A stretch of DNA of 64,000 bases from Conyzicola nivalis. Its GTDB lineage: Bacteria > Actinomycetota > Actinomycetes > Actinomycetales > Microbacteriaceae. The notes under the pieces are model-generated. The model did not search any database. It saw only the letters and a program-made list of their open reading frames with translations, and was not told where the DNA came from. The position numbers and the translations under genes are program-made. The stretch spans positions 2,186,882-2,250,881 of the forward strand of contig NZ_BMGB01000001.1 in assembly GCF_014639655.1 (NCBI RefSeq), in the 5' to 3' direction. How positions within the stretch are numbered: position 1 is the first letter of the stretch; each line of letters begins with the position of its first letter. Positions 1 to 64,000 of the stretch are shown here, piece after piece.

Positions 1-591
1 GAGGGCTACTGCAGTTCGGCGGAGGTCCGCAACGAGGGCACGTTCGAAGGCATCGGGGCCGCCGTGAGCAGTGGCGATGTCGACGATGCTGTTCTCCACG
101 AACGTCTGCACGATGAGATTCTGGGAGGGATCGCTCAGTACGGACGGGGCACCAAAAAGGGCCCGCCAGAGCGGGGTCGAGTGCAATAACGTCCAATCAG
201 CGGCGAATACCGCGAGAGGAAGGTCGGACATCCTCACCAGCATTCGGTGCACGCCCGGAGGGATGTGGTGGGAGACGGCCCCTGCTCCGGGTGGTGCCAA
301 ACCTGCGGCACGGTAGAAGACATCAGTCTCCGTGCGGTCGAGTTGAAGTGCTCTAGCGAGGGCTGTCACAATCTGGGCTGATGGTGTGCGGGAGCGCCCC
401 TGTTCAAGTCGCATTACGTAGTCGACGCTGACACCGGCGAGCTGGGCAAGCTCTTCCCGACGCAGCCCCGCTGTCCGTCGCCGCCCGTAGGACTCCAACC
501 CGACGTCCTTGGGAAGCAATCGTCCCCGCCAAGCGCGCAACAGGCCAGCGAGAGTATCGGCGTCGGCTGGCAAGGCCCTATTCTGCGCCAC
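1..591 (-). CDS. XRE-family regulator with MmyB-like C-terminal domain (3' end cut by window)
   Basis: Reading the minus strand from a GTG at 591 gives 197 codons open to the window edge. Residues about 25-80 form a helix-turn-helix with the typical signature GLRREELAQLAGVSVDYV followed by RLEQGR, as in the XRE subfamily with an MmyB-like ligand-binding domain. The following part (ADWTLLHSTPLWRALFG) matches that domain. Such regulators usually sit next to a short-chain dehydrogenase and repress it; here it is divergent from an ABM/SDR pair, which fits. The start is uncertain because there is no clear Shine-Dalgarno and the frame stays open further upstream. The C-terminus lies outside the window. 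Confidence 0.85.
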   Translation of the reverse strand, partial: MAQNRALPADADTLAGLLRAWRGRLLPKDVGLESYGRRRTAGLRREELAQLAGVSVDYVMRLEQGRSRTPSAQIVTALARALQLDRTETDVFYRAAGLAPPGAGAVSHHIPPGVHRMLVRMSDLPLAVFAADWTLLHSTPLWRALFGAPSVLSDPSQNLIVQTFVENSIVDIATAHGGPDAFERALVADLRRTAVAL

Positions 592-738
592 CCGGTGATT
601 TTCAGCATAGGAACACCTTTCCCACGCTGGCCGCCAGACCGACTTGCTCCTGCGGTTGGGTAGCACAATCCTTCTCTGGCTAGCCCCTTTGTCGACGCGC
701 AGGCTGAGACCCACAACCGACAAAGAAGGAACACAAGA

Positions 739-1062
739 ATGACTGCCACACCGAACGGATACGTCACCGTCATCTGGGAAACCAAAGCGAAGCCCGGGAA
801 GGAAGCCGACCTCAAGGCGTTCATCACCGCCGCCGTCACCCCGTCCCGGAATGACGCCGGAAACATCGACTACGAAGCGCACGAGGTCGACGGTCGGCCA
901 GGCGCGTTCGTGATCTACGAGCGGTGGGAGACCCGGGAGCACCTTGATGCGCACCTGAGCGCGCCTCGGATGCAGGACCTCGTCCCGCAGATGCTTGAGC
1001 TCATCGAGGGATCTATCGAAGACGGCATCACGCTTCTTCGTCCCTTCCGCCCCACGCACTGA
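739..1062 (+). CDS. antibiotic biosynthesis monooxygenase (ABM) domain protein, YgiN-like
   Basis: A 107-residue single-domain protein of the dimeric alpha-beta barrel ABM family (putative quinol monooxygenase). It opens with a short beta strand (YVTVIWETKAKPGKE), followed by the helix DLKAFITAAVTP and the YERWETREHLDAHL segment typical of the family, and its length is normal. The ATG follows a purine-rich AAGAAGGAA. Its substrate cannot be told from sequence; relatives oxidise quinols or small aromatics, or detoxify. It lies 21 bp before an SDR gene and is probably co-transcribed with it, opposite the divergent XRE regulator. Confidence 0.88.
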   Translation: MTATPNGYVTVIWETKAKPGKEADLKAFITAAVTPSRNDAGNIDYEAHEVDGRPGAFVIYERWETREHLDAHLSAPRMQDLVPQMLELIEGSIEDGITLLRPFRPTH

Positions 1063-1083
1063 GACTAGAACTAGGAACAAGTT

Positions 1084-1776
1084 ATGACCATCACCCTCAT
1101 CACCGGCGGCAACAAAGGCGTTGGCTACGAAACTGCACGCCGCCTCATCGCGGAAGGGCAAACCGTGTGGATCGGCGCCCGCGACATGGAACGTGGCCGC
1201 CAGGCTGCCGAGACGCTGGGCGCCTCGTTCGTGCAGCTCGACGTGACTGACGACTCCTCTGTCGGCGCGGCAGTCGACACGATTCGGGCTCAGGCCGGCC
1301 ACCTCGACATCCTCATCAACAACGCCGGAATCCTCGGCAACGTCACGGCTCCCGAAGACATGACTGTCGACCAGCTCCGCGCGGTCTATGAGACGAACGT
1401 GTTCGGCGTCGTCCGTGTCACCAACGCTTTTCTACCCGTCCTCCGACAAGCGGCGACGCCGTCGGTCATCAACGTCACCAGCGGACTGGGATCTTTCACG
1501 TTGATCCACGACCCCGAGCGTGTCGAGTCCCAGTACGCGCTCGCTGCGTATGGATCGTCGAAGACGGCCGTGACGATGCTGACGATGCAGTACGCCAAGG
1601 CCACGCCGGATGTGCGCTTCAACGCCGTCGACCCCGGCCAGACCGCAACCGAGTTCACCGGCCACCTTGGGCACAGTGTCGAAGACGGTGCAGCAGCAGC
1701 CGTCCACATTGCAACCCTCGGCCCTGACACTCCGACCGGAACGGTGACCGATAGCGACGGAGCGCTGCCCTGGTAA
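1084..1776 (+). CDS. SDR family NAD(P)-dependent oxidoreductase
   Basis: A classical short-chain dehydrogenase of 230 residues. The nucleotide-binding motif TGGNKGVGY is at 7-15, LDVT at 52-55, NNAG at 79-82, the catalytic Ser near 133 and the YxxxK pair at Tyr156/Lys160. It is cytoplasmic; the substrate is unknown. It ends in the same SDGALPW-like tail as the SDR at 43343-44080 (DDDGPVAW), so the two are paralogues of one subfamily. A GGAAC sequence precedes the ATG. It probably forms an operon with the upstream ABM gene under the divergent XRE/MmyB-type repressor. Confidence 0.92.
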   Translation: MTITLITGGNKGVGYETARRLIAEGQTVWIGARDMERGRQAAETLGASFVQLDVTDDSSVGAAVDTIRAQAGHLDILINNAGILGNVTAPEDMTVDQLRAVYETNVFGVVRVTNAFLPVLRQAATPSVINVTSGLGSFTLIHDPERVESQYALAAYGSSKTAVTMLTMQYAKATPDVRFNAVDPGQTATEFTGHLGHSVEDGAAAAVHIATLGPDTPTGTVTDSDGALPW

Positions 1777-2277
1777 CGACGCGATCGCGTATCTAGTTCT
1801 GAGTACCCGCCTCGGGCGGTGAGCCCCCCGCCAGTGATGCGGGTGTCCGGTCACGTGTCATTACGGCCGAGATCGGACACCCGGACGACGGATATGAATC
1901 GTCGGCGCTCGACGCTGTCCTTCGTGAATGGTCAACTCTTCGGGATTTCTTGCGTAACTACCAAAGGCTCGGGCACGTGATCATGAGTCGCGGGACGTTG
2001 TTCAGGAGCTATGCGTTCCATTCGGCAAACTCGCAGAAATATAACGGTTCGATAACTAGCGCTCCGTTACCTTCCCGTTATATATTTCAAGAGCAGAAGT
2101 TGTTTGCTGTGGCAGCTGATGCGGAATGTGATTGCAGGACACTCTTGGTGCAAGGGAGAGGGTCGGTTTCTAGCCTCTGAAACCGACCCTCAATCCTGTT
2201 TAACGGGTCATTTCTGAACATGACGCCTTGTCACCCCCATTGCGCGCCTGTCGGTGCGGATGCATAGAGTTGCTGTT
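1777..2277. other. 500-bp intergenic stretch, less GC-rich in its second half
   Basis: No convincing gene is visible; the short open frames here lack ribosome-binding sites and family resemblance. It contains a 9-bp inverted repeat (GGGTGTCCG at 1841-1849 with CGGACACCC at 1874-1882) and a perfect 12-bp hairpin at 2158-2191. From about 1950 to 2250 the base composition is clearly more AT-rich than the flanking genes, which suggests a remnant or insertion point. Confidence 0.6.
2158..2191. repeat. perfect 12-bp inverted repeat (hairpin)
   Basis: GAGGGTCGGTTT at 2158-2169 pairs perfectly with AAACCGACCCTC at 2180-2191 around a 10-nt loop. No strong T-run follows on either strand, so a Rho-independent terminator is possible but unproven. 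It lies between the SDR gene and the marR-like gene in AT-richer DNA. Confidence 0.7.
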
Positions 2278-2715
2278 GTGAGTGAAAAATCGCTAGCCGT
2301 CGACGCGTGGGAATCCCTGTTCCGCGCTCAAGTGACCGTCCTCCGCCAACTCAACGCCGAGTTTCCCACCGCCGAACTCTCGTTCAACGAGTACGACGTA
2401 CTGTTCAACCTCTCGCGCCAGCCGCAGCGCGCCCTGCGCATCCGTGACCTCAACCGCCACCTGCTGCTCACACAGCCGAGCGTCAGCCGACTCGTCGACA
2501 GGCTCGTACAGCGCCAGCTGGTGACCAAGGAGAGCGATCCGGGCGACGGCCGCGGCACGATCGTGCGCATCACCGAGACCGGCTACACGCTGTTCCGCCG
2601 CGTCGCCGTCGTGCACGCCGAGTCCATCCGCAACCGCGTCGGTGGAATCCTGAACGCCGACGAGCTGCGCCAGCTCACCGCGCTCACCGAGAAGTTGCGG
2701 CTCGGGGCACGGTGA
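2278..2715 (+). CDS. MarR-family transcriptional regulator
   Basis: A 145-residue winged-helix regulator. The DNA-binding region (LRIRDLNRHLLLTQPSVSRLVDRLVQRQLV) spans about 58-90 and the wing contains DPGDGRGTIVRIT, both typical of MarR. The GTG at 2278 was chosen over the GTG at 2254 because a -10-like TAGAGT (2265-2270) ends 7 nt before it, implying a leaderless message. It overlaps the photolyase gene by 4 bp (GTGA), so the two are translationally coupled; whether it regulates the photolyase is not known. Confidence 0.9.
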   Translation: MSEKSLAVDAWESLFRAQVTVLRQLNAEFPTAELSFNEYDVLFNLSRQPQRALRIRDLNRHLLLTQPSVSRLVDRLVQRQLVTKESDPGDGRGTIVRITETGYTLFRRVAVVHAESIRNRVGGILNADELRQLTALTEKLRLGAR

Positions 2716-4079
2716 CCGACCAGCGTCCGTCTATTGTCTGGCTGCGCGACGACCTGCGCCTCGCCGACAACCCCGCCCTCACCGCCGCCGTCACCCGCGA
2801 TGCGCCCATGGTGGTCGTCTACCTGCTCGATGAGGAGAGCCGCGGCATCCGACCTCTCGGTGGTGCCTCGAAATGGTGGCTGCACCACAGCCTCGACTCC
2901 CTGGGCGCCGACATCGCGGCCCGCGGCGGCACGCTCGTGCTGCGCCGGGGAGCCGCGGAGGTCGAGATCCCCAAGCTGGTGAGCGAGACGGATGCCGGAG
3001 CGGTTTTCTGGAACCGCCGTTACGGCCGGTCCCGCGACATCGACGCCGCGCTCAAGACGAGCCTGCGCGACGACGGCCGCGAGGTCGAGAGCTTCCGCGC
3101 CAACCTGCTCTTCGAGCCGTGGACGATCACGACGCAGGAGGGCAATCCCTACCGCGTCTACACGCAGTTCTGGAAGTCCTGCCTCGAGCAGGGCGTCGCG
3201 AGGGATCCGCTCGACGCGCCCACGAGCATCCGCGGTTTCGAGGCCGCGAGCGACGACCTCGACGACTGGGCCCTGCTGCCCACCCGTCCCGACTGGGCCG
3301 GCGGGCTGCGCGAGCACTGCGCACCCGGCGAAAACAACGCGCACGAGCGGCTCGAGGGCTTCGCCGAGGACGTTCTCGAGAGCTACCACCGCCGCGACGA
3401 ACCCGGCGTCGAAGCGACCAGCGGCCTCAGCCCGCACCTGCGGTTCGGCGAGATCAGCCCGCTGCAGATCTGGCACCGGCTGCACGCCGCACTGCCGCGC
3501 GAGGCGCAGGCCAATGCGGCGAAGTTCCTGGGCGAGGTGGGCTGGCGGGAGTTCAACTACAACATCCTCTTCAACTTCCCCGAACTGCACGAGCGCAACT
3601 ACCGCTCGGCGTTCGACGCCTTCCCGTGGGCCGACACCCCCGAGTGGGAGATCGACGCCTGGCGTCAGGGCAAGACCGGTGTGCCGCTCGTCGACGCCGG
3701 CATGCGCGAGCTGTGGCACACGGGCACCATGCACAACCGCGTGCGCATGGTCACCGCCAGCTTCCTGATCAAGAACCTGCTCGTCGACTGGCGCGTCGGC
3801 GAGGCCTGGTTCTGGGACACGCTCGTCGACGCCGACGAAGCGAACAATCCGGCGAACTGGCAGTGGGTCGCGGGCAGCGGTGCGGATGCCGCGCCCTACT
3901 TCCGCGTGTTCAATCCGGTTCTGCAGGCCCAGAAGTTCGATAAGGGCGGACGCTACATCCGGCGTTGGGTGCCCGAGCTCGAGGCCGGCGAGTACCCGCT
4001 CGAGCCCATCGTCGACCTCGCCCAGTCCCGCCGCGACGCCCTGAAGGCCTACGACACGATGAAGGCCACGTCGGGCTAG
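2712..4079 (+). CDS. phrB: deoxyribodipyrimidine photo-lyase (class I)
   Basis: A 455-residue member of the cryptochrome/photolyase family that repairs UV-induced cyclobutane pyrimidine dimers using light and FAD. The N-terminal alpha/beta domain (IVWLRDDLRLADNPAL at the start) binds the antenna cofactor. The C-terminal helical domain carries the FAD/DNA-binding signatures SGLSPHLRFGEIS, TGVPLVDAGMREL and NNPANWQWVAGSG followed by DAAPYFRVFNP, the pattern of genuine class I CPD photolyases rather than signalling cryptochromes. Length is normal. The GTG start overlaps the marR-like stop. Confidence 0.95.
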   Translation: MTDQRPSIVWLRDDLRLADNPALTAAVTRDAPMVVVYLLDEESRGIRPLGGASKWWLHHSLDSLGADIAARGGTLVLRRGAAEVEIPKLVSETDAGAVFWNRRYGRSRDIDAALKTSLRDDGREVESFRANLLFEPWTITTQEGNPYRVYTQFWKSCLEQGVARDPLDAPTSIRGFEAASDDLDDWALLPTRPDWAGGLREHCAPGENNAHERLEGFAEDVLESYHRRDEPGVEATSGLSPHLRFGEISPLQIWHRLHAALPREAQANAAKFLGEVGWREFNYNILFNFPELHERNYRSAFDAFPWADTPEWEIDAWRQGKTGVPLVDAGMRELWHTGTMHNRVRMVTASFLIKNLLVDWRVGEAWFWDTLVDADEANNPANWQWVAGSGADAAPYFRVFNPVLQAQKFDKGGRYIRRWVPELEAGEYPLEPIVDLAQSRRDALKAYDTMKATSG

Positions 4080-4143
4080 ACGGTTGCGGCGGCTCCTCCG
4101 CGCGACCCAGAATGCAGGAACCAACTACGAGGAGGTTTGTGCC

Positions 4144-4560
4144 ATGCCCACCCAACTCAACCCGTACCTGAGTTTCCGCGACAACGCGCGCGAGGCCATG
4201 GAGTTCTACAAGTCGGTCTTCGGTGGCGAACTCACCGTCAGCACCTTCGGTGAATTCGGCATGGACGAGGACCCCAGCGAGAAAGACAAAGTCATGCACT
4301 CCCAGCTGGAGAGCCCGAACGGGCTCGTGCTGATGGGCGCCGACACTCCGAACTCGATGGACTACACGGTGGGCACGAGCATCTCGGTGTCGCTCAGCGG
4401 CGACGACGACGCCGAGCTGCACGGCTACTGGGACAAGCTGATCGAGGGCGGCGATGTGCAGCAGCCGCTCGAGAAGGCCCCGTGGGGCGACAGTTTCGGC
4501 ATGTGTGCCGACAGGTTCGGCGTGAACTGGATGGTGAACATCGCCGGAGCGGGCGCCTGA
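4144..4560 (+). CDS. VOC-family / PhnB-like protein
   Basis: A 138-residue glyoxalase-fold (vicinal oxygen chelate) protein of the PhnB/3-demethylubiquinone-methyltransferase-like subgroup. Signatures are NPYLSFRDNAREAMEFYKSVFGGEL at the N-terminus (two pieces of the classic repeat) and the C-terminal WGDSFGMCADRFGVNWMVN. The substrate is unknown. The ATG at 4144 is preceded by a strong GAGGAGG ribosome-binding site at about 4130, which favours it over upstream in-frame codons. It follows the photolyase gene on the same strand by 64 bp. Confidence 0.9.
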   Translation: MPTQLNPYLSFRDNAREAMEFYKSVFGGELTVSTFGEFGMDEDPSEKDKVMHSQLESPNGLVLMGADTPNSMDYTVGTSISVSLSGDDDAELHGYWDKLIEGGDVQQPLEKAPWGDSFGMCADRFGVNWMVNIAGAGA

Positions 4561-5439
4561 CTAGAGGGCCAGCAGCACGCGCTCCGTCGGGGAGCCCTGC
4601 GGCGCGGGGATGTCGATGCGGGACGACCCCGCGGCGAGCGTCACGACGTTCACGCCCGCGAATTTCGGGTGTTCGGCGACGGTCGCCTTGCCGAGCAGAC
4701 CGAGGGCGATGATCGTGCGCGAACGGGAGACGACCGGAGCGCCGCCACGCACGATCCACTCACGCCGGCCGATGATGTGCAGTTCGGTATCGCTGATACC
4801 GACCGCGCAACCGTGCAGCGTCGGCCGAGCCACCAGGTCGAGGAGGCGTGCCGCCGTGGTCCTGCTCGCGATAGCCTCACGCCCGCGGGCCGCAACGAGC
4901 CGCACGTCGGGCTCGCGACGCACGAGGTCGCGGAAGGAGGTGACGATGAGAGCGTCTTTTTTGCCCAGATCGTCGAGGCCGAGCGTGGGCAACGCGGCGA
5001 GCGCGGCACGGCCCCGGGTCGGTGCCGCGCGGTGTGCCAGCTCGCGCAGCTGGTCGACCAGCGCCGTCACCGAGTCGTTCGACGAACCGTTGTAGGCAAC
5101 GCTCACGACGTCGCCGGCAAGCGTCTGGATGACGAGCCGCGCGTCGAGCAGGTTGACCCAGTCGGTGATGGCCGCGACCTGGTCGTGCGGCACCGACACC
5201 TCGGTGTACCGGTCGTCAGCACGGCTCAGGACGGTGAGCGCCCGCTCGGTCACGATCACCAGATGGTCGAACAGGTCCATCGCGGGCGTCGCATCACGGC
5301 GGGCGATATCGCGCGGAAATTTCAGCACCGTGCGGGTGTCGGCAAAGTCGATCGGGTAGTCGCGGTACAGCCGCGGCACTTCCTCGGGCGAGGTCACTTC
5401 GTCTATCCACGGCCCGAACGCGTCGTACTCGGCACTCAT
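4561..5439 (-). CDS. conserved hypothetical protein
   Basis: A 292-residue protein with no signal peptide or membrane segment. I do not recognise the family. The N-terminal part is acidic (YDAFGPWIDEVTSPEEVPRL). The middle shows alternating hydrophobic strands (HLVIVTERALTVLSR, RLVIQTLAGDVVSVAYNGSS) suggestive of a beta-rich, PH-like fold, and the C-terminal half repeats this pattern. Reading-frame coherence and codon use match neighbouring genes, so it is probably real. It converges on the VOC gene with no gap and is divergent from the ltrA-like gene. Confidence 0.75.
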   Translation of the reverse strand: MSAEYDAFGPWIDEVTSPEEVPRLYRDYPIDFADTRTVLKFPRDIARRDATPAMDLFDHLVIVTERALTVLSRADDRYTEVSVPHDQVAAITDWVNLLDARLVIQTLAGDVVSVAYNGSSNDSVTALVDQLRELAHRAAPTRGRAALAALPTLGLDDLGKKDALIVTSFRDLVRREPDVRLVAARGREAIASRTTAARLLDLVARPTLHGCAVGISDTELHIIGRREWIVRGGAPVVSRSRTIIALGLLGKATVAEHPKFAGVNVVTLAAGSSRIDIPAPQGSPTERVLLAL

Positions 5440-5486
5440 TGATCTCCAGCTTTGCGTGCGTTGGGCACTATGCCACTCTATGGGTC

Positions 5487-6752
5487 ATGACTTCGATGCC
5501 CGGCGCCTCCGCCCTGCACCACCGCCTGCGCAGAATGACCGGGCGCGACCCGGGGCAGGCGCACCGGGCCGCAACCCCGCTCGAGTTGCTGTTCGACCTC
5601 ACCTTCGCCGTGGCCTTCGGCCAGGCCGCCGACCAACTCGCGCACTACGTGGCGGAAGGCCACTCCGGCCCGGCGCTCGCTGCCTTCGCCTTCTCGATGC
5701 TCGTCGTGGTGTGGGCGTGGATCAACTTCAGCTGGTTCGCCTCGGCCTACGACACCGACGACTGGCTGTTCAGGGTGCTCACCATGGTGCAGATGATCGG
5801 GGTGCTCGTGCTGACGCTCGGCATTCCGACCCTGTTCGTTTCACTCGACGAGGGAGCCCCGTTCGACAACGGGATCATGGTGGCGGGGTACGTCGTGATG
5901 CGCGTCGCACTCGTGCTGCAGTGGATCCGAGCCGCCGCCCAAGATCCGGCGCGACGCCAGACCAACCTCACCTACGCGGCGATGATTTTCGCCGCGCAGG
6001 TGGCATGGGTCGTGCTGTTTTTCACCCGCACGTCCGCGCCGTGGGTGTGGGTCCCCGTCCTCGTCGCTGCGATCACCCTCGACATTCTCGGGCCGATCAT
6101 CGGCGAGCGGCGACGCGGCGGCACCCCGTGGAACCCCCGTCACATCGCCGAACGTTACGGCCTGCTCGTGATCATCGCGCTCGGGGAGAGCATCTTCGGC
6201 ACCGTCGCGTCCGTGTCGGCGATAGTCCAGGTCGACGGATGGAGCCAGGAAGCCGTCATGATCGTCGTGGCGGGCGTGGGACTCACCTTCGGAATGTGGT
6301 GGACGTACTACATCATGCCGTCGGCCGAAATCCTTACCCTGCGTCGGTCGGTCGCCACCGCGTGGAGCTACTCACACCTCGTGTTGTACACCGCTATCGC
6401 TGCCACGGGTGCGGGCCTTCATATCGCCGCGTACGTGATCGAAGACCACGCCGAGATCGACGAGCTCGGCGCCCTGTACTGGGTCGCTGTTCCCGTGCTC
6501 GTGTACATGCTCGCGTTCTTCGTCCTGTACTCATTTCTCGTCCGGGCGATCGACGCGTTCCACTACTCCCTGGTCGCCGGGGTGCTCGCCACCCTCGCGG
6601 CATCCGTCATCCTCGTCGCGAACGGCGCCTCGATGGGTATCGGACTGATCGTCGTGATGGCCGCACCGATCGTCGTCGTCGTCGGCTACGAGGCGATCGG
6701 CTACCGGCACGAGGCGGATGTTCTCGCGCGACTGGCCGAATCACGTCGTTGA
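5487..6752 (+). CDS. low temperature requirement protein A (LtrA) family membrane protein
   Basis: A 421-residue multi-pass membrane protein. The LtrA signature HRAATPLELLFDLTFAVAFG is at about 26-45 and GLLVIIALGESIFG lies mid-protein. There are about ten to twelve hydrophobic segments through to the C-terminus. LtrA was named from Listeria growth at low temperature; its biochemical role is unknown. The ATG at 5487 was preferred over one 48 bp upstream, which lies at the divergent gene's start codon and would add a non-conserved leader. It is separated by 32 bp from the following ArsR promoter module. Confidence 0.9.
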   Translation: MTSMPGASALHHRLRRMTGRDPGQAHRAATPLELLFDLTFAVAFGQAADQLAHYVAEGHSGPALAAFAFSMLVVVWAWINFSWFASAYDTDDWLFRVLTMVQMIGVLVLTLGIPTLFVSLDEGAPFDNGIMVAGYVVMRVALVLQWIRAAAQDPARRQTNLTYAAMIFAAQVAWVVLFFTRTSAPWVWVPVLVAAITLDILGPIIGERRRGGTPWNPRHIAERYGLLVIIALGESIFGTVASVSAIVQVDGWSQEAVMIVVAGVGLTFGMWWTYYIMPSAEILTLRRSVATAWSYSHLVLYTAIAATGAGLHIAAYVIEDHAEIDELGALYWVAVPVLVYMLAFFVLYSFLVRAIDAFHYSLVAGVLATLAASVILVANGASMGIGLIVVMAAPIVVVVGYEAIGYRHEADVLARLAESRR

Positions 6753-6781
6753 ACTATTCGGTTCAGTGACGTACACTGAAC
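6749..6781 (+). promoter_or_regulatory. arsR-type promoter with embedded operator
   Basis: TTGAAC (6749-6754) and TACACT (6772-6777) are spaced by 17 bp. An inverted repeat GTTCAGTG-N5-CACTGAAC (6761-6781) covers the spacer and the -10. The ATG at 6785 lies 7 nt after the -10, so the transcript is probably leaderless. The layout fits autorepression by the downstream ArsR-type protein. Confidence 0.8.
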
Positions 6782-6784
6782 TAC

Positions 6785-7144
6785 ATGGTTCAGCAAGACA
6801 TTCTCGATCGCACCTTCGCCGCTCTCGCCGACTCGACCAGGCGCGGCATCCTCGCCCGGCTGGGCGACGGACCGGCCACGATCGGCGAGCTCGCCGAACC
6901 GACGGGCATGACGCTGACCGGTCTCAAAAAGCACGTGCAGGTGCTCGAGGATGCCGGACTCGTCACCACCGCCAAAGTCGGCCGGTCTCGGGAGTGCCGG
7001 CTGGGCACCGAACGGCTGGACGACCTCATGGAATGGATCACTCTCTACCAGCGCCTCTGGGAGCGTCGACTCGACGGGCTCGAGGCCTACTTCACCCTCA
7101 ACCCAGAAAGCACACCACAGAAAGGCAAGAACGATGACGAATGA
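6785..7144 (+). CDS. ArsR-family regulator (SRPBCC-associated)
   Basis: A 119-residue winged-helix repressor. It opens with LDRTFAALADSTRRGILARLGDG, typical of the ArsR subgroup paired with AHSA1/SRPBCC genes, followed by the recognition-helix region TLTGLKKHVQVLEDAGLV. No metal-binding cysteine motif is present, so it is unlikely to sense metals. Its stop overlaps the start of the SRPBCC gene by 11 bp. It likely represses its own operon through the palindrome at 6761-6781. Confidence 0.92.
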   Translation: MVQQDILDRTFAALADSTRRGILARLGDGPATIGELAEPTGMTLTGLKKHVQVLEDAGLVTTAKVGRSRECRLGTERLDDLMEWITLYQRLWERRLDGLEAYFTLNPESTPQKGKNDDE

Positions 7145-7589
7145 AACCGACACCATCAGCCTCACGATGAGCCGCCAGCTTCCGGCGAAGCCCGAGCAGG
7201 TGTTCGACGCCTACACCGACGCCGAGAAGCAGAAGATCTGGTTCAGCATCCTCGACGAGGAGCCGGGAATCGTGGAGATCGACGTCGATCTCCGGGTCGG
7301 CGGACAGCAGACCGCCGTGTGGGGACCGAACCGCGACGAGCTGTTCACCGAGACCCAGGTCTTCCGCGAGATCGACCGCCCGCACCGCCTGGTCACCACC
7401 TCCACCGGCAGCACCCCCGACGGCCAGACCATGACCACCGATGTCGTGGTCACCTTCGAAGCGAACGACGGCGGCACCCTGATGACCGCGATCCAGACCG
7501 GATTCCCCGACCTGCAGACGCGCGACTTCTTCAACCAGTACGCCTGGGTGGGCGCGTTCGACCGCATCGAGGCCTACCTGAGTCGTTGA
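7134..7589 (+). CDS. SRPBCC / AHSA1-like domain protein
   Basis: A 151-residue START-like ligand-binding fold of the AHSA1 (activator of Hsp90 ATPase homologue 1-like) family. Signatures are LPAKPEQVFDAYTDAEKQKIWF near the start and VDLRVGGQQTAVWGP, then the VTFEANDGGTLMT strand. The ligand is unknown. The ATG at 7134 follows AGAAAGG and lies inside the arsR gene, giving translational coupling. ArsR plus SRPBCC pairs are common in actinobacteria, where the repressor controls the binding protein. Confidence 0.9.
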   Translation: MTNETDTISLTMSRQLPAKPEQVFDAYTDAEKQKIWFSILDEEPGIVEIDVDLRVGGQQTAVWGPNRDELFTETQVFREIDRPHRLVTTSTGSTPDGQTMTTDVVVTFEANDGGTLMTAIQTGFPDLQTRDFFNQYAWVGAFDRIEAYLSR

Positions 7590-7648
7590 CTCGGGCGTCG
7601 CGCCCTCCCGAGAATGGTCTCGGTCACCGACGACACGGAGGGCGCGAC

Positions 7649-8209
7649 ATGGGCAAGCTCATCTACACCGGCATCACCTCTCTCGACGGCTACATCGCCG
7701 ACGAGGCGGGCAACTTCGACTGGAGCGTTCCCGACGAAGAGGTGCACGCCTTCGTCAACGACCTCGAGCGTCCGATCGGCACCCACCTCTACGGGCGGCG
7801 CCTCTACGAGGTGATGCGGGTGTGGCAGACGATGCCGGTCGAGGGATCCCCCGCGGAGATAGCCGACTACGCGCAGATCTGGCGGGCGGCAGACAAGATC
7901 GTGTACTCGAACTCCCTCGCCGAGGTGAGCACGCCGAAGACCCGCCTCGAGCGCGGCTTCGACCCCGCCGACATCCGGGCTCTGAAGCAATCCGAAGAAC
8001 GCGACCTCTCTATCGGCGGCCCCGGCCTCGCGGCGTCCGCGATCGAGGCCGGGCTCGTCGACGAGTTCGCGGTGTTCGTGAGCCCGGTGGTCGTCGGCGG
8101 TGGCACCCGGTACCTGCCCGACCGGGCGAAGCTCGGACTCGAGCTCGTCGACGAGCGCCGGTTCGGCAACGGGGTGGTCTACCTGAGCTACCGCGCGCTC
8201 TCCGCCTAG
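7649..8209 (+). CDS. dihydrofolate reductase family protein (RibD C-terminal domain-like)
   Basis: A 186-residue protein of the YwjB/YyaP-like dihydrofolate-reductase superfamily. Signatures are KLIYTGITSLDGYIADE at the N-terminus, the LYGRRLYEVM helix, LSIGGPGLAASAIEAGLVDEF and SPVVVGGGTRYL near the C-terminus. It probably binds NADPH; the substrate is unknown, and true folate reductase activity is not implied. The ATG at 7649 is preceded by GGAGGG. It follows the SRPBCC gene on the same strand. Confidence 0.9.
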   Translation: MGKLIYTGITSLDGYIADEAGNFDWSVPDEEVHAFVNDLERPIGTHLYGRRLYEVMRVWQTMPVEGSPAEIADYAQIWRAADKIVYSNSLAEVSTPKTRLERGFDPADIRALKQSEERDLSIGGPGLAASAIEAGLVDEFAVFVSPVVVGGGTRYLPDRAKLGLELVDERRFGNGVVYLSYRALSA

Positions 8210-8234
8210 GGGCGTTCTGCAGTACTTTCGTTCT

Positions 8235-8954
8235 ATGGCGACCCGCTCCGTTCCCGTCGATCCGGCGAGACGGGCCGTCATCAGGCAGGGGCTCTCGGTC
8301 GCCATCGCGACCGGCCTGTACGGCATCAGTTTCGGAGCGTTGGCCGTGGCGAGCGGACTGACGATCTGGCAGACGAGCGTCACCTCGCTCCTGCTGTTCA
8401 GCGGCGGCTCGCAGTTCGCACTCATCGGGGTGCTCGGCGGAGGCGGCGGGGTCGGCGCCGCTATCGCCGCGTCGTCGCTGCTCGGCGTGCGCAACACCCT
8501 CTACGGCCTCCAGCTCACGCCGACGATGGCGCCGCGCGGCCTGTGGCGGATCCCTGTCGCCCAACTAACCATCGACGAATCGACGGCCGTTTCGATCGCC
8601 CAGGACACGCTGCCCAACCGGCGCCTAGGCTTCTGGGTCACCGGCATCGGCATCTACGCGGGATGGAACGTAATGACCCTGGTCGGCGCGCTCGTCGGCG
8701 ACGCGATCGGGGACCCGAAGCAGTATGGGTTGGATGCCGCGGCTTCTGCCGCCTTCATCGCGTTGCTCTGGCCGCGCCTGAAATCCCGCCAGCCCGTCGC
8801 GGTGGCGATCGCCGCGGCCGTGGTCGCCGCCGTGCTGGTGCCCGTGGTCCCCGTCGGCATCCCGGTGATCGCGGCCGCGGCCGTCGCGGTAGTGGTCGGG
8901 TTGTTCACCCGGCGTCGCACGCCGGACCCGCATACCGATGGAGCGGCACTGTGA
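8235..8954 (+). CDS. azlC: AzlC-family branched-chain amino acid exporter, large subunit
   Basis: A 239-residue multi-pass inner-membrane protein. AzlC signatures are GISFGALAVASGLTIWQTS, LLLFSGGSQFALIGVLG and LLGVRNTLYGLQL, followed by DESTAVSIAQ. With AzlD it forms an exporter for branched-chain or related amino acids. It overlaps azlD by 4 bp (GTGA). A -10-like TACTTT ends 6 nt before the ATG, consistent with a leaderless mRNA. Confidence 0.93.
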   Translation: MATRSVPVDPARRAVIRQGLSVAIATGLYGISFGALAVASGLTIWQTSVTSLLLFSGGSQFALIGVLGGGGGVGAAIAASSLLGVRNTLYGLQLTPTMAPRGLWRIPVAQLTIDESTAVSIAQDTLPNRRLGFWVTGIGIYAGWNVMTLVGALVGDAIGDPKQYGLDAAASAAFIALLWPRLKSRQPVAVAIAAAVVAAVLVPVVPVGIPVIAAAAVAVVVGLFTRRRTPDPHTDGAAL

Positions 8955-9265
8955 CCGTCTGGATCGCCATCATCGGCGCCTCGCTCATCGCTTTCGCCCT
9001 CAAGTTCGCCGGGTACACGGTGCCACCGAGCTTTCTCGAGAAGCCCCGCGTCTCGCGGGTCACCGCCCTGCTGCCCGCCGCACTCCTCGCCGCCCTCGTG
9101 GTGATGCAGACGTTCACGACCGGCGAAGCCTTGGTGCTCGACGCCCGGGCCGCCGGCCTGATCGCGGCGATCGTCGCCCTGCTGTTGCGCGCCCCGTTCA
9201 TCGTGGTGGTCATTGCGGCGGCGGCCACCGCGGCGCTACTGCGGGCGTTTTTGGGCTGGGCTTAG
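8951..9265 (+). CDS. azlD: AzlD-domain protein, small subunit of amino acid exporter
   Basis: A 104-residue protein with about four membrane segments and the AzlD pattern (ALKFAGYTVPPSFLEKPRV, LLPAALLAALVV, AGLIAAIVALLLRAPFIVVV). The GTG start overlaps the azlC stop, so the two subunits are translationally coupled and likely made in matched amounts. Confidence 0.92.
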   Translation: MTVWIAIIGASLIAFALKFAGYTVPPSFLEKPRVSRVTALLPAALLAALVVMQTFTTGEALVLDARAAGLIAAIVALLLRAPFIVVVIAAAATAALLRAFLGWA

Positions 9266-9274
9266 GCTCGGGGC

Positions 9275-9871
9275 ATGATCATCGAACACCGCGGCAGGCG
9301 GCCCGTCGTGCACGAGTCGGCGTACGTCTCCCCCGCCGCGGTACTCAGCGGCGACGTGTCGGTCGGAGCCGGTTCCCGCGTGCTGCACGGCGCGGTGCTC
9401 ACCGCCGAAGACGGACCGGTGCGCATCGGCGAGAACGTGGTCGTGATGGAGAACGCCGTGGTGCGCGGCCGCGCCGGCCATCCCACGACCATCGGCGACG
9501 CCGTGATGGTCGGGCCGCACGCCCACGTCAACGGATCGACCGTGGGGGACAACTGTTTCGTGGCGACGGGCGCCTCTCTCTTTCCCGGCTCGACGCTCGA
9601 AGCCGGTGCGGAGGTGCGCATCAACGGCGTCGTGCAGGTGAACACGCGCCTCTCCGTCGGCGCAGTCGTGCCCATCGGGTGGGTCGCCGTCGGTGATCCC
9701 GCCCAGCTGTTCCCGCCCGACCGCCACGACGAAATCTGGGCGGTGCAGCGCGCGCTCGGCTTCGCGGTGACCGTCTACGGGGTGGGCGCCGACGCGACCA
9801 TGGACGACATCATGCGCGGGCAGTCGCGGTTCTACGGCGCCCACCGTGACGACACCGTCGTAGACGGTTAG
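9275..9871 (+). CDS. gamma-carbonic anhydrase-like hexapeptide-repeat protein
   Basis: A 198-residue left-handed beta-helix protein. Hexapeptide repeats run from about 15 to 140 (VSPAAVLSGDVSVGAGSRVL, IGENVVVMENAVVRG, IGDAVMVGPHAHVNG). Candidate zinc histidines occur in the repeats (VGPHAHV), but the full set of three expected for an active carbonic anhydrase was not verified. It could equally be a transferase-like or non-catalytic member. It lies 9 bp after azlD and probably belongs to the same transcript; it overlaps the convergent gene by 4 bp. Confidence 0.85.
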   Translation: MIIEHRGRRPVVHESAYVSPAAVLSGDVSVGAGSRVLHGAVLTAEDGPVRIGENVVVMENAVVRGRAGHPTTIGDAVMVGPHAHVNGSTVGDNCFVATGASLFPGSTLEAGAEVRINGVVQVNTRLSVGAVVPIGWVAVGDPAQLFPPDRHDEIWAVQRALGFAVTVYGVGADATMDDIMRGQSRFYGAHRDDTVVDG

Positions 9872-10233
9872 TCGACGGTGCGGTCCCGCCGCTCACCGAT
9901 CTCGGCTTCGAGACGGTCGATGCGGGCCTGCTTTTCGTGAAACTCGATTTCGGCCTCGAGGTCGGCGAGTTCCTGCTCGGTCGTTCTGAACTCGCGCTCG
10001 GTGGGCTTCGGTTCGTGCCGGCGGGGATCGCCGAAACTGACGTACTCGCGCTGCGGCGTGTAGTCGTGGCCGGCGACGAACCAGACGATGCTGCCGATCA
10101 GAGGCAGGAAGACGACCAGGAGGATCCAGACCATCTTGGGCAGATGTTTCACCTCGCCCTCTGGTCGGGTGATGATGTCGACGAGCGCGCCGACGACCAG
10201 CGCGAGGACCAGAAGAGGAAGTACCAAGGACAT
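9868..10233 (-). CDS. PLD nuclease N-terminal (PLDc_N) domain membrane protein
   Basis: A 121-residue protein. Two membrane segments fill residues 1-65 (MSLVLPLLVLALVVGALVDI, then MVWILLVVFLPLIGSIVWFVAG), matching the short PLDc_N domain. The soluble C-terminal tail is charged and predicted helical/coiled-coil (TTEQELADLEAEIEFHEKQ). Function is unknown; relatives are small actinobacterial membrane proteins. The ATG at 10233 puts the first hydrophobic stretch at the very N-terminus. Confidence 0.85.
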   Translation of the reverse strand: MSLVLPLLVLALVVGALVDIITRPEGEVKHLPKMVWILLVVFLPLIGSIVWFVAGHDYTPQREYVSFGDPRRHEPKPTEREFRTTEQELADLEAEIEFHEKQARIDRLEAEIGERRDRTVD

Positions 10234-10284
10234 GAGGCATAGTCTAATCAGCGGGTGACCGCCGAGCATAGATAACATTGCACG

Positions 10285-10686
10285 GTGAGCGGCGAAGACA
10301 TCCTCGGCCTGGTTCTGGAGACCCTGATCCTGCTCGGCTTGGTGTCCGCCGCCGTGTGTCTCGTGATCTGGCTGTTGATGCGTGCCGCCAGCAGTGCGAT
10401 GCTCGAAACCACCGCGATCATCCTCCCGGCCGACGAACTGGCCAGCGCGCGCTGGATGGCCGACGACGGACGCCTCTACTCGCGCGAACTCGCCCACCAC
10501 GAGCACGACGAGGTGGGCACGCTCGAGAGCGTGACGGTCTACTACAGCCGACGCTCGCCCGAGACGATCAGGTTTGCCCGGCACAGCGAAGCGGAACGGG
10601 CGGTTTTCGTGCTGTTCGCCATCACCGCCGGCATCGGCATAGCGAGCTTCGTGGCATCCATGATCCTGCTGGTCGTCGAGGGCTGA
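10285..10686 (+). CDS. hypothetical membrane protein
   Basis: A 133-residue protein with a membrane helix at about 8-30 and another at about 108-130, with a roughly 75-residue soluble loop between them. No family recognised. The GTG start lies 7 nt after a -10-like TAACAT (10273-10278), suggesting a leaderless transcript. It is divergent from the PLDc_N gene and convergent with the next gene. Confidence 0.7.
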   Translation: MSGEDILGLVLETLILLGLVSAAVCLVIWLLMRAASSAMLETTAIILPADELASARWMADDGRLYSRELAHHEHDEVGTLESVTVYYSRRSPETIRFARHSEAERAVFVLFAITAGIGIASFVASMILLVVEG

Positions 10687-10696
10687 TCCGCTCGTC

Positions 10697-11263
10697 TCAG
10701 CTCTCGACAGTGACGAGCAGTACGGGCGCGGAATGCTCGCCCCACGTCCCGGTGAGCACCGCGCCGTCGCCCACGGCACCCGGTTCGGGATAGCGGATCA
10801 CGGTCACGCTCTCGCGGCCTCCAGCACCGGTGCCACTGCCCTGCACGCGCGCCGTCGGTTCGCGGGTGACCATCTCGCCGTCGATCTCGACCTTCAGCTC
10901 GGCCTCGTGGCCGCCGGTGCGGACCGCGTGCGTCACCGCCGCGAGGTAGACCGGGTCGCCGAGACCGTCGTAGACCCAGCGCGACCCGAGCACCGAGTGC
11001 TGCATCGTCCCGATGAGCCACTGCTCCGCCCCTTCGAGTGGCGCGCCGCGATAGGTGACCGGCACCTGCATCACGGCGCCATCCGGACCGGCGGCCAGGA
11101 TCGTCTCGATGCCCACCTCGCCGTCGGGGTCGTCGAACCGGTAGGCCGCGACAGGGGTCAACTCGGAGCCGGCGGCCCCGAGAAACCAGGGCTGGCCGGG
11201 CAGCCAGTCGCGTACCAGTTCCAGCTTGGACGGGGTGAGGGTCGCCTGATGAAGGAGTGCCAT
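10697..11263 (-). CDS. maltokinase N-terminal cap-like domain protein
   Basis: A 188-residue protein that opens with MALLHQATLTPSKLELVRDW and contains WFLGAAGSELTPVAAYRFDD and VYLAAVTHAVRTGG, matching the stand-alone 'CG50'/maltokinase N-cap-like family of actinobacteria. In true maltokinases this domain precedes a kinase; here the kinase is absent, so no phosphotransfer is expected. It may bind trehalose/maltose-pathway proteins, but its role is unknown. No neighbouring glycogen or trehalose genes are seen. Confidence 0.8.
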   Translation of the reverse strand: MALLHQATLTPSKLELVRDWLPGQPWFLGAAGSELTPVAAYRFDDPDGEVGIETILAAGPDGAVMQVPVTYRGAPLEGAEQWLIGTMQHSVLGSRWVYDGLGDPVYLAAVTHAVRTGGHEAELKVEIDGEMVTREPTARVQGSGTGAGGRESVTVIRYPEPGAVGDGAVLTGTWGEHSAPVLLVTVES

Positions 11264-11299
11264 GCACTCACCATAGGCCGCGCGAAACGCCGTTCCCAG

Positions 11300-11923
11300 T
11301 CAGCCGACAGCGAAGAGGCCGTCGAGCTGGTGGTCGATCAGTGCGATGGCTGCCTCGGCTGTGATCTGCCCGAGCAACATCTGGCCCTGGAGCCCCTCGG
11401 CGGAGGCGACGAGCACGGCCGCATCGAGGTCGGGGCGCGGCAGGTCGGAGATCTCGCCGGCCGCATGGGCGCCGACCAGCAACTGTTCGACGAGGTCCTT
11501 CACGCCGTCTCCCCCGCCGGAAGCGAGCTCCCGCATCTCGGCATCGGTGAGGAACCGCACGAAGTAGACGGCGTACATCAGGTGGAGCGCACGCCGCTCG
11601 TCGTCGAGAGGCAGCAGCTCGAGTAAAACGGCCCGAACGGTCTCGCGCAGGGACAGGTCGGACCCGAGCGCCTCGACGCGTTCGCGCGCGCGGAGCTGTG
11701 CATCCTCGTTCAGCAGTTGCAGCGAGCCGAGGAGCAGCCCGTGCCGGGTACCGAAGTAGTGCTGCAGCAGGCGGGCCGAGACTCCCGCTTCTTGGGCGAC
11801 CTGGCGGAGAGTCACGTCCTCGAGCCCGCCCCGTGCGGCCAGCCGCCAGACCGCCTCGGCAATCTGGCGCCGGCGCTGCCGGTGAGTCACCTCGCGCGGC
11901 AGCCGCGCCTCTTCGTTCGCCAT
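11300..11923 (-). CDS. TetR-family transcriptional regulator
   Basis: A 207-residue repressor. The N-terminal helix-turn-helix at about 15-60 (RRRQIAEAVWRLAARGGLEDVTLRQVAQEAG, then VSARLLQHYFGTR) is textbook TetR; the remainder is the helical ligand/dimer domain. It lies 48 bp downstream of a small membrane-protein gene on the same strand and is probably its operon partner. Two palindromes upstream of that gene are its likely binding sites. Confidence 0.92.
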   Translation of the reverse strand: MANEEARLPREVTHRQRRRQIAEAVWRLAARGGLEDVTLRQVAQEAGVSARLLQHYFGTRHGLLLGSLQLLNEDAQLRARERVEALGSDLSLRETVRAVLLELLPLDDERRALHLMYAVYFVRFLTDAEMRELASGGGDGVKDLVEQLLVGAHAAGEISDLPRPDLDAAVLVASAEGLQGQMLLGQITAEAAIALIDHQLDGLFAVG

Positions 11924-11971
11924 TCTCAGCCCCGTGTTCCGGCTGTCAGCAGAGGCCGGATCGGAACGAGA

Positions 11972-12181
11972 TCAACTTCTATCAACGATGCCTTTGGAAT
12001 TGCGGGCGGCCAGAAGAACGCCCAGACAGACCAGAAGTATATAAGCGCCCAATTGCACGGCGAAGCCGCCGGGCACCCACGACAACAGCCCGGTATCGGC
12101 GTGGTCGGCGACCAGTCGGATGGCGCCCTGGGCCGAAACGACGAGTAGTGCGATCCCGAGGATCAAGAGAAAAACGCGCAC
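11972..12181 (-). CDS. small two-helix membrane protein
   Basis: A 69-residue protein with membrane segments at about 2-22 and 42-60. It starts at a GTG preceded by GAAGGGAG. Family not recognised. It is the first gene of a likely operon with the TetR regulator and lies directly behind the TGGTGC-N4-GYACCA operator pair. Confidence 0.72.
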   Translation of the reverse strand: MRVFLLILGIALLVVSAQGAIRLVADHADTGLLSWVPGGFAVQLGAYILLVCLGVLLAARNSKGIVDRS

Positions 12182-12200
12182 CCTGTACTCCCTTCTCGAT

Positions 12201-12241
12201 TGTGGTGCAATTGCACCACATTTGATGGTGCGACTGTACCA
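12201..12241 (-). promoter_or_regulatory. tandem operator pair upstream of the small membrane protein/TetR operon
   Basis: A perfect 20-bp palindrome TGTGGTGCAATTGCACCACA occupies 12201-12220. A second site TGGTGCGACTGTACCA is at 12226-12241. Both read TGGTGC-N4-GYACCA and their centres are 23 bp apart, about two helical turns. On the minus strand a TACAGT hexamer (12237-12232) overlaps the second site. The downstream TetR protein is the natural candidate to bind here. Confidence 0.75.
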
Positions 12242-12250
12242 TTAAGACTG

Positions 12251-13852
12251 CTATTCCAGAACGGTCAGCCCGCCGTCCGCGTCGAGCGCGAGCGTCGTCG
12301 TCACGTCGAGCCGTCCGAGGAAGGCATCGTCGTGGCTCACCACCAGAACGGCCCCGCGGTACACGCGCAGCGCGTCCACGAGCTGGTCGACGCTCTGCAG
12401 GTCGAGGTTGTTGGTCGGTTCGTCGAGCACGAGCAGTTGTGGCGGCGGGTCGGCGAGCAGCAGACGGGCGAGCGAGACGCGAAAACGTTCACCGCCCGAG
12501 AGCGTTCCGACGGCCCGTTCGACCGTCGCCCCGCGCAGCAGGAACCGGGCCAGCCGATTGCGCACCTCCGCGGGCGGTACCGACGGTGCCGCGGCGAGCA
12601 CGGTACCGAGGATTGTCGCCCGGTCGTCGAGGCCGTCGAGGCGCTGCGGCAGGTAGCCGACCCGCCCGGTGTGCAGCGCTCCCCCAGCCCGTCCCGCCTG
12701 AGTGGCGCGACGGTAGACCAGCGTCTCTAGCAGCGTCGTCTTGCCCACCCCGTTCGGACCCACGAGGGCGATGCGTTCCGGACCCTGCACCACGAACGCC
12801 CCTCCCGTTCCGCGCAGTTCGGCGATGCGTCGCCCGTTCGGCACATCAGGGTCGGGCAGATCCACCCTGATGCGCGCGTCGTCGCGCACGCGCGCATCCG
12901 CGGCATCGAGCGCGGCTTGGGCCGATCGCACCCGGTCGTCGGCCTGGGTGCGCAGCTTTCCGGCCGAGACCTGGGCGTTCGACGCCTTCTGGTTCATCAC
13001 GATTTTGGCGGCGGTGCGGTTCTCCCTCGCCGTCTGCGCGGTTCGTGCCCGGTGCGCGAGCTTCGTCTGAGCCTCGACGCGCTGACGCTTCTCGGTTTTC
13101 ACCACCTGCTGCGCGGTGCGCGCGTGCTGGATGGCGGCGGCCTGCTGCACGTCGAGCCGTTCGCGCCACTCGCTGTACGCGCCGCCGAAGACGGTGAGCC
13201 GTCGCGAGTGCAGTTCGGCCGTGTCATCCATCAGATCGAGCAGGGCGGTGTCGTGACTGACGACCAGGAGGGTTCCCGGCCAGGAGCGCACGAGGTCGTA
13301 CAGCTTCGCGCGGGCGTCGCGGTCGAGATTGTTGGTCGGTTCGTCGAGCAGCGCGATCGGTGCCCGCCGCAACCGCAGGCCGGCGATCGCCGCCAGAACG
13401 GCCTCGCCGCCGGAGATGTCGCCGACGGGCCGCGAGAGGTCGGCCGAACTCAGGCCGATGCCCCGCAGGGCCTCGTCGGCGCGGGTCTCGACGTCCCAGT
13501 CGTCACCGAGCGTGTCGAAGTGCGCGGTGGCGACGTCGCCGGCCTCGATCGCCCGCAAGGCGGCCACCTTCGGCGCGATTCCGAGCAGATCGGCGACGGT
13601 GGCACCGACGGCGAGGGTGAGCGTTTGCGGCAGGTAGTCGACGTCGCCGGTCACAACGACCTGGCCGGTCGTCGGCTGCATCACGCCGGCCACGAGCCGC
13701 AGCAGCGTGGACTTGCCCGAGCCGTTGGCGCCGACGAGTCCGGTGCGGCCTGCGCCGAGGCTGGCGTTGATTCCGCTCAGCGCGGTGGACCCGTCAGGCC
13801 AGTCGAGGCCGACGTCGGTCAGGGTGATAGAAGAGTTTCTTGGCGTAGACAT
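12251..13852 (-). CDS. ABC-F family ATP-binding protein
   Basis: A 533-residue protein with two ATP-binding domains and no membrane segment, the ABC-F arrangement. Domain 1 carries GANGSGKST (about 40-48), SGGEAVLA and LLDEPTNNLD. A charged linker of about 80 residues, rich in Arg/Lys/Ala, joins it to domain 2 with GPNGVGKTT, LSGGERFRVSLARLLL and VLDEPTNNLD. Family members act on the ribosome, either as translation factors or by displacing antibiotics. Which applies here is undetermined, but the structured leader with a short upstream frame favours inducible ribosome protection. Confidence 0.93.
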   Translation of the reverse strand: MSTPRNSSITLTDVGLDWPDGSTALSGINASLGAGRTGLVGANGSGKSTLLRLVAGVMQPTTGQVVVTGDVDYLPQTLTLAVGATVADLLGIAPKVAALRAIEAGDVATAHFDTLGDDWDVETRADEALRGIGLSSADLSRPVGDISGGEAVLAAIAGLRLRRAPIALLDEPTNNLDRDARAKLYDLVRSWPGTLLVVSHDTALLDLMDDTAELHSRRLTVFGGAYSEWRERLDVQQAAAIQHARTAQQVVKTEKRQRVEAQTKLAHRARTAQTARENRTAAKIVMNQKASNAQVSAGKLRTQADDRVRSAQAALDAADARVRDDARIRVDLPDPDVPNGRRIAELRGTGGAFVVQGPERIALVGPNGVGKTTLLETLVYRRATQAGRAGGALHTGRVGYLPQRLDGLDDRATILGTVLAAAPSVPPAEVRNRLARFLLRGATVERAVGTLSGGERFRVSLARLLLADPPPQLLVLDEPTNNLDLQSVDQLVDALRVYRGAVLVVSHDDAFLGRLDVTTTLALDADGGLTVLE

Positions 13853-13856
13853 GCGT

Positions 13857-13891
13857 CTCCGGAGTTGTCAGATGGAGCACTGACATCGGAG
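13857..13891 (-). promoter_or_regulatory. hairpin that can occlude the ABC-F ribosome-binding site
   Basis: In the minus-strand leader CTCCG (13891-13887) pairs with CGGAG (13861-13857), and inside it TGTCAG (13885-13880 as CTGACA complement) pairs with its partner at 13871-13866. The 3' arm contains the GGAG Shine-Dalgarno of the ABC-F gene, 5 nt before its ATG. This is the shape expected for translational attenuation. Confidence 0.6.
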
Positions 13892-13910
13892 CCGCGATCG
13901 GCGATACGAG

Positions 13911-13949
13911 TCAGCGCGCGGACTGCGCGAAACCGTTGACGATCTTCAC
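13911..13949 (-). CDS. putative 12-residue upstream leader peptide of the ABC-F gene
   Basis: GTG at 13949 opens a frame encoding MKIVNGFAQSAR and stops at TGA (13913-13911), 58 nt before the ABC-F start. A TTAGGT hexamer ends 7 nt upstream of the GTG, so the frame would begin at the 5' end of a leaderless transcript. Drug-stalled ribosomes on such peptides commonly release a downstream ribosome-binding site. No translation evidence; inference from position. Confidence 0.4.
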   Translation of the reverse strand: MKIVNGFAQSAR

Positions 13950-14072
13950 CGGAGAAACCTAACGCTGGACGACAAGAACCAACAGAGTCTCGCAGACGTT
14001 CGGCCTCTGGTCTAGTGGCCGGCTGGTTCAAGGGACTTGACGGCCGGAGCCGACGAAGCGTAAACCCGGAGC

Positions 14073-14483
14073 ATGTCTCAGTCACCCACGCGCTCGCCGG
14101 CCTCGACCTACCCCTCGATCCCCGACGCGATCGCCGGAACCGTCGACGACGAGAGCGACTCCGCCGAACTGAGACGCATCCTCTTCTCGGGCACCGTGTG
14201 GTTCGCGGCCGCGGTCATCTCCGCCGGCATACCGCTCTCGGGGCTGCTCGCCGCCGGCTGGCGTCCCGCCGACCTTCCGCTTCCCGCCGACCTCGTCTGG
14301 TGGGGCGGCGCGGCGATCGCTCTCATCGGAGTCGCCGGTCTCGGGTGGGCGGGATGCCCCGTGCTCGCCTGGGACGCGGCGACCGCGCTCAAACAGAAGA
14401 GACTGTGCATCCGCGGCGGGATGGTCCTGTTCTTGCTCGGCACCGTGGCCGCCTCGGTGGCCGTGCTCGCGGTGCCCGCCTAG
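14073..14483 (+). CDS. hypothetical membrane protein
   Basis: A 136-residue protein with three predicted membrane segments (about 43-63, 75-95 and 113-135) behind a 35-residue polar N-terminus. Family not recognised. TAAACC ends 6 nt before the ATG, suggesting leaderless expression. It precedes the nucleosidase gene by about 50 bp on the same strand. Confidence 0.7.
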   Translation: MSQSPTRSPASTYPSIPDAIAGTVDDESDSAELRRILFSGTVWFAAAVISAGIPLSGLLAAGWRPADLPLPADLVWWGGAAIALIGVAGLGWAGCPVLAWDAATALKQKRLCIRGGMVLFLLGTVAASVAVLAVPA

Positions 14484-14532
14484 CGCCAGCTGGCGGCAGC
14501 ATCCGGCCGGGTGGGTGATGATGGAAGCACCC

Positions 14533-15297
14533 ATGAATATCGCACGCCCGTCAGATTCCCCCGAGGTGAGCGAGATCGCCGCCGTCGTCCTCGTCGCCAT
14601 GCCCGACGAGGAGGCCCCGTTCCTCGATCGCGCCACGACCGTCGGCGACCCGGTCACCGTCGGCCTGGCGGTCCACCGCTACGTCGAGATCGCGGGACGC
14701 ACCGTGCTGCTCGTGCGCACGGGCATCGGCCTCGTCAACGCGGCCGGCGGCGCCACCTCTGCCATCCTCGAGTCCGCGCCAGCTCACGGTGAGACCGGCG
14801 CGCTCGTGATCAGCGCCGGAACGGCCGGCGGTGTCGGCGAGTGGGTTCGAGTCGGCGACGTGGTGATCGGCACCGACTACATCAACATCGACGCGGACGC
14901 CCGGGCTTTCGGCTACGTCCTCGGCCAGGTACCGCGGATGCCCGCGTCGTACACCGCCAGCAGCGCCGCCATCGAGGCGTTTGCGCGAAGCGGCCACCTC
15001 GACGACCTCTCGCCATCCGGTGTGCACTTCGGACTCATCGCCTCGAGCTACTCGTTCGTCACGCCCGAGCGCGCTGTGTCGATCCGGGCCGCGCTGCCCG
15101 GAACGCTCGCCACCGACATGGAATCGGTCGCGATCGCCCAGACCTCGTACGTACACGGGCGCGAGTTCGTTTCGGTGCGCGCCGTGTCCGACCTGTGCGG
15201 ACCGGTCGCGCACACCGACTTTCTCACCGATGTGGATGACGCGGCGGAACGCTCTGCGAACGCGGTCGTCGCCCTGCTGAGCCAACTGCCCCGCTGA
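14533..15297 (+). CDS. mtnN: 5'-methylthioadenosine/S-adenosylhomocysteine nucleosidase family protein
   Basis: A 254-residue phosphorylase-fold nucleosidase that would cleave adenine from MTA/SAH. The family signatures are visible: VVLVAMPDEEAPFL at the N-terminus, VVISAGTAGG mid-protein, the TDMESVAIAQ helix whose Glu binds the ribose, and AVSDLCG carrying the catalytic Asp. The ATG at 14533 was chosen because TGGAAG sits 6 nt upstream; in-frame GTG/ATG codons at 14515-14521 would add six residues. The exact substrate (MTA, SAH or another adenosyl nucleoside) is not certain. Confidence 0.85.
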   Translation: MNIARPSDSPEVSEIAAVVLVAMPDEEAPFLDRATTVGDPVTVGLAVHRYVEIAGRTVLLVRTGIGLVNAAGGATSAILESAPAHGETGALVISAGTAGGVGEWVRVGDVVIGTDYINIDADARAFGYVLGQVPRMPASYTASSAAIEAFARSGHLDDLSPSGVHFGLIASSYSFVTPERAVSIRAALPGTLATDMESVAIAQTSYVHGREFVSVRAVSDLCGPVAHTDFLTDVDDAAERSANAVVALLSQLPR

Positions 15298-15365
15298 ACG
15301 AACTCTCAGGCTGAGCCCGAGAGCGCTGGCTAAAATTCGTTTCGCCACGATTCTTGGAGGATCCC

Positions 15366-15659
15366 ATGAAGTGTCCGAACGATTCAGCCACGCTCGTCAT
15401 GAGCGAACGCAGCGGCGTCGAAATCGACTACTGCCCCGAATGCCGGGGCGTGTGGCTCGACCGCGGTGAGCTCGACAAGATCATCGACCGCGCGGAGAGC
15501 GAGTTCACCAAGTCCGCCCCGGTCGCACCGACCGTGGCCCCGCGCGCGCCGCAGTACGGCGACCGCGACCGCGATCGCTACAACGACCGCGAGCGCGGCT
15601 ACGACAACGGCTACCGTCCGAAGAAGAAAGAGAACTGGCTTGGCGAGCTCTTCGGCTAG
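15366..15659 (+). CDS. zinc-ribbon (TFIIB-type) protein
   Basis: A 97-residue protein with an N-terminal zf-TFIIB ribbon: Cys at MKCPND and the pair in YCPECRGVWLDRGELDKII. The C-terminal half is an Arg/Asp/Tyr-rich low-complexity tail (YGDRDRDRYNDRERGYDNGY) ending in WLGELFG. Small proteins of this type are common and uncharacterised. The ATG at 15366 follows a strong TTGGAGG. TAAAAT at 15331-15336 is a plausible -10. Confidence 0.87.
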   Translation: MKCPNDSATLVMSERSGVEIDYCPECRGVWLDRGELDKIIDRAESEFTKSAPVAPTVAPRAPQYGDRDRDRYNDRERGYDNGYRPKKKENWLGELFG

Positions 15660-16405
15660 GCAGCGCTAGTCGCCACCCACTCCTCGTACGTGGTCTGGAA
15701 GACCGTCGCGTCGGCGCCGGGCACGAGCGTTCGCTCGTCGAGCACGGCGCCGAAGTAGGGCGCGCCGGGGTCGACGACGACCTCGCGGGTGTCCCCGCGA
15801 AGAGCGAGACCCGTGCGGACCAGTTCGTCGAGGCCGAACTGCGTCGGTCCGGCGATCTCGAGCGTGCCGTTCAGCGGTGCGCCGACGGCGGTGCGGGCGA
15901 CCGCGGTCGCCACGTCGTCCGCGGCGATCGGCTGGATGCGGGCGTGCGAGAGACGAACGATGTCGCCGTCGGTCGCTTCCTCGGCGATACTCATCACGAA
16001 CTCGAAGAACTGGGTGGCGTGAACGATCGAGTACGGCAGGCCGGACTGCTTGATCAGGTTCTCCTGCGCGACCTTGGCGCGGAAGTAGGCGCTCTCGGGC
16101 AGCCGGTCGGTGCCGACGACCGACAGCGCGACGTGGTGAGTCACGCCGGCGGCCTTCTCGGCGGCGAGCAGATTGGTCGTCGAGGTGGTGAAGAAGTCCA
16201 TAACTGCCCGCTCCTCGAACGACGGCGAGTTGGAGACGTCGATGACGACCTGGGCACCGGTGAGCACGTCGGCGAGACCCTCGCCGGTGAGGGTGTTCAC
16301 GCCGGAGTTCGGCGAAGCCGAAACCGCTGCGTGGCCGTGCTCCGTGAGCTTGGCGATGGTTTTCGAACCGACAAGTCCTGTGCCGCCGATAACTACGATC
16401 TTCAT
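15656..16405 (-). CDS. NmrA-like NAD(P)-binding oxidoreductase, ECF41-associated copy 1
   Basis: A 249-residue atypical SDR with the dinucleotide motif GGTGLVG at 7-13, VIDVSNS, ALSVVGTDRL and YFRAKVAQENLI containing the Tyr/Lys-like pair. It lacks the extended C-terminal domain of sugar epimerases and most resembles NmrA/'SDR family' proteins with unknown substrates. It is clearly paralogous to the protein at 17775-18557 (shared IVHATQFFEF and QPIAADDVA-type segments). Its own promoter at 16458-16484 matches that of the neighbouring ECF41 operon, so it is a likely target of that sigma factor. Its stop overlaps the convergent zinc-ribbon stop by 4 bp. Confidence 0.9.
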   Translation of the reverse strand: MKIVVIGGTGLVGSKTIAKLTEHGHAAVSASPNSGVNTLTGEGLADVLTGAQVVIDVSNSPSFEERAVMDFFTTSTTNLLAAEKAAGVTHHVALSVVGTDRLPESAYFRAKVAQENLIKQSGLPYSIVHATQFFEFVMSIAEEATDGDIVRLSHARIQPIAADDVATAVARTAVGAPLNGTLEIAGPTQFGLDELVRTGLALRGDTREVVVDPGAPYFGAVLDERTLVPGADATVFQTTYEEWVATSAA

Positions 16406-16457
16406 GATTGGCCTTCCGCTGATGTACCGAGCGGGGCCGCCCGGGTTCACCAGCTAA

Positions 16458-16484
16458 GACAGGGCGCAGGCGCCATCTGTGACG
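16458..16484 (-). promoter_or_regulatory. ECF41-type promoter of NmrA-like copy 1
   Basis: On the minus strand CGTCACA (16484-16478) and TGTC (16461-16458) are separated by exactly 16 bp, followed by TTAGCTGGTGAAC. The same arrangement precedes the gene starting at 18557. From memory, the published ECF41 promoter is TGTCACA-N16-CGTC. Confidence 0.8.
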
Positions 16485-16496
16485 CTTCGCCGCCGA

Positions 16497-16880
16497 TCAG
16501 TCGGGCTGGTCGTTCCAGTGCCGCAGCTTGTCGCGGCCCAGGACTACCCAGATGGTGGTAACAAGGTCGCGGTCGACTCGCAGGCTGACGACGCCGGCGA
16601 CCTCGCCTCCGCGGCGCAGCACGAGCGCCGACCGCCCGTTCACCTCGCGCTCGGTGGTCTCGGCCGCGTCCGGGTCGAGCAGGTGGCAGAGCGCGCGGGC
16701 GACGTCGGCCGCTCCACGCACTGTGCGGGGTTCGGATGTCGCGGCGCCCCCTCCGTCGTCGGTGAGCATCGCGACATCCGCATGGAGCAGGTGTGCGACC
16801 AACGCCGGCTCCCCCGTCTCGACGGCCAACCGCAACTCGCGCACCGTCATGTCGTGCCGGTCTCCCGACCCACCCGTCAC
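16497..16880 (-). CDS. stand-alone NTF2-like protein resembling the ECF41 C-terminal domain
   Basis: A 127-residue SnoaL/NTF2-like protein. It contains LTDDGGG and GRDKLRHW, positions that correspond to the DGGG and NPxKL motifs of the ECF41 regulatory extension. It looks like that extension encoded separately. The GTG start overlaps the sigma-factor stop (GTGA, 16877-16880), so the two are translationally coupled. It may interact with the sigma factor or core polymerase, or bind the same ligand; this is inference. Confidence 0.8.
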   Translation of the reverse strand: MTGGSGDRHDMTVRELRLAVETGEPALVAHLLHADVAMLTDDGGGAATSEPRTVRGAADVARALCHLLDPDAAETTEREVNGRSALVLRRGGEVAGVVSLRVDRDLVTTIWVVLGRDKLRHWNDQPD

Positions 16881-17770
16881 GAAGCCGCCTCGGCCATCGG
16901 CCGCAGCTTGGCGGGGTTCATCAGCCAGAGCAACTGCTCGATCCCCGATTCGGAGGTCGTCGCGGCGACGATGGTGAACGGCACACCGTCGCGCGAGAGC
17001 TCTACCGAAGGCCGGCCGTTGGCCTCGACCCAGCGCAGGTCGACGCCCGTCCAGAAGTGCGACGAGAACGCGGCCACGAACCTGGCGACGCGCTCGCGGC
17101 CGATGACCGGGATGCGCGCGGCGAGCTTTACCCCGCCGCCGTCGGAATAGCTGACCACGTCGGCCGCGAACAGCCTCTCGAGCACTGCCACGTCGCCGGA
17201 CTGCGCCGCGGTGAGGAACGCGCTGAGCAGCCGCCGGTGTTCGGGTCTCGGAGCCGGCCGGCGTCGCTCGGCCGCGAGATGCTGGCGCGCGCGGCTCACC
17301 AGTTTGCGGGCGCCCGGCACGGTGGATTGCACGATGTCGGCGATGAGCTCGTACGGGTAGTCGAACGCCTCGCGCAGAACGTACGACGCGCGCTCCGCCG
17401 GAGTCAGCTTCTCGAGCAGGAGGAGCACGGCATACTCGAGGGCCTCCCCGCGTTCGGCTCCGAGCTCGGGATCGGCGGTCGTGTCGATCGGGTCGGGCAG
17501 CCACGGGCCGATATACGTCTCGTGACGGGAACGGGCGGACTGGGCGAGGTTCATCGCGAGCCGCGTGGTGATCGTTGCGAGGAATGCCGGAGGATTCTCG
17601 ACGACGGTTCTGTCGGTGGACTGCCAACGCAGCCAGGTGTCCTGCACGATATCCTCGGCCTCCGAGACGCTGCCGAGCATGCGGTAGGCGATGCCGAAGA
17701 GGCGCGGACGAACCGTCGTGAAGGTCGACATCGCCAGCTCGAGGCCACCGCCCGCGTCGGTATCGTGCAC
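16877..17770 (-). CDS. ECF41-group (SigJ-like) RNA polymerase sigma factor
   Basis: A 297-residue sigma factor. Region 2 lies at about 20-85 (LFGIAYRMLGSVSEAEDIVQ), region 4 at about 115-170 (LTPAERASYVLREAF, then a helix-turn-helix), and a fused NTF2-like extension at about 180-297. The three ECF41 hallmarks are present: WLPDP at 90-94 in the linker, DGGG at 210-213, and NPAKL near the C-terminus. In this group the extension replaces an anti-sigma factor. It starts at GTG 17770, 4 bp after the upstream NmrA-like gene, behind GGAGGG. Oxidoreductase neighbours are the known context of ECF41. Confidence 0.93.
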   Translation of the reverse strand: MHDTDAGGGLELAMSTFTTVRPRLFGIAYRMLGSVSEAEDIVQDTWLRWQSTDRTVVENPPAFLATITTRLAMNLAQSARSRHETYIGPWLPDPIDTTADPELGAERGEALEYAVLLLLEKLTPAERASYVLREAFDYPYELIADIVQSTVPGARKLVSRARQHLAAERRRPAPRPEHRRLLSAFLTAAQSGDVAVLERLFAADVVSYSDGGGVKLAARIPVIGRERVARFVAAFSSHFWTGVDLRWVEANGRPSVELSRDGVPFTIVAATTSESGIEQLLWLMNPAKLRPMAEAAS

Positions 17771-17774
17771 GCGC

Positions 17775-18557
17775 TCATCCCTCCGTCGTGATCAGATGCT
17801 GCCGCATCGCGGGGCCCTTCAACCAGTCTTCGAACCGGGTGGGCGTGATGACGACACCGGCACCCGGAAGCAGTTCGTCTTCGCCGAGGTTATTGCCGAA
17901 GTACCGCGCGAGCGGGTCGGCGACGACACTTCGGCTATCGCGCTGCGCCTCGAGTCTGCGCGCCACGAGGTCGTCGAGGGTGAACACGTCAGGACCGGCG
18001 AACTCGACGATGCCGTTCTCGGGAGCCCCGATCGCCACGTTCGCGACGGCCGAGGCCACGTCGTCGGCCGCCATCGGCTGCACCATCGCCCTCGACAGGC
18101 GCACATGCGCGCCGTGGGTGGCTTCGTCGGCGATGCTGCCCAGGAACTCGAAGAACTGGGTGGCGTGCACGATCGTGAACGGGGTGTTCGCCGCCTTGAT
18201 CAACTGCTCCTGTTCGAACTTTGCGCGGAAGTATCCGCGTTCCGATGCCGCGAGCCTGTCGGTGCCCACGACGGACAGCGCGACGTGGTGGCCGACACCG
18301 GCGGCCGCGCCGTACGTGAGCAGGTTCAGCGTCGAGGTTTCGAAGAACTCACGTGCGCCCTCCTCGTCGGTGTACGACGAGTTCGACACGTCGACGACGA
18401 CGTTCGCGCCGGACAGCGCGTCTTCGAGCCCCTCACCGGTGAACGAGTTGACTCCCGTGGCGCGAGCGGCCGCGACGACCGGGTGGCCGTGCCCCGCGAT
18501 TATCCGGACGACCCGGGCTCCGATGAGTCCGGTGCCCCCGACAACGACGACCTTCAT
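17775..18557 (-). CDS. NmrA-like NAD(P)-binding oxidoreductase, ECF41-associated copy 2
   Basis: A 260-residue paralogue of the protein at 15656-16405. It has GGTGLIG at 7-13, VVVDVSNS, HHVALSVVGTDRL and IVHATQFFEF. It is the first gene of a three-gene operon (oxidoreductase, sigma factor, NTF2-like protein) with gaps of 4 bp and -4 bp. The ATG is preceded by GGGAGGGG. The substrate is unknown; ECF41 sigma factors typically control carboxymuconolactone decarboxylases, oxidoreductases or epimerases, and this is the oxidoreductase version. Confidence 0.9.
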   Translation of the reverse strand: MKVVVVGGTGLIGARVVRIIAGHGHPVVAAARATGVNSFTGEGLEDALSGANVVVDVSNSSYTDEEGAREFFETSTLNLLTYGAAAGVGHHVALSVVGTDRLAASERGYFRAKFEQEQLIKAANTPFTIVHATQFFEFLGSIADEATHGAHVRLSRAMVQPMAADDVASAVANVAIGAPENGIVEFAGPDVFTLDDLVARRLEAQRDSRSVVADPLARYFGNNLGEDELLPGAGVVITPTRFEDWLKGPAMRQHLITTEG

Positions 18558-18597
18558 GGTGAACCCCTCCCTGCACGCCGTCGGCCGGCATGCCAGC

Positions 18598-18637
18598 GGT
18601 CACCAGCTATGACCGAGCAGGCGGGAGAAGTGTGACG
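18598..18637 (-). promoter_or_regulatory. ECF41-type promoter of the oxidoreductase-sigma-NTF2 operon
   Basis: On the minus strand CGTCACA (18637-18631) is followed after exactly 16 bp by GGTC (18614-18611) and then ATAGCTGGTGACC (18610-18598). Both core elements and the downstream TAGCTGGTGA are shared with the promoter at 16458-16484, pointing to autoregulation of the sigma factor. Confidence 0.82.
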
Positions 18638-18642
18638 GGCAA

Positions 18643-18861
18643 TTACCGGGAGGGCGGAGGCGTGGCATCCCCGGCGCGCGGCTCGCGTCCGCCGAGCAGC
18701 TTCCAGACGGCGACGCCGGCTCCGAGCAGCACGGCGAAGTCGTCGGTGAGTCCCAGCGGGCCGGTCAGCAGCTCGGGGATGACGTCGATCGGGGACATGC
18801 CGTAGACGAGTGCGGCGGCGGCGACCAGTACGGCGGAGATTACCTTGCGATTGCGTCCCAT
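18643..18861 (-). CDS. DUF1232 (YkvA-like) small membrane protein
   Basis: A 72-residue protein with the DUF1232 core: AALVYGMSPIDVIPELL followed by GLTDDFAVLLGAGVAVW. The hydrophobic segments suggest membrane attachment. Function is unknown. It lies 44 bp downstream of the MerR-type gene on the same strand. Confidence 0.85.
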   Translation of the reverse strand: MGRNRKVISAVLVAAAALVYGMSPIDVIPELLTGPLGLTDDFAVLLGAGVAVWKLLGGREPRAGDATPPPSR

Positions 18862-18905
18862 GCGAACAGAGTACGCACGGGGTCGCTGTGAAAGAACCCC
18901 CTCGG

Positions 18906-19526
18906 TCACCCGAGCGGCCGCGGCCCGAAGCGCTGATACGAGGCGCTCTGCTGGGCGAGGCGTCGAAGCGCGAGCAGCAGCGGCTCGACGAGAACGGTGC
19001 CGAGCACGACGTAGCGCACGGCCGACTCGGCGGAGTCCGTCGGCACGCCCGCGATCTCGGCGTCGGCCACCTCGTGCATGGCGGCCGCGTACGTCTCCAG
19101 CACCCCCTCGGGCAGGTCGAAACCCGCGGACCGCACCCCCTCGAGTGCTTCCGCCACCGCCGCCTTGCCGACGTCGTCGCATCCGTCTGTTCCCCATCCC
19201 CACCGCTCGAGCATCGCGTCTACCGCGCTCGTGTCCGTGGCCTGCGCGACAGGTTTCGCCAAGGCGTGGTGTGCGACGCCGAGCAGATCGTGGCCGGACT
19301 CGGGCGGCGAATCGACCCCGTCGAGCAGCTCGCGCACGGCGGAGATGCTCAGACCCGCGCCGCCGACGAGGGCGCGGATGAGGCGCAGCCGGCGGACGTG
19401 CGTCTCGTCATAGCGGGCCTGGGTGGGCGAGGTGAGCCGGCCGTCGTGCAGCAGACCCTCGCGCAGGTAGTACTTGATCGTGGCGACGGGCACCTCGGTC
19501 GCGGCCGCGAGTTGGGATATTCGCAC
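18906..19526 (-). CDS. MerR-family transcriptional regulator
   Basis: A 206-residue regulator with an N-terminal MerR winged helix (RISQLAAATEVPVATIKYYL, LREGLLHDG, then DETHVRRLRLIRAL) and a larger, poorly conserved C-terminal helical domain without metal-binding cysteines. The GTG at 19526 was chosen because AAGGAG lies 6 nt upstream; an ATG further upstream would run through that site. It is divergent from a DUF4188 gene, the usual partner of this MerR type. Confidence 0.9.
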   Translation of the reverse strand: MRISQLAAATEVPVATIKYYLREGLLHDGRLTSPTQARYDETHVRRLRLIRALVGGAGLSISAVRELLDGVDSPPESGHDLLGVAHHALAKPVAQATDTSAVDAMLERWGWGTDGCDDVGKAAVAEALEGVRSAGFDLPEGVLETYAAAMHEVADAEIAGVPTDSAESAVRYVVLGTVLVEPLLLALRRLAQQSASYQRFGPRPLG

Positions 19527-19536
19527 TAGATACTCC

Positions 19537-19565
19537 TTGACATAGATAGCGCCACTCTCCATTAT
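19537..19565 (+). promoter_or_regulatory. promoter of the DUF4188 gene
   Basis: TTGACA (19537-19542), a 17-bp spacer and CATTAT (19560-19565). Shifted reading gives TTATTA after 19 bp, the elongated spacer of MerR-activated promoters. It lies in the intergenic region shared with the divergent MerR gene. Confidence 0.65.
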
Positions 19566-19599
19566 TAGCGTGTACGGCTATCCAATCGGAGGTTCCACC

Positions 19600-20094
19600 A
19601 TGTCACAGGTTCAGACCGGGCGCATGACGCACCGCTACGACGGCGAGCTGGTGGTCTTCCTCATCGGGATGCGATTCAACCGGCCCTGGCGGGTCAACAA
19701 GTGGCTGCCCGCCTTCCTCGCGATGCCGCGCATGCTGGCCGAGCTATCGAAAGACCCGGACTCGGGTCTTATGGGCTTCCGCCTCAGCTTCAGTGGCGAC
19801 GGGCCCCTCATCGTGCAGTACTGGAACTCGCGCGAGAAGCTCTACGACTACGCGAGCGCGCCCTCCGCCGAGCACCGCCCGGCCTGGACGGCCTTCAACC
19901 AGCGCGCCCGCAAGGCGGCGGGCGCGGTCGGCATCTGGCACGAGACCTACCAGGTCGACCGCGCCGAAACGATGTACGTCGGCATGCCCGCGATCGGCTT
20001 GGCCCGCGCGACGCAGGCCGTGCCGGTGGGCAAGCGGGCGGACCGGGCCGCACAGCGGATGGCCGAGGGGCGCACGCGGCAGAGCGACGGATAG
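19600..20094 (+). CDS. DUF4188 domain protein
   Basis: A 164-residue protein with the DUF4188 pattern (MTHRYDGELVVFLIGMRFNR, KWLPAFLAMPRMLAEL, IVQYWNSREKLYDYA, then IWHETYQV). These resemble heme-degrading/monooxygenase-like ferredoxin folds, but no activity is established. It is typically paired with a MerR regulator, as here. The ATG follows CGGAGG. Its last codons contain an 18-bp stretch repeated at the end of the methyltransferase at 21504-22118. Confidence 0.88.
   Translation: MSQVQTGRMTHRYDGELVVFLIGMRFNRPWRVNKWLPAFLAMPRMLAELSKDPDSGLMGFRLSFSGDGPLIVQYWNSREKLYDYASAPSAEHRPAWTAFNQRARKAAGAVGIWHETYQVDRAETMYVGMPAIGLARATQAVPVGKRADRAAQRMAEGRTRQSDG
20075..20092 (+). repeat. 18-bp direct repeat, copy 1
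   Basis: CGCGGCAGAGCGACGGAT at the 3' end of the DUF4188 gene. An identical copy in the same frame lies at 22099-22116, so both proteins end in RQSDG. Confidence 0.85.
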
Positions 20095-20102
20095 GACGAC
20101 CG

Positions 20103-21245
20103 TCACCCCGGGTATGCCGCCCCCAAGAACCACCGGGGGTCGCCGAGGTAGTCGACCCGTTTGTAGCCGGACCGGTTGAGCGCGAGCTGGCCGGTGCCGG
20201 TCGCGAGTGGCGCGGTCAGGGCCGCGGTGAGTGGTGACTCGAGGTCGGCGGTGCGGATGACGGCGTAGACGTCGCGCGTGAAGACGCCGCGCTGCGTGCC
20301 GGGCGGATACGCCCCTCGCCCGAACAGCGGTCCCGGCATGAGGGGAGGCTGATCGGGGTTGTAGCGGTCGTCGATGGGGCGTTCGCCGTTGATCTTCAAC
20401 AGCGTGTGCACGTCGACGGTCATCGTGCGGTTCACCATGTTGTTCTTCTGCGCGATCCACTGCGACGCGAGGAACGGGATGATCTGCCCCTGCACGCTCA
20501 GCACCCTCGCGTCGTTCTGGGGCGTTGTCGAGCTCCCGCGGACGCACGCGCCGGGTTCCGTCACACCGATGGCGCGGAGGAAGAAGGCGCGCACGTCCGT
20601 CCCCGGCGCGGGCAGTTGCGGGCGCAGCTGCTGGAGGATGTAGGCCCCGTCGTCGTAGACCACCACGGCGTTCGTGCCGAAGACCGACGTGCGGACATTG
20701 CCCGCCGACGTGCAGGTGTAGATCGCGGTGAGCTCCTCCCGCGTGAGGTTGTCGAGCCCGGGCACCAATCGGAAGCCGGCGACACTTACGGCATCGCGCC
20801 CGATCGGCAGGTAGGTTACGACGTCGTCGGCGACGCCCGCGATGTTCACCGGACGGTTCGCGGAACGCACGAAGTCGACCTGTTCCGGGTAGTCACGGAG
20901 CGCCGCGAATCCCGCCGCCTCGCTGGTCGGGCGCGGGATCGGCGTCGCGCCCGGATTTGTGACGATCGTGGGGCTGCCGGTGGGGTCGAAGGATGCGACA
21001 TCCGGAGCCTGGGGCGCACCGGCGGCGATGTTCGCGCGGCCGTTGGACAGCACGTCCCAGAGGACGGATGTGGATGCGGCGCCCACCCCCGCGTATTGGC
21101 GTGCGCCCGGCTCCCACGGGTCGGCGCTCGCGGGCGGTGGGACCGCGAGCGCGAGGGCCGCTGCCGCCACCGAGGCGAGGAGCACTCTGGCGAGGCGGGA
21201 ACGTCTGCTTCGGCCTGTGTTGTTCACTGATTGGCGGCTGGACAT
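20103..21245 (-). CDS. secreted substrate-binding (PstS-like) protein
   Basis: A 380-residue exported protein. A signal peptide (Arg-rich start, then LARVLLASVAAAALALAV, cleavage near ASA-D) precedes the mature chain. The body resembles periplasmic phosphate-binding-like proteins: DYPEQVDFVRSANRP, then NLTREELTAIYTCTSAGN, which is the PstS-type 'LT..EL..IY.G' segment. No lipobox is present, so it is probably secreted or loosely wall-associated rather than a lipoprotein. No ABC transporter genes lie alongside, so a transport role is not supported by context. The ATG at 21245 gives a normal signal peptide. Confidence 0.8.
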   Translation of the reverse strand: MSSRQSVNNTGRSRRSRLARVLLASVAAAALALAVPPPASADPWEPGARQYAGVGAASTSVLWDVLSNGRANIAAGAPQAPDVASFDPTGSPTIVTNPGATPIPRPTSEAAGFAALRDYPEQVDFVRSANRPVNIAGVADDVVTYLPIGRDAVSVAGFRLVPGLDNLTREELTAIYTCTSAGNVRTSVFGTNAVVVYDDGAYILQQLRPQLPAPGTDVRAFFLRAIGVTEPGACVRGSSTTPQNDARVLSVQGQIIPFLASQWIAQKNNMVNRTMTVDVHTLLKINGERPIDDRYNPDQPPLMPGPLFGRGAYPPGTQRGVFTRDVYAVIRTADLESPLTAALTAPLATGTGQLALNRSGYKRVDYLGDPRWFLGAAYPG

Positions 21246-21503
21246 TGGGCACCCCCGATTTGCGGACGCCGGCCGTCGGGGTGCCGCCGGGCGTCTCCAC
21301 GGCGGGCCTGACATGCCGCCGACTGCTCTGAGCTTCGCGCATCAGGGCAACGTTGTCGAGGAGGACAAACGGTGGAGGACACCCCCTGTACCCCTCCCCC
21401 AAGCTCGCACGTTTCTCTCCCAGCATGCCCCCGCAGAGATCCGATGCCCGCAAGACGACCGTCTTACGGGCGCCTCGTTTTCGGCCTGCCTAGACTCGAT
21501 GAA

Positions 21504-22118
21504 ATGGCCATCGAAGCAAGTCGCGCCGCATACTCTCGCAGGGCGACGGAGTACATAGAAATTTTGGGTTCGATGGATTCGGTTCATCCGTCCGATCTGC
21601 AGATCGTATCCACATGGGCTAACACCGTCGAAGGAGACCTCATCGATGCGGGGTGCGGTCCGGGACATTGGACGAACTTCCTGGCCACGCAGGGCTTGAC
21701 CGCTCGGGGCATCGATCAGGTACCCGAGTTCATCGCTCACGCCAGGCGCACCTTTCCCACAGCCGAGTTCGCCTCCGGAAGTCTCGATTCCCTCGAAGCG
21801 GATTCCGGTTCGGTCGGCGGGATTCTTGCGTGGTACTCGTTGATCCATTACGAGCCGAGCGCGATCCAGACTCCCTTGCGAGAGTTCAACCGCGTGCTCA
21901 AGCCAGCGGGCACGCTGCTCATCGGTTTCTTCGCGGGCTCGGTGGTCGATGAATTCGCTCACGCTGTGACGCCGGCATACCGGTGGACCGTCGACGCAAT
22001 CAGCTCCGAACTGGAACACGCTGGCTTCGACGTTCTCGAGTCGCACGTGCGAAGAACCGCCAACCAGCGCCCCCAAGCGACGCTCATAGCCCGGCGCGCG
22101 CGGCAGAGCGACGGATGA
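21504..22118 (+). CDS. class I SAM-dependent methyltransferase
   Basis: A 204-residue Rossmann-fold methyltransferase with the SAM-binding motif I LIDAGCGPGHWTNFLATQG, an acidic loop GIDQVPEFI and the LIHYEP and RVLKPAGTLLIGF motifs. The substrate is unknown. The ATG at 21504 was chosen because TAGACT (21491-21496) ends 7 nt before it; upstream frames add Pro-rich non-conserved residues. Codon use is slightly less GC-biased than its neighbours. It shares its last 18 bp with the DUF4188 gene. Confidence 0.87.
   Translation: MAIEASRAAYSRRATEYIEILGSMDSVHPSDLQIVSTWANTVEGDLIDAGCGPGHWTNFLATQGLTARGIDQVPEFIAHARRTFPTAEFASGSLDSLEADSGSVGGILAWYSLIHYEPSAIQTPLREFNRVLKPAGTLLIGFFAGSVVDEFAHAVTPAYRWTVDAISSELEHAGFDVLESHVRRTANQRPQATLIARRARQSDG
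22099..22116 (+). repeat. 18-bp direct repeat, copy 2
   Basis: Identical to 20075-20092 and in the same reading frame at the end of the methyltransferase gene. The two copies bracket the substrate-binding protein and methyltransferase genes (about 2 kb). Confidence 0.85.
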
Positions 22119-22135
22119 CACTGCTGCCGCAGCTC

Positions 22136-22165
22136 TTGACATGCAAGCGACTACTTGCCTATTGT
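22136..22165 (+). promoter_or_regulatory. arsR-type promoter with inverted repeat in the spacer
   Basis: TTGACA (22136-22141), an 18-bp spacer and TATTGT (22160-22165). The spacer carries GCAAG-N6-CTTGC (22143-22158). The GTG start at 22173 is 7 nt beyond the -10, so the mRNA is probably leaderless and the repeat a good candidate for autorepression. Confidence 0.75.
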
Positions 22166-22172
22166 TCCTGGT

Positions 22173-22454
22173 GTGACGGACGTCTACAGGGCACTTGCCG
22201 ACGAGACGCGACGCGCGCTGCTCGACGAACTCGTTCAGCGCGACGAGCAGACGCTGTTCGAGCTGTGCTCCAAGTTGGCGATGAACCACAACCTGACGCC
22301 GTCGCGCCAGGCGGTGTCGCAGCACCTCGACGTTCTCGAGACCGCCGGGCTGGTTCGCACCGAACGGCGCGGCCGCTACAAGTTCCACACCATCGACACC
22401 GCCCCGCTCGCGGAGATCGCCGAGCGGTGGCCCCGAGGAAAGGCGCAATCGTGA
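22173..22454 (+). CDS. ArsR-family regulator (VOC-associated)
   Basis: A 93-residue winged-helix repressor: YRALADETRRALLDELVQRD at the start, then TPSRQAVSQHLDVLETAGLV as recognition helix and wing. There is a single Cys (ELCSK) and no metal-binding pair. The GTG start overlaps nothing upstream and is positioned for leaderless translation. It overlaps the VOC gene by 4 bp (GTGA). It probably controls its own operon through the 22143-22158 repeat. Confidence 0.9.
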   Translation: MTDVYRALADETRRALLDELVQRDEQTLFELCSKLAMNHNLTPSRQAVSQHLDVLETAGLVRTERRGRYKFHTIDTAPLAEIAERWPRGKAQS

Positions 22455-22840
22455 AACTCCACACCGTCAGCATCTTCGTCGACGACCAGCAGCGTGCCGT
22501 CGAGTTCTACACCGGTCGACTCGGTTTCGCCGTCTCCGCCGACATCCCGATGGGCGAACACCGTTGGCTCACGATCGTCGACCCCGAACGGCCAGACGGA
22601 ACCCAGCTCTCGCTCGAACCGAAGGACCACCCCGCCGTCGGCCCTTTCACCGAGGCCCTCGCCACCGACGGCATTCCGTTCTGCGTGCTCGGCGTCGATG
22701 ATGTGCAGGCCGAGTACGACCGGCTGACCGCGCTCGGCGAGACCTTCACTCAGCCGCCGACGGCGATGGGCCCGGTGATCATCGCGACCCTCGACGACAC
22801 CTGCGGCAATCTGCTGCAGCTCGCGCAGTTCACCGGCTGA
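22451..22840 (+). CDS. VOC-family protein
   Basis: A 129-residue glyoxalase/bleomycin-resistance-fold protein: VSIFVDDQQRAVEFYTGRLG at the N-terminus, MGEHRWLTIVDPE and the closing TCGNLLQLAQF. It is probably a small-molecule-binding or dioxygenase/glyoxalase-type enzyme of unknown substrate. Its GTG start overlaps the ArsR stop, so it is co-translated. Its 3' end overlaps the convergent gene by 11 bp. Confidence 0.9.
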   Translation: MKLHTVSIFVDDQQRAVEFYTGRLGFAVSADIPMGEHRWLTIVDPERPDGTQLSLEPKDHPAVGPFTEALATDGIPFCVLGVDDVQAEYDRLTALGETFTQPPTAMGPVIIATLDDTCGNLLQLAQFTG

Positions 22841-23723
22841 TAGCCGGAACCCAGCACCGCACAGTGTCGCGGTAGCGGCGGAAGTCGTCGCCGAACCGCT
22901 TCTCGAGGTCGGCCTCCTCGTGCGGGCGGATGGCGTGATTCCAGAGCACGGCCCCGAGCACACCGTAGGCGACGACCAGCCACGACGAGAGAAGGAGTCC
23001 GACGGCCGCGCCCTGCAGGAAGCCGGCGACCGCCATGGGATTGCGGATGAACCGGTAGGGACCGGCTATCACGAGCCGGTTCGCCATCGCCGCGGGTAAC
23101 GGCGTTCCGTTGCCGACGACCGACATCGTGACGCCCGACCAGAGGCCCAGCCCGCTCGCGAGCACGAGCACGACCGCGCCGACGACGGGCACGAAGGACG
23201 GAAATGGCAGTGTCACCGACCAGCGGTTCTCGAGAGACGTGATCACGAGCGGCACGACCACGAGGAAGAACCCCCAGAACACCACTATCTGAGCGCCGGT
23301 CGAAACCAGGTGCGCGGCGGCGATCCTGCGCGGCAGCGCGGGCCGAAACGAGAACGGTCCGGCGATGAGCCACGCGGTGGGCACCCGCCCGGTGAGCACG
23401 AGACACAGCGCGAGCACGGAGGCGACGGCGGCCGTCGCCATCACGAGCGCGCCCCATCCCGCCTCGGTCGTGACCGTGGCGTAGACGGCGAGCGCGATCG
23501 CGACCACGAGCGTCCACCCCGTCGCGACCCAGACGGCCGGCCGTACGCCCGATGCCGCGAGCGCCGAACCGACGACGAACAGCGGGATATCGGCCGCCGC
23601 GACCGCGACCGGGTCTAGGCCGCCGAGGGTCACCTCCCGAACGAACGGCGAGACCGCCACCGCGATCCACCACGCGGCGCCGGCGGCGGCCTGCACCCCG
23701 AAGTAGATGCGGCCCCAGAGCAT
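22830..23723 (-). CDS. isoprenylcysteine carboxyl methyltransferase (ICMT)/PEMT-like membrane protein
   Basis: A 297-residue membrane protein with seven to eight hydrophobic segments. The C-terminal part has the ICMT/PEMT-type signature GPYRFIRNPMAVAGFLQGAA, followed by HEEADLEKRFGDDFRRYRDTV, where the Glu pair and Tyr are family hallmarks. Bacterial members methylate or reduce unknown lipids. The N-terminal about 150 residues form an additional membrane domain not typical of the minimal family. Confidence 0.85.
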   Translation of the reverse strand: MLWGRIYFGVQAAAGAAWWIAVAVSPFVREVTLGGLDPVAVAAADIPLFVVGSALAASGVRPAVWVATGWTLVVAIALAVYATVTTEAGWGALVMATAAVASVLALCLVLTGRVPTAWLIAGPFSFRPALPRRIAAAHLVSTGAQIVVFWGFFLVVVPLVITSLENRWSVTLPFPSFVPVVGAVVLVLASGLGLWSGVTMSVVGNGTPLPAAMANRLVIAGPYRFIRNPMAVAGFLQGAAVGLLLSSWLVVAYGVLGAVLWNHAIRPHEEADLEKRFGDDFRRYRDTVRCWVPAISR

Positions 23724-23789
23724 GCCCGAAGACTAGCAGCGGCAAGTCAACCGCCTTGAGCCGAATCCCTCGATCCCTAGGGTGGCGGT

Positions 23790-24584
23790 ATGGAGTGCCG
23801 CATCGGCGACGTGGTCGTGAATTACGCGGAACACGGCGAAGGGATGCCCCTCGTCGCGTTGCACGGTGCCGGAGTCGACCACCGCGAGATCGAAGCCGCC
23901 GTCGAGGCCGTGCTGCCACGAGTCGGGCTCCGCCGCATCTACCCGGACCTGCCGGGCATGGGCGGCACCACGGCCGACGGCATCGACAGCAACGACGACG
24001 TGGTCGCGCTGCTCGCCGGGTTCGTAGACCGCATCGCGGGCGAGCCCGCCCTGCTGCTCGGGCACTCGTACGGGGCTTATGTTGCCCGCGGCGTGGCCGC
24101 ACAGCACCCCGAAGCGGTGACGGGCCTCGCCCTGCTCTGCCCCATCGCCGACGGGGCAGAGCAGGTTCCCGTCCACCGAGTGGTCCGCGAGGAGCCCGGT
24201 ACTTACGACGAACTCGACGCCGGACAGCGGGCGGACTTCGACGAGTACTTCGTGGCACGAACCCCGGCGGGCGCCCGCCGCTACCGCGACAGCGTCGCGC
24301 CAGGGGTCGCCGCCGTCGACGAAGCCGCCCTCGGGCGCATTTTTGCGGGCTGGGCCGTCAACGTCGACGGCCCCGTGTTCGACCGCCCCACCCTGATCGT
24401 GGCGGGACGCAGCGACTCGACGGCCGGTCACGTCCACGCGACCGGCCTCCTCGAGAGCTACCCGCGGGCGACATTGGCGGTCGTCGCCGATGCCGGACAC
24501 GCCCTCATGCACGAACGACCCGACCTGCTGGCGGCCCTGCTTTCGGACTGGTGCGACGCGGTCGCCCGCGAGCACAATCGTTAG
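23790..24584 (+). CDS. alpha/beta hydrolase
   Basis: A 264-residue alpha/beta-hydrolase fold enzyme. The nucleophile elbow is GHSYG (about 89-93), the acid is in VAGRSDST and the His in DAGHALMHE. The lid region around RADFDEYFVARTP is compact. The substrate is unknown; the best-matching subgroup is that of general small-ester or haloperoxidase-like hydrolases. TAGGGT ends 6 nt before the ATG, consistent with a leaderless transcript. It is followed by a small VOC gene 24 bp downstream. Confidence 0.88.
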   Translation: MECRIGDVVVNYAEHGEGMPLVALHGAGVDHREIEAAVEAVLPRVGLRRIYPDLPGMGGTTADGIDSNDDVVALLAGFVDRIAGEPALLLGHSYGAYVARGVAAQHPEAVTGLALLCPIADGAEQVPVHRVVREEPGTYDELDAGQRADFDEYFVARTPAGARRYRDSVAPGVAAVDEAALGRIFAGWAVNVDGPVFDRPTLIVAGRSDSTAGHVHATGLLESYPRATLAVVADAGHALMHERPDLLAALLSDWCDAVAREHNR

Positions 24585-24608
24585 CGATACCGAATACGGA
24601 GACACGAG

Positions 24609-24935
24609 ATGAAGCCCACATTCCTGTACGTCCCGACCGACGACCTCGAGGCCACCGCGCGGTTCTACCGCGACGAGCTGAAGCTGGAAGAGGCCTGGCG
24701 GGAGGGCGACGACACGATCGCGTTCGCCCTGCCGGGCGGCGAACTGCAACTCATGGTCTCCAGCGCACCGGGCGGATACGGGCCCATGTACCTCGTTCCC
24801 TCGGCTGACGAGTGGGTGCGCGAGCACGCCGACCTCGAGGTGGCGCAGCCGCTGCAGCAGATTCCGGGCGGGGCCACGGTCGGGTTCACGGATCCGGCCG
24901 GAAACGCCTTCTACGTATTCGACCAGGAGGAGTAA
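24609..24935 (+). CDS. VOC-family protein
   Basis: A 108-residue glyoxalase-fold protein (FLYVPTDDLEATARFYRDEL, then ATVGFTDPAGNAFYVFDQ). Function unknown. The ATG follows GGAGACACGAG. It is probably co-transcribed with the preceding alpha/beta hydrolase gene. Confidence 0.88.
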   Translation: MKPTFLYVPTDDLEATARFYRDELKLEEAWREGDDTIAFALPGGELQLMVSSAPGGYGPMYLVPSADEWVREHADLEVAQPLQQIPGGATVGFTDPAGNAFYVFDQEE

Positions 24936-24953
24936 CGCGCGGCGGGCGTCATC

Positions 24954-24980
24954 CGAAAATCGCGCGTCGTCCGATTTTCG
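24954..24980. terminator. hairpin downstream of the hydrolase/VOC pair
   Basis: CGAAAATCG (24954-24962) pairs perfectly with CGATTTTCG (24972-24980) around 9 nt. No clear T-run follows, so terminator function is tentative. Confidence 0.45.
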
Positions 24981-25159
24981 AACCGGCCCTCGACATGTTC
25001 ACGCTGTATACATATCATGGATGCCACGGTCTAACCTTCGTTGCCAGAGCTGTCGATCGCCGCGACTCCCGTTCGACCTCAGTGTGACGACGTGAGCGCG
25101 CCGATCGGAGAGGATCGCATGACCGACACAGACAGAACGCCGCCGCAAGCCAGGCCCAC

Positions 25160-26554
25160 GTGCCACCGCCCGGCGGCGGGCGCACGTTCGCGCAGGTGCT
25201 CGTGAACACGGCGGTCGCCAACGTGACCACGAGCTTTCTCTGGTTCGCGCTGACCTTCTGGGTCTACCTCGAGACGCGGTCCGTGCTCGCCACCGGCATC
25301 ATCGGCGGGGCGTACATGCTTCTCGTCGCCGTCTTCTCGATGGCCTTCGGCACGATCGTCGACCGGCACCGCAAGCACCTCGTTATGGTCTTCGCGGGAG
25401 CGGTCACCCTGGTCGCCTTCAGCATCAGCCTCGGGTTCTATGTGCTGTTCCCCGAGTCGACGCTGCTCGACCTCGGCGGGCCGATGTTCTGGCTGTTCAG
25501 CGGCATCATCCTCTTCGGCGCGGTCATCGAGAACATGCGCAACATCGCGCTGTCGACCACCGTCACGCTGCTCATTCCGACCGAGAGGCACGCGAACGCG
25601 AACGGCCTGGTCGGCACCGTGCAGGGCCTCGCGTTTATGGTGACGAGCGTGTTCAGCGGCCTGGCGATCGGGCTGCTCGGCATGGGCTGGACGCTGGTGA
25701 TCGCGATCTCCCTCTCGGCGCTGGCGCTCGTGCACCTGCTGTTCCTGCGCATCCCCGAAGAGATGCCTCAGCGCGACGGCGAAAAACGCCCGCTCATCGA
25801 CCTGCGCGGCAGCATCACGGCGGTGCGCGCGGCAACCGGGCTGTTCGCTCTCATCATCTTCTCGACCTTCAACAACCTGATCGGCGGCGCCTACATGGCG
25901 CTCATGGACCCGTACGGACTGGAGCTGTTCCCGGTCGAATGGTGGGGCATCGTGCTCGGCGTCACATCGACCGGCTTCATCATCGGCGGCCTGCTCATCG
26001 CGAAGTTCGGGCTCGGACGCAACCCGATCCGCACCATGCTGATGCTCGTCATCGTCATGGGCGTGCTCGGGATGCTGTTCACGATCCGCGACTGGTGGTG
26101 GCTGTACGCCGGGGGCATCTGGCTGTACATGACGCTGATCCCGGCCGTCGAGGCGTCCGAGCAGACGGTGATCCAGAAGGTCGTGCCGTTCCGCACGCAG
26201 GGGCGGGTGTTCGGGTTCGCCGCGGCGTTCGAGTCTGCCGCTGCGCCGGTCACCGCATTTCTCATCGCGCCGATCGCGGAGTTCCTGATCATCCCGTACA
26301 TGGAATCCGACGCCGGACGCGCCGACTTCGGCTGGCTGCTCGGCGACGGTGAGGCCCGCGGTATCGCCCTCGTGTTCTTCGTGGCGGGCATCGTCATGGT
26401 GCTCGCGGCCGTCGCCGCGTTCTTCACGAAGTCGTACCGTCGCATTTCGGCGCAGTACCTGGGGGCGGAGCCGGCGGAGGTCGAAGACCCGGATGCGCCA
26501 GGCGACACCGAAGCGGGGCCAACTGCGCTCGATGCGACGTCGCAGCGAAAGTGA
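25160..26554 (+). CDS. MFS transporter, possibly frameshifted at the 5' end
   Basis: A roughly 464-residue major-facilitator protein with 11-12 membrane segments starting at about residue 12 (QVLVNTAVANVTTSFLWFAL), the VDRHRKHLVMVF loop typical of motif A and a polar C-terminal tail. The open frame begins at GTG 25160 with no ribosome-binding site. A well-placed ATG with GAGAGGA lies at 25119 but is in another frame (MTDTDRTPP), which fits the expected N-terminus. One missing or extra base between about 25140 and 25160 would join them. The substrate is unknown; drug or siderophore export is typical of the group. Confidence 0.85.
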   Translation: MPPPGGGRTFAQVLVNTAVANVTTSFLWFALTFWVYLETRSVLATGIIGGAYMLLVAVFSMAFGTIVDRHRKHLVMVFAGAVTLVAFSISLGFYVLFPESTLLDLGGPMFWLFSGIILFGAVIENMRNIALSTTVTLLIPTERHANANGLVGTVQGLAFMVTSVFSGLAIGLLGMGWTLVIAISLSALALVHLLFLRIPEEMPQRDGEKRPLIDLRGSITAVRAATGLFALIIFSTFNNLIGGAYMALMDPYGLELFPVEWWGIVLGVTSTGFIIGGLLIAKFGLGRNPIRTMLMLVIVMGVLGMLFTIRDWWWLYAGGIWLYMTLIPAVEASEQTVIQKVVPFRTQGRVFGFAAAFESAAAPVTAFLIAPIAEFLIIPYMESDAGRADFGWLLGDGEARGIALVFFVAGIVMVLAAVAAFFTKSYRRISAQYLGAEPAEVEDPDAPGDTEAGPTALDATSQRK

Positions 26555-26690
26555 ATCTCTCTCTGCACACCTCGATCCGGTTTGCAATGGTCACGCGAAA
26601 CGTCGTGATTCGAGGTGGCGCTCATACAGTGGCTGTGTAGCCCCGGAGCCCGGCTGCTCTTACACAGTTCGCTACCTTCTGGGGGTCGGG

Positions 26691-26981
26691 ATGGACACCG
26701 CGCATTGCGTGAACTCGACCGACGACGAGCTGCTCGTCGCGGTCGCGAAGGGCGACCAGAATGCGTTCGCCGAACTGTACGACCGATTCGCTCCCCTCGT
26801 GTTCGCGCGCGCCAGGAGCCAGATCAGCGACGGCAGGCTTGCCGAAGAAATGGTTGTCGACGTGTTTCTAGAGTTCTGGCGGCAGGCACCGCGACTCGAT
26901 CGCACCGTCGGCAGAGTGGCGTCTTGGCTGTTCACCACGCCGCTCGTCAGTTATGCGCGCACCGGCACCACCGCAACCTGA
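26691..26981 (+). pseudogene. truncated ECF sigma factor (region 2 only)
   Basis: 96 residues with a clear sigma region 2 (ELLVAVAKGDQNAFAELYDR, LAEEMVVDVFLEFWRQAP, then GRVASWLFTT) and then a stop after a non-homologous tail. Region 4, needed for -35 recognition, is absent; the convergent HxlR gene begins 7 bp later. Another frame across 26938-26970 gives an RR-containing continuation, so a frameshift followed by loss of the 3' half is likely. The ATG follows GGGGGTCGGG. Unlikely to be a functional sigma factor, though a region-2-only protein could still be made. Confidence 0.75.
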
Positions 26982-26987
26982 TCCGAG

Positions 26988-27410
26988 CTACTGCCGGCCG
27001 TCGTGCGCTTCGCGGTTGGCGAGCACCTCGTCCATGTGGGTCTCGGCCCATGACTTGAGGCCGCGGATCAACTGATGCAGCGAGCGGCCCAGGTCGGTCA
27101 GTTCGTAGGTGACCGTGACCGGAACCGTCGGCGTTGCAACACGGATGAGGAGCCCGTCGCGCTCTAGAGACCGCAGGGTCTGCGTGAGCATCTTCGGGCT
27201 GACGCCGGCCAAGGTCCGGGCAAGTTCCGAGTAACGCATCACACCGGGCTGACCGACACGGTCGTGGCCGCTTCCTAGCGCGGTCAAAATCAAAGTCACC
27301 CACTTGTCGGAGATGCGGTCGAGCAGTTTCTGACTGGGACACACCGCCAAGAAGGCGTTGTAGTTCGCCTTCGTCTCGGCCCTTTTCTGGGCCGCCGTCG
27401 TGGTTGCCAT
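26988..27410 (-). CDS. HxlR-family transcriptional regulator
   Basis: A 140-residue winged-helix protein. The HxlR core is CPSQKLLDRISDKWVTLIL (an invariant-type Cys in the CP motif at about 24), with RYSELARTLAGVSPKMLTQT as the recognition region and DLGRSLHQLI near the C-terminus. The Cys may sense redox or electrophiles, as in YodB/HypR-type members. It is divergent from an aldo/keto reductase, the usual target arrangement, with inverted repeats in between. Confidence 0.92.
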   Translation of the reverse strand: MATTTAAQKRAETKANYNAFLAVCPSQKLLDRISDKWVTLILTALGSGHDRVGQPGVMRYSELARTLAGVSPKMLTQTLRSLERDGLLIRVATPTVPVTVTYELTDLGRSLHQLIRGLKSWAETHMDEVLANREAHDGRQ

Positions 27411-27422
27411 CGATCGCTCCTC

Positions 27423-27474
27423 TCACCCGCGGGTGACTAACGCACCTGAAAGTGCCTACTTCCCGTCGGGAAGT
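27423..27474. promoter_or_regulatory. HxlR operator region
   Basis: A perfect palindrome TCACCCGCGGGTGA (27423-27436) and the inverted repeat ACTTCCC-GTC-GGGAAGT (27458-27474) lie between the divergent hxlR-like and aldo/keto reductase genes. The second has the ACTT...AAGT ends seen in several HxlR-family operators. Confidence 0.7.
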
Positions 27475-27530
27475 TACTTCCTCATACTCGTGCATGGGGC
27501 ATCCAGAAACCACCCCCCGAAAGGCACATC

Positions 27531-28418
27531 ATGAACACTCCCACTCCACTCCCCGGCGGCACCTGGACTCTCGGCGACCTGACCGTTTCCCGTTTTGGCT
27601 ACGGCGCGATGCAGCTCGCCGGCCCGTGGGTCATGGGCCCTCCCGCCGACCACCAGGGGGCGATCGCCGTGCTTCGCGAGGCCGTCGAACTCGGCATAAC
27701 GCACATCGACACGAGCGATGCCTACGGGCCGCGCATCACCAACGAGTTGATCCGCGAAGCGCTTCATCCCTATCCCGAATCGCTGCACGTCGTCACCAAG
27801 GCCGGCGCGAACCGTGACGCCTCGGGAGGGTGGCCCACGGCTCGCCGACCCGAGGACCTGCGGCGTCAGGTGCTCGACAATCTCGAAGCACTCGGCCTCG
27901 AGACCCTCGACCTCGTCAACCTGAGGCTCGGCAACGGCGAGGGCCCGGTGCCCGAACCGGTCGCCGAGTCGTTGGGGGCGCTCGTCGAAATGCAGGACGA
28001 GGGCCTGATCAGGCACCTCGGCGTGAGCAACGCGACGGCCGATCAGGTCGGCGAGGCCATATCGATCGCGACGATCGTCTGCGTGCAGAACATGTACAAC
28101 CTCGCCCACCGCGACGACGATGACCTGATCGACATGCTCGCCGCACAGGGCATCGCCTACGTTCCGTTCTTCCCGCTCGGCGGCTTCACCCCGTTGCAGT
28201 CCGGAGCCCTTTCGGCGGTGGCGGCACGGCTGGACACGACGCCGATGGCGGTTGCCCTGGCCTGGCTGCTCCAGCGTTCGCCCAACATCCTGCTGATCCC
28301 CGGCACGTCGTCGGTCGCGCACCTGCGGGAGAACATCGCGGGCGCGGCGCTCGTGCTCTCGACAGACGACCTCGCCCAGCTAGACGAAATAGGTCGCCAG
28401 ACGCTCAGTCGAGGATGA
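27531..28418 (+). CDS. aldo/keto reductase family oxidoreductase
   Basis: A 295-residue TIM-barrel NADPH-dependent oxidoreductase. The tetrad positions are Asp60 and Tyr65 (HIDTSDAYG) and Lys90 (VVTKAG). The usual His is replaced by Arg132 in DLVNLRLG, as in the YdbC-like subgroup, so substrate handling probably differs from classical members. The cofactor-binding IPGTSSVAHLRENI segment is intact. It is likely induced via the divergent HxlR regulator, perhaps in response to reactive aldehydes or quinones. Confidence 0.9.
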   Translation: MNTPTPLPGGTWTLGDLTVSRFGYGAMQLAGPWVMGPPADHQGAIAVLREAVELGITHIDTSDAYGPRITNELIREALHPYPESLHVVTKAGANRDASGGWPTARRPEDLRRQVLDNLEALGLETLDLVNLRLGNGEGPVPEPVAESLGALVEMQDEGLIRHLGVSNATADQVGEAISIATIVCVQNMYNLAHRDDDDLIDMLAAQGIAYVPFFPLGGFTPLQSGALSAVAARLDTTPMAVALAWLLQRSPNILLIPGTSSVAHLRENIAGAALVLSTDDLAQLDEIGRQTLSRG

Positions 28419-28483
28419 CGCTGATCCCCAGCGCTAGCGCCGAAGCGCTCGTCGCGCGGCTGCGTCTGCTCCCGTAAACCACG

Positions 28484-28511
28484 AAGGCCCCGCACGACCG
28501 TGCGGGGCTTT
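28484..28511. terminator. bidirectional-type Rho-independent terminator
   Basis: GCCCCGCAC (28487-28495) pairs with GTGCGGGGC (28500-28508) around a 4-nt loop, with AAG before and TTTC after. It separates the aldo/keto reductase gene from the opposing tRNA-Arg. Confidence 0.8.
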
Positions 28512-28514
28512 CAC

Positions 28515-28590
28515 TGGTGCGCCCGGAGGGATTTGAACCCCCGGCCTATTGATCCGTAGTCAATTGCTCTATCCGCTGAGCTACGGGCGC
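28515..28590 (-). tRNA. tRNA-Arg (anticodon ACG)
   Basis: The minus strand folds as a full cloverleaf: acceptor GCGCCCG/CGGGCGC, D-arm GCTC/GAGC, anticodon stem ATTGA/TCAAT with loop CTACGGA (anticodon ACG), and a T-arm with GTTCAAAT. The CCA end is encoded (28517-28515). A34 would be converted to inosine by TadA. Confidence 0.95.
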
Positions 28591-28674
28591 ATGTTCTGCA
28601 TTTGCGCACTGGGCGCAAATGCCAACTGGAAAACTATACCAGCCGTTCGGGCCGGTTCCGTCCACTCGCCGAGA

Positions 28675-28878
28675 TTAGCGCCGCGCGCTCCGCAGCAGGA
28701 AGCGCAGTCCGTCTTCGATCGAATCGAAGACTCCGAGGGCACGGTCGCGCAGGTCGCGCAGCTCGAAACCCGATTGCGTGCGCAGGACACTGCCGGCGAC
28801 CGTTGCGCTGCCCCGGTTCTGAACCGTCCAGCGCCCCTGGCCGGCTTGCACGAGTTCGAAGGCTTCCGCATAGGTCAT
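28675..28878 (-). CDS. small conserved-type hypothetical protein
   Basis: A 67-residue cytoplasmic protein (MTYAEAFELVQAGQGRW, then FELRDLRDRALGVFDSIEDG). No family recognised. It lies 39 bp downstream of an SRPBCC gene on the same strand. The compact pattern of short strands (WTVQNRGSATVAGSVLRTQ) looks like a small folded domain. Confidence 0.6.
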   Translation of the reverse strand: MTYAEAFELVQAGQGRWTVQNRGSATVAGSVLRTQSGFELRDLRDRALGVFDSIEDGLRFLLRSARR

Positions 28879-28917
28879 GCTCCGACGATAGGAGGGGCGG
28901 ATGAACCGGAGCCGACG

Positions 28918-29397
28918 TCAGAGTGTCTGTGGCGTTACGCCGCCGAAGCGGGCCACGAGACGGTCGATCGTCATCCCCCAACCGGCGCGCATCCCCGTCG
29001 CGAGCTGCTCGCGGACCCGTTCGTCGGAGAGGTGCTCGGGAAATGTCTGGGTCAGCGTCATCTCCGTGCCGGCCTCGGTCGGGGCGAAGGTGAGCGTCAC
29101 GACGGGGCCGTCGTCGTTCGGCTCCGGCCAGCCGCCCTCGGCACCCCAGGTAAAGGCGAGCCTCTCGCCCGGCACGATCTCGCGGTAGACACCGCCGGTC
29201 ACGTACTGCTCGTCCTCGTCGATGACCATGAGTTGCCGCCACGCCCCGCCGACACGCAGGTCGACTTCGGGTGTGCCGGGCGATCCCTCGCCGCTGAAGA
29301 ACCAGTCGAGCTGTTCGGGATCGGTCCATGCCGCGAAGACCTCGGCCGGGGTTGCCGAGATAGTGCGGCGAAGGGTGAAATCGCGGTCGTGTGTCAT
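28918..29397 (-). CDS. SRPBCC / AHSA1-like domain protein
   Basis: A 159-residue START-like protein: TLRRTISATPAEVFAAWTDP, VDLRVGGAWRQLMV and GERLAFTWGAEGGWPEPNDD, closing with MRAGWGMTIDRL. It is homologous to the SRPBCC protein at 7134-7589. Function unknown, presumably small-molecule binding. The ATG at 29397 is divergent from a MerR-type operon; the shared 77-bp intergenic region contains the MerR palindrome. Confidence 0.9.
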   Translation of the reverse strand: MTHDRDFTLRRTISATPAEVFAAWTDPEQLDWFFSGEGSPGTPEVDLRVGGAWRQLMVIDEDEQYVTGGVYREIVPGERLAFTWGAEGGWPEPNDDGPVVTLTFAPTEAGTEMTLTQTFPEHLSDERVREQLATGMRAGWGMTIDRLVARFGGVTPQTL

Positions 29398-29437
29398 ACG
29401 ACCGATAGTGGCCCACCACCCGACTTCGGAACAGTAC

Positions 29438-29468
29438 TTGACCTGTAGCGCGCTACAGGTTGCAGGAT
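29438..29468 (+). promoter_or_regulatory. MerR-type promoter with 20-bp palindromic operator
   Basis: TTGACC (29438-29443), a 19-bp spacer and CAGGAT (29463-29468). The perfect palindrome ACCTGTAGCGCGCTACAGGT (29441-29460) fills the spacer. The 19-bp spacing is characteristic of MerR-activated promoters. The same layout with a related palindrome occurs at 54079-54109. Confidence 0.85.
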
Positions 29469-29474
29469 GAAGCC

Positions 29475-29897
29475 ATGAGCGAGTTACTACTGCCCGGGAT
29501 CCCCGTCGACGTGCCGCCGAGCGGGCTGTCGATCGGCGAGGCGTCCGCCGCCACCGGCGTGAGCGTCGAGACGCTGCGCTACTACGAGCGAGCCGGGCTG
29601 CTGCTCGAGAAGGCCCCACGCGACACCGGCGGACGGCGGCGATACCGCATGAACGACCTCGCCTGGATCGCCGGGCTCGTCGTGCTGCGCGAGACGGGCA
29701 TGTCGATCGCCGACATGACGGTCATCGCCGACCTCAGCCGACGCGAAGGCACCGAGGCCGAGCGCCTCGCGTTCTTCGAAAACCACAGGACGCACGTGGT
29801 CGACGAGATGGAGCGCACGAAGCGCCACCTCGCCGCCATCGACAAGAAGATCGCCGCGTACCGCGAGGTAGCGGCCAAGAACGGAGAACAGGAATGA
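29475..29897 (+). CDS. MerR-family transcriptional regulator
   Basis: A 140-residue regulator: SIGEASAATGVSVETLRYYE at about 19-38 (helix-turn-helix), YRMNDLAWIAGLVVLRETGM, then a long dimerisation helix (ERTKRHLAAIDKKIAAYREV). There are no metal-binding cysteines, so it belongs to the redox/organic-effector type (AdhR/NmlR-like in size). It overlaps the aldo/keto reductase by 4 bp (ATGA) and is paralogous to the MerR at 53587-54060. It probably autoregulates through the palindrome at 29441-29460. Confidence 0.92.
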   Translation: MSELLLPGIPVDVPPSGLSIGEASAATGVSVETLRYYERAGLLLEKAPRDTGGRRRYRMNDLAWIAGLVVLRETGMSIADMTVIADLSRREGTEAERLAFFENHRTHVVDEMERTKRHLAAIDKKIAAYREVAAKNGEQE

Positions 29898-30874
29898 AGA
29901 ACACCACCCTGGAGGACGGCCTCACCGTCTCCGCCATCGGCCTCGGCGCGATGGGCATGAGCGCGTTCTACGGCTCGAGCGACGAGGGCGAATCCATCGC
30001 GACCCTGCGCCACGCGATCGACACCGGTGTGACGTTCGTCGATACGGCGGAGGCGTACGGCCCGTTCGAGAACGAGAAGCTGATCGCCCGGGCGTTGGGC
30101 GATCGGCGCGACGAGGTGGTGCTCGCCACCAAGGCGTCATCCGAAACCGACGACGACGGCACCGTGCACGGCCGCAACGGCACCCCCGAGTACATCCGCA
30201 GGGCGGCCGACCGGTCGCTGCGGCACCTCGGCACCGACGTGATCGACCTCTACTACCTGCACCGCGTCGACCCGAACGTGCCGATCGAGGAGAGCGTCGG
30301 GGCCATGGCCGAGCTGGTCGCGGCCGGCAAGGTGCGGCACATCGGTCTGTCCGAGGCGTCGGAGGCGACCATCCGGCGTGCCCACGCCGTGCACCCGCTC
30401 GCCGCGGTGCAGAGCGAGTTCTCGCTGTTCTCGCGCGACGTGTTGCACAACGGAGAGTTCGCGGCGATGCGCGAGCTGGGCATCGGCCTCGTGGCGTTCT
30501 CACCGCTCGGACGCGGCGTGCTGACGAGCGGGGTGCGCAGCCTCGACGACCTCGCGCCCGACGACGCGCGGCGGGGTCTCCCCCGTTTCCAGCCGGACGC
30601 CTTCGCCGCCAACCGGGCGCTCGTCGCGCGGTTGGAGGCGATAGCGCGGGACAAGGGGGCCACGGTCGCGCAGATCGCCCTCGCCTGGCTCGTGGCGCAG
30701 GGCGTCGTACCGATTCCCGGAACCCGCCGACGCTCGCGGTTGGACGAGAACGCGGCCGCCGTCGACGTCGCGCTGGATGCGGGCGAGTTGGACGCGCTGG
30801 CCGCCGCGCTGCCGACCGACGAGATCGCGGGTGGCCGAGACTACGCGCAGCTCGTCACGGGAGTCGACCGGTAG
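29894..30874 (+). CDS. aldo/keto reductase
   Basis: A 326-residue TIM-barrel reductase of the AKR13-like (YakC/IolS-type) group. The full catalytic tetrad is present: Asp50 and Tyr55 (FVDTAEAYG), Lys80 (LATKAS) and His123 (YYLHRVDP). The C-terminal cofactor loop IPGTRRRSRLDEN is intact. It is translationally coupled to the MerR regulator, which suggests induction by aldehydes or related reactive carbonyls; the substrate is not established. Confidence 0.93.
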   Translation: MKNTTLEDGLTVSAIGLGAMGMSAFYGSSDEGESIATLRHAIDTGVTFVDTAEAYGPFENEKLIARALGDRRDEVVLATKASSETDDDGTVHGRNGTPEYIRRAADRSLRHLGTDVIDLYYLHRVDPNVPIEESVGAMAELVAAGKVRHIGLSEASEATIRRAHAVHPLAAVQSEFSLFSRDVLHNGEFAAMRELGIGLVAFSPLGRGVLTSGVRSLDDLAPDDARRGLPRFQPDAFAANRALVARLEAIARDKGATVAQIALAWLVAQGVVPIPGTRRRSRLDENAAAVDVALDAGELDALAAALPTDEIAGGRDYAQLVTGVDR

Positions 30875-30908
30875 CGGGGCGACTGTCGGCGCGAGTACAT
30901 TCGCGGGC

Positions 30909-31730
30909 ATGACGACGATCGAGGTACCCGACGGCCAGCTGCACTACGAGGTGCGGGGTTCCGGGCCGCACCTGCTGATCACCGGTTCGCCGATGAAGGC
31001 GGCCGAGTTCGCGGCGCTTGCCGACGCGCTGGCCGACGACCACACGGTGGTGACCCACGACCCTCGCGGAATCGGCGGCAGCTCGCTCGACGACCCGGAC
31101 GCCCCGTCGCAGCCGGAGCTACGGGCGCGCGACCTCGTCACCCTGCTCGACCACCTGAAGGCGGACACCGTGGACGTGTTCGGGTCGAGCGGCGGCGCGG
31201 TGACGGGCCTGGCCCTCGTCGCCGACTACCCGGGCCGGGTTCGCACCTTGATCGCGCACGAGCCCCCGTTGCTCGAGCTTCTCCCCGACGCAGGGCGCTG
31301 GCGCGGCGAGATAGAGCAGATCGTCACGATCTTCCACGAACAGGGCGCCGGCGCCGCGTGGGGAGCGTTTATGAAGAGCGCGGGCTTCGTGCAGGAGGGC
31401 GACACTCCGCCCCCGCCGCCCGAGCCGCGCCCCGAACCCACCGAGCAGGAACTAGCCGACACCGCCCGCTTCTTCGACCACGACCTACGCGCGACGACGC
31501 GCTACCTGCCCGACATCCCCGCGCTGGTCACGGGGAACACCCGCGTCGTCGTGGGCATCGGGGTCGACTCGGGACACCTGAACACCTATCAGACGTCGAT
31601 GGCGCTCGCGACGTTGCTGGCCGAGCCGCCCGTGACCTTTCCCGGCGATCATGCCGGCTTTCTGGGCGACCCGGCCGGCTTCGCCGGCGTCATCCGCGAG
31701 GTCCTCGAGAACGACCCCGCCGTCAACTGA
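30909..31730 (+). CDS. alpha/beta hydrolase
   Basis: A 273-residue alpha/beta-hydrolase. The oxyanion/HG equivalent is LLITGSP, HDPRGIGGS lies in the cap approach, and the nucleophile elbow is FGSSGG (about 98-103). A Pro-rich insert (about 165-180) precedes the cap. The closing His is in PGDHAGFLGDP. The substrate is unknown. The ATG at 30909 follows TACATT by 7 nt, suggesting a leaderless transcript rather than continuation from the aldo/keto reductase. It overlaps the convergent dehydrogenase by 8 bp. Confidence 0.87.
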   Translation: MTTIEVPDGQLHYEVRGSGPHLLITGSPMKAAEFAALADALADDHTVVTHDPRGIGGSSLDDPDAPSQPELRARDLVTLLDHLKADTVDVFGSSGGAVTGLALVADYPGRVRTLIAHEPPLLELLPDAGRWRGEIEQIVTIFHEQGAGAAWGAFMKSAGFVQEGDTPPPPPEPRPEPTEQELADTARFFDHDLRATTRYLPDIPALVTGNTRVVVGIGVDSGHLNTYQTSMALATLLAEPPVTFPGDHAGFLGDPAGFAGVIREVLENDPAVN

Positions 31731-32736
31731 ACGTGACGACCACCTTGTCGGCCGCGCCGGGTGTGCCCGCGAGGGCGAGCGCCTGCTGCACGTCGGCGAA
31801 ATCGAACTCGTCGCTCACGATGAGGGCGAACTTCTCCCACTCGGCGACGATGTCCTTGGTCACCTCGAAGATCTCGGTCGGATAGCCCATCGACAGCACG
31901 ATATTCACCTCCGAACCTAGGACGGCGCCGAAGTCGACCGGCACCGGCTTCTTGTGCACCGCCACGATGCCGAGGGTGGCCCGGTGCTTCGCGGCCGCGA
32001 GGGCGGTGTCGATCACGACGCCGACGCCCGCCGCGTCGAGGTAGATGTCGGTGTCGGGGCGCGGGTGACCCATGGCGGTGGCGCCCGCGCCGTGCAGCTC
32101 GGTGAGGCGTTCGACGACGTTCTCCTCGGCGGAGTTGATCACCGCGTCGGCGCCGATGGCGAGCGCCTTCTCGAGCCGTGACGGGATCACGTCGACCACG
32201 ACGACGTGCCCGACGCCGCTGCGCTTGTAGCTGATGGCCGCGCCGAGACCGATCGGGCCGGCACCGAAGATCACGACCTTGTCGCCCGGCTTCGGCTGGG
32301 TGCGGTTGACGGCGTGACGCGCGACGGCCATCGGCTCGTTGAGCGCGGCCACGGCGAACGGGATGTGGTCGGGGATCACGGCCAGGCTGGTGCCGAGAAC
32401 CGCGTCGGGGATGAGTAGGAACTCCGAGAGGGCGCCGCCGGGGCCGCCGCTGCCGATCATTCCCTTGCGTGAGGCGATCGGGTTGATGACGACGTGGTCG
32501 CCGACACTGATGCCCGTGACATCCGCCCCCACCTGCGCCACCTCGCCGGCCGGTTCGTGTCCCAGGGGCGTCTCACCCTGCCGCGGCGGAATGCCGCCGA
32601 TAGAGATGTAGAACGTGTCGGACCCGCAGATGCCGCACGCGCGCATCCTGACGAGAACGTCGGTCGGGCCGACCTCGGGCGTGGGGACATCGACGACCGC
32701 GGTCGTTCCGACGCCGGTTACCTGTACTGATTTCAC
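31723..32736 (-). CDS. zinc-type medium-chain alcohol dehydrogenase
   Basis: A 337-residue MDR-superfamily dehydrogenase. Catalytic zinc ligands are visible in RACGICGSD and PLGHEPAGEV, and the Rossmann motif is IFGAGPIGLG. The structural-zinc lobe with four cysteines is missing (the corresponding stretch VINPIASRKGMIGSGGPGG has none), so it is a shorter, single-zinc type. The substrate is probably a secondary alcohol or polyol. The GTG start has a strong GGAGGT upstream. It is divergent from a TetR gene and likely controlled by it. Confidence 0.9.
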   Translation of the reverse strand: MKSVQVTGVGTTAVVDVPTPEVGPTDVLVRMRACGICGSDTFYISIGGIPPRQGETPLGHEPAGEVAQVGADVTGISVGDHVVINPIASRKGMIGSGGPGGALSEFLLIPDAVLGTSLAVIPDHIPFAVAALNEPMAVARHAVNRTQPKPGDKVVIFGAGPIGLGAAISYKRSGVGHVVVVDVIPSRLEKALAIGADAVINSAEENVVERLTELHGAGATAMGHPRPDTDIYLDAAGVGVVIDTALAAAKHRATLGIVAVHKKPVPVDFGAVLGSEVNIVLSMGYPTEIFEVTKDIVAEWEKFALIVSDEFDFADVQQALALAGTPGAADKVVVTFS

Positions 32737-32759
32737 TGGGGGACCTCCTGTAGGTAGCG

Positions 32760-32779
32760 ACCGGACATCGTTGTCCGGT
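32760..32779. promoter_or_regulatory. TetR-type operator between dehydrogenase and regulator
   Basis: A 20-bp inverted repeat ACCGGACA-TCGT-TGTCCGGT lies midway in the divergent intergenic region. It is immediately upstream of TAATAT (32782-32787), the presumed -10 of the tetR gene. Confidence 0.8.
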
Positions 32780-32793
32780 TCTAATATAGCTGG

Positions 32794-33345
32794 ATGACTA
32801 TTTCTCCGCGCGCCAACCGCGGGCCGAGCGCGGCACCCGAGAACCGGGCGGCGCTCATCGGGGCGGCGCGGATGATCTTCGCGACTCGGGGGCTCGACGC
32901 CCCGCTGAGCGCGGTCGCGAAAGAGGCCGGGGTCGGGCAGGGCAGCCTGTACCGGCACTTCCCCACCCGCTACAGCCTCGCGCTCGCGGTGTTCGAAGAG
33001 AACGCCGACGAGCTCGAAAGCATCGCCGCGCAGGAGGGCTCGACGCTGAGCGACGTGCTGCGGGCCATCACCGCGCAGGCGATCGTGTCGACCGCCTTCT
33101 TCGAGATGATCGAGATCGAGAAGACGGATGACGCGGGGCGGCACCTCATCGACCGGATCAGTTCCGTGGTCGAGTCGAAGCTGCCGGCGGCCCGCGCGGC
33201 CGGCCGGGTCGCCGACTGCATCACGACCGAGGACGTGCTGCTCGGCATCGCCATGCTCGCCGGCGCCCTCGCGAAGACGGTGCACGACGAGCGGCCGGCC
33301 GTGGCGACGCGCGTCTGGGTGCTGCTGCCGTTCGGGCCCGACTAG
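32794..33345 (+). CDS. TetR-family transcriptional regulator
   Basis: A 183-residue repressor with an N-terminal helix-turn-helix (ALIGAARMIFATRGLDAPLS, then AVAKEAGVGQGSLYRHFPTR) of the subgroup with the SLYRHFPTR signature. The C-terminal half is helical. TAATAT ends 6 nt before its ATG. It is divergent from the zinc dehydrogenase and separated from it by a perfect operator-like palindrome, so it probably represses both genes. Confidence 0.92.
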   Translation: MTISPRANRGPSAAPENRAALIGAARMIFATRGLDAPLSAVAKEAGVGQGSLYRHFPTRYSLALAVFEENADELESIAAQEGSTLSDVLRAITAQAIVSTAFFEMIEIEKTDDAGRHLIDRISSVVESKLPAARAAGRVADCITTEDVLLGIAMLAGALAKTVHDERPAVATRVWVLLPFGPD

Positions 33346-33463
33346 CGCCGGGTGCGCGCGGCTTGATGCGTGCGTGAGCCGGTTTCGGCGCGATGACGCG
33401 ACCGCGGCGGGCTCATTTCGCCGGAAGCGGCTCGCGCCGACTGCCGGAGGGCGGCCCCGCCGC

Positions 33464-35572
33464 TCAGCGCCGTGACCTCCACAGCAGCCAGACGAAGTAG
33501 GGCGCGCCGACGACGGCGGTGAGCAGCCCGGCCGGCAGTTGTGCGGGGGCGATCGCGGTGCGTCCGAGGGTGTCGGCGACGCAGACCAGGATCGCCCCGA
33601 GAAGCGCCGACAGCGGCAGCACGGCCGAATGGCGCGCGCCGACGAGCGCCCGCGCGGCGTGCGGCGCGACCAGTCCGACGAAGCCGATCGATCCGACCGC
33701 CGCGACCGCCGCCGCGGTGAGCACGACGCTCACCGCGAGCAGCCCGAGCCGGGCGGGGGCGATGCGGATGCCGAGCACCCGCGGGGTGTCGTCGTCGAAC
33801 GCGAGCAGGTCGAGCTCGCGGCGGGCGGATAGGAGCACCGGCAGGGCGAACACGAGCGCGATCGCGAGCGGCACGAGTTGCGGCAGGGTGCGTCCGTAGG
33901 TCGAGCCGGAGAGCCAGGTGAGCGCCTTCGCGCCGTTGTACGGGTCGGTCGCGATGATGAGCATGCTCACGCCCGCCGCGGCGGCCGCCGACACCCCGAG
34001 GCCGATGAGGATCAGCCGGTTGTTCGCGAACCCTCCGCGCGCGGCGAGTCCGAAGACGATGACCGCCGCGCCGACCGCGCCGATCAGGCCACCCCCGGTC
34101 ACGGCGACGAAGCTCGCGACGGGCCAGAGGGTGATGACGAACACGGCACCGAGGCCGGCCCCGCCGGTGACCCCGAGGATCGCGGGTTCCGCCAGCGGGT
34201 TGCGCGACACCGCCTGCACGACCGCGCCGGCGAGGGCGAAGGCGGCACCGGCGAGGGCCGCGGCGAACACCCGCGGGGCGCGCGTACCGAGCACGAAGTC
34301 GACGATGGGTCCCGACTGACCGGTGACCCAGTTGACGAGGTCGCCGCCGAGCAGCTTGGTGTCGCCGAGCAACAGCGACGCGACGACGACCACCACGAGC
34401 AGGACGGCGGCTATGCCCGAGAGCGTGATCCGGCGGCGGGTGGAGACGGTGCGCGAGCTCACGAGACCGCGACCCGCGGCTTCGGATGACGCGCGCATCC
34501 GTAGCGCCAAGGCGACGAGGAAGACCGCGCCGAAGATGGTGGTCACGACGCCGGTGGGCACCTCGACCCCGGCCGCTCCGCCGAACACGAGGCGCAGCAG
34601 AACGTCGGCACCGAGCACCACGATCACACCGAGGATCGCGGCTGCGGGGATGAGCAGGATGTGCCGTTGCATCCCTGGCACCTTGGCGGCAATGAGCCGC
34701 GCGATGGCAGGGGCGGCGAGACCCACGAAGCCGATCGGCCCGGCCACGTTGACGGCCGCGGCCGAAAGCACGATCGCCACGAGCACGCCGATGAGCTGGG
34801 CGCGGCGCACGTTCACGCCGAGCACGCTCGCGGTGTCGTCGCCGAGGGCGAGCAGGTCGAACCGGCGAGCGAATAGCAACGCCAGCACGGCGCCGACCAC
34901 GATCACGGGCCCGAAGGTCGAGACGACCGTCGATCCGTTCTGGCCGATGGTGCCCTGCCCCCAGGCATAGAGGCCGATCGTGCGCTCCGGGAACAACAGC
35001 AGCAGCACGGTCGTCGCCGAGCCGAGCGCGAGCGCGATGGCCGAACCGGCGAGAATGAGCCGGACCGTGCCGGTTTCGCGACCGGCGGACAGCGCCAGCA
35101 CGAGGGCGGCCGCCGCGAGGCCGCCGACGAAGGCGACCGCACCACTGGCCAGCAGCGGCAGGCTGAGCCCGAACACGGAGAAGGCGACGACCGCGAAATA
35201 GGCGCCCGCGTTGACCGCCAGGGTGTCGGGCGAGGCCAGGATGTTGCGCGCCACCGTCTGCAACAGCACACCCGCGACACCGAGCGCGACGCCGACGATG
35301 ACGCCGGCCATCAGGCGCGGAAGGCGCGAGGCGACCAGAATCGCGGTCGCCTGATCGTTGCCCGCTCCGGTGAGGGAGGCGAATAGATCGAGCGGCGAGA
35401 CGTCGGCCGATCCTTGGGTGATGTGCACGGCGCCGAGAACGACGGCGAGCACAACTCCTAGAGCGAGAAGGGCGACGGCGCCGAAGCGGATCGGGGGAAC
35501 CCGGTCCGCCAGGGCGCCGTCAGCGTTCTCAGGAGGTGAGAGAGTCGACGACCGAGTCAACGAAGAGGTCAA
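33464..35572 (-). CDS. fused double FecCD-type iron-siderophore ABC permease
   Basis: A roughly 702-residue membrane protein made of two consecutive BtuC/FecCD permease units (about 25-350 and 375-702), each with about ten membrane helices. The first unit has RLPRLMAGVIVGVALGVAG and AGPIGFVGLAAPAIARLIAA; the second has TRAPRVFAAALAGAAFALAG and GSIGFVGLVAPHAARAL. Usually these are two subunits; here one chain forms the whole pore. The start is a TTG at 35572 or 35560, inside the 3' end of the lipoprotein gene, with no ATG or GTG available. It is the last gene of the iron-uptake operon. Confidence 0.92.
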   Translation of the reverse strand: MTSSLTRSSTLSPPENADGALADRVPPIRFGAVALLALGVVLAVVLGAVHITQGSADVSPLDLFASLTGAGNDQATAILVASRLPRLMAGVIVGVALGVAGVLLQTVARNILASPDTLAVNAGAYFAVVAFSVFGLSLPLLASGAVAFVGGLAAAALVLALSAGRETGTVRLILAGSAIALALGSATTVLLLLFPERTIGLYAWGQGTIGQNGSTVVSTFGPVIVVGAVLALLFARRFDLLALGDDTASVLGVNVRRAQLIGVLVAIVLSAAAVNVAGPIGFVGLAAPAIARLIAAKVPGMQRHILLIPAAAILGVIVVLGADVLLRLVFGGAAGVEVPTGVVTTIFGAVFLVALALRMRASSEAAGRGLVSSRTVSTRRRITLSGIAAVLLVVVVVASLLLGDTKLLGGDLVNWVTGQSGPIVDFVLGTRAPRVFAAALAGAAFALAGAVVQAVSRNPLAEPAILGVTGGAGLGAVFVITLWPVASFVAVTGGGLIGAVGAAVIVFGLAARGGFANNRLILIGLGVSAAAAAGVSMLIIATDPYNGAKALTWLSGSTYGRTLPQLVPLAIALVFALPVLLSARRELDLLAFDDDTPRVLGIRIAPARLGLLAVSVVLTAAAVAAVGSIGFVGLVAPHAARALVGARHSAVLPLSALLGAILVCVADTLGRTAIAPAQLPAGLLTAVVGAPYFVWLLWRSRR

Positions 35573-36500
35573 TCGAGGCGGGTCCGCCGAACGGCCAGAT
35601 GCCGTCCGTCAGCGTGTACACGTCGCCGCTCTGCACGAACGGCAGCGAGGTCCAGATCGGGTTGGCGGCCAGCTCGTTGCTGTACACGGTGCCCTCCTGC
35701 GACCCGAGCACGAGGTACTTCACGTCGGCGGGCAGGGCGGTGAGTCCCTCGACGTCGGTCTCGCCGAGGCCGTAGTTCTCGTCGCCCTCGCCCTCCCAGG
35801 CGCTGACGAGGCCGAGCTGCTCGGCCACGTCGGTGAGCAGCGCGCCCTGGTAGAACGGTCGGATGGTGATGGCGCCGTTGTAGGCGTACGCGTCGTTGAG
35901 CGCGATCGCGGTGCCGTCGAGTCCGGCCTCCTCGATCGCGGCCTTGCCCTCGGCGATCTTCGCGTCGAGGTCGGCGAGAAGCGTCTCCGCCTCGTCTTCG
36001 GTGCCGGTGAGTGTGGCGATGTCGCCCAGGTTCTTCTCCATCTGGCCGATCGCATCGCTGGCGTCGGCGCCGCGCAGAACGAGAACCGGGGCGATCTCCT
36101 CGATCTGCGTGATGGCCGTCTCGGCCAGGTCGTTGGTGACGACGACGAGGTCGGGGGCGAGGCCGGCGATAGCGTCGACGCTCGGCTCGCCACGCATGCC
36201 CACGTCGGTGACCGTGTCATCCACGGGCGCAGCCTGCACGTAGTCGGTGTAGCCGGCGATGTCCGAGATGCCGGTGGGCATCACACCGAGCGACACGAGG
36301 CTCTCGGCCGCGTTCCACTCGAGGGCGACGACCTTGGTCGCCGGGCCGTCGAGCTCGATCGTCTCTCCGCGGTCGTCGACGACGCTGACGGTGGCGGCGC
36401 CCGAGTCGGTCTCGGTCGTGTCTTCGGTGGTTCCGCAGCCGGTGAGCACGAGCGCTGATGCCGCGACGAGCGACAGGACGGCGAGGGGCGATGTCTTCAT
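35529..36500 (-). CDS. iron-siderophore ABC transporter substrate-binding lipoprotein
   Basis: A 323-residue class III binding protein. A lipoprotein signal ends in the lipobox LTGC (Cys at about 22). The FecB/TroA-type fold follows: VVALEWNAAESLVSLGVMP, APDLVVVTNDL and YLVLGSQEG. It is anchored outside the membrane and delivers ferric siderophore to the permease. The ATG at 36500 lies 26 bp after the ATPase gene. Its stop overlaps the permease start by 32-44 bp. Confidence 0.94.
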   Translation of the reverse strand: MKTSPLAVLSLVAASALVLTGCGTTEDTTETDSGAATVSVVDDRGETIELDGPATKVVALEWNAAESLVSLGVMPTGISDIAGYTDYVQAAPVDDTVTDVGMRGEPSVDAIAGLAPDLVVVTNDLAETAITQIEEIAPVLVLRGADASDAIGQMEKNLGDIATLTGTEDEAETLLADLDAKIAEGKAAIEEAGLDGTAIALNDAYAYNGAITIRPFYQGALLTDVAEQLGLVSAWEGEGDENYGLGETDVEGLTALPADVKYLVLGSQEGTVYSNELAANPIWTSLPFVQSGDVYTLTDGIWPFGGPASIDLFVDSVVDSLTS

Positions 36501-36526
36501 GGTTTCCTTTTGGTGAATGGGCGATG

Positions 36527-37354
36527 CTAAGAAGTTCGGATGACACGGGCGGCACTGTTGTGCCGTCCCCTGGCGCGCGCCGTCACGTGACCCGTGGCGT
36601 CGTCGGTCTCGACGTCGACGCGGATGCCGTACACGGCGCTGAGCGTGTCGGAGACCAATACCTGCTGCGGGGTGCCGCTCGCGAGCACCCGCCCGCCGTC
36701 GAGCAGCACGACCACGTCGGCGAGCGCCGCGGCCTGGTCGAGGTCGTGCAGCACGACGCCCACGGTCACGCCGTGCTCGTCGGCGAGGTCGCGGATGAGG
36801 TCGAGCAGCTCGACCTGGTAGCGCAGGTCGAGGTAGGTCGTCGGCTCGTCGAGCAGCAGCACGTCGGTGTCCTGGGCGAGGCAGCACGCCAGCCAGACCC
36901 GCTGCAGTTGTCCGCCCGAGAGCTGGTCGACCTGCTTGTCGGCGAGGTCGGCGACCCCGGTCATCTCCATGGCGCGCGCCACGGAAGCCGCGCCGTTCTC
37001 GTCGCCGCGGACCCACCGGCCGCGGTGCGGGTGGCGTCCGAACTCCACGAGTTCGCGAACGCAGAGGCCGCTCGGTGTCGGTCGGCTCTGGGCGAGCAGC
37101 GTGACCCTGCGTGCGAAGTCGCGGTGGCTGAGCGCGAAGGCGTCCACCGTGTCATCCGTCGACCCTGCCGTCGGAGTCAGCACGACGCTTCCGGAGTCGG
37201 GCTTGTGCAGCCGGGCGAGCGCGCGAAGCAGCGTGGACTTGCCGCTGCCGTTCGGTCCGACCAGTGCGGTGACCTGTCCCGGCGCGAGGCTGATGCTCGC
37301 CGCGTGCACGACGGGAGTGCCGTGGTACGAGAGGGTGAGATCGGAACCACGCAT
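36527..37354 (-). CDS. iron-siderophore ABC transporter ATP-binding protein
   Basis: A 275-residue FecE/FepC-like ATPase: Walker A GPNGSGKST (about 33-41), Q-loop LLAQSRP, signature LSGGQLQRVWLA, Walker B VLLLDEPTTYLD and the H-loop (VVLHDLDQ). It powers the adjacent fused permease. It is the first gene of the operon; the ATG at 37354 lies 6 nt after TATAGT, implying a leaderless mRNA controlled by the overlapping iron box. Confidence 0.94.
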   Translation of the reverse strand: MRGSDLTLSYHGTPVVHAASISLAPGQVTALVGPNGSGKSTLLRALARLHKPDSGSVVLTPTAGSTDDTVDAFALSHRDFARRVTLLAQSRPTPSGLCVRELVEFGRHPHRGRWVRGDENGAASVARAMEMTGVADLADKQVDQLSGGQLQRVWLACCLAQDTDVLLLDEPTTYLDLRYQVELLDLIRDLADEHGVTVGVVLHDLDQAAALADVVVLLDGGRVLASGTPQQVLVSDTLSAVYGIRVDVETDDATGHVTARARGRHNSAARVIRTS

Positions 37355-37360
37355 CAGGCC

Positions 37361-37382
37361 ACTATAGGTGAGGCTTACCTTA
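37361..37382 (-). promoter_or_regulatory. iron box (DtxR/IdeR-type) over the siderophore-transport promoter
   Basis: ATAGGTGAGGCTTACCTTA (37364-37382) matches 15 of 19 positions of the DtxR/IdeR consensus TTAGGTTAGGCTAACCTAA. The minus-strand -10 TATAGT (37366-37361) abuts it, so iron-loaded repressor would block transcription of the three downstream genes. Confidence 0.88.
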
Positions 37383-37562
37383 CATGCCACTTTCCTGAGA
37401 AGACTGCTCGGCGAACGCCCTTCATCATCTTGCGACCGGAGTCAATGCCACCAGCCCAAATGGTGTCGGGCGCGCTCAGCGCTCATCATTGTTCACTCGG
37501 GTGCTAGCCGCCGTCGAACCCCGGCGTCGATTGCCCCGGCGAATCGAAAGCGAGACAGCCGA

Positions 37563-37706
37563 ATGTTCCGACTTCTCAAGTACGCCCCCATCATCATCCC
37601 CATGGTCTCCAAGGCCGTGAAGAGCCCGCAGGGCCAGCGCGCGCTGGCGAAGGTCAAGGCGAGCATTCAGGCCAAGCGCAACGGCTCCGCGGGCGGACGC
37701 CGCTAA
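37563..37706 (+). CDS. small basic hypothetical protein
   Basis: A 47-residue, strongly basic protein (MFRLLKYAPIIIPMVSKAVK, then Lys/Arg-rich tail). Family not recognised. A gene of this size could be chance, but the codon pattern is regular and it is followed 2 bp later by the zinc-ribbon gene, suggesting an operon. Confidence 0.55.
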   Translation: MFRLLKYAPIIIPMVSKAVKSPQGQRALAKVKASIQAKRNGSAGGRR

Positions 37707-37708
37707 CC

Positions 37709-37951
37709 GTGTTCCTCCTCTTCGGATCCCGCGTATCGCAGCAGATCGTCAACGTGGTCGCGTTCGTGTGCGGTTATTGCAACGTCGACGCTCCGCAGCA
37801 CGTGATCAAGTCGTCGAACAAGTTCACGCTGTTCTTCGTGCCGCTGTTCACCTTCTCGACCAAGTACCACAACGAGTGCACGAACTGCGGCGGGCGCACG
37901 GCGCTGACGCCCGAGCAGGTGCAGCACTCACTGCGGCTCGCCCGCAACTAG
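37709..37951 (+). CDS. small zinc-ribbon protein
   Basis: An 80-residue protein with two Cys pairs, CGYC at about 21-24 and CTNC at about 57-60, spaced as in zinc-ribbon domain 15 proteins, around a hydrophobic FFVPLFTF segment. Function unknown. GTG start at 37709, immediately after the preceding small gene. Confidence 0.8.
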   Translation: MFLLFGSRVSQQIVNVVAFVCGYCNVDAPQHVIKSSNKFTLFFVPLFTFSTKYHNECTNCGGRTALTPEQVQHSLRLARN

Positions 37952-37955
37952 CCCG

Positions 37956-39059
37956 CTACAGCGTCGCGGCCGCTGGGTCCCACGATTCCGGCAGCGGCGC
38001 GGGCCGTTCGACCGCAGAGGTCAGCGCCACGGTGGACTGCGTCTCGGCCGCTCGCTCTACCGCGAGCAGCACGTCGAGAACGTGCAGCGCCAGGGCGCCG
38101 CTGGCCCGCTCGGGCTCGCCGCCGCGGATGGCACGGGCGAGGTCGAGCACACCGGAACCCCGGCCGTGGACGGATCCCGTCGCAGTGAGCACGGTCGGTT
38201 CGTCCGAGCCGAACCGCCAGAGCCGGGAGTCTCCCTCGAACTTGTTCGGGTCGGGCAGCACGATGGTGCCGTTGGTGCCGCTGATCTCGACGAAGCCCAC
38301 GCGCCGCTGGGCGTCCTGGAAGCTGAAGGTCGACGACGCCGACTGCCCGCCCGCGAAGCCGATCAGCGCCGCATAGTGGGTGGGTACCTCCACCGCGAAG
38401 GTCGCGCCGGCTCGCGGCCCCGTGGCGATCGTGCGTTCGGAGTGTGAAGTCGACGAGACGGCGCTCACCCGGGCAGCAGCGCCGAACACGTGCACCAGGG
38501 TCGTCACGTAGTACGGTCCCATGTCGAAGAGTGGGCCGGCTCCCTTCGCGAACAGGAACTCGGGGTCGGGATGCCACGCGTTCGGTCCGCCCACCTGGAA
38601 CAGCGTGGTCGCGGTGAGCGGCTCGCCGATGTCGCCGCGGGCGATCGCGCGGAGGGCCGACTGGATGCCCGCGCCGAGCACGGTATCCGGCGCACACGCG
38701 ACCCGCAGCCCGGCCGCTCGGGCCGCCGCGAGAAGTTCGGCCCCCGACTCATGGTCGAGCGCGAGCGGCTTCTCGCTCCACACGTGTTTGCCCGCCGCGA
38801 CGATCCGCCTGCCCACCTCCGCGTGGGCGGCAGGGATGGTGAGGTTGACGACGACCTCCACCTCGTCGTGGGCGAGCAGCTGGTCGACGCTGCCGTGGCC
38901 GGGCACCCCGAACGCCTCGGCCTGCGCCCGCGCGCGGTCGAGGTCGAGGTCGGCGACGAACAGCACGCGCAGGTCGGGGAAGGCCGAAAGAGTCGCGAGG
39001 TAGTGGCCGCTGATGTAGCCGGCGCCGATCACCCCGACGCCGACGGGACCGCCGGTCAC
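37956..39059 (-). CDS. Gfo/Idh/MocA family oxidoreductase
   Basis: A 367-residue NAD(P)-dependent sugar/inositol dehydrogenase-type enzyme. The Rossmann motif is GVIGAGYISGHY near the N-terminus and the family signature EKPLALD (WSEKPLALDHESG) is clear; MGPYYVTTLVHVFG belongs to the C-terminal sheet domain. The GTG at 39059 overlaps the stop of the upstream isomerase-type gene by 4 bp, so the pair acts together, probably on a sugar or inositol derivative. Confidence 0.92.
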   Translation of the reverse strand: MTGGPVGVGVIGAGYISGHYLATLSAFPDLRVLFVADLDLDRARAQAEAFGVPGHGSVDQLLAHDEVEVVVNLTIPAAHAEVGRRIVAAGKHVWSEKPLALDHESGAELLAAARAAGLRVACAPDTVLGAGIQSALRAIARGDIGEPLTATTLFQVGGPNAWHPDPEFLFAKGAGPLFDMGPYYVTTLVHVFGAAARVSAVSSTSHSERTIATGPRAGATFAVEVPTHYAALIGFAGGQSASSTFSFQDAQRRVGFVEISGTNGTIVLPDPNKFEGDSRLWRFGSDEPTVLTATGSVHGRGSGVLDLARAIRGGEPERASGALALHVLDVLLAVERAAETQSTVALTSAVERPAPLPESWDPAAATL

Positions 39060-39796
39060 GAGTCGTTCTCCTTCAGCCACGCGAACGACTGGGCGATGCC
39101 CTCGAACACGTCGCCGGCATAGGCGTCGAACTCGATGACCCGCGTGGCCTGCGGCGCGGCGGCGAGCGCCCCTGCGACGTCGACCGCGCCTCCGCCCGCG
39201 GGCCGTTGCAACGACGTGTCGTCGCTCAGTGCACCGTCCTTCACGTGGATGAACCTCACCCGGTCGCCGAGAGTGCGCAGCAGTGCGGGGGTGTCAGCCC
39301 CGCCCACCGACGCCCAGAAGGTGTCGATCTCGAGCACGACGGAATCGTCGAGGCGGTCGACGAAGCCGAGCAACGCGTGGCGTCCGTCGATCTGGTTCGC
39401 GAGCTCCCATTGGTGGTTGTGGTACCCGAACGCGAGGCCGAAGCCGGCGGCCCTGGCGGTCAGCTCGTTGACGCGGTCGGCGGTCTTCGCTACGTCGTCG
39501 GCCGATCGCCAGCGCTCGGTCGGCACCAGGGGGTCGATGACCGTGCCGATGCCGAGACGCACCGCCGCCTCGAAGTAGCGGTCCGGTTCATCCGAATCGA
39601 TGACGGCCGCATGGCCGGACGGCGCCGAGATTCCGGAGGCGGAGAACGCCCGCTCGTAGTCGTCGACGCGCTCGGCGAAGCCGTACGGTTCGACGTTACG
39701 CAGTCCGATCTCGGCGAGTCTCGCGACGGCGCCCTGCAGGTCGGCGGCGATCGCGTCGCGCACGCTGTAGAGCTGGACAGATACGGTCGGGGTCAT
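39056..39796 (-). CDS. sugar phosphate isomerase/epimerase family (xylose isomerase-like TIM barrel)
   Basis: A 246-residue AP-endonuclease-2/xylose-isomerase-like TIM barrel: VSVQLYSVRDAIAADLQGAV, ARAAGFGLAFGYHNHQWEL (metal-binding His/Glu), VVLEIDTFWASVGG and RVRFIHVKDG. These are the metal-ligand strands of the fold. The substrate is unknown. It is co-translated with the downstream Gfo/Idh/MocA dehydrogenase, a pairing common in carbohydrate catabolism. Confidence 0.92.
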   Translation of the reverse strand: MTPTVSVQLYSVRDAIAADLQGAVARLAEIGLRNVEPYGFAERVDDYERAFSASGISAPSGHAAVIDSDEPDRYFEAAVRLGIGTVIDPLVPTERWRSADDVAKTADRVNELTARAAGFGLAFGYHNHQWELANQIDGRHALLGFVDRLDDSVVLEIDTFWASVGGADTPALLRTLGDRVRFIHVKDGALSDDTSLQRPAGGGAVDVAGALAAAPQATRVIEFDAYAGDVFEGIAQSFAWLKENDS

Positions 39797-39859
39797 TCGA
39801 TGCTCCCTCGTTCGATGGTCTGCCCAACACGATAGCGACGAGGCCGGGGCTCGGCCCGG

Positions 39860-40267
39860 CTAGTTTGCGGGGAGCAGTTCGGCCAGCAGTTTCTCGATGC
39901 GCGCCTTGATGTCGTCGCGGATCGGACGCACCTCCTCGATGGACTTGCCCTTGGGGTCGACGAGCTCCCAGTCTTCGTAGCGCTTGCCGGGGAAGATCGG
40001 GCAGACGTCGCCGCAGCCCATCGTGATGACGACGTCGGAGTCGCGCACCTGCTCGGTCGTCATCAGCTGCGGGAGCCCAACGCTGATGTCGATGCCCTCC
40101 TCGGCCATCGCCGCGATGGCCATCGGGTTGATCTGGTCTCCGGGCTCGGAACCACCGGAGCGCACCTCGACGGCGCCCCCGGAAAGGGCGCGCATGTAGC
40201 CGGCGGCCATCTGCGAACGTCCCGCGTTGTGGATGCAGACGAAGAGAACGGTGGGCTTGTCGGTCAT
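39860..40267 (-). CDS. arsC: arsenate reductase, low-molecular-weight phosphatase type
   Basis: A 135-residue ArsC of the LMW-PTP fold. The active-site loop CIHNAGRS has Cys11 and Arg17; MGCGDVCP supplies the resolving cysteines and the Asp-containing segment is DDIKARI. In actinobacteria such enzymes use mycothiol or thioredoxin to reduce arsenate. A CATAGA-N6-TCTATG operator lies just upstream (40299-40316), so it has its own ArsR-controlled promoter. Confidence 0.93.
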   Translation of the reverse strand: MTDKPTVLFVCIHNAGRSQMAAGYMRALSGGAVEVRSGGSEPGDQINPMAIAAMAEEGIDISVGLPQLMTTEQVRDSDVVITMGCGDVCPIFPGKRYEDWELVDPKGKSIEEVRPIRDDIKARIEKLLAELLPAN

Positions 40268-40298
40268 GGGGGGCTTCCTCGCTATCGGTTACCAGAAG

Positions 40299-40316
40299 CA
40301 TAGACGACGATCTATG
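40299..40316 (-). promoter_or_regulatory. ars operator upstream of arsC
   Basis: CATAGA-CGACGA-TCTATG, a perfect 6+6 inverted repeat, 32 bp upstream of the arsC ATG. Half-sites and spacing are identical to the operator at 41229-41246. Confidence 0.85.
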
Positions 40317-40322
40317 GGTTGA

Positions 40323-41231
40323 CTAGCGCGAGTCTGCGGGATTCAGATCGAGCGAGTGGAGAAGGTCGCGTACCCGGGCTTCGATGTCGTCTCGGATGTC
40401 ACGGACCCGGGTCAGCGGAAGGCCCACCGGGTCTTCGAGGTCCCAGTCGAGGTAGCGACGGCCCGGGTAGACCGGGCAGGCATCGCCGCAGCCCATCGTG
40501 ACCACGACGTCGGCTGCGCGCACGACGTCGTCGGTGAGCGGTTTCGGGTACTCGCCTCCGATCGGCACCCCGATCTCGTCGAGAGCGGAGATGATGACGG
40601 ACCGCACGGCGCTCGCCGGCGCGGAACCGGCGGTGCGCACGCTGACCCTGTCTCCGGCGAGATGGCGGAGGATGCCGGCGGCCATCTGCGAGCGGCCCGC
40701 GTTCTGCACACAGACGAACAGCACCTCGGGCACGCCCTCCCCGTCGGGCAGGGCGGACGCGGCGAGCGCCGAGAGCCTGTCCGCCGCGAACCTCGACGTT
40801 AGCGACGGGAGATTGCGGGTGATGTGCGACTGATCCGCCAGCAGCCCGTGGCTCTCTCGAACGTAGCGCTCGACGGTTTCGGGCGCGAAGGTGCCGGCAA
40901 AGCGACCGGCGAGGTCGGCGGAGATCCGCTCGAGCACGTCGGGGGCGATCGCGGGCGGGAGCTCTGACCGCAGCACGTCCGTCACCCGGTCGATCTGCTC
41001 GGGGCTGACCGAGTACCAGACATTTCGACCCTCGGGCTCGCGTTCGAGCAATCCCTCGTCGAAGAGCGCCTTGACGTGGTGGCTCACTGTGGGTTGCCGC
41101 AACCCGAGTTCGACGGCCAGGTGACCGACGAGCGCACGCCCCTCCGCGCCCTCCAGAATGAGCGACATGATGCGCGCCCGCGTCGGATCCGCGAGCAATC
41201 GCAGCTCGGCGGTGGATCCTCCGGTAACCAT
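40323..41231 (-). CDS. ArsR-ArsC fusion: HTH regulator joined to LMW-phosphatase arsenate reductase
   Basis: A 302-residue three-part protein. Residues 8-88 form an ArsR winged helix (LADPTRARIMSLILEGAEGR, then LRQPTVSHHVKALFDEGLLE). Residues about 95-160 are a three-helix bundle dimerisation-type segment. Residues 168-302 are an ArsC domain with Cys174 and Arg180 (CVQNAGRSQM) and MGCGDACP. The HTH lacks the classical arsenite-binding cysteines, so sensing may depend on the enzyme domain. Similar fusions are known in actinobacteria. It starts inside its presumed operator. Confidence 0.92.
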   Translation of the reverse strand: MVTGGSTAELRLLADPTRARIMSLILEGAEGRALVGHLAVELGLRQPTVSHHVKALFDEGLLEREPEGRNVWYSVSPEQIDRVTDVLRSELPPAIAPDVLERISADLAGRFAGTFAPETVERYVRESHGLLADQSHITRNLPSLTSRFAADRLSALAASALPDGEGVPEVLFVCVQNAGRSQMAAGILRHLAGDRVSVRTAGSAPASAVRSVIISALDEIGVPIGGEYPKPLTDDVVRAADVVVTMGCGDACPVYPGRRYLDWDLEDPVGLPLTRVRDIRDDIEARVRDLLHSLDLNPADSR

Positions 41232-41246
41232 AGATAGAAGTCTATG
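41229..41246. promoter_or_regulatory. ars operator at the ArsR-ArsC start
   Basis: CATAGA-TAGAAG-TCTATG; its first three bases are the complement of the fusion gene's ATG. Same half-sites as 40299-40316. It also lies 38 bp upstream of the divergent permease gene and could affect it. Confidence 0.85.
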
Positions 41247-41283
41247 CGTGCGCGTTGTCGCGGCGCGAGTAGTGTCGTGCCTC

Positions 41284-43263
41284 GTGACCACACCTTCCGA
41301 CGCGATCCCCGAGGTCGTCTCGCTGCGACAGACGAAGCGGGATACCGAGCCGAGTCCACTGGGTAAGTGGCTGCTGGCCAACAAGGTGGCGCCGGCCGGA
41401 CCGGAGGCGGGCGAGAAGAACCAGACGCACTCGTGGTGGAAGGTGATGACGCTCACCGGCGTGGACTACTTCTCGACGCTGTCGTACCTGCCGGCGATCG
41501 CCGTACTCGCGGCAGGCGCGCTCTCCCCCGTCGCGACTCTGCTCATCGTGGTGCTCACGCTGTTCGGCATGCTCCCCATGTACCGCCGCGTCGCGAAGCA
41601 GAGCCCGCACGGCCAGGGCTCGGTGGCAATGCTCGAGAAGCTGCTTCCGTTCTGGCGGGGGAAGATCTTCGTCCTCGTGCTGCTCGGCTTCGTCGCGACA
41701 TCCTGGATCATCACCATCACGCTGTCCAGTGCCGACGCGACCGTGCACCTGCTCGAGAACCCGTTCGTGCCCGAGGCGCTGCGCGGCGCGAACGTGATCG
41801 TCACCGTGATTCTGCTGCTCGTTCTCGGCGGCGTCTTCCTGCTCGGCTTCAACGAGGCCGTCAACGTCGCCATTCCGCTCGTCGCGGTCTTCCTTCTACT
41901 GAACGCCATCGTGATCGGCGTCTCGATCGCGGCCATCGTCGCCGAACCGGGCAGTCTGCAGAACTGGCTCGAGCGGCTGACCGCCAGCAGCGGTAACTTC
42001 GGCGACGTCGCGAGAACCGCGGTCTTCGCGTTTCCCCTGCTCGTGCTGGGGCTCTCCGGTTTTGAGACCGGCGTGAGCATGATGCCGCTCGTCAAGTCCG
42101 ACGGCTTCACCGAGTTCCAGGTGCTCGCGTCGCGCGTGCGCAACACCCGCAAACTGCTCACCACGGCGGCGGTCATCATGAGCGCCTACTTGCTCGCCAC
42201 CAGCGTCGTCACCACGGTGCTCATCCCCGCGGAGGAGTTCGAGGAGGGCGGGGAGGCCAACGGCCGCGCCCTCGCCTACCTTGCGCACCTCTATCTCGGG
42301 GAAGGCTTCGGCACCGTCTACGACATCAGCAGCGTGCTCATCCTCTGGTTCGCCGGGGCCTCGGCGATGGCGGGACTGATCAACATCGTCCCCCGGTACC
42401 TGCCGTCGTACGGCATGGCGCCGGAGTGGAGCAAGGCCATCCGGCCGGTCGTGCTCGTCTACACCGGCATCAGCATCATCATCACGATCGCCTTCAACGC
42501 CGACGTCAACGCGCAGGCCGGAGCGTATGCGACCGGCATCCTCGCCATGATGGTGTCCGGGGCGGTCGCGGTCACCATCGCGGCGGTGCGCAAGCGCGAA
42601 CGCCGCGCCACTTTCGGCTTCTCGGTGCTCACCGCGGTGCTGATCTACGCGCTGCTCGCGAACGTGATCGAGAAGCCCGACGGTATCGCCATCTCGAGCC
42701 TGTTCATCGCCGGCATCATCACGGTCTCGATCATCTCGCGCGCGTATCGCGCCACCGAGCTGCGCGTCGAGCGGGTGGAGTTCAACGCGACTGCACGGCG
42801 GCTTATCGCCGAGGCCCTCTCCGTCGACGGTCAGCTGAACCTCATCGCCAACCGCCGCCAGACCGGGCACGCCGACGAATACGCCGAGAAGGAGGCCTCG
42901 CAGCGGGGCATGAACCCCGTGCCGTCCACCTCGAAGGTGCTCTTCCTCGAGGTGGACGTGGTCGACCCGTCGACGTTCCGCCAGACGCTCAACGTGCGCG
43001 GTGTCGAAGTGGGCGAGTTCCTGATCCTCCGCATCGACAGCGCGGTGGTGCCCAACACCATCGCCGCCACCCTGCTCGCGCTGCAGGAGGCGACGGGAGT
43101 GCGGCCCCAGTGCCATTTCGAGTGGGCTGAGGGCAATCCGATCGCGTACCTGTTCAAGTACCTACTGCTGGGCCGGGGCGACACCGCGCCGCTCGTGCGC
43201 GAGATTCTGCGCGAGGCGGAGAAGGACCCGAAGCAGCGCCCCGGAATCCACGTCGGCGGCTGA
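41284..43263 (+). CDS. APC-superfamily amino acid permease with C-terminal cytoplasmic domain
   Basis: A 659-residue transporter with about twelve membrane helices in residues 45-510 (TLTGVDYFSTLSYLPAIAVL, FAFPLLVLGLSGFETGVSMM, FAGASAMAGLINIVPRYLPS) and a soluble tail of about 150 residues. That tail resembles the regulatory domain of the amino-acid/KUP-like permeases of actinobacteria. The substrate is not known. The GTG at 41284 was chosen for lack of a better start. It is divergent from the ArsR-ArsC fusion. Confidence 0.88.
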   Translation: MTTPSDAIPEVVSLRQTKRDTEPSPLGKWLLANKVAPAGPEAGEKNQTHSWWKVMTLTGVDYFSTLSYLPAIAVLAAGALSPVATLLIVVLTLFGMLPMYRRVAKQSPHGQGSVAMLEKLLPFWRGKIFVLVLLGFVATSWIITITLSSADATVHLLENPFVPEALRGANVIVTVILLLVLGGVFLLGFNEAVNVAIPLVAVFLLLNAIVIGVSIAAIVAEPGSLQNWLERLTASSGNFGDVARTAVFAFPLLVLGLSGFETGVSMMPLVKSDGFTEFQVLASRVRNTRKLLTTAAVIMSAYLLATSVVTTVLIPAEEFEEGGEANGRALAYLAHLYLGEGFGTVYDISSVLILWFAGASAMAGLINIVPRYLPSYGMAPEWSKAIRPVVLVYTGISIIITIAFNADVNAQAGAYATGILAMMVSGAVAVTIAAVRKRERRATFGFSVLTAVLIYALLANVIEKPDGIAISSLFIAGIITVSIISRAYRATELRVERVEFNATARRLIAEALSVDGQLNLIANRRQTGHADEYAEKEASQRGMNPVPSTSKVLFLEVDVVDPSTFRQTLNVRGVEVGEFLILRIDSAVVPNTIAATLLALQEATGVRPQCHFEWAEGNPIAYLFKYLLLGRGDTAPLVREILREAEKDPKQRPGIHVGG

Positions 43264-43342
43264 TCGCTCAGACCTTGATGTCGTGCGGCAGGGTGACCCG
43301 AGGCACGGGATGACCTCGAGATCGCCCTCGACGAGCCAGCGC

Positions 43343-44080
43343 CTACCAGGCGACGGGGCCGTCGTCGTCGGTGAAGGTGCCGGTGGGTCCGTCGGCGTCG
43401 ATCGTCGCCATGCGCACCGCGGACGCAGCTCCTTCGGCGGGAGTGCGAACGCCCCTGTGGTTGTTCAGGTCGGTCGCGACGAAGCCGGGGCAGACGGCGT
43501 TCACCAGGATGCGTTCCCCGATCAGGTCGCGGGCGTACATCATGGTGACGGCCGTGAGCGCGGTCTTGGAAGGAACGTATCCGAGCGCGATCGGGTCGGT
43601 GTTCGCGAAGTCGGAGATGGCGGTCAAGGAGCCAGCGCTGCTGGAGACGTTCACGATGCGCGGAACGGTCGACCGACGTAGTAACGGCAGGAAGGCGCTG
43701 GTGACCGTGATGACCCCGAACACGTTCGTCTCGAAAACGAAGCGCACGTGCTCGACGTCGGCGGACCGAGGCGACTGGCCGGCGAAGTCCGCTCCAGGCC
43801 GGTGGCTGATGCCGGCGTTGTTGATCAGGGCGTCGAGGCGACCGAACCGGCGGCGGATCGTGTCGGCGGCGGCGTGAACGGAAGCGGTGTCGGTGACGTC
43901 GAGGGCGACAGCGGTGACGTCGCCGCCGGCCGCGCGCAGCTCCGCGGCCGCGACCTCGCCTCGCTCGAGGCTCCGCGCGCCGATGACGACGGTGTGACCG
44001 AGGTCTGCGAGCTGGGCGGCGATTTCGCGCCCGATTCCTTTGTTGCCCCCGGTGACGAGGGCGATCATGGGGTCGTTCAT
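43343..44080 (-). CDS. SDR family NAD(P)-dependent oxidoreductase
   Basis: A 245-residue classical SDR: TGGNKGIGRE at 10-19, LDVTD at 60-64, NNAG at 87-90, catalytic Ser in NVSSSAGS (about 147) and YVPSK (Tyr168/Lys172). It ends in DDDGPVAW, like the SDR at 1084-1776. RBS AAGGAT precedes the ATG. It is divergent from an AraC-type regulator, the probable controller; the substrate is unknown. Confidence 0.92.
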   Translation of the reverse strand: MNDPMIALVTGGNKGIGREIAAQLADLGHTVVIGARSLERGEVAAAELRAAGGDVTAVALDVTDTASVHAAADTIRRRFGRLDALINNAGISHRPGADFAGQSPRSADVEHVRFVFETNVFGVITVTSAFLPLLRRSTVPRIVNVSSSAGSLTAISDFANTDPIALGYVPSKTALTAVTMMYARDLIGERILVNAVCPGFVATDLNNHRGVRTPAEGAASAVRMATIDADGPTGTFTDDDGPVAW

Positions 44081-44156
44081 GTTGTGGGGTAATCCTTCGA
44101 TGTACGCGTTGGTGGGCGCCTTTTGGCGCTCGTCCCAGCCTGCCCCTCGAAAACCA

Positions 44157-44197
44157 GATTATGAATAATCAGACATCCGTTTTTTATGCTCTATAGT
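44157..44197. promoter_or_regulatory. palindrome and -10 of the araC-type gene
   Basis: A perfect repeat GATTAT-GA-ATAATC (44157-44170) lies in the divergent intergenic region. TATAGT (44192-44197) ends 6 nt before the ATG of the AraC-type gene, suggesting leaderless transcription. Confidence 0.65.
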
Positions 44198-44203
44198 CCA
44201 GTT

Positions 44204-45145
44204 ATGCCCGCCGATCGCCTCTCCCAGATCCTCGACCTCATCGAGGTCAAAAGCGTCGTCTCCGGCGGATCCGCGGTGCGCGGGCGTTGGCGTACTGACA
44301 GCCGCATCGCCGACGACCTCAAGTTCATCGCGGTCGTACGGGGTAGCGCGCGACTGGACACCGACGGTCTGGCCGAGCCGATCGAGTTGCGGCAGGGAGA
44401 CGTCGCGGTCTTGAACGGCCGCTCGCGGCTGACCCTCGAGGGTGGCATCGGTGACGAGACGCCGACGCTGGTGGAGCCGCCCGCGTCGGGATCGGCGATC
44501 GACGACCGCGAAGCGAACGCGGACGATGCCGACGTGCTCATCGGCGGCCGCGTGGAACTGAACGCGACGGGTCGGCACCTGCTGCTTCGGGCGCTGCCCC
44601 CGGTACTGCACGTCGGACAGGCGAGCTCGGTCGGACCCCAACTGCGGGGTCACGTGCAACGGTTGTTCGAAGAGATCCTGTCGAACCGCGTCGGTTCCGA
44701 CTTCGCGATCCGACAGTACGGTCAGCTTCTGGTGCTCGACGTCGTGCGCGGGTTCATGCACGACGGGGACATGCCCGCCGGCTGGCTGAAGCTTCTCGCC
44801 GACGAACGCCTCCGCCCCGCGCTCGCACTGATCCACGAGCAACCCGGCAAAGCGTGGAGCCTGGAGGACCTCGCGAGCGCGTCGTCCATGTCCCGCTCCA
44901 CGTTCGCCCTCAGGTTCCGCCAGACCGCCGGCACTCCCCCGCTGTCGTACCTCATCGATTGGCGCATGCTGATCGCCCAGAAGGCGCTCCGCGCGGCGGA
45001 CACCCGCATCCGCCCGCTCGCGCTCGAACTCGGCTATTCCTCTGAGAGCGCGTTCAGTACGGCGTTCAAGCGGCACGTCGGGGAGTCCCCGCTCAGTTTT
45101 CGAGCGGGCGCGGCCAGGCGAAAACCCTCACCGCCCGAGGCCTGA
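44204..45145 (+). CDS. AraC-family transcriptional regulator (cupin type)
   Basis: A 313-residue regulator. The N-terminal about 170 residues are an AraC-binding/cupin_6 domain (RGSARLDTDGLAEPIELRQG, DVAVLNGRSRLTL). The C-terminal double helix-turn-helix spans about 205-305 (WSLEDLASASSMSRSTFALR, then ALELGYSSESAFSTAFKRHV). It probably activates the divergent SDR gene in response to a small molecule. Confidence 0.92.
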   Translation: MPADRLSQILDLIEVKSVVSGGSAVRGRWRTDSRIADDLKFIAVVRGSARLDTDGLAEPIELRQGDVAVLNGRSRLTLEGGIGDETPTLVEPPASGSAIDDREANADDADVLIGGRVELNATGRHLLLRALPPVLHVGQASSVGPQLRGHVQRLFEEILSNRVGSDFAIRQYGQLLVLDVVRGFMHDGDMPAGWLKLLADERLRPALALIHEQPGKAWSLEDLASASSMSRSTFALRFRQTAGTPPLSYLIDWRMLIAQKALRAADTRIRPLALELGYSSESAFSTAFKRHVGESPLSFRAGAARRKPSPPEA

Positions 45146-45181
45146 CGGCGTGCGGGTGAGGTCGCGAAGTCGGAAACGCAA

Positions 45182-45214
45182 AAACCCGCTAGATCTAGGC
45201 GATCTAGCGGGTTT
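45182..45214 (-). terminator. Rho-independent terminator of tRNA-Ser(GCU)
   Basis: A perfect 14-bp stem (AAACCCGCTAGATC / GATCTAGCGGGTTT) with a 5-nt loop. On the minus strand it ends in a run of five T, directly downstream of the tRNA. Confidence 0.9.
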
Positions 45215-45220
45215 GAAGTG

Positions 45221-45309
45221 CGGAGACGGAGGGATTTGAACCCTCGGTACCCGTTAGGGTACTCCACCTTAGCAGGGTGGTGCACTAGGCCGAACTATGC
45301 GACGTCTCC
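45221..45309 (-). tRNA. tRNA-Ser (anticodon GCU)
   Basis: A class II cloverleaf with acceptor GGAGACG/CGTCTCC, anticodon stem CCACC/GGTGG with loop CTGCTAA, a long variable arm (GTACCC...GGGTAC) and T-arm GTTCAAAT. Discriminator is G. CCA is not encoded. Confidence 0.95.
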
Positions 45310-45390
45310 CTAGTTGTTCGTCAGCAATCATAGCCAATTGCGGCGACCGGTTTGTACGCGGCCCCACAATGGCCCACGCGCGTGGCCCGA

Positions 45391-46656
45391 TTACTTACCC
45401 GAGAACGACTTCGAGCAGGTGTAGTCGGCAGCCGTCTGCCCCGTGATGTCGAGGGTCTCCACGGGAGCGGCCGTCGCTGTGGCGGCAGCCGACGGGTCGG
45501 CGGTCGCGGCCGGGTCCGGCGTAGCCGGATCGGCCACGGGCGCGTTGGGGTCGATGGTCGACCCCTTGTCGTCGCCGACCGCGGCGAGGGCGAACGGCGT
45601 ATCCGACTTGATCAGGTCGAACAGCTCCTGAGCCTTCGCCTTCACCGGCGCGACCTTGCCCGAGTAGACGCCGTCGGCTCCGGTGGTGCCCGGGTACTGC
45701 ACGAACGTCACCGACTCCAGCGGGATGTCTTTGAGGGCGAGCGCGATCGACGCGAGAGTGTCGAGGTTCGAGAAGCCCTGCGACAGCGTCATGTTCGCCG
45801 TCGCGGCCTTGGCCAGGTTGTAGATCTTCAGCGGGTCGCCGAGCGTCTCGCTGCTCTTGAGCGTGCGCACCAGCGACGACAGGTAGACCTGCTGCGAAGA
45901 AATGCGGGTGAGGTCGCTGCCGTCGCCCACGCCGTGGCGGGTGCGCAGGAAGGCGAGCGCGTCGGCGCCGCTCAGCGTGTAGGTGCCGGCGGCGGGAAGG
46001 TTGAGTCCGGTGTAGCGGTCCTTGATCGGCGCGTCCACGCAGACGTCGACTCCACCGACGGCGTCGGACATCTGGATGACACCGTTGAAGGTGATGAGGC
46101 CCGCGAACTGGATGTCGAGCCCGGTGAGCGCCTGGACGGTCAGCACGGTGCAGGGAAGTCCGCCGTAGTAGAGCGTCTCGTTGATGGGGCGCGCCGACAT
46201 CGCCGAGTTCGTTCCGGTGCCGTCGGCCTGCGGGCATGACGGGATCGGCACGACGAGGTCGCGGGGGAAGCTCACGGCGACCGCGTTGGTCTGGTCTTCG
46301 GAGACGTGCAGCAGCATGGTGACGTCGTTGAGGTTTGCGTCGCCTCGTCCGTCGCATCCGGAATCGTCTTCGCACTTGTCGCTACCGACGATGAGAATGT
46401 TGAATCCGCCATCGAACGCACCGATGCTCGGCGGCGGACCCTCGGTCTCGCCGACGAGGGAGACGGTGGTGATGGAGTCTTTGATCTGGGAGAAGACCAG
46501 TGCGCCGACGGATGCTCCGCTGACGAGAACCACGACGAGGGCGGCGCCCACGAACTTGAGTATGGTCGGCCACGGGCTCGACTTTTTGAGGCGGCCGTGA
46601 CGGGCGATCCCGGCCGCGGTAGCCGACCTGTTTGATCGAGGACGAAGGTCACTCAT
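45391..46656 (-). CDS. LytR-CpsA-Psr (LCP) family cell-wall ligase
   Basis: A 421-residue protein. A cytoplasmic basic N-terminus and one membrane helix (about 33-56) anchor an extracellular LCP domain (about 85-320). That domain carries FNILIVGSD, SFPRDLVV (phosphate-binding Arg/Asp) and the LTRISSQQVYLSSLV signature. The Ala/Pro/Thr-rich linker at about 365-400 precedes the C-terminus. LCP enzymes transfer glycopolymers to peptidoglycan. It lies between two serine tRNA genes. Confidence 0.93.
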   Translation of the reverse strand: MSDLRPRSNRSATAAGIARHGRLKKSSPWPTILKFVGAALVVVLVSGASVGALVFSQIKDSITTVSLVGETEGPPPSIGAFDGGFNILIVGSDKCEDDSGCDGRGDANLNDVTMLLHVSEDQTNAVAVSFPRDLVVPIPSCPQADGTGTNSAMSARPINETLYYGGLPCTVLTVQALTGLDIQFAGLITFNGVIQMSDAVGGVDVCVDAPIKDRYTGLNLPAAGTYTLSGADALAFLRTRHGVGDGSDLTRISSQQVYLSSLVRTLKSSETLGDPLKIYNLAKAATANMTLSQGFSNLDTLASIALALKDIPLESVTFVQYPGTTGADGVYSGKVAPVKAKAQELFDLIKSDTPFALAAVGDDKGSTIDPNAPVADPATPDPAATADPSAAATATAAPVETLDITGQTAADYTCSKSFSGK

Positions 46657-46698
46657 CTCAGATCCCTTCGGTAATAGAACGGGGTGAAGACATAGACG

Positions 46699-46783
46699 CG
46701 GAGGGCGTGGGATTCGAACCCACGAATGCTTTCACATCACCAGTTTTCAAGACTGGCTCCATCGGCCGCTCGGACAGCCCTCC
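46699..46783 (-). tRNA. tRNA-Ser (anticodon UGA)
   Basis: A class II cloverleaf with acceptor GGAGGGC/GCCCTCC, anticodon stem CCAGT/ACTGG with loop CTTGAAA, a long variable arm and T-arm GTTCGAAT. Discriminator is G; CCA is not encoded. Confidence 0.95.
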
Positions 46784-46860
46784 AGGAGAAACCAAGTCCC
46801 GAGTGTAACCGACCGGCAACCTTCAACCCTGAATATAAGCCTGCGGCGCGGTAAACCCGG

Positions 46861-47682
46861 TCACAACGTCTCGAGAACCCGGGCGACGCCCGCGTTCAGA
46901 TCGGTCTCGGTGGTTTCGTTCGCCGCGGCGACGACCTCGGCCGGCGCCTGTCCCATCGCGACACCACGGCCCTCGGCGGACGCCCATTCGAGCATCTCGA
47001 TATCGTTGCGTCCGTCGCCGACCGCCATCACGCGCGAGCGAGGGATGTCGAGCAACGCGCGCACCCGCTCGAGCGCGGTCGACTTGTTGACGCCGTCGGG
47101 CGCGATGTCGAGCCAGGCGGTCCAGCCGACGTTGTAGCTCACCTTGTGCAGGCCCATGCGCTCGACGACGGAGAGGAAGTCTTCGATGTCGTGTTCGGGC
47201 GAGATCACCACGACGCGGGTCGCCTCGTGGGTGAGCAGCTCCTCGAACTCGACCTTCACGCTCGAGGCGCCGAGCGTGCCGTCGGGGAAGAAGCCGGTGA
47301 AGCGGTACAGCCCGGTCTCGTCTTCCACGGCGTAGTGCGCGGCGGAGAGGTTCGACTTGATGGTCGACAGCACCTCCCCCGGGTTGAAGGTCTCGACGAA
47401 GTGGCGGGAGTAGCCGGCGGGTGCGTCGGCGTCGCGCTTCAGGGTGATCGCGCCGTTGGAGCAGACCAGGTAGTCGGGCGTGATGCCGAGCCGGTCGAGC
47501 ACGGGCAGGGTCATCGCGACCGAACGCCCCGTCGCGAGCATCACCTCGTGGCCGATCGCGCTAGTGCGCGTGACCTGTTCGAGCACGTCGTCGCCGAGCG
47601 TTCCGTCCTCGTGCAGAACGGTGCCGTCGATGTCGAGCGCGACCAGCCAGCGGTCGGACGTCATCGCCTGGTCGGGCGTCAT
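46861..47682 (-). CDS. HAD-superfamily Cof-type phosphatase
   Basis: A 273-residue HAD hydrolase: motif [13 protein letters not shown] with the nucleophilic Asp, motif II LATGRS and motif [16 protein letters not shown]. The C2-type cap lies in between. The substrate is probably a sugar phosphate or flavin-related phosphate but is unknown. The ATG at 47682 overlaps the serS stop (ATGA), so it is co-translated with serS; an alternative in-frame ATG lies at 47664. Confidence 0.9.
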
Positions 47683-48947
47683 CGGTCGACCGGCTCGAAG
47701 ATCTCGAGTCCGCCGAGGTAGGGGCGCAGCGCCTCGGGCACCACGACCGAGCCGTCGGCCTTCTGGTGCGTCTCGAGGATCGCCACCAGCCAACGGGTGG
47801 TGGCGAGCGTGCCGTTGAGGGTCGAGACCGGCGTGGTCTTGCCGTTCTCGCCCCGGAACCGGATGTCGAGGCGGCGCGCCTGGTACGTGGTGCAGTTGCT
47901 CGTCGAGGTGAGCTCGCGGTACGTGCCCTGGGTGGGAACCCAGGCCTCGATGTCGAACTTGCGGGCGGCGCTCGAGCCGAGGTCGCCGGCTGCCACGTCG
48001 ATCACGCGGTAGCTGAGCCCGCAGGCCTGCAGCATCGACTCCTGGAATCCGACGAGCTTGTCGTGCTCGGCCTCGGCGAGGTCGGGGTGCACGTAGCTGA
48101 ACATCTCCAGCTTGTTGAACTGGTGCACGCGGAGGATGCCGCGGTTGTCCTTGCCCGCGGAACCGGCCTCGCGGCGGTAGCAGGTGCTCCAGCCTGCGTA
48201 GCGCAGCGGCCCGTCGCTCAGGTCGAGGATCTCGTCGGAGTGGTATCCGGCGAGCGCCACCTCGCTCGTGCCGGTGAGGTAGAGGTCGTCGGCCGGCAGG
48301 TAGTAGATCTCGTCGGCGTGCTCGCCGAGGAAGCCGGTGCCCGCCATGATCTCGGGCCGCACGAGCGTGGGCGTGATCAGCGGCACGAAGTCTTCGGCGA
48401 GCGCCTTGTCGAGCGCCATGTTCATCAGCGCCAGCTCGAGGCGGGCGCCGACGCCGCGCAGGAAGTAGAAGCGGCTGCCGCTCACCTTGGTGCCGCGGGT
48501 GATATCGATCGCCTTGAGCATCTCGCCGAGTTCGGCGTGGTCGCGCGGCTCGAAGTCGAAGCTCGCCTTCTCGCCCACCTCGCGGAGGGTGGTGAAGTTC
48601 TCTTCGCCGCCGGCGGGCACGCCGTCGATGATGGGGTTGGCGATCGCGCCGACGGTGCGCGTGAACTGCGCCTCGGCCTCGACCGTCGCCTGCTGGGCCA
48701 CCTTGACTCGCGCCGCCAGTTCCTGAGCCTGGGCGACCAGCGCACGCTTCTCGTCTTTCGGGGCCGCGGCGACCGTCTTTCCGAACACGTTCTGCTCGGC
48801 GCGGAGGTTCTCGAACTCGCCGATCGACTCGCGGCGGCGGGAATCGGCGGCGACCGCGTCATCCACCAGAGAGACAGACGCACCGCGCGCCTCCTGCGAA
48901 CGACGGAGGATTTCGGGGTTTTCGCGCAGAATCTGTGGATCAATCAC
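47679..48947 (-). CDS. serS: seryl-tRNA synthetase
   Basis: A 422-residue class II aminoacyl-tRNA synthetase. The N-terminal helical hairpin (about 25-105) reaches the long variable arm of tRNA-Ser. The catalytic domain has motif 2 ([20 protein letters not shown]) and motif 3 ([15 protein letters not shown]). Length is normal. Essential. It is followed by the HAD phosphatase gene and lies near two of its substrate tRNAs. Confidence 0.97.
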
Positions 48948-49011
48948 CCGGCCAGTCTAGTTTGCGCGCGATTCCAAACGGCATCGGCAGCGTTGCCGTA
49001 CGGTGAGAGCC

Positions 49012-50001
49012 GTGCCCACCCCGAAGCGATCGCCGAACCGACGCGCGGCGGTCATCTACAACCCGCTCAAGGTAGACATCCTTGCCCTCGAAACGGTGGT
49101 GGCCTCGGCCGCCAAGGAGGCCGGCTGGCGCCGCACCCTGTGGTTCGCGACGACCGTGGAGGACGCCGGCCAGCTTCTCGTCGCCGAGGCGATCAGGCGC
49201 GGCGCGACCATGGTGATGGCCGCGGGCGGCGACGGCACGGTGCGCGCCGTGGCCGAGGGGCTACGCGACACCGGCGTCGCGATGGCGCTGCTTCCCTCCG
49301 GCACGGGCAACCTGCTGGCCCGCAACCTCGACATCCCGTTCGGCAACCTCGCCGAGACCGTCGCCACGGCCTTCACCGGCGTCGACCGCACAATCGACCT
49401 CGGGCTCGCGTCGATCGTGCGCGACAACGGCGACGTCGAAGAGCACGTGTTCCTCGTGATGGCCGGCCTCGGGCTCGACGCGAAGATGATCGCGAAGACC
49501 AGCCCGAAGCTCAAGAAGGCGGTCGGTTGGCTCGCCTACGTCGACGCCATCGGCCGGTCGCTCCCCGAAATCAAGCCGGTGAAGCTGCGTGTGAGCATCG
49601 ACGGCGAGACGGAGCGCAGCGTCAACGTGCACACCATCATCATCGGCAACTGCGGCAAGCTTCCCGGCGGCATCCTGCTCATCCCCGACGCCCGGCCCGA
49701 CGACGGCATTCTCGACTTCGTGGCGCTGCGTCCGCGCGGGCCGTTCGGCTGGCTCAATGTGTGGAACAAGTTGGCGTGGGAGAACGGTGTGCTGCGCAAG
49801 AGCGCGCTCGGCCGCCGCATCATCGACCTGTCACGCGACGTGAAGGACGTCGTGTACCTCAGGGGCAAAGACCTGCGGATGACCGTGGAGACACCGCAGC
49901 AGTTCCAGCTCGACGGCGACGAGTTCGGCGAGGCGAAGTCGGTGCACTCCTGGGTCGACCCCGGCGCGCTGACCGTGCGGGTGCCCGCCGGTTCGTTCTA
50001 G
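49012..50001 (+). CDS. diacylglycerol kinase-family lipid kinase
   Basis: A 329-residue DAGK-catalytic protein: AVIYNPLKV at the N-terminus, AAGGDGTVRAVAEGL (phosphate-binding) and LLPSGTGNLLARNL, with a C-terminal YegS-like sheet domain. It phosphorylates a lipid, probably diacylglycerol, at the membrane. GTG 49012 was chosen because TACGGT (48999-49004) ends 7 nt before it; GTG 49003 overlaps that hexamer. It overlaps pheA by 4 bp at the 3' ends. Confidence 0.92.
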   Translation: MPTPKRSPNRRAAVIYNPLKVDILALETVVASAAKEAGWRRTLWFATTVEDAGQLLVAEAIRRGATMVMAAGGDGTVRAVAEGLRDTGVAMALLPSGTGNLLARNLDIPFGNLAETVATAFTGVDRTIDLGLASIVRDNGDVEEHVFLVMAGLGLDAKMIAKTSPKLKKAVGWLAYVDAIGRSLPEIKPVKLRVSIDGETERSVNVHTIIIGNCGKLPGGILLIPDARPDDGILDFVALRPRGPFGWLNVWNKLAWENGVLRKSALGRRIIDLSRDVKDVVYLRGKDLRMTVETPQQFQLDGDEFGEAKSVHSWVDPGALTVRVPAGSF

Positions 50002-50936
50002 TTCATCAACCCGTTCAGCCACTCCCGCGCCTCGAGGAAGCTGTCGTCTCCGTAGCGCGTCGACACCTCGATCGCCAGTTTGTCGGCGCGCGGGTAGCTG
50101 CCGAGGAAGATCACATTGGGGCTGAATCGCTTGAGCCCGAGCAGCGCGTCGGCCACGCGTTCGTCGTGGATGTGGCCGTCGAGGTCGATGATGAACCGGT
50201 AGCGTCCGAGGGCGTCGCCGATCGGACGCGACTCGATCAGGCTCATGTTGACCCCGCGGGTGGCGAACTGCTCGAGCATCTCGAGCAGGCGTCCGGCCTT
50301 GTCGTCGGGAAGCTCGGCGATGATGCTGGTCTTGTCGGAGCCGGTGCGGTCGGGCACAGCGACCGTGCGGCTCACCAGCACGAACCGGGTGACGGCGTTC
50401 GGGTTGTCTCCGATCTCGGTCGCGAGCACGTCGAGGTCGTAGTGCTTGGTGATGCCGGGGGGCGCGACCGCCGCGTTGGCGTGGTCGTGCAGCAGCAGGT
50501 TCGCGGCCGCCGCCACGTTCGAGCTCGCCGGGATGTGGCCGTGGCCGGGCAGGTTCTTGTCGAGCCAGAGGTGCGTCTGGCCGTAGGCGACAGGATGCGC
50601 GTTGACGATGGATACGTCGGCGAGCGTCGTTCCCGGGCGGGCCACCAGAACGAAGTTGACGGGAACCAGGTACTCGCCCACGATGCGCAGGTCGGGGATG
50701 GTGGCCAGCGCGTCCTGCGTCGCGCTCACGCCGCCCTCGATCGAGTTCTCGATGGCGATCATGGCGGCGATGCTGCGCCCGGCGACCACGTCGTTCAGAG
50801 CCTCACCCACGTTGTTCACCGGGCGCCAGTTCTTGCCCTGCGCCGCGGTGACCTGCGCGAGCGCCGCCTCGGTAAACGTGCCGGCCGGGCCGAGATAGCT
50901 GTAGGTCTCGTCGGGGGCGTGGGCGTCAGCGGGCAT
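49998..50936 (-). CDS. pheA: prephenate dehydratase
   Basis: A 312-residue enzyme converting prephenate to phenylpyruvate in phenylalanine synthesis. The catalytic domain covers about 1-190 (SYLGPAGTFTEAALAQV, NSIEGGVSATQDAL, then NAVTRFVLVSR, carrying the conserved Thr-Arg-Phe). The ACT regulatory domain covers about 200-285 (KAGRLLEMLEQFATRGVNMS, then LIESRPIGD, the phenylalanine-binding ESRP motif). No chorismate mutase is fused. Confidence 0.95.
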   Translation of the reverse strand: MPADAHAPDETYSYLGPAGTFTEAALAQVTAAQGKNWRPVNNVGEALNDVVAGRSIAAMIAIENSIEGGVSATQDALATIPDLRIVGEYLVPVNFVLVARPGTTLADVSIVNAHPVAYGQTHLWLDKNLPGHGHIPASSNVAAAANLLLHDHANAAVAPPGITKHYDLDVLATEIGDNPNAVTRFVLVSRTVAVPDRTGSDKTSIIAELPDDKAGRLLEMLEQFATRGVNMSLIESRPIGDALGRYRFIIDLDGHIHDERVADALLGLKRFSPNVIFLGSYPRADKLAIEVSTRYGDDSFLEAREWLNGLMN

Positions 50937-50972
50937 GCTGACGAGTTTAGGGTGCCGCGCCCGCGACCCGCC

Positions 50973-52271
50973 TCAGTAGTCCTGTCCGGCGACGCACACG
51001 CTCTGCACGGTGAACTTCACGGTGCCCTCCTTGTTCTCGAGGGTCATCCGTCGTATCGGGGAGTCCGGGGTGCCGACCACCTCGACGTCGCCGGCTTCGG
51101 TGGTTGCCTGGTCGGAGACGAAGCCCTGAGCGAGCCAGGCGTCGCGCGCCCGAGCGAATCCGCCCCGCAGGTCGTCGACGAGAAACCACACTTCGAACAT
51201 CACGGCCCCGCCCGCGAGATTGCCGCAGCCCCCGATCGACACCGGGAAGCTCGTCGTGCCCGCGGGGATCACGGGATCGTCGATAGGCCCGACCGCGGCG
51301 ATGGTGCCGTCGACCTGCGCTTGGCTCGCCGCTGTGATGTCGGCGGCGGTGAAAAGGGTCGATGCCTCTTCGGGCGGCGGCGGCTCGACGAGCGCTGGCA
51401 AGGGTGTCTCCGACGGGATCGGGTCTGCGGGTGAGGCCGGATAGTGCGACGGAGTCGGCGGACTATCCGCCCTATCCCGGGTCGGCGAGAGGCCCGAAGC
51501 GCCGAACACGGTCAGGATGAACAGCACAGCGACCAACACCAGTGCCGCCTCGACCGGGGGTTCGGCGTTCTTACGCGCTCCGAGCCAGGCCCCGACGGAG
51601 AGCAACACAGCGGCGGTCGGGGCGACCACAACGAGGGCGACAAGGGCGGCCGTCAGCTCGGGACCGCGCGGTGGGCCGTCCCAGCTCCACCAGAACGGGT
51701 CGGCCAGCAGCACGATCGACAGGATGAGGGCGGCGATTCCGACCACGAAACCGAGCAGCAGCACGCGCCATGCCCAGCGCTCGCGCACCGGAACGGCCGG
51801 GTCCCGCACGAGCGCGTCGATATTGCGCCATGCGATGCGGGCCGCCACTCCGCCAGCGATCGGTGTCACGATCCACAGCAGCACAAGTTCTAGACCGGGA
51901 ACGGGCGCGTACAGGACCGCCGCAGTCGCGATCGCTCCCGCGGAACCGAGCGCGGCGCCGCAGGATGCCGCGGTCTTGCGCCCTCGCGCTGTCAGCCGGG
52001 GCAGGCGCGTGGCGGCCATCAGCACCACGACGGCAACGGCGGCACCCGCCAGACCCGCGCCCGCTCCGACGACGGCGCCGACGAACGCCGCCGGAATTGT
52101 TAGAAGCGCGGCGAAGAACACAACGTAGAGTCCGCTGGAGAACGCCGACATCACGCCGCCGACGACCACCGCCAGTGAGCCGCCCGCGAGTCCGCAGACA
52201 GAGCCGAGAAGAATGCCGCGCACCAGGGTCCGTGACGGGGCGACCCGCGTCGGGCCGCTCGTGATCGTCAT
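50973..52271 (-). CDS. hypothetical multi-pass membrane protein with extracytoplasmic C-terminal domain
   Basis: A 432-residue protein with about eight to nine hydrophobic segments in residues 1-280. A Pro/Ser-rich linker (PTPSHYPASPADPIPSETPL) and a C-terminal domain of about 140 residues follow, the latter with two Cys (SIGGCGNLAGG and VQSVCVAG) that could form a disulphide outside the cell. Family not recognised. The ATG at 52271 follows TAGGGAG closely. Confidence 0.8.
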   Translation of the reverse strand: MTITSGPTRVAPSRTLVRGILLGSVCGLAGGSLAVVVGGVMSAFSSGLYVVFFAALLTIPAAFVGAVVGAGAGLAGAAVAVVVLMAATRLPRLTARGRKTAASCGAALGSAGAIATAAVLYAPVPGLELVLLWIVTPIAGGVAARIAWRNIDALVRDPAVPVRERWAWRVLLLGFVVGIAALILSIVLLADPFWWSWDGPPRGPELTAALVALVVVAPTAAVLLSVGAWLGARKNAEPPVEAALVLVAVLFILTVFGASGLSPTRDRADSPPTPSHYPASPADPIPSETPLPALVEPPPPEEASTLFTAADITAASQAQVDGTIAAVGPIDDPVIPAGTTSFPVSIGGCGNLAGGAVMFEVWFLVDDLRGGFARARDAWLAQGFVSDQATTEAGDVEVVGTPDSPIRRMTLENKEGTVKFTVQSVCVAGQDY

Positions 52272-52556
52272 CTCCCTACGGTATCTGCGGGGTGGACACC
52301 GGGCATCCATCGCGATGATGACCCGCGCACCCTGTCGGACGACATGCGCGCCGGATCTCCTTGAAGCCCGATCACTCTCAGCAGTACCCTGACCTCAGTG
52401 AACCTTTCTTTCTCTCTGTGACCCAGAGGCCCTTCAGCGACACCAGTTCGCTCCTCCGTCGAGGGGTGGTGATTTCGTGCGCCGGAAAAGGAGCTCCCAG
52501 CGGAGCTCCCCGCACCCCGGCCCCCGTCGAAACCACACGAGAAAGACCTTCCCACA

Positions 52557-53405
52557 ATGACGTCCATCGACCCTTCCGACGCGACCGCTGACGACCGCTC
52601 AACTCTTCGCGCGAAGTGCGCCGACTGCTTCGCACTCTGCTGCACCGCCTTCGGGTTCCAGAGATCCGCCGATTTCCCGATCGACAAGCCGGCGGGCACC
52701 CCTTGCCTGAATCTGGCAGACGATTTCTCCTGCTCCATCCACGAGTCCCTGCGGACGCGAGGCTTTCGCGGATGCACCGTCTTCGATTGCTTCGGTGCGG
52801 GCCAATATGTGTCGCAGGACATCTTCGGTGGAACGAGCTGGAGAGAGCGTCCCGACAGCAGCGCCGAGATGTTCACAACCTTCGCCGTCGTGCGGCAGCT
52901 GCACGAGATGCTCTGGTACCTCGTCGAGGCCGCCGAGCGCGCGACGACCACCGAAGCCTCGGAGTCGGCGGCCCAGCTCAGAAGCGAGATCCTGCGGATC
53001 CTCCACGGTGACGTATCGGAAGTCCTCGCGTCCGACGTCGAGAGCATCCGCACGAACGTGCGGCGAGCATTGATCGAAGTAAGCGAGGAGGCACGCGGCG
53101 GCTATGACACCGCTGCCCACGCCGACCTGCGCCCCTCAGCAGACCTGGTCGGCCGCGACCTGCGCTCGATTCGTCTCTGCGGAGCCGATCTCCGGGGCGC
53201 GTACCTCATCGCCGCTGACCTGCGGCACGCCGACCTCGCGGGCGTCGACTTGCTGGGTGCGGACCTACGCGACGCGCGGCTCGGAGGCGCCGACCTATCG
53301 AAAGCGCTTTTCCTCACGCAAGCGCAGATCGCGGCGGCCCGGGGCGACTACACCACCGTCCTTCCTGCCGCTCTCGAACGCCCGCCACACTGGCAGAAGA
53401 GCTAG
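52557..53405 (+). CDS. pentapeptide-repeat protein with N-terminal cysteine-rich domain
   Basis: A 282-residue protein. The N-terminal about 85 residues are Cys-rich (AKCADCFALCCTAFGFQ, then GFRGCTVFDCFGAGQ) and could bind metal. A helical middle follows, then pentapeptide repeats from about 190 to 250 (ADLRGAYLIAADLRHADLAG). This domain order is a recurring actinobacterial family of unknown function. Shorter repeat tract than in gyrase-protecting Qnr/MfpA proteins, so that role is not supported. RBS GAGAAAG. Confidence 0.88.
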   Translation: MTSIDPSDATADDRSTLRAKCADCFALCCTAFGFQRSADFPIDKPAGTPCLNLADDFSCSIHESLRTRGFRGCTVFDCFGAGQYVSQDIFGGTSWRERPDSSAEMFTTFAVVRQLHEMLWYLVEAAERATTTEASESAAQLRSEILRILHGDVSEVLASDVESIRTNVRRALIEVSEEARGGYDTAAHADLRPSADLVGRDLRSIRLCGADLRGAYLIAADLRHADLAGVDLLGADLRDARLGGADLSKALFLTQAQIAAARGDYTTVLPAALERPPHWQKS

Positions 53406-53586
53406 CCGATCCGTCGAACGGTGGTTCAGTTCGTGCTGAATACCAACGCGAACTGAAGCACCGTTTTCTTCCGATCCAGGGTTCTCGAGCCGTGACTCCC
53501 CACCACGTTCCGCACCTGTTAACCTGCCCACCTGGCGACTCGACGGTTGGGGGGCACACAGGCATGTGCAGTCGTAATCTGGTCTT

Positions 53587-54060
53587 ATGCCCGTCGTTCA
53601 CGATCTCCTCTCCATCGGAGAGGTCAGTGCGCGCACTGGCCTCAGCGTCGATACGCTCCGCTTCTACGAGCGTCAGGGCCTCTTTCCGCCTCCCCAGCGC
53701 AGTGCGGGGGGTCGCCGCGGTTTCTCGTCTGACGACCTCGCCTGGATCGGCATCTGTCAACGCTTGCGCGCTTCAGGGATGCCCTTGCCCGAGATCGCCC
53801 GCTATGCCGAGATGGTGAGGGCTGGCGCCGGCAACGAGGGCGAGCGCTTGAAGTTGCTGCAGCATCACGAAGAAGAGGTGAGGGCCAAAATGGCTGCTCT
53901 GAATGACGCTCTCGAGCTGATTTCCGCGAAGGTAGCCGCCTATACCGAGGCAGTTTCGATCGGAACCGCGAGTGAGATCTTCGTCCGTGCCGACGAAGAC
54001 GACGCCTACTTCGCGGCCAGAGGCCTAAGCGTAAAACACCGGACTGACTTGAGTTCCTAG
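53587..54060 (+). CDS. MerR-family transcriptional regulator
   Basis: A 157-residue regulator: SIGEVSARTGLSVDTLRFYE at about 9-28, DDLAWIGICQRLRASGMPLP, and a long coiled dimerisation helix (KMAALNDALELISAKVAAYT). It is a paralogue of the MerR at 29475-29897, with an extra C-terminal tail of about 25 residues. TAATCT (53575-53580) ends 6 nt before the ATG. It probably controls the downstream operon through the palindrome at 54082-54101. Confidence 0.92.
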   Translation: MPVVHDLLSIGEVSARTGLSVDTLRFYERQGLFPPPQRSAGGRRGFSSDDLAWIGICQRLRASGMPLPEIARYAEMVRAGAGNEGERLKLLQHHEEEVRAKMAALNDALELISAKVAAYTEAVSIGTASEIFVRADEDDAYFAARGLSVKHRTDLSS

Positions 54061-54078
54061 ATATCTCCATCGCCGAGC

Positions 54079-54109
54079 TTGACCTGAAGTCGACTTCAGG
54101 TTTTACGGT
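54079..54109 (+). promoter_or_regulatory. MerR-type promoter with 20-bp palindromic operator
   Basis: TTGACC (54079-54084), a 19-bp spacer and TACGGT (54104-54109), with the perfect palindrome ACCTGAAGTCGACTTCAGGT (54082-54101) in the spacer. It has the same outer half-sites (ACCTG...CAGGT) as the operator at 29441-29460. It drives the SnoaL/esterase operon, leaving a leader of about 67 nt. Confidence 0.85.
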
Positions 54110-54182
54110 TGCAGAAGTGGCCCTCGTACGCCCGCATTGAGCGTCGAGAAGAGCGCCATCATCAACAACCGTAAGGAAAACC

Positions 54183-54647
54183 ATGTCTAATTTCATCGAG
54201 CCCGATGACACCCGCTACGAGGAGCGCTCGCGTGCGCTCGTACAGATTGGCCGCGATGCCATCGCTCAGGAAAACCCCGCCGTCTTGCGGGAGTACTTCA
54301 GCGAAGATTTCACGTTCCACGGCCCCGGTGTCGAACTCGACTTCGCGGGCCTCGAAGTGTTCTTCTCGCAGATGCGGGCGGCGTTCAGCGGCTTCTACTG
54401 CGAACGTTACGAGATCGTCTCATCCGGATCCCTCGTCGGATGCCGCACGGAGATGGGCGGCACCTTCGACGGGCCGTTCGAGCCGTCGCCGTACGGCACG
54501 ATCCAGCCACACGGCGGAAAGTTCACGCTGGCGCTGATCAACATGTTCCGCTACGACGACGACGGCAAACTCGCCGAGGAGTGGGTGCAGTACGACAACC
54601 TCGAGACGATGCGCCAGCTCGGCGTCGAACTCGCACCCCGCTCGTGA
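54183..54647 (+). CDS. NTF2-like / SnoaL-type protein
   Basis: A 154-residue cone-fold protein: the opening helix (RDAIAQENPAVLREYFSEDF), FHGPGVELDFAGLEVFFSQM and the closing KLAEEWVQYDNLETMRQLG. It resembles SnoaL-like ester cyclases and related detoxifying or binding proteins. The substrate is unknown. It overlaps the esterase gene by 1 bp (TGATG), and both probably respond to the MerR regulator upstream. Confidence 0.9.
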   Translation: MSNFIEPDDTRYEERSRALVQIGRDAIAQENPAVLREYFSEDFTFHGPGVELDFAGLEVFFSQMRAAFSGFYCERYEIVSSGSLVGCRTEMGGTFDGPFEPSPYGTIQPHGGKFTLALINMFRYDDDGKLAEEWVQYDNLETMRQLGVELAPRS

Positions 54648-55600
54648 TGCCCGGCCTGACCATCGATCCAGAACTCTTCGCCTCGCTCGGTGCTTTTATG
54701 AGCGAGAACCCCGCAGAGGCGCGCGAACCCGGAGACTTGCTGGCGTTCCGCGCAGCGACCACGGAGATGTACGCGGCATTTACCGAGTCTCTTCCAATGC
54801 CTCCAGAAGTCGAACACCGCGTATTGACGACCGAGTCGGCTGATGAGGCCTCGGTGGATCTTCACTGGTTCTCGCCGTCCACCCCCGCGGCGGGGGCAAC
54901 CGCCGCAGTCGTGCATGCGCACGGAGGCGGCCGGGTCGCCGGCGCCGTATCGATGTTCGCGCCGTTCATCGCGCAGTTCGTCGCCAGTTCGGGCGTGCCC
55001 TTCCTCTCCGTCGAGTACCGCCTCGCACCCGAGTTTCCCGGGTCGAAGGCTGGTGAAGACGTGTTCGCGGGCCTGATGTGGCTCGTCGGGCACGCGGAGA
55101 CCCTCGGAGTCGATCCCGCCCGGATCGCGGTCATGGGCGAAAGCGCGGGCGGTGGCCTCGCCGCTTCGGCGGCGATCATGGCCCGGTCGGCGGGTGTGCG
55201 GTTGGCGCGACAGATCCTGATCTATCCCCAGCTGGACGACCGCACGGTAGATCCCGATCCCGCGCTCGCGCCGGTGGTTGGAAGCATGTACTCGGACAAC
55301 CGGGCGCAATGGGATGGCGTGCTCGGCGATGCCCGCGGCTCTGCAGACGTGCCGGCGACTATTGCGGCGGCCCGATTGACCGATTTCGCCGCACTGGCGC
55401 CCGCTTATCTCGAGGTCGGATCCCTGGACATCTTCCGTGACGAAACAACCGCTTACGCGCAAAAACTGTGGAAAGCCGGGGTGGATGCGGAACTTCACGT
55501 TCTTCCCGGCCTGATACACGGCTGGGACCACCTTCCGCCATTTATCGGCATCCATGAAGGCGTATACGCCCGACGGGTAGCCGTCCTGCGGGCTCTATAG
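54647..55600 (+). CDS. alpha/beta hydrolase of the hormone-sensitive-lipase (HSL) family
   Basis: A 317-residue esterase: the oxyanion-hole motif HAHGGG at about 88-93, EYRLAPEFP, the nucleophile elbow GESAGGG (Ser at about 162), an Asp in SLDIFRDE and a His in GLIHGWDH. All three catalytic residues are present. It is likely cytoplasmic. Co-translated with the SnoaL-type gene in a MerR-controlled operon. Confidence 0.93.
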   Translation: MPGLTIDPELFASLGAFMSENPAEAREPGDLLAFRAATTEMYAAFTESLPMPPEVEHRVLTTESADEASVDLHWFSPSTPAAGATAAVVHAHGGGRVAGAVSMFAPFIAQFVASSGVPFLSVEYRLAPEFPGSKAGEDVFAGLMWLVGHAETLGVDPARIAVMGESAGGGLAASAAIMARSAGVRLARQILIYPQLDDRTVDPDPALAPVVGSMYSDNRAQWDGVLGDARGSADVPATIAAARLTDFAALAPAYLEVGSLDIFRDETTAYAQKLWKAGVDAELHVLPGLIHGWDHLPPFIGIHEGVYARRVAVLRAL

Positions 55601-55736
55601 CGGTTCCCTCGGCAGCGCCGAGCGCAGGCGCGTCGCTCGTCCGGTCCTGAACTTTACGGAGCGGACGGGCGGACCCGCGACTATGTGCTGACCTTGGCCC
55701 GCGACATCCGAATCTTCGAGTGCAAGACTAAGCAGC

Positions 55737-57359
55737 ATGACAACACGTGCCGGTCTGCCCGCCCAGGAATCCGATCTGATCAACGTCGAAGAACTCGTCG
55801 CTGCCTATTATTCGAAAGTTCCGGATGTCACGAACCCCGACCAGAAGGTCGTGTTCGGCACGAGTGGCCACCGGGGTTCCTCGCTCGATGCGGCGTTCAA
55901 CGAAACCCACATCGAGGCCATCACGCAGGCGATCGTCGAGTACCGCGCCGGGCAGGGAATCACCGGCCCGCTCTTCATCGGCAGCGACACCCACGCTCTG
56001 AGCCGCCCGGCCCAGACCACCGCGCTCGAGGTTCTCGCCGCGAACGGCGTGCGCGCCCTCGTCGACGAGTTCGACGACTACGTGCCGACCCCCGCGCTCA
56101 GCCTCGCGATCATCGTCTACAACCGCGATCACGGCGACGACGACCTGGCCGACGGCATCGTCATCACCCCCAGCCACAACCCGCCCCGCGACGGCGGCTT
56201 CAAGTACAACCCCCCGCACGGCGGACCGGCCGACAGCGACGCCACCGGCTGGATCGCCAACCGCGCCAACGAGATCATCGCGAACGGCAGCGGCGACGTG
56301 AAGCGCGCGGAACCGAGCGCGGTGGAGACCTACGACTACCGCGGCGCCTACGTGGCCGACCTGGCCAACATCATCGACTTCGACGCGATCAAGGCGGCGA
56401 ACCTGCACATCGGCGCCGACCCGCTGGGCGGCGCGAGCGTGAACTACTGGCAGCTCATCAAGGAGGTCTACGGCCTCGACCTCACCGTCGTGAACCCGCT
56501 CGTCGACCCGGCCTGGCCGTTTATGACGCTCGACTGGGACGAGAAGATCCGCATGGATCCGTCGAGCCCGTCGGTCATGGCGTCGGTCGTCGCGCACCAG
56601 AGCGAGTACGACATCGTCACCGGCAACGACGCGGACGCCGACCGCCACGGCATCGTCACCCCCGACGGCGGCCTGATGAACCCGAACCACTTCCTGGCAG
56701 TCGCCATCCAGTACCTCTACACGCACCGCCCCGAGTGGCGTTCGGATGCCGCGATCGGCAAGACGCTCGTCTCCAGTTCGATGATCGACCGGGTCGCGGA
56801 GTCGCTCGGCCGCACACTTTGGGAGGTGCCGGTCGGTTTCAAATGGTTCGTGCCCGGACTGATCGACGGCTCGGTGGCGTTCGGCGGCGAAGAGAGCGCT
56901 GGCGCGAGCTTCCTGCGCAAGGACGGCACCGTGTGGACCACCGACAAGGACGGTATCCTCCTGGCGCTGCTGGCGAGCGAGATCCGCGCGGTCACCGGCA
57001 AGAGCCCGTCGGAGCTGTACGCAGAACTGGTCGCCCAGTTCGGCGACCCGGTCTACCAGCGCGTCGACGCCGTCGCCACCAAGACGCAGAAGGCGGCGCT
57101 CGCCAAGCTGAACGGATCGGCAATCACCGCCGAGACCCTCGCCGGCGACCCGATCGTCGCGCGCCTCTCGGAGGCGCCCGGCAACGGCGCGGCCGTCGGC
57201 GGTGTGAAGGTCGTCACCGAGAAGGCCTGGTTCGCCGCCCGGCCGAGCGGCACCGAAGACGTCTACAAGATCTACGCGGAGTCGTTCGTCGGCCCCGAGC
57301 ACCTCGCCAGGGTGCAGGCCGAGGCGAAGGAGATCGTCGACGCAGCCCTCGCCGGCTAG
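55737..57359 (+). CDS. pgm: phosphoglucomutase (alpha-D-glucose phosphate-specific)
   Basis: A 540-residue alpha-phosphohexomutase interconverting glucose-1-phosphate and glucose-6-phosphate. The phosphoserine loop is not the usual TASHNP but [10 protein letters not shown] at the N-terminus plus [11 protein letters not shown] as active-site loop. The metal loop is DADADRHG, the sugar loop [11 protein letters not shown], and the phosphate-binding loop [16 protein letters not shown]. Length is typical of the Pgm type found in actinobacteria and proteobacteria. Central to glycogen and cell-wall precursor supply. Confidence 0.95.
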
Positions 57360-57373
57360 ACGGCGTGCCGGTT

Positions 57374-57551
57374 GAGTAGGTCGCGCAGCGACCGTATCGA
57401 AACCCCGCCGAGCATTCGTGATTCAGGATGATTCGGCTCGAGCCCCGTGCGCGGCCGCGTGATTCCGCGGCCGTGCTGCGTGCGGCACACGATCCGTCCT
57501 GAATCATGAACGGCGGGCGGGGTTTCCATACGGTCGCTGAGCGACCTACTC
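57374..57551. repeat. 178-bp nested inverted-repeat element
   Basis: Outer arms of 36 bp (57374-57409 and 57516-57551) match at 34 positions. Inside are a perfect 10-bp pair TGATTCAGGA/TCCTGAATCA (57419-57428, 57497-57506) and an 8-bp pair CGGCCGCG/CGCGGCCG (57452-57459, 57466-57473). Each outer arm contains its own small palindrome (GGTCGC/GCGACC). There is no coding capacity. It lies between convergent pgm and DUF1905 genes and looks like a MITE or a REP/BIME-type unit. Confidence 0.85.
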
Positions 57552-57565
57552 GACGGGCGGCCGCG

Positions 57566-57865
57566 TCAGATCAGCTCGAGTCCGATCGCCACGGTGTCGC
57601 CGACGGTGACCCCCGCCTTGGCCCGCACGGCCTTCTTGATCGGCAGCACGTAGGCGTCGCCGGCGACCCCCGGGAAGATCGACGTCTCCCAGGTCGACCC
57701 GCCGAGCCGCACGCGCACCTTCACCGCGCCGAAGCCCGACGGCGGCCGCGGCTGGTCGGCGATCTCGTCGGACGCGTCGTCGGGCAGCGTCGCGAACACC
57801 CAGAGTTCTTTGCGCGCTTCCCACGCCCACAGCGACGACTCGAATTCGTAGGTTCCGCCGGTCAT
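57566..57865 (-). CDS. DUF1905 domain protein
   Basis: A 99-residue beta-rich protein with the DUF1905 pattern: YEFESSLWAWEARKELWVFA, FGAVKVRVRLGGSTWETSIF and YVLPIKKAVRAKAGVTVGD. Function unknown; often fused to or beside YdeI/DUF5655-type proteins, not here. Confidence 0.9.
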   Translation of the reverse strand: MTGGTYEFESSLWAWEARKELWVFATLPDDASDEIADQPRPPSGFGAVKVRVRLGGSTWETSIFPGVAGDAYVLPIKKAVRAKAGVTVGDTVAIGLELI

Positions 57866-57923
57866 AGCTCCATTGTCGGGCCGGAGCAGAAGAATCGTGG
57901 TTGCCGCGGTGGGCGACCGGTGT

Positions 57924-58709
57924 CTACGGGGCGTAATCGGGGGCGGCGGGCAGCCCGAAATACTGCTCGAGGGTCGCCGCGCCCGACGCCACGTAGTCGG
58001 CGGCCGTGGCGATCCCGACATACCGGTAGTGCCACGGTTCGAACTCGTAGCCGGTGACGGGCGTGCCGCCGTCCGGGTAGCGCAGCACGAATCCGTACGT
58101 CGCGGCGTTCGCCGCCAGCCACTGGCCCTGGGGCGTGTCGGCGAAGCAGCCCTGCAATGTGCACTGCGCCGGCAGCGCACTGACGTCGATCGCGAGTCCG
58201 GTCTGGTGCTCGCTGTGGCCGGGACGCGCGCTGGTGAGATCGGCGCCCGCCTTTCCCTTCGAGGCGACCCAGCCCGCGTACACCGACACCTGCGAGTCGT
58301 AGGAGCGGTACGCGCTCTGCGCCTGCATGCTCAACCCGGTCTGCGCGGTGAACGCCTGGAACATCGCGACGACGGCGTTCGATGCCTCCTGCCGCAGGAA
58401 CGGCTTGTTGGCGTACGGCACCGGTACCTCGACGAGGTCGGCCGGGGCGTAATTGCCCGGGTTCAGCGGACGCAGCTTGTTGACCACTACCGAGAGGCTG
58501 CTGGGGTCGTCGCTCGCCACGGGGGCGGGAGGGGTCTCCGGCGTGAGGCTCGGCTCGGGCGTCGGGGTTGTCGACGGGGTCGGGTGGGCCGTGCTGCTGG
58601 CCGTCGGCGCCACACCGCTTCCCTCAGCCGCGCAGCCCGCCACGCCGCATACGACGACGAGCGCGAGCGCTGCTACGACCGGAGTTCGAAATCTGACTGT
58701 GTGCCACAC
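57924..58709 (-). CDS. D-alanyl-D-alanine carboxypeptidase, VanY/M15B family, probable lipoprotein
   Basis: A 261-residue exported zinc peptidase. A signal peptide ends in VAGC (Cys at about 26), a lipobox. A Thr/Pro-rich linker (about 35-70) leads to the M15B domain, with zinc ligands in SEHQTGLAIDV and EPWHYRYVG and the SAYRSYDSQ signature. It trims the terminal D-Ala of peptidoglycan stem peptides outside the cell. No van resistance genes are nearby, so a housekeeping wall role is likely. Confidence 0.93.
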   Translation of the reverse strand: MWHTVRFRTPVVAALALVVVCGVAGCAAEGSGVAPTASSTAHPTPSTTPTPEPSLTPETPPAPVASDDPSSLSVVVNKLRPLNPGNYAPADLVEVPVPYANKPFLRQEASNAVVAMFQAFTAQTGLSMQAQSAYRSYDSQVSVYAGWVASKGKAGADLTSARPGHSEHQTGLAIDVSALPAQCTLQGCFADTPQGQWLAANAATYGFVLRYPDGGTPVTGYEFEPWHYRYVGIATAADYVASGAATLEQYFGLPAAPDYAP

Positions 58710-58756
58710 GTTCCGAGTGTACGAGCAGTACGGCAGGACTTCTCACGGTTACGAGC

Positions 58757-58785
58757 TTGCGCAGCCGTTGCCGTGGGTGTAACTT
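58757..58785 (+). promoter_or_regulatory. promoter of the DHA2 exporter
   Basis: TTGCGC (58757-58762), a 17-bp spacer and TAACTT (58780-58785). The predicted start near 58792 gives a leader of about 98 nt containing two hairpins. Confidence 0.6.
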
Positions 58786-58800
58786 TGCACTCCACGCAAA

Positions 58801-58854
58801 ATTCTCCCGACGAGAATCTGCCCGCCGCCGGACTGCGCTCCGCGGCGGCGTTTT
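58801..58854 (+). promoter_or_regulatory. attenuator-like leader of the DHA2 exporter
   Basis: Hairpin 1 is ATTCTC-N5-GAGAAT (58801-58817). Hairpin 2 is CGCCGCCG/CGGCGGCG (58823-58830, 58843-58850) and is followed by TTTTCGTT, the form of a Rho-independent terminator. It lies between promoter and start codon, where premature termination could be controlled. Confidence 0.6.
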
Positions 58855-58889
58855 CGTTAACACACTTCCATCACAGACTCAGAGGTTCC

Positions 58890-60662
58890 ATGTCACGCGT
58901 CGACTCCAAGGGCAAGCAGCAGGCCCAAGCGATCAAGGACGCCGGCGGGGTAATGACCCACCGGCAGATCCTGTTCGTCATCTTCGGACTGATGGCGGGC
59001 ATGTTCCTGTCGTCGCTCGACCAGACCATCGTGTCGACGTCGATGCGCACCATCGCCGACGACCTCGACGGGCTCAGCCAGCAGGTGTGGGTGACCACCG
59101 CCTACCTGATCCTCGCCACGATCTCGACTCCCATCTACGGCAAGCTCAGCGACATCTTCGGCCGGCGCCCGCTGTTCATCATCGCGATCAGCATCTTCCT
59201 CGTCGGCTCGATCGCCGCCGGATTCGCGAGCTCGATGTACGAACTCGCCGCCTTCCGTGCCATCCAGGGCCTCGGCGCCGGCGGACTCATGGCGCTCCCC
59301 CTCGCGATCATGGGCGACATCCTCGCGCCGCGCGAACGCGCCAAGTACCAGGGCTACTTCCTCGCCGTCTTCGGCGTCTCGAGCGTGGTGGGCCCGCTCA
59401 TCGGCGGACTCTTCGCCGGCACCCCCGAGATCCTGTTCGTGACCGGCTGGCGCTGGGTGTTCCTGATCAACATCCCGATCGGCCTCGCCGCGCTCGCTAT
59501 CGTGCTGCGCTTCCTGCACATCCCGCACGAGCGCCGCACCGTGCGCATCGACTGGTGGGGCGCCGCCACGATCATCATCGGCCTCGTGCCGCTGCTGCTC
59601 GTCGCCGAGCAGGGCCGCGAGTGGGGCTGGGGTTCGCTCGGCTCCATCGCCTGCTACGTGATCGGCGTGATCGGCCTGGCCGCGTTTGTCCTCAGCGAGA
59701 AGCTCATGGGCGACGACGCGCTCATCCCGCTCAAGCTGTTCAAGAGCTCGACCTTCTCGATGGCGACTGTCCTCGGCGTGCTCGTCGGCTTCGGCATGTT
59801 CGGCGCGATGATGACCCTTCCGCTCTACCTGCAGGTCGTCAACGGCGCGACGCCCACCGAGAGCGGCTTTCTCATGCTGCCGATGATCCTCGGCCTGATG
59901 ATCTCGTCGATCGTGAGCGGCCAGCTGATCGCCCGCACCGGCAAGTACCAGATGTTCCCCACCATCGGCACGGCGTTCGTGGCGGTCGGCTTCTTCGTCT
60001 TCACCTTCGCGACCGCGGACAAGCCCGTCTGGTTCCTCATGATCGGCATGCTGTTCGTCGGCCTCGGGCTCGGCCAGCTGATGCAGACGCTCACGCTCGC
60101 CAGCCAGAACTCGGTCGGGCCGCGCGACATCGGTGTGGCGACGAGCGCGTCGACGTTCTTCCGCCAGATCGGCGGCACGGTGGGCACAGCGGTCATCTTC
60201 TCGGTGATCTTCACGCGCTGGCCGCTGAACATCGCGACGGCGTTCGACTCCACGAGAATTCAGGACGGTATAACCGCGGCACTCTCCGATCCGAAAGTCG
60301 CCGCCGACCCGGCGAACGCGCAGATCATCGAGATCCTGAAGAACCCGGGCGCCGCCGTCGGCTCCGTCTCGGGCGACACCTCGTTCCTCAACACCTCCGA
60401 CCCGCGTCTGAGCGCCGCCTTCCTCGAGGGCTTCGCGAACTCGGCGATCACCGTGTTCTGGATCGCCCTCGCCGTGATCCTGGTCGCCTTCGTTCTCAGC
60501 TTCTTCCTGAAGGCGCCTCCGTTGCGAGCGAAGTCGGCGCTTCAGGAGAATGCGGATGACGCGGCCGCCGCGGTGGCGCTCGAAGCCGACAGGGCGGCCA
60601 GCCAGACGGCGCCGCTGGTCGAGCCGGGCGCGGCCGCCAGAGACGACAACCCGAAGAAGTAG
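58890..60662 (+). CDS. DHA2-family (EmrB/QacA) multidrug MFS exporter
   Basis: A 590-residue proton-driven drug exporter with about 14 membrane segments. Family signatures are LDQTIVSTSMRTIADDL (motif D1), GKLSDIFGRRPLFI (motif A), and the motif C-type stretch FGVSSVVGPLIGG. A periplasmic loop (about 455-510) and a long acidic/Ala-rich cytoplasmic tail follow. The substrate is unknown. The ATG at 58890 follows AGAGG. The attenuator-like leader suggests induced expression. Confidence 0.93.
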   Translation: MSRVDSKGKQQAQAIKDAGGVMTHRQILFVIFGLMAGMFLSSLDQTIVSTSMRTIADDLDGLSQQVWVTTAYLILATISTPIYGKLSDIFGRRPLFIIAISIFLVGSIAAGFASSMYELAAFRAIQGLGAGGLMALPLAIMGDILAPRERAKYQGYFLAVFGVSSVVGPLIGGLFAGTPEILFVTGWRWVFLINIPIGLAALAIVLRFLHIPHERRTVRIDWWGAATIIIGLVPLLLVAEQGREWGWGSLGSIACYVIGVIGLAAFVLSEKLMGDDALIPLKLFKSSTFSMATVLGVLVGFGMFGAMMTLPLYLQVVNGATPTESGFLMLPMILGLMISSIVSGQLIARTGKYQMFPTIGTAFVAVGFFVFTFATADKPVWFLMIGMLFVGLGLGQLMQTLTLASQNSVGPRDIGVATSASTFFRQIGGTVGTAVIFSVIFTRWPLNIATAFDSTRIQDGITAALSDPKVAADPANAQIIEILKNPGAAVGSVSGDTSFLNTSDPRLSAAFLEGFANSAITVFWIALAVILVAFVLSFFLKAPPLRAKSALQENADDAAAAVALEADRAASQTAPLVEPGAAARDDNPKK

Positions 60663-60669
60663 CAGCGTC

Positions 60670-60707
60670 GGCCCGCCGCCCGGTGAAAAACGGGGGCGGC
60701 GGGCCTT
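60670..60707 (+). terminator. terminator after the DHA2 exporter
   Basis: GGCCCGCCGCCC (60670-60681) pairs perfectly with GGGCGGCGGGCC (60694-60705) around 12 nt and is followed by TT. A strong GC stem with a short T tail. Confidence 0.75.
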
Positions 60708-60716
60708 CCGCGTACG

Positions 60717-60735
60717 TAGACTGAGAGCGCTCTCA
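60717..60735 (+). promoter_or_regulatory. -10 and LacI-type operator of the beta-glucosidase gene
   Basis: TAGACT (60717-60722) runs into a perfect 14-bp palindrome TGAGAGCGCTCTCA (60722-60735). This closely resembles the CebR/BglR-type operator TGGGAGCGCTCCCA of actinobacteria. The LacI-type gene downstream is the likely repressor. Confidence 0.85.
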
Positions 60736-60760
60736 CCCAACCGATCACGAAGGAGTGACC

Positions 60761-62158
60761 GTGCCTCATCCCTTTCCCGCAGACTTCCTCTTCGGCGCGG
60801 CGACCGCCGCGTACCAGATAGAGGGTGCCGCCCACGAAGACGGACGCACCGACTCCATCTGGGACGCCTTCGCCCGGCTGCCCGGCGCCGTCGTCGACGG
60901 ACACGACGGAGAGGTGGCCTGCGACCACTACCACCGCTACGAATCCGACGTGGCGATGATGGCCGACCTGGGTCTGCAGACGTACCGTTTCTCGACATCA
61001 TGGTCGCGCATCCGGCCCGACGGCGGCCCCGTCAACCCGAAGGGCCTCGACTTCTATTCGCGCCTCGTCGACTCGCTGCTCGAGAAGAACATCAAGCCCT
61101 GGCTGACCCTCTACCACTGGGACCTCCCGCAGGCCCTCGAGGAGAAGGGCGGTTGGGCGAACCGCGACACCGCGCTGCGCTTCGCCGAGTACGCCGTCGA
61201 CGTGCACGCCGCGCTCGGCGATCGGGTCGAGAACTTCACCACCCTCAACGAGCCGTGGTGCTCGTCGTTCCTCAGCTACATCGGCGGCGAGCACGCGCCG
61301 GGTCGCCAGGACACCGAGGCCGGCCTCGCCGCCGGTCACCACCTGCTGCTCGCGCACGGACTCGCGGTGCGCGAGTTGCGCGCGCTCGACCCGAACCTCG
61401 GTCTCGGCATCACCCTGAACCTGACCGTGGCCGACCCGGTGGACCCCGCCGACGAGGGCGACGTCGACGCCGCCCGCCGCATCGACGGCCAGTTCAACCG
61501 GTTCTTCCTCGACCCGATCTTCCGCGGCGAGTACCCCGCCGACGTGCTCGACGACCTCGCCGGGCTGGGACTCGAGAAGTACATCGAGCCGGGCGACCTC
61601 GACATCATCTCGACACCGATCGACGCGCTCGGCGTGAACTACTACCACGGCGAGGCGCTCACGGTTCATCCCGTCGAACAGGAGATGTCGACCGCCGCGC
61701 CGTCGGAGCGCCCGAAGCGGTCGCCGTTCCCCGCGCCCGAGGGCATCTACTGGAAGCTGCGCGACCTGCCGCTCACCGCGATGGGCTGGGAGGTGCAGCC
61801 CGAGGGGCTGACCCGCCTGCTGCACCGCATCAACGACGAATACACGGGCAGCACCGTCAAGCTCTACGTCACCGAGAACGGCGCGGCCTACGACGATGTG
61901 GTCGCACCGGACGGCGCCGTTCACGACGCGCAGCGGGCGGAGTTCTTGCGCCTCCACCTTGGTGCGATCCAGGACGCCATCGACGAGGGCGTCGACGTCT
62001 ACGGCTACTTCTACTGGTCGCTCATGGACAACTACGAGTGGGCGTGGGGATACCACAAGCGGTTCGGCATCGTGCGGGTCGACTACGACACCCAGCAGCG
62101 CACGCTCAAGGACAGCGCCCTCGAGTACCAGCGCATCATCGCGAACCGCTCTTTGTAG
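60761..62158 (+). CDS. beta-glucosidase, glycoside hydrolase family 1
   Basis: A 465-residue GH1 TIM-barrel enzyme. It starts with FLFGAATAAYQIEGAAHEDG; the acid/base Glu is in FTTLNEPWC and the nucleophile Glu in LYVTENGAAY. The WSLMDNYEWAWGY aglycone/substrate segment is intact. No signal peptide, so it acts in the cytoplasm on imported cellobiose-like sugars. GTG at 60761 was chosen because AAGGAG (60750-60755) is correctly spaced; a GTG at 60755 overlaps that site. Confidence 0.95.
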   Translation: MPHPFPADFLFGAATAAYQIEGAAHEDGRTDSIWDAFARLPGAVVDGHDGEVACDHYHRYESDVAMMADLGLQTYRFSTSWSRIRPDGGPVNPKGLDFYSRLVDSLLEKNIKPWLTLYHWDLPQALEEKGGWANRDTALRFAEYAVDVHAALGDRVENFTTLNEPWCSSFLSYIGGEHAPGRQDTEAGLAAGHHLLLAHGLAVRELRALDPNLGLGITLNLTVADPVDPADEGDVDAARRIDGQFNRFFLDPIFRGEYPADVLDDLAGLGLEKYIEPGDLDIISTPIDALGVNYYHGEALTVHPVEQEMSTAAPSERPKRSPFPAPEGIYWKLRDLPLTAMGWEVQPEGLTRLLHRINDEYTGSTVKLYVTENGAAYDDVVAPDGAVHDAQRAEFLRLHLGAIQDAIDEGVDVYGYFYWSLMDNYEWAWGYHKRFGIVRVDYDTQQRTLKDSALEYQRIIANRSL

Positions 62159-62167
62159 AGTGAGGTC

Positions 62168-63190
62168 ATGAGCACCTCCCAGTCGCGACGGCTCCCGCCG
62201 ACGCTCGAAGAAGTCGCCGCGGCGGCGGGCGTCTCGCGGTCGACGGTGTCGCGCGTGGTCAACGGGTCGACCAGGGTGAGCCCCGAGGTGCTCGCGAACG
62301 TCACGCGCGCGATCGACGAGCTGCACTACGTGCCCAACCGGATGGCCCGATCGCTGGCCAACCGACAGACGATGGCGATCGCACTCGTCGTGCCCGAGGA
62401 GACCACGCGGTTCTTCGGCGACCCGTACTTCGCCTCGATCGTCGACGGCATCGCCCGCGCCCTGCGTCCCAGTGACTACGTGCTCAACCTGCAGTTCGCG
62501 AGCCCGGGCGCCCTGTCGGAGAAGACCGTGCGCTACCTGCTCGGCGGCAACGTCGACGGTGCGCTCGTGGTGTCGCACCACTCGGGCAACCACTTCCTCG
62601 CCAGCCTCGGCCACAGCCTGCCCGTCGTCTTCGGCGGCCGCCCGCTGCACCCCGACGAGCAGCCGAGCCACTACGTCGACGTCGACAACGTGGCCGCCGC
62701 CGACATGGGCACCCGCTACCTGATCGACCAGGGCCGCCAGCGCATCGCGACGATCACCGGTTCCGCCGACATGCCCGCCGGCATCGACCGCGAGGCCGGC
62801 TGGCAGCGCGCGATGGAACGAGCGGGGCTGCGCACCGACCTGGTCGCTCGCGGTGACTTCTCGATGGCCAGCGGGGCGCGCTGCATGCGCTCGCTGCTCG
62901 ACCGGTCGCCGGGTCTCGACGCCGTGTTCGTCGCGAGCGACCTCATGGCCACCGGAGCCGTGTCGGTGCTGCGCGAACGCGGGCGGGCGATCCCGAGCGA
63001 CGTCGCCGTCGTCGGCTTCGACGACAGCCCGGTCGCGATCGGCGGCGAGGTGGAGCTGACCACTGTCTTCCAGCCCTCGGTCGAGATGGGCGAGGCGATG
63101 GCGCACATGCTGCTGGCGATGCTGCGCGGCGAAGAGCCGGAGCCCGTGCAGATCATGCCGACCCGCATGGTGGTGCGGGAGAGCGCCTAA
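62168..63190 (+). CDS. LacI-family transcriptional repressor (CebR/BglR-like)
   Basis: A 340-residue repressor. The N-terminal helix-turn-helix is at about 10-60 (TLEEVAAAAGVSRSTVSRVV, then RMARSLANRQT hinge). The periplasmic-binding-protein-like core follows (VDGALVVSHHSG, VFVASDLMATGAVSVLRERG, VAVVGFDDSPVA). It lies 9 bp after the beta-glucosidase gene, and TAGAGT (62156-62161) ends 6 nt before its ATG, so it may also have its own promoter. It likely binds the palindrome at 60722-60735. Confidence 0.93.
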   Translation: MSTSQSRRLPPTLEEVAAAAGVSRSTVSRVVNGSTRVSPEVLANVTRAIDELHYVPNRMARSLANRQTMAIALVVPEETTRFFGDPYFASIVDGIARALRPSDYVLNLQFASPGALSEKTVRYLLGGNVDGALVVSHHSGNHFLASLGHSLPVVFGGRPLHPDEQPSHYVDVDNVAAADMGTRYLIDQGRQRIATITGSADMPAGIDREAGWQRAMERAGLRTDLVARGDFSMASGARCMRSLLDRSPGLDAVFVASDLMATGAVSVLRERGRAIPSDVAVVGFDDSPVAIGGEVELTTVFQPSVEMGEAMAHMLLAMLRGEEPEPVQIMPTRMVVRESA

Positions 63191-63711
63191 GCGGCGTCGT
63201 CGGGGGTGGCACGCTCGTCGGCTCGGGCGCCCCGCACCGTGAGCACGACCAGCATGACGGCGCCGGCGAAGATCGCTATGTCGGCGATGTTGCCGATGAA
63301 GAGGTTGCCGTACGCGATGAAGTCGACGACGTGTCCGCGCGCGAAGGCCGGATCGCGGAAGAGCCGGTCGCCGAGGTGCGTCGCCGCGCCGCCGAGCAGC
63401 AGGCCGAGGGTCAGAGTGAGGCCGATCGAACTGGCGCGGCGGGCGTACCAGACGATGAAGACCACGGCCGCGGCCGCGAGGATCGTGAAGATCCAGGTGA
63501 ACCCCTCGCCGATGGAGAACGCGGCGCCCGGGTTGTAGACGAGCTGGAAGCGGATGAGGTCGCCGATCACCGGGATCACCTCGCCGTCGCCGAGCGCCAT
63601 TTCGGCCCACCACTTGCTCGCCTGGTCGATCACGATGACCACCAGAGCGATGACCAGCACGAACCAGAAGTAGCGGCGCGGCGTTCGGGCGGGAGGGGTG
63701 TCGGTGCTCAC
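63187..63711 (-). CDS. lspA: lipoprotein signal peptidase (signal peptidase II)
   Basis: A 174-residue integral-membrane aspartyl protease that removes lipoprotein signal peptides. There are four membrane helices, an IDQASKWW N-terminal signature, NPGAAFSIG, and the catalytic aspartates in HVVDFI and NIADIAI. It would process the two lipoproteins seen in this window. It overlaps the LacI-type gene by 4 bp at the 3' ends. Confidence 0.95.
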   Translation of the reverse strand: MSTDTPPARTPRRYFWFVLVIALVVIVIDQASKWWAEMALGDGEVIPVIGDLIRFQLVYNPGAAFSIGEGFTWIFTILAAAAVVFIVWYARRASSIGLTLTLGLLLGGAATHLGDRLFRDPAFARGHVVDFIAYGNLFIGNIADIAIFAGAVMLVVLTVRGARADERATPDDAA

Positions 63712-63719
63712 CCGGTCGA

Positions 63720-64000
63720 TTATCCCGGATCGGCGGGGGTACTGAGGCCCGGGGTGTGGTGTTCGAAGACCAGGCTGGTCCGGGTCGAGGCGACCGACGG
63801 ATGCGCCGAGAGGTTGTCGACCACGAACTGACGCGCGTGATCGGTATCCCGGGTGGCCACGTGGATGATGAAGTCCTCCGCCCCGCCGAGGAAGAACACC
63901 TGCACCACCTCGGGCAGCCGCCGCATCTCGTCGGAGAAGGTCGAGATCGCCTTGCGTGCCCCGACCCGGATGTTAACGCTGATGAGCGCCTCGAGCCCGA
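63720..64000 (-). CDS. Lrp/AsnC-family regulator, C-terminal part (5' end outside window)
   Basis: 93 codons of the ligand-binding RAM domain: a strand (ALISVNIRVGARKAISTFSD), RLPEVVQVFFLGGAEDFIIH, then ATRDTDHARQFVVDNLSAHP and VASTRTSLVFEHH. This is the typical C-terminal half of an Lrp/AsnC regulator, which would bind an amino acid. The DNA-binding N-terminus is cut off by the window edge. Confidence 0.88.
   Translation of the reverse strand, partial: GLEALISVNIRVGARKAISTFSDEMRRLPEVVQVFFLGGAEDFIIHVATRDTDHARQFVVDNLSAHPSVASTRTSLVFEHHTPGLSTPADPG

Follow-up and report, generated by a model that had tools for sequence, protein, structure and literature searches.

The ECF41 group of sigma factors comprises about 400 proteins in 10 phyla and is absent from B. 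subtilis (PMC3426412). Its first investigators knew of no inducing condition, and concluded that a second protein does not seem to take part and that there is as a rule a single target (Wecke et al. 2012, PMC3426412); the group is described as having no anti-sigma factors. The 64,000-nt stretch of Conyzicola nivalis DNA analysed here (the window) carries an ECF41 sigma gene with two candidate targets and an adjoining small gene, which raises the question of what a free-standing copy of a sigma factor's own C-terminal domain does beside that sigma factor.

The ECF41 locus

The sigma gene (positions 16877..17770, minus strand) encodes sigma2 (PF04542, 3.4e-12), a YIGPWLPDP linker, sigma4 (PF08281, 4.2e-08) and a long SnoaL-like C-terminal extension that matches SigJ in fold. 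The protein scores 323.3 bits against TIGR02957 over residues 16–292 (cut-off 323.25), 264.3 against the SigJ model NF007214 (under its cut-off of 271) and 22.2 against PF12680 (under its cut-off of 27). A preliminary description of this DNA had named three ECF41 motifs, WLPDP, DGGG and NPAKL, and all are present in the translation (YIGPWLPDP at 86–94, DGGG at 210–213, NPAKL at 285–289), with W90, L91, P92, P94, D210, G213, P286 and K288 invariant in a 29-row sigma alignment. Domains, TIGR02957 and motifs agree on the ECF41 assignment.

The COE genes beside ECF41 members encode a carboxymuconolactone decarboxylase, oxidoreductase or epimerase (PMC3426412). Here NmrA/NAD(P)-binding short-chain dehydrogenases/reductases (SDRs) flank the sigma gene on both sides. 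SDR1 (17775..18557, minus strand), an atypical SDR, is the putative first target; SDR2 (15656..16405, minus strand) is the second SDR and likely starts at the ATG at 16405, with a further in-frame GTG upstream at 16450. The whole is probably an autoregulated locus in which one promoter would serve SDR1, the sigma gene and the free-standing domain gene and another SDR2, and we infer co-transcription of the first three genes. The self-contained regulon proposed earlier, with an autoregulatory promoter before SDR1–sigma and SDR2 as second target, is in this respect supported by the sequence. Two ECF41-like paralogues elsewhere in the same genome (L127 and L128) have neither a free-standing domain nor a promoter site in the stretches read. 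A plasmid collection held 32 matching records; among the 15 listed, 10 matches fall in annotated sigma-factor genes and 5 are unannotated.

Promoters and the two SDR genes

The candidate promoter P1 (CGTCACACTTCTCCCGCCTGCTCGGTC, CGTCACA-N16-GGTC; 18611..18637, minus strand) lies upstream of SDR1, the sigma gene and the free-standing domain gene, and P2 (CGTCACAGATGGCGCCTGCGCCCTGTC, CGTCACA-N16-TGTC; 16458..16484, minus strand) lies upstream of SDR2. The elements directly 3′ of the two -10 sequences (ATAGCTGGTGA at 18600..18610 and TTAGCTGGTGA at 16447..16457, both on the minus strand) have (A/T)TAGCTGGTGA in common. Sites and following elements are found exactly where the preliminary description had placed them, and before the genes it had assigned to them.

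By chance such sites are expected in the window 0.29 times on average, with at least two sites in 3 of 100 shuffles. The genome-wide search suggested at the outset had a mixed result: the bare CGTCACA-N16-NGTC occurs at 8 places in the 3.34-Mb genome, 6 of them outside the locus, and is too loose to find a genome-wide regulon, while the downstream element is absent from all 6 outside places. An extended pattern, YGTCACNN16KGTCWTANCT, composed after P1, P2 and the family logo had been viewed, has exactly 2 matches in 3.34 Mb, both at this locus, and the local regulon is therefore well supported. The TGTCACA form of the promoter occurs at no place in the 3.34-Mb genome.

Neither site has the exact TGTCACA-N16-CGTC that the preliminary description gave for the group; the window has CGTCACA-N16-GGTC and -TGTC. 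At that -10 position G or T stands in 126 of 128 sites of the close clade, and C in 14 of 20 distant-locus sites. The (G/T)GTC -10 is a clade variant, not peculiar to this locus, and does not serve to define the protein family. In relatives the promoter is strongly enriched near ECF41-type genes: 1.0 Mb of sequence contains 144 sites, while control patterns gave 2 and 0. A logo over loci, for which the duplicates created by longer fetches (L009, L010, L011, L012, L014, L015 and L016) and the stray sites of the own genome (L121–L126) were dropped, as they were for the context tables, has positions +2, +3, +6, +7, +10 and +11 of the downstream element kept on average across targets. For this clade of actinobacterial ECF41 proteins the predicted promoter is YGTCACA-N16-(G/T)GTC followed by a looser TAgcTGgtGA element, and P1 and P2 both match it. 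The clade-specific -10 together with the downstream element offers a sharper motif for target finding.

That one of P1 and P2 is a chance match, leaving the regulon a single transcription unit, is highly improbable. The 8 genomic places and the shuffles with two or more sites would allow it, but the extended motif is confined to the locus, and in many relatives the SDR genes are preceded by this site, some 50 bp before the start.

The preliminary description had also taken the two SDRs for a duplication of target and promoter. SDR1 and SDR2 are 57% identical paralogues, their promoters both begin with CGTCACA, and 10 of the 11 bases after the -10 are the same. SDR1, however, is 64% identical to a protein of L050 and SDR2 69% identical to one of L131. 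In an SDR tree that left out L060, L062, L063, L066 and L095 along with weak and short rows, SDR1 falls within a starred clade of 7 rows and SDR2 outside it, nearest to proteins of L131, L094 and L047; L131 and L047 each hold an SDR1-clade protein as well. The P1 and P2 spacers agree at 6 of 16 bases, the 60 upstream bases at 19 of 60 without gaps, and the element after the -10 is common to other targets too. Since both SDRs find nearer relatives in other genomes than in one another, a local or recent duplication is unsupported, and it is highly improbable that SDR2 and its promoter are a recent copy of SDR1 and its promoter. The arrangement had further been called less usual than a single target. 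This is right for a pair of SDRs within 4.5 kb, which occurs at 6 of 58 loci. Having more than one promoter is no rarity: 27 of the 58 close loci have at least two sites within 4.5 kb.

Two other features of the leaders were considered. Of 49 anchored sites, 26 have a start codon at the GTGA offset, and it is in frame in just 8 of these 26, about one third; a leaderless start was rejected as the cause of the GTGA conserved behind the -10. Although folding of the SDR1 leader is good (z -2.9), a 5′-UTR hairpin as a general feature was discarded, with a mean z of -0.43 over 41 leaders and only 5 below -2 (mononucleotide shuffles).

A free-standing sigma-factor domain

The small gene (16497..16850, minus strand) adjoins the sigma gene on the same strand, and its true start may be a GTG at 16880, which is in frame and overlaps with the stop codon of the sigma gene. 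It had been described as NTF2, which overlooks that the protein reproduces the C-terminal (SnoaL/NTF2-like) domain of the sigma factor itself in free-standing form. Against the NCBIfam SigJ/SigX4 models it matches the C-terminal part only (residues 177–290 of 293, E 2e-13); at E 0.01 it has no Pfam match. The best solved chain for the family profile is residues 180–297 of M. tuberculosis SigJ (5xe7, 5e-11), and SigJ gives the predicted model its top TM-score, 0.66, among the 50 matches listed. SigJ, an ECF41 protein, is also the solved structure closest to the window sigma factor, and carries the domain fused to its sigma core. These comparisons place the homology of the small protein with the sigma-factor domain and not with SnoaL proteins of other kinds. 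NPxKL is not intact in the protein; the family keeps PxKL in 22 of 28 members and NPxKL in 15 of 28, and D32, N71 and W101 are invariant across all 28. Third-position GC is 0.88, an intact coding composition. In six pairs of free-standing genes pN/pS is 0.26–0.66, compared with 0.24–0.26 in two sigma pairs, and all 12 comparisons give values under 1.

A free-standing gene lies within 3.5 kb of ECF41 at 22 of 58 close loci (within 1.1 kb at 17), recurring across several actinobacterial families, and at none of 14 distant loci; L069 is one more linked case, found by eye. The remaining 36 close loci have no such gene scored under the linkage criterion, and it is therefore not essential to ECF41 function. 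Of 42 genes for free-standing or relic proteins, 7 have an exact ECF41 site at most 200 bp upstream. Those of L134 and L136 bear the site with no ECF41 gene in the 6.5–7 kb read, whereas L133 lacks an exact site and, in the stretch read, an ECF41 neighbour as well.

The genes form a series from sigma-like proteins of full length whose core is degenerate, through a sigma2 or sigma4 remnant with the domain, to the domain only. At L047 (Cryobacterium sp. N22), L094 and L131 a full-length degenerate sigma lies directly downstream of ECF41. These three keep 39 of 87 conserved sigma2 cells, as against 409 of 551 in 19 other ECF41 proteins, and have lost D40, Q43 and W46; they retain linker residues Y86/G88/W90/L91/P92/P94 and domain residues D210/G213/N251/G252/P286/K288. 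Their counts are also lower in the linker (19/30 versus 150/190, with P89 lost), sigma4 (46/81 versus 384/608) and the C-terminal domain (36/69 versus 298/437); decay thus reaches beyond sigma2. A sigma2 remnant accompanies the domain at L049, L051, L052, L069 and L077 (profile E-values between 2e-6 and 9e-11, whereas none of 185 shuffles reached E 1), and L053 has a weak sigma4 remnant with the domain (E 2.8e-4). In a domain tree of 116 columns, from which 25 rows had been dropped beforehand, 30 of 31 free-standing or relic domains form one group (98/94). L053 falls outside; a constraint that unites all 31 is not rejected (p 0.56), and 0 of 200 bootstrap trees show such a group.

A putative regulator in trans

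We propose that a second ECF41-like sigma factor lost its sigma2/sigma4 core and kept its C-terminal domain, giving rise to the free-standing family; decay would have touched conserved sigma2 residues, then sigma4 or sigma2, then both. The remaining protein would bind the ECF41 sigma factor in trans, replacing or lying beside its own C-terminal domain and possibly docking at the WLPDP linker, and would restrain or tune it in a co-regulated feedback. That the free-standing protein is such a core-less former sigma factor, acting in trans on an autoregulated ECF41 partner, is the reading we favour with some confidence; it is based on observed gene identities, promoter matches, homology, linkage, the series of intermediates and protein constraint. 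Physical binding, and its sign, we infer, inhibition being somewhat more likely than activation. A caveat is that the window copy has GRDKL instead of NPxKL. More tentatively, and a little short of an even call, stepwise conversion of a second ECF41 into a dedicated partner that kept its linker-docking domain may represent a new class of trans-acting sigma regulators in Actinobacteria.

The small protein might instead be an ordinary SnoaL/NTF2-like enzyme or ligand binder, a metabolic output of the regulon. The NTF2 fold is common in small enzymes; ketosteroid isomerase and limonene epoxide hydrolase share it and are among the structural matches, some of which surpass SigJ in E-value. Redox enzymes account for several of the other targets in relatives, and the invariant D32 could be a pocket residue. 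Its nearest relatives by sequence profile are nevertheless sigma-factor domains, and an enzyme would hardly explain a series with remnant sigma core and, in three members, the linker motif retained, which leaves this reading unlikely but worth serious attention. Somewhat less probable still is a trans-acting activator that displaces the inhibitory C-terminal domain or completes an active conformation. In B. licheniformis, activity rises when part of the extension is deleted, yet a short part beside sigma4 is absolutely required (PMC3426412); a domain that competes with it might therefore work in either direction. Against activation, ECF sigma genes are generally co-transcribed with an anti-sigma gene (PMC3426412), and RsfG is reported to antagonise the related ECF56 SigG1 (PMC7730460). 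A functionless, decaying remnant would fit the faster evolution of the family relative to the sigma factor and the loss of NP from the window motif, but the intact coding composition, the pN/pS values below 1, the three invariant residues and the recurrence near ECF41 make it very unlikely.

The putative trans-acting regulator can be set beside systems known from the portions of two papers available. Ecf41Bli and Ecf41Rsp share sigma2–sigma4 with a fused SnoaL-like extension, the WLPxP linker, NPxKL, an oxidoreductase/epimerase neighbour and a promoter before the COE–sigma operon; the window differs in its (G/T)GTC rather than CGTC -10, the looser element that follows, a pair of local targets and a free-standing regulatory-domain copy adjoining the sigma gene (PMC3426412). 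SigG1–RsfG (ECF56, Streptomyces tsukubaensis) pairs a SnoaL-extended ECF sigma factor with a small co-transcribed partner gene directly downstream, an arrangement that the window locus, with its putatively co-transcribed small gene, resembles. SigG1, unlike the window sigma factor, is without the NPDKL motif, RsfG is reported without a conserved Pfam domain and not described as a SnoaL-domain protein, and its binding has been shown, whereas binding by the window protein is putative (PMC7730460).

The natural free-standing domain and the broken-core intermediates are a ready tool for asking whether the domain acts in trans, and in which direction. The family would exemplify a regulator that arose from the same kind of protein that it may regulate, and stepwise conversion, if true, would run opposite to the proposal that the extensions arose by fusion of an anti-sigma-like protein to a sigma factor. 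Orange carotenoid proteins gave weak matches only in the fold search; together with their stand-alone C-terminal homologues they present an NTF2-like regulatory domain both fused and free-standing, in a photoprotection system with an unrelated effector domain.

Gene content of the ECF41 locus

The locus lies on the minus strand, where a predicted ECF41-type promoter found by pattern match, P1 (18637-18611), precedes the short-chain dehydrogenase/reductase gene SDR1 (18557-17775), the ECF41 sigma gene (17770-16877) and a small gene (16850-16497). A second such pattern match, P2 (16484-16458), precedes SDR2 (16405-15656). Both SDR proteins match NmrA and NAD(P)-binding Pfam models and are 57% identical. 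The sigma factor carries Sigma70_r2, Sigma70_r4_2 and a SnoaL-like C terminus according to Pfam, scores 323.3 against TIGR02957 (cut-off 323.25), and has a fold resembling SigJ (5xe7) by structure comparison. The ECF41 motifs and coordinates of the preliminary description were correct, and among named relatives the Microbacteriaceae come closest at this locus. Directly 5′ of P1, a gene for a short DUF1232 protein (18643-18861) lies on the same strand; at 18906-20094, a MerR-family regulator (minus strand) diverges from a Monooxy_af470-like gene (plus strand), likely a separate regulator-target pair.

Pfam gives no hit for the small protein at 0.01, but two NCBIfam models, SigJ (E 2e-13) and SigX4, match it with their C-terminal parts. 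It aligns to the domain of its neighboring sigma factor at 28/104 residues. For a profile of 28 such free-standing proteins, the best solved chain is SigJ, at residues 180-297 (5e-11). The model of the small protein is NTF2-like (pLDDT 88.9); among its 50 listed structural matches, SigJ has the top TM-score (0.66), with de novo NTF2 proteins and epoxide hydrolases reaching better E-values. Third-position GC (0.88) is similar to that of the neighbors, and translational coupling to the sigma gene is plausible because an in-frame GTG of the small gene overlaps the sigma stop codon.

Linkage and grouping of the free-standing domain, and sigma-core remnants

If profile matches that exceed 60 bits and lack a sigma-core match are counted together with the degenerate sigma genes of L047 and L094, 22 of 58 close-clade loci have a free-standing or degenerate gene at most 3.5 kb from the sigma gene (17 at most 1.1 kb), where some loci end at contig ends and the L102 copy is partial. 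L069 is a further case, added by eye. By the same criterion, a free-standing domain lies near the sigma gene in none of 14 distant loci. The relics of L049, L051 and L052, remnants of a sigma core joined to the domain, are farther from the primary sigma gene and were left out of the count; those of L049 and L051 adjoin a second ECF41 gene. At 1e-8, the profile matches 41 of 120 genomes of the family, many matches being sigma domains themselves. Ten further regions, a subset of all matches selected for their short open frames or for matches in tandem, were examined. The domain gene directly adjoins an ECF41 gene in L135, L137 (the same stretch as L042), L138 and L139, and is about 1.5 kb from one in L140. 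The stretches read of L134, L136 and L141 lack an ECF41 gene; an ECF41-type site lies 147 and 137 bases 5′ of the domain in L134 and L136, and in L141 (3072-3393) one overlaps the beginning of a weakly matching domain. These three are possible regulon members in trans. Their sites, upstream of L134:3298-3815 and L136:3079-3586 and overlapping in L141:3072-3393, are of the TGTC type. The stretch read of L133 holds neither an ECF41 gene nor an ECF41-type site. Overall, an exact site lies within 200 bp 5′ of the domain in 7 of 42 free-standing or relic genes (L043, L061, L072, L109, L132, L134 and L136, with L061 and L109 close kin).

A quick tree built from 137 domains has a branch (SH-aLRT 92) that places 35 of the 36 free-standing, relic or degenerate-sigma domains on the same side, and in a careful tree of 112 rows, 30 of 31 group together (98/94), with L053 apart. 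All 31 are together in 0 of 200 bootstrap trees. The best tree with the 31 held together lies 3.3 log units above the free tree, and the constraint is not rejected (p 0.56) in a topology test run on 116 columns after the tree was seen. From this grouping, we infer that the free-standing domains, except that of L053, are not fresh copies of the adjoining sigma factor's domain. The ratio pN/pS is 0.26-0.66 in six pairs of free-standing domains, 0.36 in one relic pair, 0.40-0.43 in degenerate sigma proteins and 0.24-0.26 in two sigma pairs; we infer that the free-standing domains are constrained, less so than sigma.

Directly 3′ of ECF41 in L047 (Cryobacterium sp. N22), L094 (Lacisediminihabitans profunda) and L131 (same family) stands a full-length sigma-like protein with a decayed core. 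At positions with 90% or higher conservation across 73 ECF41 sigma factors, the three proteins retain 39/87 conserved cells in sigma2, versus 409/551 in 19 other ECF41 factors. Retention is also lower in the linker (19/30 versus 150/190), sigma4 (46/81 versus 384/608) and the domain (36/69 versus 298/437), so sigma2 is the worst affected region and not the only one. Lost residues include linker P89 and D40, Q43 and W46, which we take to lie within region 2.2, the core polymerase contact. All three proteins retain Y86, G88, W90, L91, P92 and P94 in the linker and D210, G213, N251, G252, P286 and K288 in the domain.

Shorter remnants were sought in 37 pieces. Built from the 73 intact factors, a sigma2 profile matches the N-terminal parts of L069 (9e-11), L051 (1.5e-9), L052 (1e-8), L077 (1e-6) and L049 (2e-6); with 185 shuffled pieces it gave no match that reached E 1. 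The sigma4 profile matches L142 (5e-23) and, weakly, L053 (2.8e-4); two shuffled pieces scored 0.6 and 1.0 against it. The remaining pieces, the window's included, yielded no sigma remnant. The L142 frame (3122-3742) encodes sigma4 and a SnoaL domain but no sigma2; a CGTC-type site lies farther upstream, and the frame may be an ordinary sigma gene with the sigma2 part in another frame.

A possible feedback partner

According to PMC8103513, C-terminal extensions may have originated in fusions, perhaps to anti-sigma-like proteins; the graded series suggests traffic in the opposite direction. According to Wecke et al. (PMC3426412), the ECF41 extension is both required and inhibitory, there is no obvious anti-sigma gene, and a second protein is judged unlikely, the B. 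subtilis assays having worked without one. The docking motif PxKL, whose NPDKL-linker contact is described in PMC7730460, is retained in 22 of 28 free-standing proteins and changed in the window's copy. A separate domain that mostly keeps this motif, often encoded directly 3′ of the sigma gene, could act as a feedback partner of sigma, and the ECF41 site sometimes found 5′ of the domain gene would fit such a role. A likeness is ECF56, where, according to PMC7730460, co-transcribed RsfG binds and antagonizes SigG1. Our literature search, judged by titles and the openings of abstracts, found no earlier description of a free-standing ECF41 domain, nor do passages of PMC3426412, PMC7730460, PMC8999054, PMC8103513 and PMC6180224 hold one; the main classification and domain papers lay outside the search, and novelty is therefore not proven.

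Promoters, targets and SDR history

The promoter pattern is expected 0.29 times in the window by chance, with at least two matches in 3 of 100 shuffles. The genome-wide search proposed in the preliminary description found the bare form CGTCACA-N16-NGTC at 8 places in 3.34 Mb and the TGTCACA form at none; an extended pattern with downstream bases, composed only after the window sites had been seen, matches exactly twice, both at this locus. In 1.0 Mb around ECF41-type genes (L009-L112, picked by sigma-factor similarity and not by promoter, L009 bringing in the window's own two sites), [TC]GTCACA-N16-NGTC occurs 144 times, the reversed pattern 2 times and a permuted one 0 times; 148 sites were left once duplicates were dropped and longer fetches added. 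The −10 begins with G or T at 126 of 128 close-clade sites and with C at 14 of 20 distant ones. Past the −10, averages over the 128 sites, raised by near-copies among them, are T 0.51 at +2, A 0.51 at +3, T 0.50 at +6, G 0.69 at +7, G 0.57 at +10 and A 0.53 at +11. This conservation is shared by the 36 sites assigned to a following SDR and the 92 others; from +16 to +36 it is at background level. The element is loose, with T+2, A+3, T+6 and G+7 all together in 18/128 close-clade and 0/20 distant sites. Neither a leaderless start (start codon in frame in 8/26) nor a conserved hairpin (mean z −0.43, 41 leaders) explains it.

Two or more sites lie within 4.5 kb in 27 of the 58 close named loci, a single site in 23 and no site in 8; the Streptomyces loci L049 and L051 have six each within this distance of the main sigma gene, one preceding an SDR gene. 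Pfam models on 43 hand-picked downstream proteins include Pyr_redox_2 (7), DAO (7), CMD (5), Abhydrolase_3 (4) and cytochrome b (3), among others. The multi-site loci suggest a wider local regulon in the close clade (on target number, compare the relevant parts of Wecke et al. and of PMC6180224 on meliloti RpoE9). The two-target arrangement had been called less usual than a single target, which holds for SDR pairs (two within 4.5 kb in 6/58 loci) and not for promoters, several being common.

Duplication of both target and promoter had also been proposed. In a quick SDR tree of 51 rows, with five loci and weak or short rows omitted, SDR1 groups with proteins of L041, L045, L047, L050, L129 and L131 in a clade of 7 rows (100*). 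SDR2 lies outside that clade in a weakly resolved wider group, with the shortest path distances to proteins of L131, L094 and L047, and the P1 and P2 spacers agree at 6/16 bases; both observations speak against a recent duplication. An ancient duplication is possible. Close relatives of both window SDRs are present in L047 and L131, and the second SDR of L041, L045, L129 and L050 belongs to another subgroup. A third CGTCACA site in the window (25064-25089), with a 15-base spacer, AGTC and no ORF found downstream, is probably due to chance.
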